Source: JAGLHV01 sp023132075 [NCBI: bacterium] (GTDB lineage: Bacteria; CBDUZB01; JAGLHV01). From it: 8,957 nt of DNA. The translations under genes and the position numbers were made by a program. The stretch is taken from positions 1 to 8,957 of the forward strand of contig JAGLYT010000047.1 of NCBI GenBank assembly GCA_023132075.1. Reading direction: 5' to 3'. The first letter of the stretch is position 1. The number at the start of each line of letters is the position of its first letter. Shown here in pieces: positions 1 to 8,957 of the stretch. Under the pieces are notes generated by a model, which was not told the DNA's origin, ran no database searches, and saw only the letters and a program-made list of their open reading frames with translations.

Positions 1-960
1 ATCTTTTATCGCATTAAAATTGCTTGCGTCCTTTACGCTCAACACTACCTTTATCCCCTCCGGCGTACTAACTATATTTCCTACTATCTGTCCCTTGCTG
101 TTTATCTCTATCTGCTTTATTTCCGCTAAGTTTATCTGTCTGCCTATCCCCTCGTTTTCTAACATATTCACAATTATTTCGTCTCTGACGACTAATTCAA
201 CCTGCTTATTGCTTGAAAATTCCTTTTGTATCTGTTCAATAAAAACCCTTCTGTCTGCTCTGGAAAGAGCTTCAATTTGAGAATTATAAATATTAATTTT
301 ATTCCTGGGAGCTAAAACAATAACCTCCTTATTTGAGTAACTAATATCAGCAGCTATCTTATCCATTATAAACTTACGATTATTGGAAGAAATTTCTATA
401 GTATTTAATACCACTTTCTGTATCGAAAGTTCAGCTATCTGAGTCCAGATTTCAGCAAGCTCTGCTTTATTATCTATTTTGCCTAAATCAAAAGCATATA
501 TCCCTGCCTCCTGGTCTATTATTCTCACTTTAACCTGTTCATTGATGCTTATAACCTTCTCAATCCCCGGAATTTTTGTCTGGCTGGCTAAAACATTATT
601 CGGAAGATTAAAGACCATATTTACTTCCCCGGTAATCAGCTTATTTATTCTATCATCAACAAAAACACGATGCTGATTACTATCAAAAACTTTACCTTCC
701 GCAATTATATTGACCTGTCGTTGTGCCGGATTATTTCCTATTTCTTCCATCGCCCAATCTCTCACCGTTGCTAAATCTATCACTTTTTTATTAACATCAC
801 GCAATTCTATACTCACATAATCAGACTGCTCGGCTATTTCTTTAATTTGTATTTTTACCGCTTCCATATTTTGAGAAGTAAGTGAGTTCACTCTAATTAC
901 ACTATATACTTTTTCTGAAATTGGTAAAGTTCCCTGCCTTATTTCTAATATCCCGTTGAG
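1..960 (-). other. Alpha/beta region B, residues 2666-2985, continuing past the window
   Basis: Same style as region A: strands such as YSVIRVNSL, DYVSIELRDVN, QVNIIAEG, VNMVFNLP, KVVLNTIEIS and KEVIVLAPRN, separated by helices of 15-20 residues (AELAEIWTQIAEL, RKFIMDKIAADI, RVFIEQIQKEF). Residues 2817-2882 align by eye with 2506-2574 of region A. The end at residue 2985 is mid-domain, so the protein continues. No known family recognised; a role as a C-terminal binding or assembly region is a guess. Confidence 0.6.
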
Positions 961-3900
961 TTTAGTAAAAGGAACCCCAAAATTTACTCCTGGAATAATA
1001 TATGGATTCAGTATTGGTTGCTGTTGCATCTGTTGATGCAGTTCCTGCATAAAAGGTATCTGTTTCTGATCATTTATTTCTTTTATTTTTATTTCTCTCC
1101 GTTGATCAAGATTCAAAGCCCGTTCTACCAAAGATTTTTCTACCCAGGCTCGAAGTTTCGGATCATTAATACAGGGCATTTCTATTTCCCCTTGTTTAAT
1201 GACAGCTATTTCTCTGGTTCTTGCTGTCTTTCCCCAAATAATAGTATAGCTCTTTTCTGTGCTCTCCAGTGCATTCTTTAACATTGTCAGTTTACTGTTA
1301 CTTATTGCTTTAGGGACATTCAATACTATCCTTTCTACATCCCCAATTTCTGCGTGTTTTTTTAACATATATTTCAAAACAGCAAATCCTATCGGACTAT
1401 CAATTTGTTTACTGCTTACGGAGATAACTTCTATTCCTTTTATTTTCCCTACCTTAACCACTGCCGTACTATAAAAAGTATTGTCTTTCTCATCAACTAT
1501 AGAAAAAGGACGTATTTCCACTTCCTTAGCTTTAGAATACAAACAAACATTTAAATCATCCACTATCTTAGCTGCTATTTCTTTACCGTTAACGGAAGGG
1601 ACATTTATTACTATTTTCTCCTTTTCAGAAGTGGTAAGTACCGATAACAGGTCCGTTTCAGTAACAAGATTAAACTGCTGATTGATATCTTCCAATTGTT
1701 CTGGTTTAAAAGTGAATTCTTTAATATCGTTGGATTTTACGGTCATTAATGGAACCTTTCCCCCTGAATGCAAAAGAGGATTAATTAATTTCTCAGCATA
1801 AACATCTTTCAACTGCTGAGCATTAACCGTATCACCTGAAGACATCCAAAGTGCCTGATGCCCATCGACATTATTAAGCACAATGGTTAAAGGAACTTTT
1901 ATTTCAACAGCAGTATTAGCCCATTCCGATAATTGTATGGTATTGTCTATGGCTATTTTTTCCGGCATCACAATAGTAATTTTACTTATTTTATTATTTT
2001 TAAAAGACGCTTCAACTTCTTTTGTTACCTTCCCGATGCGCGCGTTTTCCGCCACATTTATCTTCACTTTGTTGGCTACCTGTTCAACCCTGACCGATTC
2101 TACCTGATTTTGTAATTTTCCGGCCCTACTTTCTAAAATTTTTATGTCTTTAGGTCCGGTACCTTCGAAACTTCTGGCTACTTTAATCATATCGCTAAAA
2201 GTTCTCGCTTCAGCAAAAGATAAAGTTTCTTTTCCTTCGAATTTTAAACTATCATAATTTTTTATCCCATCCTTTATCTCTTTTATTTTAATGTCTAACT
2301 TTATCCTGGCATGAGCATCCAAACCCTTATCCTTAGACAATTCCGTAAGCAGAATTTCTATCTTTTCTCCGGTTTTAAACACTGTTTCGCGCGTAAATTC
2401 AAAGTCTTTTTGCATCTTCTTTAGCGATAAATCTACATCATTCCTTTTAACATTAAGCACTCTTTCTTCCAGGAATTTGCTGACTATATCGGCTTTGTCT
2501 TTCATACCGTCTATACCTTCCAGATCTTTACGATTGTAATGTTCAATTAAATCTTTCAATACCATAATGCCGTTTTTATGCCACAAGGTTTCCCGGATTT
2601 GAAATTTTAATCCTTCTGATCTAACAATCATCTGCTGCAGGAGAACAACCTCAGTAATTAATTTCATTGTTTCGGGATTAAGTTTTTCATTAATTTTTTT
2701 TGCGCTTGCTATTGAATTCTCTACTTTTTTACCTATATCTAAATTATTTATGTACTTATACTTAGCTTTTACTTCCAGGGCAATGTCTGAATTAATATAG
2801 AAATAAATATCTCCTAACTCTTTTGGATTCCGGCGAATTCTCCCCATCGCCTGAATAAGTAAGTCCTGGGTAAATCTCTCCACTCCGAAAAGCCGTAAAT
2901 TTATATTCCCTTTATAATCAACCCCGGTCAAACCCCGCTCATTAGAGATAATAATTCGTGCATCACCTTCAAACTTTGCGTATTTATTAATCATTGCTTC
3001 CGGTGTATTCGGTCCGATTTCTCTGACTACTTTTTCATATTTAATCTTCCCCTCAATCTCTCCATATTTATCCTTAAACAAAAATTCCAACCTTGCTTTT
3101 ACCTGCTCATACATCACCGCATCAATTATGCCGACAAGTTCCTTCCCTCCCTCTAGATAACTTTTAAAAACATCTTTAGCTACCTGATCAACCTCAAGTT
3201 TTTTTATTTCTTTAACCTTTCTGAAGTCCAGGTAAGAACCACTAATATCCATAGTTCTTCTTCCAATATGAGCTAAATATAAATCTTCCGCTGTTCTTAA
3301 TGTCCCTGTTGCCCCGGCATAGGAATCCCCTACATTTCTATGCATAACCTCGGCTAATGATGTCTGCATTTTAGTCTCGGAAACCTTCAATTTATATTTA
3401 TTCATAATATATTTTACCGAAATATCCACTTTTTGAGCATCCTTAGCAGCTGATTGAAGAGTATCTTTAGCATGTTTACAAGCCAGAGAGATCAAATAAG
3501 CAGGCTCACTGATTACCTGAGCATATTCGGCTTTTCCACCGGTACGAGGAATAATCTCTCCTACTTCTCTTCCTGCTATTTTGGCTTCTATGTTTCCTGG
3601 CATTACGACACTAAATTCCCCCTCGGAAAGAAATTTGGCACGAAATGCCGCATCAATCTGATGAGATTCAAAACCCTTGTCTTGTAATTTTTTTATTGCC
3701 TTATCACTTAAAGCATACTCTTTAGATTCTTTGCTGACATCAATATAAAAATCTGCTTTATTTTGTTCCACTTGCTTCAGGGTACCCTTTTTTAATTCCC
3801 CCTTGTCAATCATCCGGTCAATTTCCCTATAAACATCTATCATTTCACGGCAATCGGGAGGCTTAAGTGCTCGTGTCCTTTCCCCTCCGACAATATAACT

Positions 3901-6900
3901 TATTCGTTCGGTTAAAGACATATGAATTTCATCGAATCTGACTACATTCTGAGATTTTAAAGCTTTCATTAGTATTGGAGAATCAATCCGGTTATATAAA
4001 TGGCCTAAAGTATCCTTACTAAAAATAACCACTGTTTTGGAATCCTTAAGTGCTAACGCAAGTGCTGTCTCACCAAGCTTACCCTGTAAAGAAAGAATAT
4101 CCCCATTAACCAACTCCAACCCAAAATTCTTCATTAACTCCATATGCTTAAGCGTCCCTTGATCTAAAGTCCCTTCTATCATTTTTGCAATAGCGGAGGT
4201 TTTTTCCACAACCAGCATTGCTTTCATCTCTTCCCCTTTTAACAAATGCCTTAAAGCTATCTCCAATTCAAAACCTAAGGTCTTTCCTGCCGAAGTCCCT
4301 AAAGCTACAGTGTGATCCCGTAACATTTCAGCAATCATTGCTCTTTGCTGATTAAACTTTAATGGGTTAAGCCCTTTATGGTCCCATCCTTCTTTAGCAA
4401 AAATTCTGGCTACCTGTTCTACTAAAGCAGTCTTCATAGCAACCGGATCTATTTCTGTAATCAACCTTTCTATTTGCTTCGAATTGAGTCTTTTCTTTAT
4501 ACCATATTCTTCACACAATCTTGCCCACTCAATCCCAACAGTTGTGTCTTTAAAAAGCGTTCCCTCTAAAGCACTCTTATTTTTCCCTTCCATAAAATTT
4601 GCCCATAATTCGTGTGATAACTTAAAATCTTTTTTAAAAGCGTCATAATTATTTCTCCATTTGACTCCATAAATGTCTCCTGCCTCTTTTTCTAAACGTT
4701 CTATTCTTATCTCTATATCTTTTATCTCCTCAAACCGTGATCTTAAATCTTTTATATCATTCAGCTTGCTTTCTAATTTTTTTATTCCTTCCATTTTTTT
4801 TATTTCTATTTCGACTTCTTTGAGATCTTTTATGCCGGTTTCTTTTTTAAGTTTGCTGATTTCTAATTTAACATCACTAATCTGCAGTTTAGCTACAATA
4901 ATATGGTAAAGTAATCCCTTATTGGCTAAAACAACCGCATCAACTAATAATCTAGCATCTTTCAAATCCTTAATCGTTGTTATTTCGAATTTTATATCAC
5001 CAGCTTTAACTATTACAGATTCACCTCTTTCTATTTTCGATTCCATACCTTTTTCATACAATTGGTCTTTAAGGCTTTTTATATCCATGTGTTTTGACCG
5101 GTACATTTTTCCCGCTAATTCAGCGTATTTTCCTTTAATTCCGTACAGCTCTTTTATAATTAAAATATTTTCTCTGGTAAGTTTCCATGCCGTTCCCTCT
5201 ATTTCAAATTCCGGGAAATTTTTGGGATCTATTTTTTTCTCATTAATCAAATCTATTATTTCATTCTTTTGCTCTCCCGGTAACTTCTCAAAATTGCAAG
5301 TCGTTTCCACCATTTCGCTCTCTAATTTGTCTCGCAGCTGTTCAAATTTTCTAGTTGCACTATTAAGTTCCTTTTGTAAAGACCTCATACTCCTTGGTTC
5401 TGAAATTTTTATATTCAAGCCCGCTTTCTTTGCCTGAAGCTGGGCTATTTTCCATCCAAGCTGAAGACATTCCAGCTTAGCTTCCAGTTTTTTTATCTTA
5501 AGCTCTAATCCACCTTCTATCATTTCCTGTCTTATTTCCTGCCTTGTCTCCTCTATTTTACGCCCATATTCAACTACTATATCCACCGTTGCCGCTTGTT
5601 TTTCAATTTTCCGGTATTCTCCCCATTTCTGGTCTGCTAATTTATAATCACCATTTCTCTTGGCTATTTCTATTTCAAGAGTGATTTCAGCCATTTTATC
5701 ATACATTCTAATAAATTCCTGTTCATATTTAATCCTGTGTGCCTTCTCCCGAATTTCTATTGCCCTCTTAGTATTCTCAAACTTAATTTCATTGTTAATA
5801 ATTTTATCGGCAATCATTTCCTTTATCTCTTTAGAGTCTATTATATCTTCCAATTTTAACTTTACTTGCTTCCCATTGGATAATTCAAGTACAACATCTT
5901 CCTTTCCTTTAAAAACAGCCTCTATCAATTTTTCTTTTAACAACGATGATATTCTGGAATCTTCTAAAAACAACTTAATTAAGCTCTTTTTAAATTCTGT
6001 AGTCATTTCTATTTTAAAACCGTTTTCGTTAAGTGCTCCTTCTTTAAACATTTTTTCTATTTTTTCTATTTTTGCTTCTCCCTCTAAGTTTTTAAATAAA
6101 GAATCTAGTATGTATTTAGCTGCTACCACATCACCTTTTTCTATCCGCTTGCTAAGTTCATTTTTTATAGAATTGATCAATGCTTCTTCTTTAAGTCCGG
6201 TTTTTTTAGCTATTTCCAATATTACATCCTTATATAAATTTTCGCTTGTGGGTACGGCTTCTAATTCTTTTGTTTCTATCCTGGTAAGCCCATCCTTAGC
6301 TTTCAATTCGGATAAACGTTTCTCTGTGAGTATATTTATTAATGCTTCTATTTCCAGAGTAGTAAGCATTTCCCTAATTTTCGATTTTGCTATTTTCTTA
6401 ATTTCAACCTCGTCCAGATATTTTGTAAACTCAAGAAACATTTTTAGATCTCCCGCTTCTTTCAGTTTCATCTTCAACATATATGCTTTAATCAATTCCA
6501 CTTTTAAAGATGTCACTTCCAAGCCTAATTCCTGGGCTAATCCATTAAGCGTAATATCCCTTCCTTCTAATCTTATAACCCCTTCCTTAAGCAAAACAGA
6601 AAGTTTGTCCTTACCTAAAATTTCTAAGAGTAGCTGCACCTGGAAGTCCTTTACTTTTATGTCTAATTTCTTAGCAAACATATGTATATCCAATCCATCT
6701 ATTTTCATCTCTCCTTTAAGAAAACTCAACATATCACCCTTAAAATCCCTCAACCCCTCAAATAATTTACCTTCCAATAATCTGGTTTTAAATACTTCCA
6801 GTTTAAGACTGTTTATTTCTTTCACATCCAATTTTAAACCTAATTCTTTAGCTAAACTTATGATATCAGATTCCTTTAGATCCTTTATTTTAGCTAACTC

Positions 6901-8957
6901 AATTAATTTTGTTTTTAATGCTTCTAATTTAACCATTTTTATTTCTTCCGGCTTTAAATCTAAACCAAATTTTTCAGCTAAAGTTTTAATCTCAAGCTCT
7001 ATATCCTTTAAATCCTTTATTTTAGCTAACTCAATTAATTTTATTTTTAATGCCTCTAATTTAACCATCTTTATTTCTTCCGGCTTTAAATCTAAACCAA
7101 ATTTTTCAGCTAAAGCCATGATATCAGATTCCTTTAGATCATTTATTTTAGCTAACTCAATTAATTTTACCTTTAATACTTCTAATTTAAGAGCATCTAT
7201 CTCTTTTGGCTTCAGTTTTAAATCCAGCAAATCTTTAGCAATCTCCTTTATCTCTACATCTCTTAAATCTCTGATTTTGCATATTTCCAGCAACTTTATT
7301 TTAAGTGCTTCTATTTTAAGGGTTTTTAGTTCTGTTGGATTCAATTTTATCCCAAATTGATCCGCAAAAGCCTGAACATCTATTTTCCCTACATCCGATT
7401 TAATCCAATCCTTTAATTCCAATTTCAACAAATCAAGACTCAGTAATTTCATTTCTTTCGCATTTAATTTCAAATCAAACTTATTCGCCAGAGTCTGAAT
7501 GTCTTTTATATCTTTTATTTCCTTGTTTTTTAACATTATTGCTAATTCCTCTTTAAAGAGCTCAAATTTAAAATCTCTTAACTTCAACCCCATCGTTTCA
7601 GCTAACATATTCAAGTCCATCTCTTTTCCGCCAAATTTTATTTCAAATTCTCCGTTAATAAAACTGAATATATCTCCTTTAATTTCTTTTCCAAAAAGTA
7701 ATTTATTTAATTTCAACCCTTCCAATACCTGCAGCTTGCAAATAGACAGCTTAAGTTCTTTAAGCTGCACATCGGTCAAATCTTTTATACCAAATTCCAA
7801 AGCTAACTCTTTTAACTTTATTAGATCAACACTTTCTACCTTTGCTAATTCCAATATCTTCGCTTTGAATACTTTAAAGTTAAGGGCATTTAAATCTGCA
7901 CTTTCTAAACCCAAATCCTTAACAAACTCCTTAATATCGTCAATTTTTATGTCTTTTAACTCTTTTCCTTCAATCTTTAATATTTCCAGAAACTTTATTT
8001 TTATTATTTCTAACCTGATATCTTTTAACTCCATATCGGTTAATTTTAGATCCAGTTTTTTGACAACAGCCTTTAATACTTCAATATCTTTTAAATCTTT
8101 TATCTCTATCTTTTTCATGTCAAACATTTCCACTTCAAACATCTTCAACAAAGTCAGTTCCAACGCTTTTGTCTCCAGGGCCTTTATCTCTACCTTATCT
8201 AATTTCCAGTCTTTAATTAGAGTATTAAGCTCTGCCCTGGTTATTTCCTTGATTTTAGCTAATTCTACCAATTTCATTTCAAGTAAGGCTGTTTTTATAT
8301 CGCTTAACTGCTTGGGGGATAATTCCAAACCAAAATTATCAGCCAGAGCTTTTTGAAGGTCTTTAAGCTCTATATTCCTTATATCTTTAACACTAAACTG
8401 CTCAAGTATTTTTTCCTTAAATAGTTCAAATTTAAGTGAGTTCAAATCTATATCGAATTTCCTGGCTAATCCCTCTATGCTCAGACCGGACTCTCTAAAT
8501 CTTATCTCCACTTTACCTAAAATAAAATCACCCAAAGTTAAGCTTGCGTCTCCCAATTTCAACCCTTCAAATATCTGCAGCTTACAAATAGACAGCTTAA
8601 GTTCTTTAAGCTGCACATCGGTCAAATCTTTTATACCAAATTCCAAAGCTAACTCTTTTAACTTTATTAGATCAACACTTTCTACCTTTGCTAATTCCAA
8701 TATCTTCGCTTTGAATACTTTAAAGTTAAGGGCACTTATATCTACTCCTTCTAAACCAAACCGGTCGACTAACTCTTTAATATCGTCAATTTTTATGTCT
8801 TTTAACTCTTTTCCTTCAATCTTTAATATTTCCAGAAACTTTATTTTTATTATTTCTAACCTGATATCTTTTAACTCCATATCGGTCAATTTTAAATCCA
8901 GTTCTTTGACAATTTTATTTAATAATGTAAGGTCTTTTAAATCTCTTATCTCTATCT
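1..8957 (-). CDS. Giant multidomain protein with central SecA-like ATPase motor; partial at both ends
   Basis: One frame is open across the window on the minus strand: 2,985 codons with no TAA, TAG or TGA, checked line by line. The first in-window Met (residue 26, 8878-8880) is not a credible start, because recognisable repeat sequence precedes it and has a near-identical counterpart further along. The stop lies beyond position 1. In order the chain holds helical repeats (1-825), a helical region (826-1059), coiled coils (about 1060-1225 and 1350-1426), a SecA-like DEAD motor (about 1506-2065), a helical tail (2066-2285) and an alpha/beta repeat region (2286-2985). I see no signal peptide or membrane segment in this part. 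Cysteine is rare (10 by my reading), and there is no SecA-type zinc-binding cluster. The motor suggests ATP-driven movement of a polypeptide or of the protein itself; the real function is unknown. Giant genes of this style are known in some uncultivated bacteria. The open frame is certain; the function is inference. Confidence 0.96.
961..1080 (-). other. Gln/Pro-rich linker, residues 2626-2665
   Basis: A short low-complexity stretch, QELHQQMQQQPILNPYIIPG, then VNFGVPFTK. It lies between two alpha/beta blocks, contains a run rich in Gln and five Pro in 40 residues, and has no helix or strand pattern of its own. It is most likely a flexible hinge. Confidence 0.7.
1081..2100 (-). other. Alpha/beta region A, residues 2286-2625
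   Basis: Alternating hydrophobic strands and amphipathic helices. Strand ends often run into a Pro: ITIVMPEK (Pro2331), KIVINVPS (Pro2453) and RIVLNVPK (Pro2548). The segment starting KGIEVISVSSKQIDSP at 2506 pairs with IVLNVPKAISNSKLTMLKNA, then SYTIIW. This layout recurs in the last part of the window. I do not recognise the fold. It is plainly different in composition from the repeat array: more Val, Asn, Thr and Ser, and fewer Lys and Leu. Confidence 0.6.
2101..2760 (-). other. Helical region after the motor, residues 2066-2285
   Basis: Charged, mostly helical sequence follows the motor, including VENSIASAKKINEKLNPETM, IVRSEGLKFQIRETLWHKNG and LEGIDGMKDKADIVSKFLEE. In SecA a long helical scaffold follows at this point (AIEKAQKKVEGRNFDIRK and onward). 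The helix beginning VENSIASAKKINEKL may be its counterpart, but no clear wing domain or zinc-binding Cys-x-Cys tail is present. It bridges to the alpha/beta region. Confidence 0.5.
2830..2940 (-). other. Motor motifs V and VI
   Basis: Residues 2006-2014 read ERGLTGVDY and residues 2035-2042 read QAMGRIRR, linked by a strand NINLRLFGVERF. The Gln and the Arg residues (Arg2039, Arg2042) match the SF2 Q-x-x-G-R-x-x-R motif VI that supplies the arginine finger. Spacing between the two motifs is shorter than in SecA, where a longer segment precedes RGRSGRQGD. Confidence 0.85.
3541..3780 (-). other. Preprotein cross-linking-domain-like insertion, residues 1726-1805
   Basis: Between the DEIH box and GATGT the chain shows the SecA cross-linking domain pattern: FYIDVSKESKEYALSDKAI (SecA D-Y-x-V-D-E-K-x-R-x-V-x-L-T-E), then HQIDAAFRAKFL (SecA I-D-x-A-L-R-A-H), then a strand with SVVMPG, then IAGREVGEIIPRTGGKAEYA (SecA TGR-x-x-x-x-R-R-x-x-x-G-x-x-Q-A). 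In SecA this domain clamps the moving polypeptide. It separates this motor from ordinary SF2 helicases, which lack it. Similarity is judged by eye from short motifs. Confidence 0.78.
3922..3933 (-). other. Walker B / DEAD-box variant DEIH
   Basis: Residues 1675-1678 read DEIH, preceded by hydrophobic VVRF, as expected for the strand before a DExH box. Asp1675 and Glu1676 would coordinate magnesium and activate water. Canonical SecA has DEVD; the His at the fourth position is the DExH form. The following SLTERISYIVGGERTRAL parallels the SecA segment after DEVD (SILIDEARTPLIISG). Confidence 0.9.
4279..4299 (-). other. Walker A / P-loop GTSAGKT
   Basis: Residues 1553-1559 read GTSAGKT, fitting GxxxxGK[ST] for nucleotide phosphate binding. 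Lys1558 and Thr1559 are the expected catalytic residues. SecA usually has TGEGKT at this place, so the loop is intact but not the standard SecA form. Confidence 0.93.
4678..4908 (-). other. Predicted coiled coil II, residues 1350-1426
   Basis: A second charged helical stretch with heptad character, including ISKLKKETGIKDLKEVEIEI, KKLESKLNDIKDLRSRFEEI and IRIERLEKEAG. It ends about 80 residues before the motor and is joined to it by a Trp-containing helical segment (KWRNNYDAF, HELWANFMEG, EWARLCEEYG). Between the two coiled coils lies a mixed segment, residues 1226-1349, that I do not recognise. Confidence 0.6.
5281..5778 (-). other. Predicted coiled coil I, residues 1060-1225
   Basis: Long charged stretch with heptad-like spacing of Leu, Ile and Ala and many Glu, Lys, Arg and Gln residues, for example RKIEETRQEIRQEM, LELKIKKLEAKLECLQ and LQKELNSATRKFEQLRDKL. 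Short breaks occur around the NGDY and SEPRS segments. Coiled coils often serve as dimerisation or lever elements; here it sits between the repeat array and the motor. The call is from pattern only, without a scored prediction. Confidence 0.65.
5779..6480 (-). other. Helical region between repeat array and coiled coil, residues 826-1059
   Basis: Mostly predicted alpha-helical by composition, with weak echoes of the upstream repeats, for example LEIAKKTGLKEEALINSI near residues 894-911. One short hairpin-like stretch stands out, VVLELSNGKQVKLKLEDI at residues 1001-1018: two alternating hydrophobic strands around a Ser-Asn-Gly turn. I recognise no family. It may be a decayed part of the repeat array or a spacer that sets the distance to the motor. 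Confidence 0.5.
6874..7113 (-). repeat. Near-identical adjacent 44-codon repeats
   Basis: Residues 615-650 (7006-7113) and 659-694 (6874-6981) are the same 36-residue sequence with one substitution (Ile to Thr). The shared core includes LAEKFGLDLKPEEIKMVKLE. The two 108-base segments differ at only about four positions. A third, more diverged unit lies just upstream in the protein at about 570-610. This is a separate and recent unit-level duplication, distinct from the 846-bp event. Confidence 0.9.
7711..8556 (-). repeat. 846-bp tandem duplication, complete downstream unit
   Basis: One full 846-base unit. Its first 401 bases (7711-8111) correspond to 8557-8957. The remaining 445 bases (8112-8556) have no counterpart visible in the window, because the other copy is cut by the window edge. 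Identical tracts are 7739-7888 and 7931-8040. The encoded 282 residues contain six of the roughly 40-residue units plus one long variant unit, so the duplication copied a higher-order block and not a single unit. Confidence 0.88.
8557..8957 (-). repeat. 846-bp tandem duplication, protein-proximal copy (cut by the window end)
   Basis: This stretch matches 7711-8111 at a constant offset of 846 bases (exactly 282 codons), so the frame is kept. Two tracts are identical to the other copy: 8585-8734 (150 bases) and 8777-8886 (110 bases). The 42 bases between them differ at roughly a third of positions. It encodes residues 1-133, including KLTDMELKDIRLEIIKIKF and KVFKAKILELAKVESVDL. Identity at synonymous sites points to a recent duplication or ongoing gene conversion. 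The copy runs past the window edge, so more units may follow. Confidence 0.93.

Follow-up and report, generated by a model that had tools for sequence, protein, structure and literature searches.

Giant proteins that combine divergent SecA DEAD domains with transmembrane regions were reportedly described by West-Roberts et al. in 2023 from Omnitrophota and other groups. The study is cited in PMC12057145, and a literature search (preprints excluded) found no paper in which 'SecA' and 'Omnitrophota' occur together as whole words. According to PMC5562318, an engineered SecY–SecA fusion translocates protein, a result that favours reading the motor described below as a translocase.

The window, that is, the whole stretch of DNA analysed here, is the entire contig C332 (8,957 bases) of the source genome (G000, from an uncultured bacterium; G001 and G002 are sister genomes of the same small phylum). 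ORF analysis found one minus-strand frame of 2,985 codons that spans the whole window and is open at both ends, with the following layout:

1–8957, minus strand: frame of 2,985 codons encoding a giant protein; neither start nor stop is fixed within the contig
6316–8955, minus strand: helical repeat region, residues 1 to ~880, read from the sequence, with units of ~36–43 residues
4546–6315, minus strand: charged helical linker or coiled-coil-like region, residues ~881–1470, delimited by eye only, with approximate boundaries
2770–4446, minus strand: SF2 motor of SecA-like build, residues 1504–2062, from motifs, family profile and PDB profile search
1–2769, minus strand: C-terminal region, residues 2063–2985; the G002 relative extends past the window

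Part of the repeat region (residues 470–760; nt 6676–7548) is predicted to be all-helical (pLDDT 75), and a fold search with this model gave no match to solved folds at E ≤ 0.001. Neither Pfam nor NCBIfam finds a known domain over cut-off in the C-terminal region (residues 2063–2985). The window part has a single weak hydrophobic segment (residues 1336–1354), because the N-terminus is missing.

An earlier note on this DNA asked whether the fusion is conserved among homologues, and it is: the fusion is present in all three genomes of the small phylum in our collection, which speaks for a translocase. Over 2,387 alignment columns the window is collinear with L012 (63%), and over 2,812 with G002 (38%). 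The complete copy is C178 of G002, a protein of 4,235 aa with start and stop on a 40 kb contig; it has a signal-like N-terminus and 12–19 hydrophobic segments (the signal-like one included) ahead of the repeats and the motor. Judged from this copy, the missing N-terminus of the window protein is probably a polytopic membrane domain as well. No SecY signature was found by Pfam or NCBIfam in the N-terminal membrane region of the G002 relative, which argues against a translocase; TadE/G-like genes upstream of the G002 giant (below Pfam cut-offs) argue for one. It is most unlikely that the fusion is an assembly chimera or that the contig was misplaced in the source genome. The window is a single short contig, and its giant lies nearer to G001 than to G002, the reverse of what secY shows (a misplaced contig would give the same pattern); but the same collinear fusion occurs in three separate genomes, in one of them complete from start to stop on a contig of 40 kb, and misplacement of the contig would leave the fusion itself true. 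A pure artefact was rejected on the three collinear assemblies.

All the SF2 ATPase motifs (Walker A, DE box, III, V and VI) are present in the motor, in SecA order:

4327–4350, minus strand: Q-motif-like QQRAMIAE, residues 1536–1543, from motif reading
4279–4299, minus strand: Walker A GTSAGKT, residues 1553–1559; lysine kept in all 27 family members covered
3922–3933, minus strand: Walker B DEIH, residues 1675–1678; DE in 33 of 33 covered
3352–3882, minus strand: insert between motifs II and III, residues ~1692–1868, with the place and size of the SecA cross-linking domain, not recognised as such
3301–3315, minus strand: motif III GATGT, residues 1881–1885, from motif reading and family alignment
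2914–2943, minus strand: motif V NERGLTGVDY, residues 2005–2014, from motif reading and family alignment
2827–2853, minus strand: motif VI QAMGRIRRN, residues 2035–2043; Q, R and R in 34 of 34

The earlier note had read these motifs, within residues 1506–2065 (which do correspond to nt 4440–2761), as following SecA order with approximately SecA spacing, and our measurements agree: the Walker A–B–III–V–VI spacings are ~121/207/126/27 in the window vs ~105/184/117/42 in L021, the canonical SecA of G002. The motifs are not a product of chance, since the catalytic residues are conserved across 34 aligned motors; looser positions are the motif V aspartate (27 of 34) and the motif VI glycine (22 of 34). 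Outside the genus the family identity falls to 17–22% with the main catalytic residues still kept, again in favour of a translocase. From this conservation, the main catalytic residues appear to be intact and the protein to carry an active ATP-driven motor. A decayed SecA or SF2 domain, retained as a structural or regulatory module that does not turn over ATP, is very unlikely: the motor parts evolve faster between G000 and G001 than housekeeping genes do (dN/dS of 0.33–0.58 vs 0.04–0.14 for secY and secA) and the motif V aspartate varies in seven of the 34 motors, but the Walker A lysine, the DE and the motif VI Q/R/R are kept wherever covered, in several groups, and in comparison with G002 the motor has a dN/dS of 0.21–0.25. 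The decayed domain was rejected on the intact main catalytic residues. A structure model of the motor (851 aa, two-row alignment) reached a pLDDT of 34 and so does not show the two RecA folds that the earlier note named as support.

The only Pfam match in the motor is a sub-threshold one to DEAD (E 0.0003–0.016). The SecA family profiles proposed in the earlier note did not detect the protein: neither SecA_DEAD, SecA_PP_bind nor any other SecA model of Pfam matches it, and no SecA model of NCBIfam does, SecA2 included. Motors of this kind are easily missed in annotation, because Pfam and NCBIfam models do not catch the window motor at their cut-offs. A 34-member profile of the family matches SecA with 98.0% (score 118, 460 collinear columns; in favour of a translocase) and RecG with 93.7% (score 69, 153 columns). 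Each half alone points the other way: NBD1 and NBD2 score 64 and 66 with RecG vs 53 and 60 with SecA, and NBD1 also scores higher with DEAD-box proteins (56) than with SecA. A PDB profile search with 26 sequences placed Thermotoga SecA at the top (E 7.5e-6; the next different protein at 0.012), in favour of a translocase, but other SecA chains in the same search (2ipc, 1nkt and 4uaq; E 0.25–2.2) were no better than helicases, which counts against a translocase; PDB searches with one or three motor sequences gave nothing relevant, and with six only chance-level matches. Out of 13 weak matches to ordinary proteins nine were inspected, and all nine are RecG/Mfd-type, none SecA, again to the disadvantage of a translocase.

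The distance between motifs II and III is 175–250 residues in 33 family members, compared with 160–186 in 13 out of 15 SecA entries (271 in one; one without a pattern match) and 24–38 in eight RecG entries, the family and the SecA/RecG entries having been measured separately with a difference of a few residues in definition. Place and length of the insert thus fit the cross-linking-domain-like insert of the earlier note, but a recognisable profile likeness is lacking (E 0.014–0.14 against the SecA cross-linking domain, not significant, with the best spot in the correct register). Likewise, the region after NBD2 (three sequences, shallow alignment) gives no significant match to the SecA helical scaffold, residues 611–840 (E 0.12). 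What is borne out of the complete SecA-like motor claimed for this giant repeat protein is an embedded SF2 motor of SecA-like build; the word complete was not confirmed.

In our tree (a quick method, with long branches) the motor family forms its own clade (19 of 19 rows, support 98), drawn weakly beside the DEAD-box proteins (74), which is unfavourable to a translocase; the motors of two companion giants described below (C301 and C128) group with SecA (95), and that of a 7,631-aa giant does not. The clade is almost confined to giant open frames, in several groups; in the phylum of G090 it was found in one of 44 genomes (G090 itself), and viral contigs and plasmids gave no relative at the thresholds used. 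The name 'SecA' fits the window motor only in part, and membership of the SecA family is not shown: the halves alone are slightly nearer RecG, the clade is separate and the insert unrecognised. It is somewhat unlikely that the motor is instead a RecG/DEAD-type SF2 helicase or translocase with a large insert that was captured by the giant and acts on DNA or RNA (e.g. in DNA uptake or defence). The scores of the single halves, the RecG/Mfd-type matches and the sub-threshold DEAD match would suit such a nucleic-acid motor, but SecA is preferred by collinearity over the full length and by the PDB profile search, the SecA-sized insert is absent from RecG, the complete copy begins with a signal-like stretch and is rich in hydrophobic segments, and SecA motors and SecY occur in other giants of the genus.

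The second, canonical secA for which the earlier note proposed to look exists in the source genome, separate from the giant (C370, cut by the contig end); both sister genomes have one too (frames of 883 and 893 aa), and a separate canonical SecY is also present beside the giants. By their model matches, further giants in the genus have clear SecA-type motors, and three of them favour a translocase: the giant frame that follows downstream in G002 matches SecA_DEAD (1e-11); C301 of G000 matches SecA (2.9e-63) and SecA2 (3e-53); and in C128 of G002, a frame of at least 2,429 aa, SecY (2.6e-47) is fused to SecA_DEAD (3.9e-8), the SecY part matching the general SecY model at 4e-40 and SecY2 at 1.2e-21 (the SecA, SecA2, SecY and SecY2 model scores of C301 and C128 are all below the NCBIfam curated cut-offs). 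A survey with PF07517 gave matches in 378 of 386 genomes. A search for SecY–SecA fusions in the phylum of G201, scoring two candidates per genome, matched 310 of 334 genomes; among the matches listed only the SecY part was hit, in frames of 386–612 aa.

We give an even chance to the reading that the giant is a translocase motor, anchored in the membrane and belonging to an export or surface apparatus specific to this lineage. The giant would be anchored in the membrane, and its helical stalk would bear the SecA-built SF2 motor, made of two ATPase halves and a ~180-residue domain inserted between motifs II and III. The window copy would share the G002-type membrane domain, beyond the contig end, and the motor would lie on the cytoplasmic face, where the insert may grip unfolded polypeptide and the motor may thread it across the inner membrane, within the export or surface apparatus. 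The likeliest clients would be the giant proteins themselves, and the motor would work alongside the housekeeping Sec system, not in place of it. A motor acting on its own chain, pulling or pushing on its repeat stalk or C-terminal region so as to move, extend or retract a surface structure with no separate export substrate, would agree with the long helical repeats on one side of the motor and at least ~900 residues on the other, with hydrophobic segments in cis (G002) and with the Tad-like genes, sub-threshold in Pfam, that lie upstream of the giant in G002. We consider it improbable, as SecA works on unfolded chains in trans and the repeats fold stably in prediction.

Together, the giant with its motor and the SecA-bearing companions, one of them fused to SecY, point to a home-made export or surface machine. 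A more far-reaching form of the translocase reading is tentative: giants of this and other groups may hold their own Sec-like export machine in cis, in which a SecA-shaped motor clade, aided by the SecA-derived motors and the SecY channel of companion giants, would thread giant polypeptides across the membrane independently of housekeeping Sec. If so, C128 with its SecY–SecA fusion would represent a translocon made naturally as one chain. It is an open question how cells produce proteins many thousands of residues long and export them, and a conserved, apparently intact built-in motor, together with a natural SecY–SecA fusion in a companion giant, makes it testable with purified domains.

Compared with known systems, the window protein resembles the giants reportedly described by West-Roberts et al. 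in its giant size and divergent SecA-type domain: the giant frame with a SecA-type motor is found here (2,985 codons; 4,235 aa when complete, in G002). Transmembrane regions, reported for those giants, are probable here too (12–19 hydrophobic segments in the G002 relative, one weak segment in the window part). Those giants are reportedly from Omnitrophota and others; the phylum of the window comprises three genomes in our collection. With SecA the motor shares the motif set and order, the SecA-sized insert between motifs II and III, a profile match over 460 collinear columns and the best PDB relative; unlike SecA, it sits inside a giant, matches no SecA model, has an unrecognisable insert and scaffold, forms its own clade and is not the housekeeping copy. 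The ATPase halves are like those of the RecG, Mfd and DEAD-box SF2 helicases, and the QxxGRxxR of motif VI is common to RecG and Mfd, but RecG has only 24–38 residues (eight sequences) where the window family has 175–250. The presence of an additional SecA-type motor next to the housekeeping SecA recalls the accessory Sec system (SecA2/SecY2), and C301 matches SecA2 and C128 SecY2; however, for both the general models fit better (SecA 2.9e-63, SecY 4e-40), and both are built into giants. Finally, C128 and the engineered SecY–SecA fusion (PMC5562318) both hold channel and motor in one chain; that fusion is laboratory-made, whereas the C128 version is natural, divergent and embedded in a frame of 2,429 aa or more.

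The window is a whole contig of a draft genome (1.87 Mb in 389 contigs) and is filled by a minus-strand frame of 2,985 codons, open at both contig ends. The earlier note had placed a complete SecA-like motor inside this giant protein, and its coordinates and motifs were correct when we re-read the motif positions in the frame. None of the SecA family profiles it had pointed to scored over cut-off in the Pfam and NCBIfam scans of the window protein; nor did any other family, and the sole near match in the motor was DEAD. A repeat array (window 6676-7548) shows alternating short and long helices in the predicted structure (pLDDT 75), and a fold search with this array found no solved fold at E<=0.001.

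The fusion of the motor into a giant is real and is conserved: the motor is found in all three genomes of the phylum in our collection (all of one genus; G000 is the window's genome, G001 and G002 are its sisters).

G000, the window, minus strand: motor at residues 1504-2062
G001, contig C379 (matching locus L012, JAGLHV010000067): motor 68% identical to that of the window
G002, contig C178 (locus L015): motor 48-50% identical to that of the window

In BLASTP comparisons with the window frame, the G001 relative is 63% identical over 2,387 columns and the G002 relative 38% over 2,812 columns, both collinear well past the motor. The G002 gene is complete, with the following features on its contig.

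1009-2232: small gene
2268-2684: small gene
3040 (ATG) to 15747 (stop): motor giant, 4,235 aa
17218 onward: second giant, 7,631 aa, running off the contig

The two small genes directly upstream of the motor giant are TadE/G-like at sub-threshold Pfam scores (0.0045 and 0.078). The N-terminus of the G002 motor giant resembles a signal peptide (by eye) and is followed by hydrophobic segments: 12 in total at a hydropathy threshold of 1.6, whereas a threshold of 1.2 gives 19 within residues 1-782 (the signal-like one counted in both cases; the scan locates segments and gives no topology). Because the complete copy has these N-terminal segments, the window copy probably lacks a membrane domain merely through the end of its contig.

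A profile of three motors matched six of 386 genomes at E<=1e-6, i.e. three beyond the starting set. In the phylum of G201 (a genome of another phylum with motor relatives), a six-row profile matched 35 of 340 genomes, with the best match inside a frame of 1,453 to 18,984 aa in all but one (a frame of 189 aa). A 26-row profile found matches in 21 of the same 386 genomes: eight are strong (E<1e-14), with the top matches lying in frames of 2,321-13,300 aa, and 13, whose frames measure 482-944 aa, are weak (E 1e-8 to 1e-5); nine of these 13 were inspected and carry motifs that we take to be of RecG or Mfd type. We aligned 34 motors, leaving out L063 (a fragment) and L048 (which repeats G201). The Walker A lysine is conserved in 27 of 27 covered motors (the other seven are extracts beginning at or near that point), DE in 33 of 33 covered, and the Q, R and R of motif VI in all 34; the motif V aspartate (27/34) and the motif VI glycine (22/34) are less strict. 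By these conserved motifs, the motor looks like an active ATPase.

The family profile (33 of 34 rows left after the hhalign filter) matches SecA at 98.0% (score 118) over 460 columns, collinear across both ATPase domains and the insert, and the gap between motifs II and III is SecA-sized. RecG at similar depth gave 93.7% (score 69), with an alignment of 153 columns confined to the first domain; DEAD-box gave 90.8% over 127 columns (a shallow control of two near-identical sequences only), and reversed SecA gave no match. A PDB profile search placed Thermotoga SecA on top (E 7.5e-6; the next different protein at 0.012), with other SecA chains at E 0.25-2.2, no better than helicases. The parts taken alone speak against SecA: RecG slightly outscores SecA in each ATPase domain, and DEAD-box does so in the first; the insert that the earlier note likened to the SecA cross-linking domain has no significant match to that domain (E 0.014-0.14), and neither does the region after the second ATPase domain to the SecA scaffold (E 0.12). 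In a quick maximum-likelihood tree with long branches, the family (19 of 19) stands together (98); it is drawn next to DEAD-box with weak support (74), and the tree does not resolve its sister group. We therefore describe it as an SF2 motor of SecA shape, for which descent from SecA is probable but not certain.

A separate canonical secA, which the earlier note had proposed to look for, is present in 3/3 genomes (the G000 copy truncated by its contig end), as is canonical secY. Other giants of the genus carry clearer SecA motors than the window protein.

Contig C301 of G000 (locus L007), frame of 3,269 aa, open at both ends
188-466: putative SecA-type region
1164-1303: hydrophobic segments
2242-2886: SecA-type region
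2991-3235: hydrophobic segments

Contig C128 of G002 (locus L039), frame P0002, 2,429 aa with both ends open
206-514: SecY (2.6e-47)
712-883: SecA_DEAD (3.9e-8), about 200 residues after SecY

The C301 giant matches NCBIfam SecA (2.9e-63) and SecA2 (3e-53), both under curated cut-offs, and SecA_DEAD, SecA_PP_bind and P-loop_SecA above Pfam cut-offs; its motor clusters with SecA in the tree (95). Ahead of this clear motor, motifs suggest a further SecA-type motor, represented by its C-terminal half because the contig ends within it. The C128 motor also clusters with SecA, and its SecY-SecA fusion is the only one seen in the three genomes; G002 has a canonical SecY on contig C160 and a canonical SecA as well. 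The second giant of C178, about 1.5 kb past the window's relative, has SecA_DEAD and TPR repeats, and its motor is not grouped with SecA. A module of ~90-290 residues is common to L007 (1838-2125), this second giant (3101-3270 and 7281-7572) and P0002 (3-113, preceding the SecY part).

Between G000 and G001, the giant evolves faster than the housekeeping genes secY and secA, whose dN/dS is 0.04-0.14: its own ratio is 0.33-0.58 for parts of the motor and reaches 0.78 in the region upstream. Motor dN/dS against G002 is 0.21-0.25. The histories conflict: secY (L043-L045) places G000 nearest G002 (dS 0.26, versus 0.64 to G001), whereas the giant motor (window 2566-4608 against L012 and L015) places it nearest G001 (dS 0.42, versus 1.70 to G002). 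Any one of replacement, transfer, paralogy and contig misplacement would account for the conflict.

Most likely, the motor would be membrane-anchored and thread polypeptide, as part of an apparatus for export or at the surface that is specific to lineages rich in giants. The motifs, the conservation of catalytic residues, the fusion and the accompanying Sec-type proteins are shown by the sequences, and from them we infer the anchoring of the window copy, the membrane side of the motor, its substrate and its direction. As the main rival, the motor may instead act on nucleic acid and carry an unusual insert. Most full-length giants of West-Roberts et al. (2023) reportedly have transmembrane regions as well as SecA DEAD domains of divergent sequence. 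On that footing, what is new is a variant: a clade of SecA-shaped motors that Pfam and NCBIfam miss in the window and that occurs here in a phylum of very small size, accompanied by a companion giant in which SecY and SecA are naturally fused. Published work already describes giant proteins of Omnitrophota and their relatives (PMC10066038, PMC12057145). An engineered SecY-SecA fusion is published too (PMC5562318); the fusion on C128 differs from it in being natural and in lying inside a giant frame.
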